Source: Terriglobia bacterium (GTDB taxonomy: Bacteria; Acidobacteriota; Terriglobia; UBA7540). From it: 6,409 nt of DNA. The DNA is taken from assembly GCA_030042795.1 (NCBI GenBank), contig JASHYZ010000563.1, positions 1 to 6,409 on the forward strand. Reading direction: 5' to 3'. The translations under genes were made by a program, and so were the position numbers. Of the stretch, positions 1 through 6,409 are shown in pieces; position 1 is the first letter of the stretch; each line of letters begins with the position of its first letter. The notes under the pieces were generated by a model, which worked only from the letters and a program-made list of their open reading frames with translations, was not told the origin of the DNA and did not search any database.

Positions 1-1071
1 ACGGCTTTTTTCATTCTCGATTACTTCGACGAGAAGGGCCAGGCTCTCGGCTTTTCACCGCGCGAGGTGCTAAGGCGGGTGGTCGCGAAAGCGCACGAGA
101 TGGGCGTTGACCCGGAGGTGGCGACCGAATTTGAGTTCTTTCTCTTCCGCGAAGATTCTCACTCCATCCGCACTAAGCATTATCGCGATCTGGTCCCGCT
201 CTCGCCTGGAATGTTCGGTTACAGCGTGCTGCGCACCGGTGTTCACTCTGAGATTGCGCATGCCATTCTTGATTCCATGCGCGATTTTGGCGTCGAGCTC
301 GAAGGCTTCCACACCGAGACAGGTCCCGGAGTCTATGAAACCGCCATCCGGCATGACCGCGCGCTGGCAGCCGCGGACAAGGCGGCGCTGTTCAAGAGCG
401 GCGTCAAGCAGGTTGCCGCGCGTCATGGTCTGATGGCCACTTTTATGGCCAAATCGAGCGCTGATCTGCCGGGTTCGAGCGGCCACCTGCACCAGAGCTT
501 GTGGGATCACGATCACACCCGAAACTTGTTCTATGATTCAGGGCGTCCCCACGAGATGTCGATGCTGATGAGCCACTTCATTGCCGGGCAGTTACAGCTC
601 ATGCCGGAGTTTGCCGCTTTCGCATGTCCCACCATCAATTCCTACAAGCGCTTGGTTCCCGGCGTCTGGGCGCCCACTAATGCTACCTGGGGCATTGACA
701 ATCGCACCGCCGCATTGCGTGCAGTGTTGGGGCCTTCATCGGCCTCGGTTCGAGTGGAGTATCGCCTCAGCGGCGCGGACATCAACCCCCATCTCGCCAT
801 TGCAGCCAGTCTCGCGTCCGGACTTTACGGCATCGAGCATCGTCTCGACCCACCCGAGCCGGTGCGGGGCAACGCCTACGAAACGAAAGCGCCCGAACTT
901 CCGCACTCTTTGGACGAGGCCACACGCTTTCTCGAACAGAGCAACGCGGCGCGAGAACTTTTGGGCGAGGAATTCGTGGATCACTATCTGCGCACGCGCC
1001 GCTGGGAGGTCCGCCAGCATCAGAGGGCTGTCACGGATTGGGAACGCGAACGCTACTTCGAGATCATCTAA
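1..1071 (+). CDS. Glutamine synthetase family protein (gamma-glutamyl ligase), 5'-truncated by the window
   Basis: The frame is open from base 1 and ends at TAA 1069-1071, giving 356 visible residues; roughly the first 100 residues of a usual ~450-residue protein lie upstream. A GTG at 67 is internal, because the preceding codons (TAFFILDYFDEKG...) already match the family. Residues count from base 1. EFEFFLF (43-49) and GPGVYE (108-113) supply metal-binding glutamates. ADLPGSSGHLHQSLW (~154-168) is the ATP-binding signature with the HxH pair at 162-164. NSYKRLVPG (213-221) and NRTAALR (234-240) are substrate and phosphate-binding arginine motifs, and VEYRLSGADINPHLA is the C-terminal block. 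The fold is certain: ATP-dependent ligation of an amine to the glutamate gamma-carboxyl, in the cytoplasm. The substrate is not. GPGVYE and SSGHLH depart from the GnGSGMHxH form of classical GlnA, so a GlnA3/GlnA4/PuuA-like enzyme acting on polyamine or ethanolamine is more likely than the housekeeping enzyme. The nearby alcohol dehydrogenase and permease support catabolism. Confidence 0.93.
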   Translation, partial: TAFFILDYFDEKGQALGFSPREVLRRVVAKAHEMGVDPEVATEFEFFLFREDSHSIRTKHYRDLVPLSPGMFGYSVLRTGVHSEIAHAILDSMRDFGVELEGFHTETGPGVYETAIRHDRALAAADKAALFKSGVKQVAARHGLMATFMAKSSADLPGSSGHLHQSLWDHDHTRNLFYDSGRPHEMSMLMSHFIAGQLQLMPEFAAFACPTINSYKRLVPGVWAPTNATWGIDNRTAALRAVLGPSSASVRVEYRLSGADINPHLAIAASLASGLYGIEHRLDPPEPVRGNAYETKAPELPHSLDEATRFLEQSNAARELLGEEFVDHYLRTRRWEVRQHQRAVTDWERERYFEII

Positions 1072-1317
1072 CAGCCGTCCACTTTCGGCCGTCAACCCTC
1101 AGCAAGCGAAGATCTGCTGGTTTGAAGGTCCGAGGGACGGCACTCGCTGTTTTCTGGCTGTTGACCGCAGTCGCCGTTCGGTTCATCATCAACGGTTTCG
1201 CGGCCTCGGCATGATTAACGCGCGACCAGCCCGATAGCAACTTTCGAATATGCGCAGCAAGCCAAAAGGGTCAGTCTGCATCCATTTCAAGAAAGAGACA
1301 GGTCTGAAAACAGCTTT
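1072..1317. other. Intergenic region between the GS-like gene and the alcohol dehydrogenase gene
   Basis: This 246-bp gap holds no supported gene. A long + strand reading frame runs across it from inside the GS-like gene, but its protein resembles nothing and it is a shadow. I see no strong terminator: the best short hairpin is GTCC-gag-GGAC near 1125-1136, without a T-tract. A possible promoter lies at 1161-1189. The size of the gap suggests the dehydrogenase may have its own promoter rather than depending only on read-through. Confidence 0.5.
1161..1189 (+). promoter_or_regulatory. Possible sigma-70 promoter for the alcohol dehydrogenase gene
   Basis: TTGACC (1161-1166, five of six matches to the -35 consensus) is followed after 17 bp by CATCAT (1184-1189, four of six matches to the -10 consensus). 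A transcript from here would have a 5' leader of about 120 nt before the ATG at 1318. Match quality is modest and such pairs occur by chance. Confidence 0.25.
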
Positions 1318-2475
1318 ATGATTTCAATATGGTCGTTTCCCAACCGCATCATCTTTGGCGCTGGAGCTATCGGTCAGTTGGCAGAACGCGTGAAAGGCTT
1401 GGGAATCAGACGACCCTTGGTGGTGACCGATCCCGGAGTGGCAGCCAGCGGATTGCTCGAGCGCGTAACCGGTTCGCTAAAGGCTGCCGGTCTCAAGTAT
1501 TCGGTCTTCGATCGTGTCGAAGGCAATCCCACTGAAGCCAGTGTCTATCCAGGCGTGGAAATTTACGGAGGGCAACACTGCGACGGCGTCGTGGCCCTCG
1601 GCGGAGGCAGTGCAATTGATGCTGCCAAGGCCATCGGTCTGAAGGCAACTCACGATTTGCCGCTCGAAGACTACGATGACCTGAAAAACGGCGGGGATCT
1701 GATAAATTCGAATGTTCCGCCGATGGTCGCGATCCCCACCACGGCCGGCACCGGAAGCGAGGTGGGGCGCAGTACCGTAATCACCCTCAAGGCCACCGGC
1801 CGCAAGACGGTAATTTTCAGCCCGTACCTGCTGCCCAAAGTGGCCATCGCCGATCCCGAACTCACTTTCGGCCTGCCCCCTCATCTCACAGCCGCCACTG
1901 GCATGGACGCCATGACGCACAACCTGGAAGCCTATCTGGCGCTCGGCTACCACCCGATGTGCGACGCCATCGGGCTCAAGGGAGTGGAACTAGTCCATCG
2001 GAATCTGCCGCTCGCTGTCCGCGACGGAAGGAATCTGGAAGCGCGTACCGGCATGATGGCGGCGGCCATCATGGGAGCGGTGGCGTTTCAAAAGGGCCTG
2101 GGCACCGTTCACTCTCTTGCCCATCCGCTTTCGACCGTGGCCGGAATGCATCACGGCCTGACCAACGCCATCCTGCTGCCTCATGTGATGCGCTTTAATC
2201 TTCCTGTGGTTCGAGAGCGTCTTGTCGATCTCGCCGCCGTGATGGGCGTTGCCACTCACGGCATGACAGCAGATTCCGCAGCGCAAGCGGCAATCGGCGC
2301 CATCGAGAAGCTCAACGCCGACATCGGCATCCCACGGTGCTTGCGCGACGCCGGCGTGCGCGAAGAGATGATTCCCGTGATGGTGCCGCTCGCCATGGAA
2401 GACGGCTGCCGCCTGCTGAACCCGCGCCCTACTTCGCACGACGATATGGAGATGCTTTATCGGTTGGCTTTCTGA
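1318..2475 (+). CDS. Iron-containing alcohol dehydrogenase (group III, FucO-like)
   Basis: The 385-residue product has the normal length for NAD(P)-dependent, metal-activated group III alcohol dehydrogenases, which interconvert primary alcohols and aldehydes in the cytoplasm. The N-terminal Rossmann-like half opens with WSFPNRIIFGAGAI and carries VTDPG (36-40; D38 suggests NAD over NADP) and the dinucleotide motif GGGSAIDAAKAI (95-106). IPTTAGTGSE (139-148) follows. The C-terminal helical half has all metal ligands: D197 and H201 in MDAMTHNLEAY, H265 and H269 in HSLAHP, and H279 in MHHGLTNAILLPH. They are spaced as in E. coli FucO, so the enzyme should be active. The ATG at 1318 is chosen because MISIWSFPNRIIFG starts where the family starts; the ribosome-binding site is weak (ACAGG about 15 nt upstream). 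The TGA at 2473-2475 overlaps the first unit of a heptamer repeat array. A role in oxidising a gamma-glutamylated amino alcohol made by the GS-like enzyme is inference; the substrate cannot be read from the sequence. Confidence 0.95.
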   Translation: MISIWSFPNRIIFGAGAIGQLAERVKGLGIRRPLVVTDPGVAASGLLERVTGSLKAAGLKYSVFDRVEGNPTEASVYPGVEIYGGQHCDGVVALGGGSAIDAAKAIGLKATHDLPLEDYDDLKNGGDLINSNVPPMVAIPTTAGTGSEVGRSTVITLKATGRKTVIFSPYLLPKVAIADPELTFGLPPHLTAATGMDAMTHNLEAYLALGYHPMCDAIGLKGVELVHRNLPLAVRDGRNLEARTGMMAAAIMGAVAFQKGLGTVHSLAHPLSTVAGMHHGLTNAILLPHVMRFNLPVVRERLVDLAAVMGVATHGMTADSAAQAAIGAIEKLNADIGIPRCLRDAGVREEMIPVMVPLAMEDGCRLLNPRPTSHDDMEMLYRLAF

Positions 2476-2526
2476 GTTCGGAGTTGATCAGTTCGGAGTT
2501 CGGAGATTCTCAGTTCGAAGTTCCGA
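2474..2526 (+). repeat. Left heptamer repeat array (AGTTCGG units)
   Basis: Units of AGTTCGG with 7-bp periodicity: GAGTTCGGAG at 2474-2483, a doubled unit AGTTCGGAGTTCGGAG at 2490-2505, and a degenerate copy CAGTTCGAAGTTCCGAG at 2510-2526. The first unit overlaps the TGA of the alcohol dehydrogenase gene. The 20 bp at 2486-2505 are the reverse complement, with one mismatch, of 2999-3018 on the far side of the four helix bundle gene. Confidence 0.85.
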
Positions 2527-2553
2527 GCTTTACCCGGCGCAGAGTTGCCACGC

Positions 2554-2940
2554 ATGGCTACAATTAGAAGGTTCGAAGACATTCAGGCTTGGCAGAAGGC
2601 CCGAGAACTGGTGCGTGAAGTTTATCGGGTGTCTGTTGCGGGCAGGTTTCAACGAGATTACGGGCTGAGAGATCAGATTTGCAGGGCAGCAGTATCTTCC
2701 ATGAGCAACGTCGCTGAAGGCTTTGCGCGAAAAACGCGCCGTGACTTTGCTCACTTTCTGGACGTTGCCAGAAGGTCTGCAGTTGAGGTTCAGTCCCTGC
2801 TTTACGTCGCTGTTGACGTCGGCTATTTGAATACCGAACAGTTCAAAGCACTCTATGCCTTAGCAGACGAGGTAGCTGCGCTGGTTGGAGGATTCACGAG
2901 CTATCTTCGCAGGGCTCGCGCTCCGAACCGGTCTGAGTAA
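2554..2940 (+). CDS. Four helix bundle protein (23S rRNA intervening-sequence protein / S23 family)
   Basis: From the ATG at 2554 the product has 128 residues, the usual family length. Family landmarks are all present: IRRFEDIQAWQKARELVREVY at the start, then DYGLRDQICRAAVSSMSNVAEGFARKTRRDFAHFL in the middle, then VAVDVGYLNTEQFKALYALADEVAALVGGFTSYL. It is all-alpha with no signal peptide or membrane segment. Characterised relatives form pentameric bundles; the DGR accessory protein Avd is structurally related and basic, binding nucleic acid. No enzymatic activity is known. A TTG at 2545 could add three residues, but MATIRRFED is the typical beginning and AGAG lies at 2541-2544, 9 nt before the ATG. 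The gene ends 8 bp before the permease ATG and is flanked by inverted heptamer arrays, so it likely belongs to that cassette rather than the metabolic operon. Binding to the repeat RNA or DNA is speculation. Confidence 0.93.
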   Translation: MATIRRFEDIQAWQKARELVREVYRVSVAGRFQRDYGLRDQICRAAVSSMSNVAEGFARKTRRDFAHFLDVARRSAVEVQSLLYVAVDVGYLNTEQFKALYALADEVAALVGGFTSYLRRARAPNRSE

Positions 2941-2948
2941 GCCAGCCC

Positions 2949-4460
2949 ATGGACTCCAAACTGAGCAACTCCGAACTCCGTAACTCCGAACTGCTAAACT
3001 CCGAACTCCGAACTGACCAACTCCGAACTGACGAACACGACCTCGCCCGCCTCGGTTACGCGCAGGAACTCTTCCGCACCATGGGAGGGTTCTCGAATTT
3101 TGCCATTTCGTTTTCCATCATCTCTATTCTTACCGGCGCCGTCACTCTCTACGACTATGGTTTGGCCATGGGCGGGCCGGCAGAGATGTCGTTAGGGTGG
3201 CCGCTGGTGGCCCTATTTTCGCTCGCGGTGGCTGCCAGCATGGGTGAGATTGCCTCGGCGTTTCCCACCTCCGGTGGAATGTATCATTGGGCCACCATCC
3301 TGGGCAGTCCAGGTTGGGGATGGTTCACGGCGTGGTTCAACATCCTGGGCTTGATCGCCACCATCGCTGGCATCGATTACGGCTGCGCCCAGTTTCTCAT
3401 GCCCCTGCTACGCATTCCGCCGGGCACGGGCGCGCTGCTGGCAGTCTACGCGACGGTGCTCGCCTCGCACGGCCTCATCAATCACTACGGCATTCGGCTG
3501 GTCGCTTGGCTGAATGACGCGAGCGTCACGGTGCATATTGTCGGCGTCGCGGCCATCGTCGGAGCGCTGCTGCTCTTCGCTCCGAAGCAACCCGTCAGTT
3601 TCTTCTTTCATGCCGTCAATAGTAATGGCGTGCGTTTTTACGGATGGGCTTTTATGCTCGGCCTGCTGCAGGCCCAATGGACTTTCACCGGCTACGACGG
3701 CTCCTGTCACGTCTCGGAGGAAACCGTAGACCCACGCCGCCGCGTTCCGTGGGGCATGGTTACTGCTGTTGTGGTCTCCGCCGTCGTCGGATACCTTTTG
3801 CTGATGGCCTTGACGCTCTCCGTCCGCAGTCTTCCGGCAGCCCTCAATGCGACCGATGCAGCCGGAAACAAGGTGCCGGCGGTGATCGCCATTCTCGAGC
3901 AGTCGCTTGGCAACTCCGCGGGAGCCCTCGTCTCGCTCCTGGCTGTGATGGCGATGTGGTTCTGCGGCCTGGCCACCGTTACTTCCAACTCACGCACCGT
4001 TTACGCCTTCGCGCGCGACGGAGGACTGCCGTGGTCGCATCTTTGGAGAACCGTCAGCCCAAAACACCTTACTCCCGCTCACGCCATCTGGCTCTCGGTG
4101 GCCGCGGCCTTTGCCGTGGCCGTTTACAGCGGCGCTTACCCGGTAGTGACCTCGATCAGTACCATCGGGTTGTATATTTCCTATACTATTCCGGTGTATC
4201 TGGGATGGCGCGCGCGGCGCGCAGGCTTATGGCAGGAGCACGGGCCATGGCATCTCGGCCGCTACAGCGCCTTGGTGAACGCCGCTGCTCTGGCATGGAC
4301 TGCCTTCATTTGCCTTATGCTGGTGATGCCGCCCAACCAACTCGCCGGCAAGACGATTCTTGGTGCCACACTGGCGCTCGCCTTGGCGTATGCGATCAGT
4401 GAGCGGCGTCGCTTCCATGCAAGTGCTCGCGTGCAATCTCAGCTCGTCAACCGTGGTTAA
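2949..4460 (+). CDS. APC-superfamily amino acid/amine permease with a repeat-encoded N-terminus
   Basis: The 503-residue product is an integral inner-membrane transporter, probably importing an amino acid, choline or amine with protons. About 12 hydrophobic segments are visible, roughly at 47-67, 85-105, 126-150, 160-175, 190-210, 230-250, 270-291, 325-345, 378-396, 400-418, 440-460 and 466-483. Family motifs: ARLGYAQELFRTMGGFSNFA (33-52), SMGEIASAFPTSGGMYHWA (97-115), FTGYDGSCHVSEET (246-259) and SNSRTVYAFARDGGLP (346-361). These resemble the amino acid/choline (UGA4/HNM1-like) branch. The ATG at 2949 is the only in-frame ATG before 3081, and an in-frame TGA lies at 2934-2936. Residues 2-28 are encoded by the right heptamer array and read as low-complexity NSEL/RTD repeats; recognisable family sequence begins near residue 29. 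No good Shine-Dalgarno is seen, so coupling to the IVP gene 8 bp upstream is plausible. Three consecutive in-frame stops (TAA TGA TAA) close it. Substrate is unproven; the adjacent GS-like gene suggests an amine. Confidence 0.93.
   Translation: MDSKLSNSELRNSELLNSELRTDQLRTDEHDLARLGYAQELFRTMGGFSNFAISFSIISILTGAVTLYDYGLAMGGPAEMSLGWPLVALFSLAVAASMGEIASAFPTSGGMYHWATILGSPGWGWFTAWFNILGLIATIAGIDYGCAQFLMPLLRIPPGTGALLAVYATVLASHGLINHYGIRLVAWLNDASVTVHIVGVAAIVGALLLFAPKQPVSFFFHAVNSNGVRFYGWAFMLGLLQAQWTFTGYDGSCHVSEETVDPRRRVPWGMVTAVVVSAVVGYLLLMALTLSVRSLPAALNATDAAGNKVPAVIAILEQSLGNSAGALVSLLAVMAMWFCGLATVTSNSRTVYAFARDGGLPWSHLWRTVSPKHLTPAHAIWLSVAAAFAVAVYSGAYPVVTSISTIGLYISYTIPVYLGWRARRAGLWQEHGPWHLGRYSALVNAAALAWTAFICLMLVMPPNQLAGKTILGATLALALAYAISERRRFHASARVQSQLVNRG
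2953..3031 (+). repeat. Right heptamer repeat array (AACTCCG units, inverse of the left array)
   Basis: AACTCCG units repeat with 7-bp periodicity and short interruptions: a degenerate ACTCCAAACTGA (2953-2964), AACTCCGAACTCCG (2967-2980), AACTCCGAACTG (2982-2993), a triple unit (2997-3016) and AACTCCGAACTGA (3019-3031). A stray CTCCGAAC also sits at 2921-2928, in the last codons of the IVP gene. The array is larger than the left one and its word is the exact reverse complement. It is translated in the permease frame as repeats of NSEL(R). Confidence 0.85.
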
Positions 4461-4492
4461 TGATAAAGACTGGGCATTCGAGTGCGCGCGCC
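4461..4492. other. Convergent intergenic junction between the permease and higA
   Basis: Only 32 bp separate the two convergent stop codons. The + strand begins TGA TAA, two further in-frame stops after the permease TAA. A GC-rich stretch GAGTGCGCGCGCCTC (4480-4494) could form a short stem, but there is no T-tract on either side, so I do not call a terminator. Confidence 0.5.
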
Positions 4493-4798
4493 TCAGTCGG
4501 CTGGTAGCTCTTGGGGAGCGTACTGGCGGCGGACCTTGATTTTGTCCTCGTCCTTGCGGGCCTGTGCGAGGTCGTAGGAAACCTGCATGCGCAGCCACGT
4601 TTCGGGTGTGCTGCCAAATGCTTTCGCAAGCCGGATAGCCATTTCGGGGCTGACACCCGACTTGCCGTTGATGACGTTGTTGAGTGTTTGTCGGGTGACA
4701 CCGAGGACCTTCGCGCCTTCGGTGACTGACAACCCCAAAGGCTCAAGGCATCCGTTCCGGATACTGCGGCCGGGGTGTGGCGGGTTTTTCATTGGCAT
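4493..4798 (-). CDS. higA: HigA-type antitoxin, XRE-family HTH protein
   Basis: The 101-residue product carries an XRE/Cro-type helix-turn-helix at about residues 24-62: SVTEGAKVLGVTRQTLNNV followed by INGKSGVSPEMAIRLAKAFG. The tail STPETWLRMQVSYDLAQAR is typical of the HigA/VapA antitoxin family. HigA binds and neutralises the HigB ribonuclease and, through its HTH, represses its own promoter. The start is the ATG at 4796-4798, preceded 8 nt upstream by a strong GAGGAG; a second ATG two codons in (4790-4792) is possible, with poorer spacing. The gene lies 19 bp downstream of higB on the same strand, in the toxin-first order characteristic of higBA. The residues after ~85 are charged and appear disordered. 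Confidence 0.94.
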   Translation of the reverse strand: MPMKNPPHPGRSIRNGCLEPLGLSVTEGAKVLGVTRQTLNNVINGKSGVSPEMAIRLAKAFGSTPETWLRMQVSYDLAQARKDEDKIKVRRQYAPQELPAD

Positions 4799-4806
4799 GA
4801 CGTCTG

Positions 4807-4812
4807 CTCCTC
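4807..4812 (-). promoter_or_regulatory. Strong Shine-Dalgarno of higA
   Basis: On the minus strand GAGGAG lies 8 nt upstream of the higA ATG. It contrasts with higB, which has a GTG start and no visible Shine-Dalgarno. This asymmetry would favour antitoxin over toxin synthesis from one mRNA. Confidence 0.75.
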
Positions 4813-4817
4813 AATTG

Positions 4818-5096
4818 CTAGTGGTAGTCGATCAGTTCAACATCGAACACGTCCGGGCCTTCGAAGCGGAAGATGATACGCCAGTTCGCCCGTACCGTTA
4901 CGGACCAGAAGCCTCTAAGGTCGCCTTTCAGGCGGTGAAGGCGATAGCCGGGAAGGTTAAGGCCCAGCGGCGTATCGGCCGCGTCCAGACGGCCAAGAAT
5001 ATCCTCAACATTGTTCAAGGGATCAGGTCTTATACCGCGGCGGTCGTCATGTTCGTAGAGCCTTTTGAGACCGCGATGCTTGAAGCTTCGGATCAC
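4818..5096 (-). CDS. higB: HigB-type toxin, RelE-fold ribosome-dependent mRNA interferase
   Basis: The 92-residue product matches the HigB branch of the RelE/ParE superfamily across its whole length. Landmarks are MIRSFKHRGLKRLYE at the N-terminus, DDRRGIRPD (17-25), LPGYRLHRLKG (48-58), FWSVTVRANWRIIFRFEG (63-80) and the terminal DVELIDYH. H54 and the D90-Y91-H92 end coincide in number and context with residues reported as functionally important in Proteus vulgaris HigB, so the toxin appears intact. Such toxins cleave mRNA in the ribosomal A site and are held inactive by HigA. The start is a GTG at 5096, the only candidate that gives the family N-terminus. No Shine-Dalgarno precedes it, and a good promoter ends so close to the GTG that the mRNA may be leaderless. 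The gene is first in the minus-strand higBA operon and divergent from the Uma2 gene. Confidence 0.95.
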   Translation of the reverse strand: MIRSFKHRGLKRLYEHDDRRGIRPDPLNNVEDILGRLDAADTPLGLNLPGYRLHRLKGDLRGFWSVTVRANWRIIFRFEGPDVFDVELIDYH

Positions 5097-5101
5097 AATA
5101 C

Positions 5102-5130
5102 ATCGTAAAGCGACAGTTGTCAGTTGTCAA
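5102..5130 (-). promoter_or_regulatory. higBA promoter
   Basis: Read on the minus strand, a perfect -35 TTGACA (5130-5125) is followed after exactly 17 bp by TACGAT (5107-5102; four of six to the -10 consensus). Transcription would start around 5095-5097, at the higB GTG itself, implying a leaderless or nearly leaderless transcript. Overlapping repeats in the spacer are candidate HigA operators. Confidence 0.55.
5112..5127. promoter_or_regulatory. Candidate HigA operator: tandem CAGTTGT and GACA-nn-TGTC inverted repeat
   Basis: CAGTTGT occurs twice in direct tandem (5114-5120 and 5121-5127), and GACAGTTGTC (5112-5121) has GACA/TGTC half-sites around a 2-bp centre. Both lie in the -35/-10 spacer of the higBA promoter, where an autorepressor would occlude RNA polymerase. 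HigA binding here is inferred from position only. Confidence 0.35.
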
Positions 5131-5235
5131 TTTTGCGCTTGTTGACCAGCCGTATGCTGCTCCTTCGAACCTCGCTCGCCATAATGGAGCCGACGCGTTA
5201 AACTACAACGAGCCACGAATCTAGGTGCGTGAACA

Positions 5236-5871
5236 ATGCCGACCGTTACAAGCCAGCCGGAGCAGAGAGTGGTATTGCGCAGCGTAAGCTGGGAAACGTA
5301 TGAGCGCCTACTGGCGGAAAACTCTGATCGGAGTTCGCCACGCCTCACCTACGATCGCGGAATCCTTGAGATTATGAGCCCGTCAGCCGAGCACGAATGG
5401 TACAAAGAGCTGATTTCCGACCTGGTGAAACTGCTGGCCAGAGAACTCCGCATCGACGTCCTTTCCTTAGGGTCCACAACGTTCCGGCGTGAGCAGACGG
5501 AGCGAGGGTTCGAGCCGGACGCGTGCTTTTACTTTACTCATGTCAGGCAACTGAGAGGCAAGGAGCAGATTGATCTCTCAATAGATCCTCCACCGGACAT
5601 TGTTGTAGAAGTTGCTGTGACGCGTTCTTCGCTGAGCAAGTTTCCAGTCTGTGCGGCGCTAGGCGTGCCCGAGATCTGGAGTTACGACGGCAGCCGGTTG
5701 CGAATTTATCGATTGGACAAGTCCGACTACATCGAAGCGTCGTCAAGTGGTGTTCTGCTTCAACTCGGAGCCCAACAGATCACCGATTGGCTGGAGTTGG
5801 CAAAGGCCCTGGACAGTGTCACGTGGCCCGATGAAGTCCTCCAGCAGTTCCGGCGTTCACAGGCGCTCTGA
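5236..5871 (+). CDS. Uma2 family (DUF820) restriction-endonuclease-fold protein
   Basis: The 211-residue product shows the Uma2/DUF820 pattern. An N-terminal SWETYERLLAE helix leads to LTYDRGILEIMSPSAEHEW (38-55). Then come GFEPDACFYF (91-100, acidic D95), PPDIVVEVAVTRSSLSKFP (119-137, D121 and E125, K135) and ALGVPEIWSYDGSRLRIYRL (141-160). The family has a PD-(D/E)XK nuclease-like core, is abundant in cyanobacteria and other environmental bacteria, and mostly has no known function. Many relatives read EVDIT where this protein has EVAVT, so A127 replaces a commonly acidic residue; whether this affects catalysis is unclear. The ATG at 5236 is supported by AGGTG (5223-5227) 8 nt upstream. A -10-like CATAAT lies at 5180-5185, without a convincing -35. 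The gene is divergent from higBA and ends 1 bp before the DUF1697 start, so the two are probably co-translated. Confidence 0.9.
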   Translation: MPTVTSQPEQRVVLRSVSWETYERLLAENSDRSSPRLTYDRGILEIMSPSAEHEWYKELISDLVKLLARELRIDVLSLGSTTFRREQTERGFEPDACFYFTHVRQLRGKEQIDLSIDPPPDIVVEVAVTRSSLSKFPVCAALGVPEIWSYDGSRLRIYRLDKSDYIEASSSGVLLQLGAQQITDWLELAKALDSVTWPDEVLQQFRRSQAL

Positions 5872-5872
5872 T

Positions 5873-6409
5873 ATGCCCGTGGTGATCTCTTTGCTCCGCG
5901 GCGTCAACGTCGGGGGTCACAACAAGGTCAAGATGGAGGCGCTCCGAGCGTTGTATGAATCTCTCGGGCTGCGGGACGTTCAGACGTACGTTCAGAGCGG
6001 CAATCTCGTTTTCAAAACCAAAGAGCGCGACTTGGTGCGGCTATCAAGACTTATCGAGGGCGCGATCGAGAAGAAGTTTGGGTTTCATACGGATGTTATC
6101 CTCCGCACGACTGCTGAGCTGCGAGATGTCATCACCAGAAACCCGTTTGCGCAGCGAGGCGGCATCGATCCTAGCAGATTGCTCATCACCTTTCTCGCCG
6201 CTGAGTCCGGCGCCGAAGCTCGGGAGAAAGTTTCCAAGCTCGACACCCAGCCGGACGAACTGTACGTTGACGGCCGCGAGGTCTACATCTATTTTGTGGG
6301 TGGCATGGCGCGTCCCAAGACATCGTGGATGGCCATTGCAAAGATGCTGAAGACGCCGGGAACAGGCAGAAACTGGAATACCGTCACGAAATTGCTGGAG
6401 ATTGCGGAG
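5873..6409 (+). CDS. DUF1697 family protein, 3' end cut by the window
   Basis: The frame runs from the ATG at 5873 to the window edge, giving 179 residues with no stop. Landmarks are VVISLLRGVNVGGHNKVKM (3-21), LGLRDVQTYVQSGNLVF (31-47), a middle portion with VILRTTAELRDVITRNPF (75-92), LYVDGREVYIYF (130-141) and the near-terminal RNWNTVTKLLEIA (166-178). These are typical of DUF1697, a conserved cytoplasmic family of about 180 residues with no established biochemical role. Since RNWNTVTKL is the usual ending, only a few residues are probably missing. The start follows the Uma2 TGA by one base (TGATATG) with no clear Shine-Dalgarno, suggesting reinitiation by ribosomes leaving the Uma2 gene. 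A GTG at 5879 is a less likely alternative. A stop-bounded + strand frame inside it (5955-6350) is a shadow. Confidence 0.93.
   Translation, partial: MPVVISLLRGVNVGGHNKVKMEALRALYESLGLRDVQTYVQSGNLVFKTKERDLVRLSRLIEGAIEKKFGFHTDVILRTTAELRDVITRNPFAQRGGIDPSRLLITFLAAESGAEAREKVSKLDTQPDELYVDGREVYIYFVGGMARPKTSWMAIAKMLKTPGTGRNWNTVTKLLEIAE

Follow-up and report, generated by a model that had tools for sequence, protein, structure and literature searches.

IVP genes flanked by inverted tandem arrays of a short repeat, together with gene-less copies of such arrays, point to a type of spreading DNA element that has gone unrecognised. The layout recurs in many bacterial phyla, and comparison between loci and genomes leads us to put at roughly 60% the probability of a minimal mobile (proliferating) element in which the IVP protein is the unit-specific partner of its own arrays. 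To our knowledge, free-standing IVP ('four helix bundle') genes have no assigned role, and we know of no catalytic domain in the family. IVP genes and heptamer arrays have been described separately; linking them gives both a testable function, with IVP as the candidate protein partner of the repeat word. This pairing comes with built-in controls, as up to about 20 protein/word pairs exist in one genome.

The cassette considered here lies in a window of 6,409 nucleotides (the whole stretch of DNA that was analysed), between genes for an iron-containing alcohol dehydrogenase and an amino acid permease. Its parts and neighbours are as follows.

1318..2475, + strand: iron-containing alcohol dehydrogenase, the upstream co-directional gene
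2475..2526, + strand: left array of 7-bp AGTTCGG-type units, some as 8-bp variants (for example AGTTGATC)
2554..2940, + strand: IVP gene, four helix bundle protein of 128 aa (PF05635 / TIGR02436)
2949..4460, + strand: amino acid permease ORF, the downstream co-directional gene
2953..3031, + strand: right array, units complementary to those of the left array (CCGAACT in rotation)

An initial sequence-only reading of this DNA had placed AGTTCGG units to the left of the IVP gene and AACTCCG units to the right, and both arrays are present at 2475-2526 and 2953-3031, AACTCCG and AGTTCGG being reverse complements once rotation is allowed for. The left array opens on the final base (2475) of the upstream gene's stop codon, and the right array, read in frame, makes up roughly 27 codons at the start of the permease ORF, homology to relatives beginning at residue 19 (L155) or 28 (L160). 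The intervening ORF matches the PF05635 profile (7.4e-33, 113.4 bits, curated cut-off 33.8) and TIGR02436 (103.8 bits, cut-off 24), which places it in the IVP family. Complementarity over 20 bp between 2486-2505 and 2999-3018 was confirmed with one mismatch, and the best inverted pair of the window (2462-2525 / 2979-3042) spans 64 nt at 81% complementarity. The window's inverted score is 72, whereas 11,248 control positions from the same loci reach at most 50, with 25 as their 99th percentile. No Rfam match was found in the window.

The same arrangement flanks IVP genes elsewhere. Among 162 non-redundant cassettes (a total that excludes the G168 group of 10), 117 carry a matching pair of arrays in inverted orientation that scores above the 99th percentile of controls from the same locus, against 15 with a direct-orientation pair passing the same cut; the remaining 45 have no inverted match above it. 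In a smaller set of 80 loci (81 minus one without enough flank), inverted matched arrays were found in 61 and direct ones in 11; the first 81 entries of the larger set score lower, at 55/81, owing to different cut points of the flanks. Two of 16 cyanobacterial loci (L467 and L469) appear by eye to carry their arrays in direct orientation. The idea of a conserved repeat-gene-repeat cassette is thus strongly supported, and the possibility held against it at the outset, that IVP genes elsewhere lack flanking repeats, can be set aside. Free-standing IVP genes are also common, with 286 matches in 37 of the 40 genomes of one order.

The word itself is not conserved in this way. Units are 7, 8 or 9 bp long and usually differ from cassette to cassette, even inside one genome, so AGTTCGG is not the general repeat word of IVP cassettes. 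Both arms have the same period in 69 of 112 cassettes (58 with 7/7, 4 with 8/8 and 7 with 9/9; 112 kept of 130 entries, 81 + 49). In the window, the order of unit lengths read by eye is 7-8-7-7-8-7 in both arms, and in the RNA fold of 2474-3031 the last 90 nt pair with 47 of the first 60. Across the family, with the G168 loci left out, a mirrored unit order was seen at p<=0.05 in only 9 of 88 cassettes and in none of the 41 with clean arrays; the window's order is therefore no family rule. A fixed mirrored stem was rejected, and a single fixed stem finds no support as a rule of the family.

What does appear to be kept is the association of a unit with a protein lineage. Where IVPs 75-90% identical lie at non-homologous sites, the unit is common to 9 of 11 pairs in four families (172 of 214 raw hits were kept for this comparison), and the sharing pairs include a Deltaproteobacteria MAG against Cyanobacteria. 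Comparison of such loci thus indicates that unit and IVP protein travel together.

Gene-less arrays show a related pattern. In 15 of 16 gene-less pairs, more words are shared with the IVP arrays of their own genome than on average with those of the two other genomes, and for 12 the sharing exceeds that with either other genome (permutation p 0.0008). A two-unit AGTGGCA pattern has 39, 16, 12 and 10 matches in the four genomes where the AGTGGCA IVP cassette was found, 5 in the other 36 of 40 genomes and 0 for the reversed control; as all four genomes belong to one order, this four-of-four agreement does not amount to four independent events. In G057 and G091, a unit drawn from their IVP arrays has 629 and 350 (overlapping) matches. 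When hits of the AGTGGCA pattern were compared (all of those in G002 and G026, part of those in G025 and G001), flank similarity identified one gene-less site shared by G002 and G026 besides the cassette. There are exceptions: G111 has 24 matches to a repeat-unit pattern and no IVP match, G240 has 356 with the unit in none of the 4 IVPs viewed (of 9), and G041 has 7 AGTTCGG matches with the exact unit in none of the 7 IVPs seen (of 9), one of which carries GGGTTCG, one letter off. The objection that heptamers are scattered without any link to IVP genes is therefore borne out only in part: arrays without an internal IVP are indeed scattered, yet the units of such arrays tend to agree with IVPs in the same genome, and the AGTGGCA pattern is concentrated in its IVP genomes. 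With these exceptions, the comparison indicates that gene-less arrays co-occur with an IVP of the same unit.

The abundance of gene-less arrays gave a less uniform picture. In the Acidobacteria order, 6 inverted gene-less pairs were found in 0.187 Mb from genomes with at least 7 IVPs and 0 in 0.200 Mb from those with 3 or fewer (p 0.013), and 0.1 Mb of E. coli contained 0. Among loci selected for other questions, the counts were 13 in 121 kb and 1 in 72 kb, with rho 0.40 at p 0.03, but the choice of these loci had followed from the presence of arrays there in G002. Random cyanobacterial regions showed no enrichment: 180 kb with IVP contained 4 pairs and 118 kb without IVP contained 2.

These observations bear on the view that replication slippage builds short tandem arrays locally at hairpin-prone spots, where IVP genes merely tend to lie with no functional link. 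Unit order does vary between arms, and at one position in a tgt loop repeat-coded inserts differ in look between relatives, as slippage would allow. It is already disfavoured, and we hold it to be very improbable, given that related IVPs share their unit at unrelated sites, that units agree between the two arms as well as between IVP arrays and gene-less arrays within a genome, and that the Acidobacteria-order regions with 6 inverted pairs contained no direct pairs.

Cassettes occupy their sites in a consistent manner. The IVP gene is sense to both neighbours at 54 of 72 loci, antisense to both at 2 and mixed at 16 (75 of 81 loci were usable, 72 of them with both gaps at most 400 nt; 43, then 40, of these were G001, G002 or G005 copies). 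An empty site, proposed as a check at the adh-permease locus, was found in G026 (L155), where the two genes are adjacent without the cassette, and the orthologous E1beta-E2 gap exists in three states, namely empty, with gene-less arrays or with an IVP cassette (E2 was located in 22 of 24 loci). Such comparison shows the architecture, the sense orientation and the existence of one gap in empty, gene-less and full states. Presence at non-homologous sites combined with empty orthologous sites, as expected of a mobile element, was seen at 75-90% protein identity, which is not strain level; no target-site duplication or exact insertion point could be read in relatives of ~80% identity, too diverged for junctions at base level. 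The suggested mobility finds its support in comparison, through the empty sites and the units shared at unrelated sites.

A stationary regulatory module might produce some of the same features: IVP would bind the arrays in its own transcript and set operon expression or guide RNase III processing, and gene-less arrays would be additional targets for this regulator, having spread through drift, slippage and conversion. The sense position in operon-like gaps and the presence of same-unit arrays elsewhere in the genome fit such a module, and MacGregor 2015 (PMC4679880) proposed that TAACTGA repeats are regulatory. It nevertheless seems unlikely, as neighbour genes vary from one cassette copy to another, copies inside one genome mostly have different units, and empty sites exist together with the gene-less site common to G002 and G026.

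Other mobile machinery was also sought. No transposase was found in the window's cassette, where the one long sense ORF between the arrays is PF05635, and neither a Y1 (HUH) transposase nor a reverse transcriptase was found among the 8 window ORFs scanned, which on this count sets it apart from diversity-generating retroelements (DGRs). A phage vehicle was rejected, no relative of the window protein having been found in phages or, with close-relative patterns, in viral contigs. The arrays and IVP gene could be passengers of another transposition system, either an insertion sequence bounded by terminal inverted repeats or else a Y1/HUH transposase acting on hairpins as for REP. Y1 transposases are present in 35 of the 40 genomes of the order, and in G168 about a dozen closely similar IVP copies sit inside a terminal-inverted-repeat element; for that reason, G168 is no proof of self-mobility, its copies lying in an ordinary inverted-repeat transposon. 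We nonetheless consider a passenger status quite improbable for the family, as no such termini were seen by eye in ordinary cassettes, and across the 40 genomes IVP density is not significantly correlated with that of Y1 (rho 0.22, p 0.17) or reverse transcriptase (rho 0.11, p 0.49), so that a Y1/HUH link, and a reverse-transcriptase link as a general rule, were rejected; in addition, 8 genomes carrying 9 or more IVP matches had no RVT_1 match.

In the mobile-element reading that we prefer, the element would consist of the IVP gene and two inverted arrays of a 7-9 bp unit specific to the cassette lineage. We infer that IVP most likely recognises its own unit, in an array hairpin of RNA or single-stranded DNA, and would assist in copying or inserting any sequence that has this unit at its borders, gene-less foldback arrays being the putative non-autonomous form. 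Insertions would mostly persist in sense orientation where co-directional genes leave a tight gap, and the transcript may fold with the IVP gene in the loop. Unit recognition, the part of IVP in movement, the nucleic acid involved and the supplier of the cutting or polymerising enzyme are deduced rather than observed. If mobility is true, this would be an element that spreads without a transposase, recombinase or reverse transcriptase of its own. More tentatively, and with somewhat less than even confidence, IVP genes could represent an unrecognised multi-phylum mobile class, in which a four-helix-bundle protein without a known enzyme domain reads a lineage-specific tandem word and drives word-specific spread, the word occurring both in inverted arrays on either side of the gene and at numerous sites that lack it; 23S rRNA intervening sequences would then be an rRNA-dwelling branch and cyanobacterial and xanthomonad heptamer repeats gene-less members.

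Among the closest known systems is the 23S rRNA intervening sequence (IVS) with its S23/IVP ORF, which has the same protein family, base-paired ends and an ORF in the loop. In Coxiella, tandem heptamers (GACAGAT) precede the ORF, two or three by strain (PMC4990558). The cassette of the window likewise has complementary ends enclosing an ORF, but it lies outside rRNA, between the Fe-ADH and permease genes, and IVP cassettes differ further in that their ends are tandem arrays whose unit is usually different per copy and in having many copies per genome and gene-less forms. Avd of diversity-generating retroelements has a fold homologous to IVP and is described as accessory to retrohoming (PMC10053308); for IVP, by contrast, no reverse transcriptase was found among the window ORFs scanned or in the 8 IVP-rich genomes mentioned above. 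MITEs and insertion sequences share the autonomous/non-autonomous logic and inverted ends, whereas in the cassette neither a transposase gene nor a fixed terminal repeat was found; the G168 family is a MITE-like carrier of IVP.

REP sequences flank the TnpA-REP (RAYT) gene, and REP/REPINs thus likewise combine a protein gene with repeats that are also found gene-less. These palindromic repeats occur in numerous copies without the gene and could be non-autonomous elements (PMC8266576). IVP is not a Y1/HUH transposase, however, and its arrays are of 7-9 bp units with no correlation to Y1 genes. The heptameric repeats of Xanthomonas and Nostoc (GGGAATC, GGGGATT) and TAACTGA of Beggiatoaceae likewise form 7-bp arrays, often between aligned ORFs. 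Two Xanthomonas genomes have 70 and 75 convergent (inverted) pairs and Nostoc only few reported ones (PMC4692102). In the available text of this literature (PMC4692102, PMC4679880) such repeats are read as G-quadruplexes or regulators and no link to IVP is made; for the TAACTGA repeats, MacGregor also raised a mobile repeat-binding protein.

The window's IVP gene, a member of the four helix bundle family known from 23S rRNA intervening sequences (IVS), was proposed in the sequence-only reading to lie between inverted AGTTCGG-type arrays, and this was confirmed.

Cassette of the window
2475-2526: left array, AGTTCGG
2554-2940: IVP gene (profile matches to PF05635 and TIGR02436)
2953-3031: right array, complementary to the left AGTTCGG array

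The full inverted pair around the gene (64 nt) is 81% complementary and includes the 20-bp pairing with one mismatch that had been claimed. Its inverted alignment scored 72 against a maximum of 50 among 11,248 control positions of equal spacing taken from the same locus set, and in RNA folding of the cassette 47 of the first 60 nt paired with the last 90 nt; the arrangement is thus real and far beyond chance. The permease ORF takes roughly its first 27 codons from the right array. The window also carries a minus-strand HigBA-type toxin-antitoxin pair (4493-5096) and a Uma2 family gene (5236-5871), followed by a DUF1697 gene (5873-6409).

Flanking by matched, inverted arrays is a rule of the IVP family, and the arrays noted in the window have counterparts around IVP genes elsewhere. 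The best 80 of 203 relatives in genome contigs span many phyla according to record titles. For the 80 loci with enough flank, the window among them, the match between the upstream flank and the reverse-complemented downstream flank exceeded the controls' 99th percentile in 61/80, compared with 11/80 for direct orientation; flanks paired across different loci passed the inverted test in 48/948. The test was extended to 172 non-redundant cassettes; with a special family in genome G168 set aside, 117 of the remaining 162 passed in inverted orientation and 15 in direct orientation. Tandem repeat finding returned equal unit lengths in both arms for 69/112 cassettes (7 bp in 58, 8 bp in 4 and 9 bp in 7). 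By eye, arrays flank the gene on both sides in 20 further loci of G041, G025 and G026 and in six plasmid loci, and they are in direct orientation in 2 of 16 later-fetched cyanobacterial loci (L467 and L469).

Neighbouring genes, called as longest non-overlapping ORFs, vary among the cassettes.

Neighbours of IVP cassettes
Alcohol dehydrogenase and permease (window)
Pyruvate dehydrogenase E1 beta and E2 acyltransferase
ABC-type permeases (recognised by eye)
cas6 and cas4 (Anabaena plasmid)

The last of these is an arrayed IVP gene within the type I-D CRISPR-Cas operon of Anabaena sp. 90 plasmid pANA02 (L398, 2495-2863). Random orientation between co-directional genes would give equal sense and antisense counts; at 72 loci IVP was sense to both neighbours in 54, antisense to both in 2 and mixed in 16, and the 40 loci of three IVP-rich genomes gave 27, 1 and 12, respectively.

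The array unit, or word, usually differs from cassette to cassette. Among the copies examined in G001 (17), G002 (16) and G005 (16), units were mostly unlike (e.g., AGTTGAC, AGTGGCA, AGGTGCC, GATTGCC and AAGGATG). An AGTGGCG-type unit is common to four G005 copies (L141, L143, L149 and L151), with similar genes downstream of each by eye; these four were probably duplicated along with their flanks. Orthologous cassettes keep their word, AGTTCGG being common to the window, G002 and G001 at one alcohol dehydrogenase-permease gap. For cassette pairs with non-homologous flanks, words were held in common in 9/11 pairs at 75-90% IVP identity (four families), in 18% of 335 at 60-75% and in 1-4% below 60%; the figure for the 90-100% class, 12/15, represents the G168-type family. 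Comparison of the sequences shows that array word and IVP protein travel together. The clearest case is a GAGTGCT/AGCACTC word common to a Deltaproteobacteria MAG (L049 and L109) and two Cyanobacteria (L189 and L199), whose IVPs are 73-80% identical and which, over 700 nt, match at the nucleotide level nowhere outside the gene and its arrays, misbinning of the MAG being conceivable.

Inverted (foldback) arrays that enclose no IVP gene follow their cognate IVP, with exceptions. In G001, G002 and G005, 16 such pairs lie over 260 nt away from any IVP; all were sampled from loci fetched for other reasons, many of them around IVPs. Word sharing with own-genome IVP arrays exceeded the average for the two other genomes in 15 of these pairs and either other genome in 12 (10.8 vs 6.3 on average; p 0.0008 by permutation). 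Across 40 genomes of one Acidobacteria order, the exact pattern AGTGGCAAGTGGCAA matched 39 times in G025, 16 in G002, 12 in G026 and 10 in G001, overlaps and the cassette's own arrays included; these are the four genomes in which an AGTGGCA IVP cassette was found, and the other 36 total 5 matches. The reversed control gave 0, and Fisher p was 1e-5 for at least 10 matches, with the cut set afterwards and the genomes all of one order. One gene-less site besides the cassette was common to G002 and G026 by flank similarity when all hits were fetched. The AGTTCGG pattern matched 13 times in G002, 7 in G041, 3 in G025 and once each in G001, G014 and G026; the exact word was in none of the seven G041 IVPs looked at (of nine), one of which has GGGTTCG.

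In a second test in another phylum (194 genomes), a word from the G057 and G091 cassettes matched 629 times in G057, 350 in G091, 356 in G240, 44 in G174, 24 in G111 and 16 in G150, 1-8 times in twelve other genomes and never in 176 (reversed control, 1). G111 has no PF05635 match, and the word was absent from the four G240 IVPs looked at (of nine), the one from G174 and the four from G150. Arrays can therefore occur where no partner IVP is visible. Random cyanobacterial regions were not enriched in gene-less arrays.

Comparison of loci with and without the cassette, as proposed from the sequence alone, located an empty alcohol dehydrogenase-permease site in G026, where conserved permease sequence starts ~35 nt past the dehydrogenase stop codon; the G025 junction (L160) resembles it. 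The G041 junction holds gene-less inverted arrays of a different unit (CGTTGTC), and a foldback array also occupies an adjoining ~80-nt gap. In the G001 gap (L123, 330-1040), an apparent remnant of a second IVP (3' end and right array) precedes the present copy, which aligns to the window protein as two pieces. E1beta was found in 24 of the 40 genomes and E2 in 22. The gap between them holds an IVP cassette in five, with AGTGGCA in G002, G026, G001 and G025 and another IVP lineage with unit CGAGAGT in G031. Repeat finding placed gene-less inverted arrays there in G029, G028 and G030, and by eye G041 and G020 also appear so arrayed; the gap is just 18-44 nt in five genomes and longer, of ambiguous state, in seven others. 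The tgt gene (TIGR00430) of G002 has a gene-less AGTTCGG foldback in frame within one loop, and many, not all, of 14 other orthologues have a repeat-coded insert in that loop whose translation looks different. The inserts of these tgt genes (L129, 254-1495, and L259-L273; one order) are in frame, with units that apparently differ between genomes.

In a sample of 148 diverse IVPs, an Asn and a Glu never vary, and a Gln (147), a Ser (146), another Glu (142) and an Arg (136) are almost as constant; the solved structures closest by sequence are 2gsc and 2rld. IVP has no known catalytic domain, and its density did not vary with that of reverse transcriptases or of Y1 transposases. Diversity-generating retroelements require the homologous protein Avd for retrohoming (PMC10053308), and RNase III excises IVS RNAs from 23S rRNA (PMC4990558).

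The data fit an element composed of IVP and unit-specific arrays, on which gene-less arrays would depend and which would be inserted, or retained, in sense within operon-like gaps; recognition of the unit and the moving step are what we infer. This picture is weakened by the absence of base-level junctions, by clean arrays, in which mirrored unit order between arms was not found, by the random cyanobacterial regions and the direct arrays of L467 and L469, and by the exceptions in G111, G240 and G041. It is also weakened by G168, where an ordinary terminal-inverted-repeat element spreads IVP. About a dozen G168 copies (L202-L212 and L216), mostly 96-99% identical, lie within this MITE-like element (TAACTGACGTTACGCA...TGCGTAACATCAGTTA), most being broken after 87 profile positions by an apparent second, nested element; the G194 IVP (L174) is 92-95% identical to them.

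Small mobile repeats in cyanobacteria were reportedly the subject of a 2008 paper. In the portions of the literature retrieved, no paper linked IVP genes to inverted short-unit arrays; the pieces are already in print. The Coxiella S23 ORF is preceded by heptamers (PMC4990558), GGGAATC and GGGGATT arrays occur as inverted pairs and are placed between aligned ORFs (PMC4692102), and a mobile protein that binds the repeats has been considered for TAACTGA arrays (PMC4679880).
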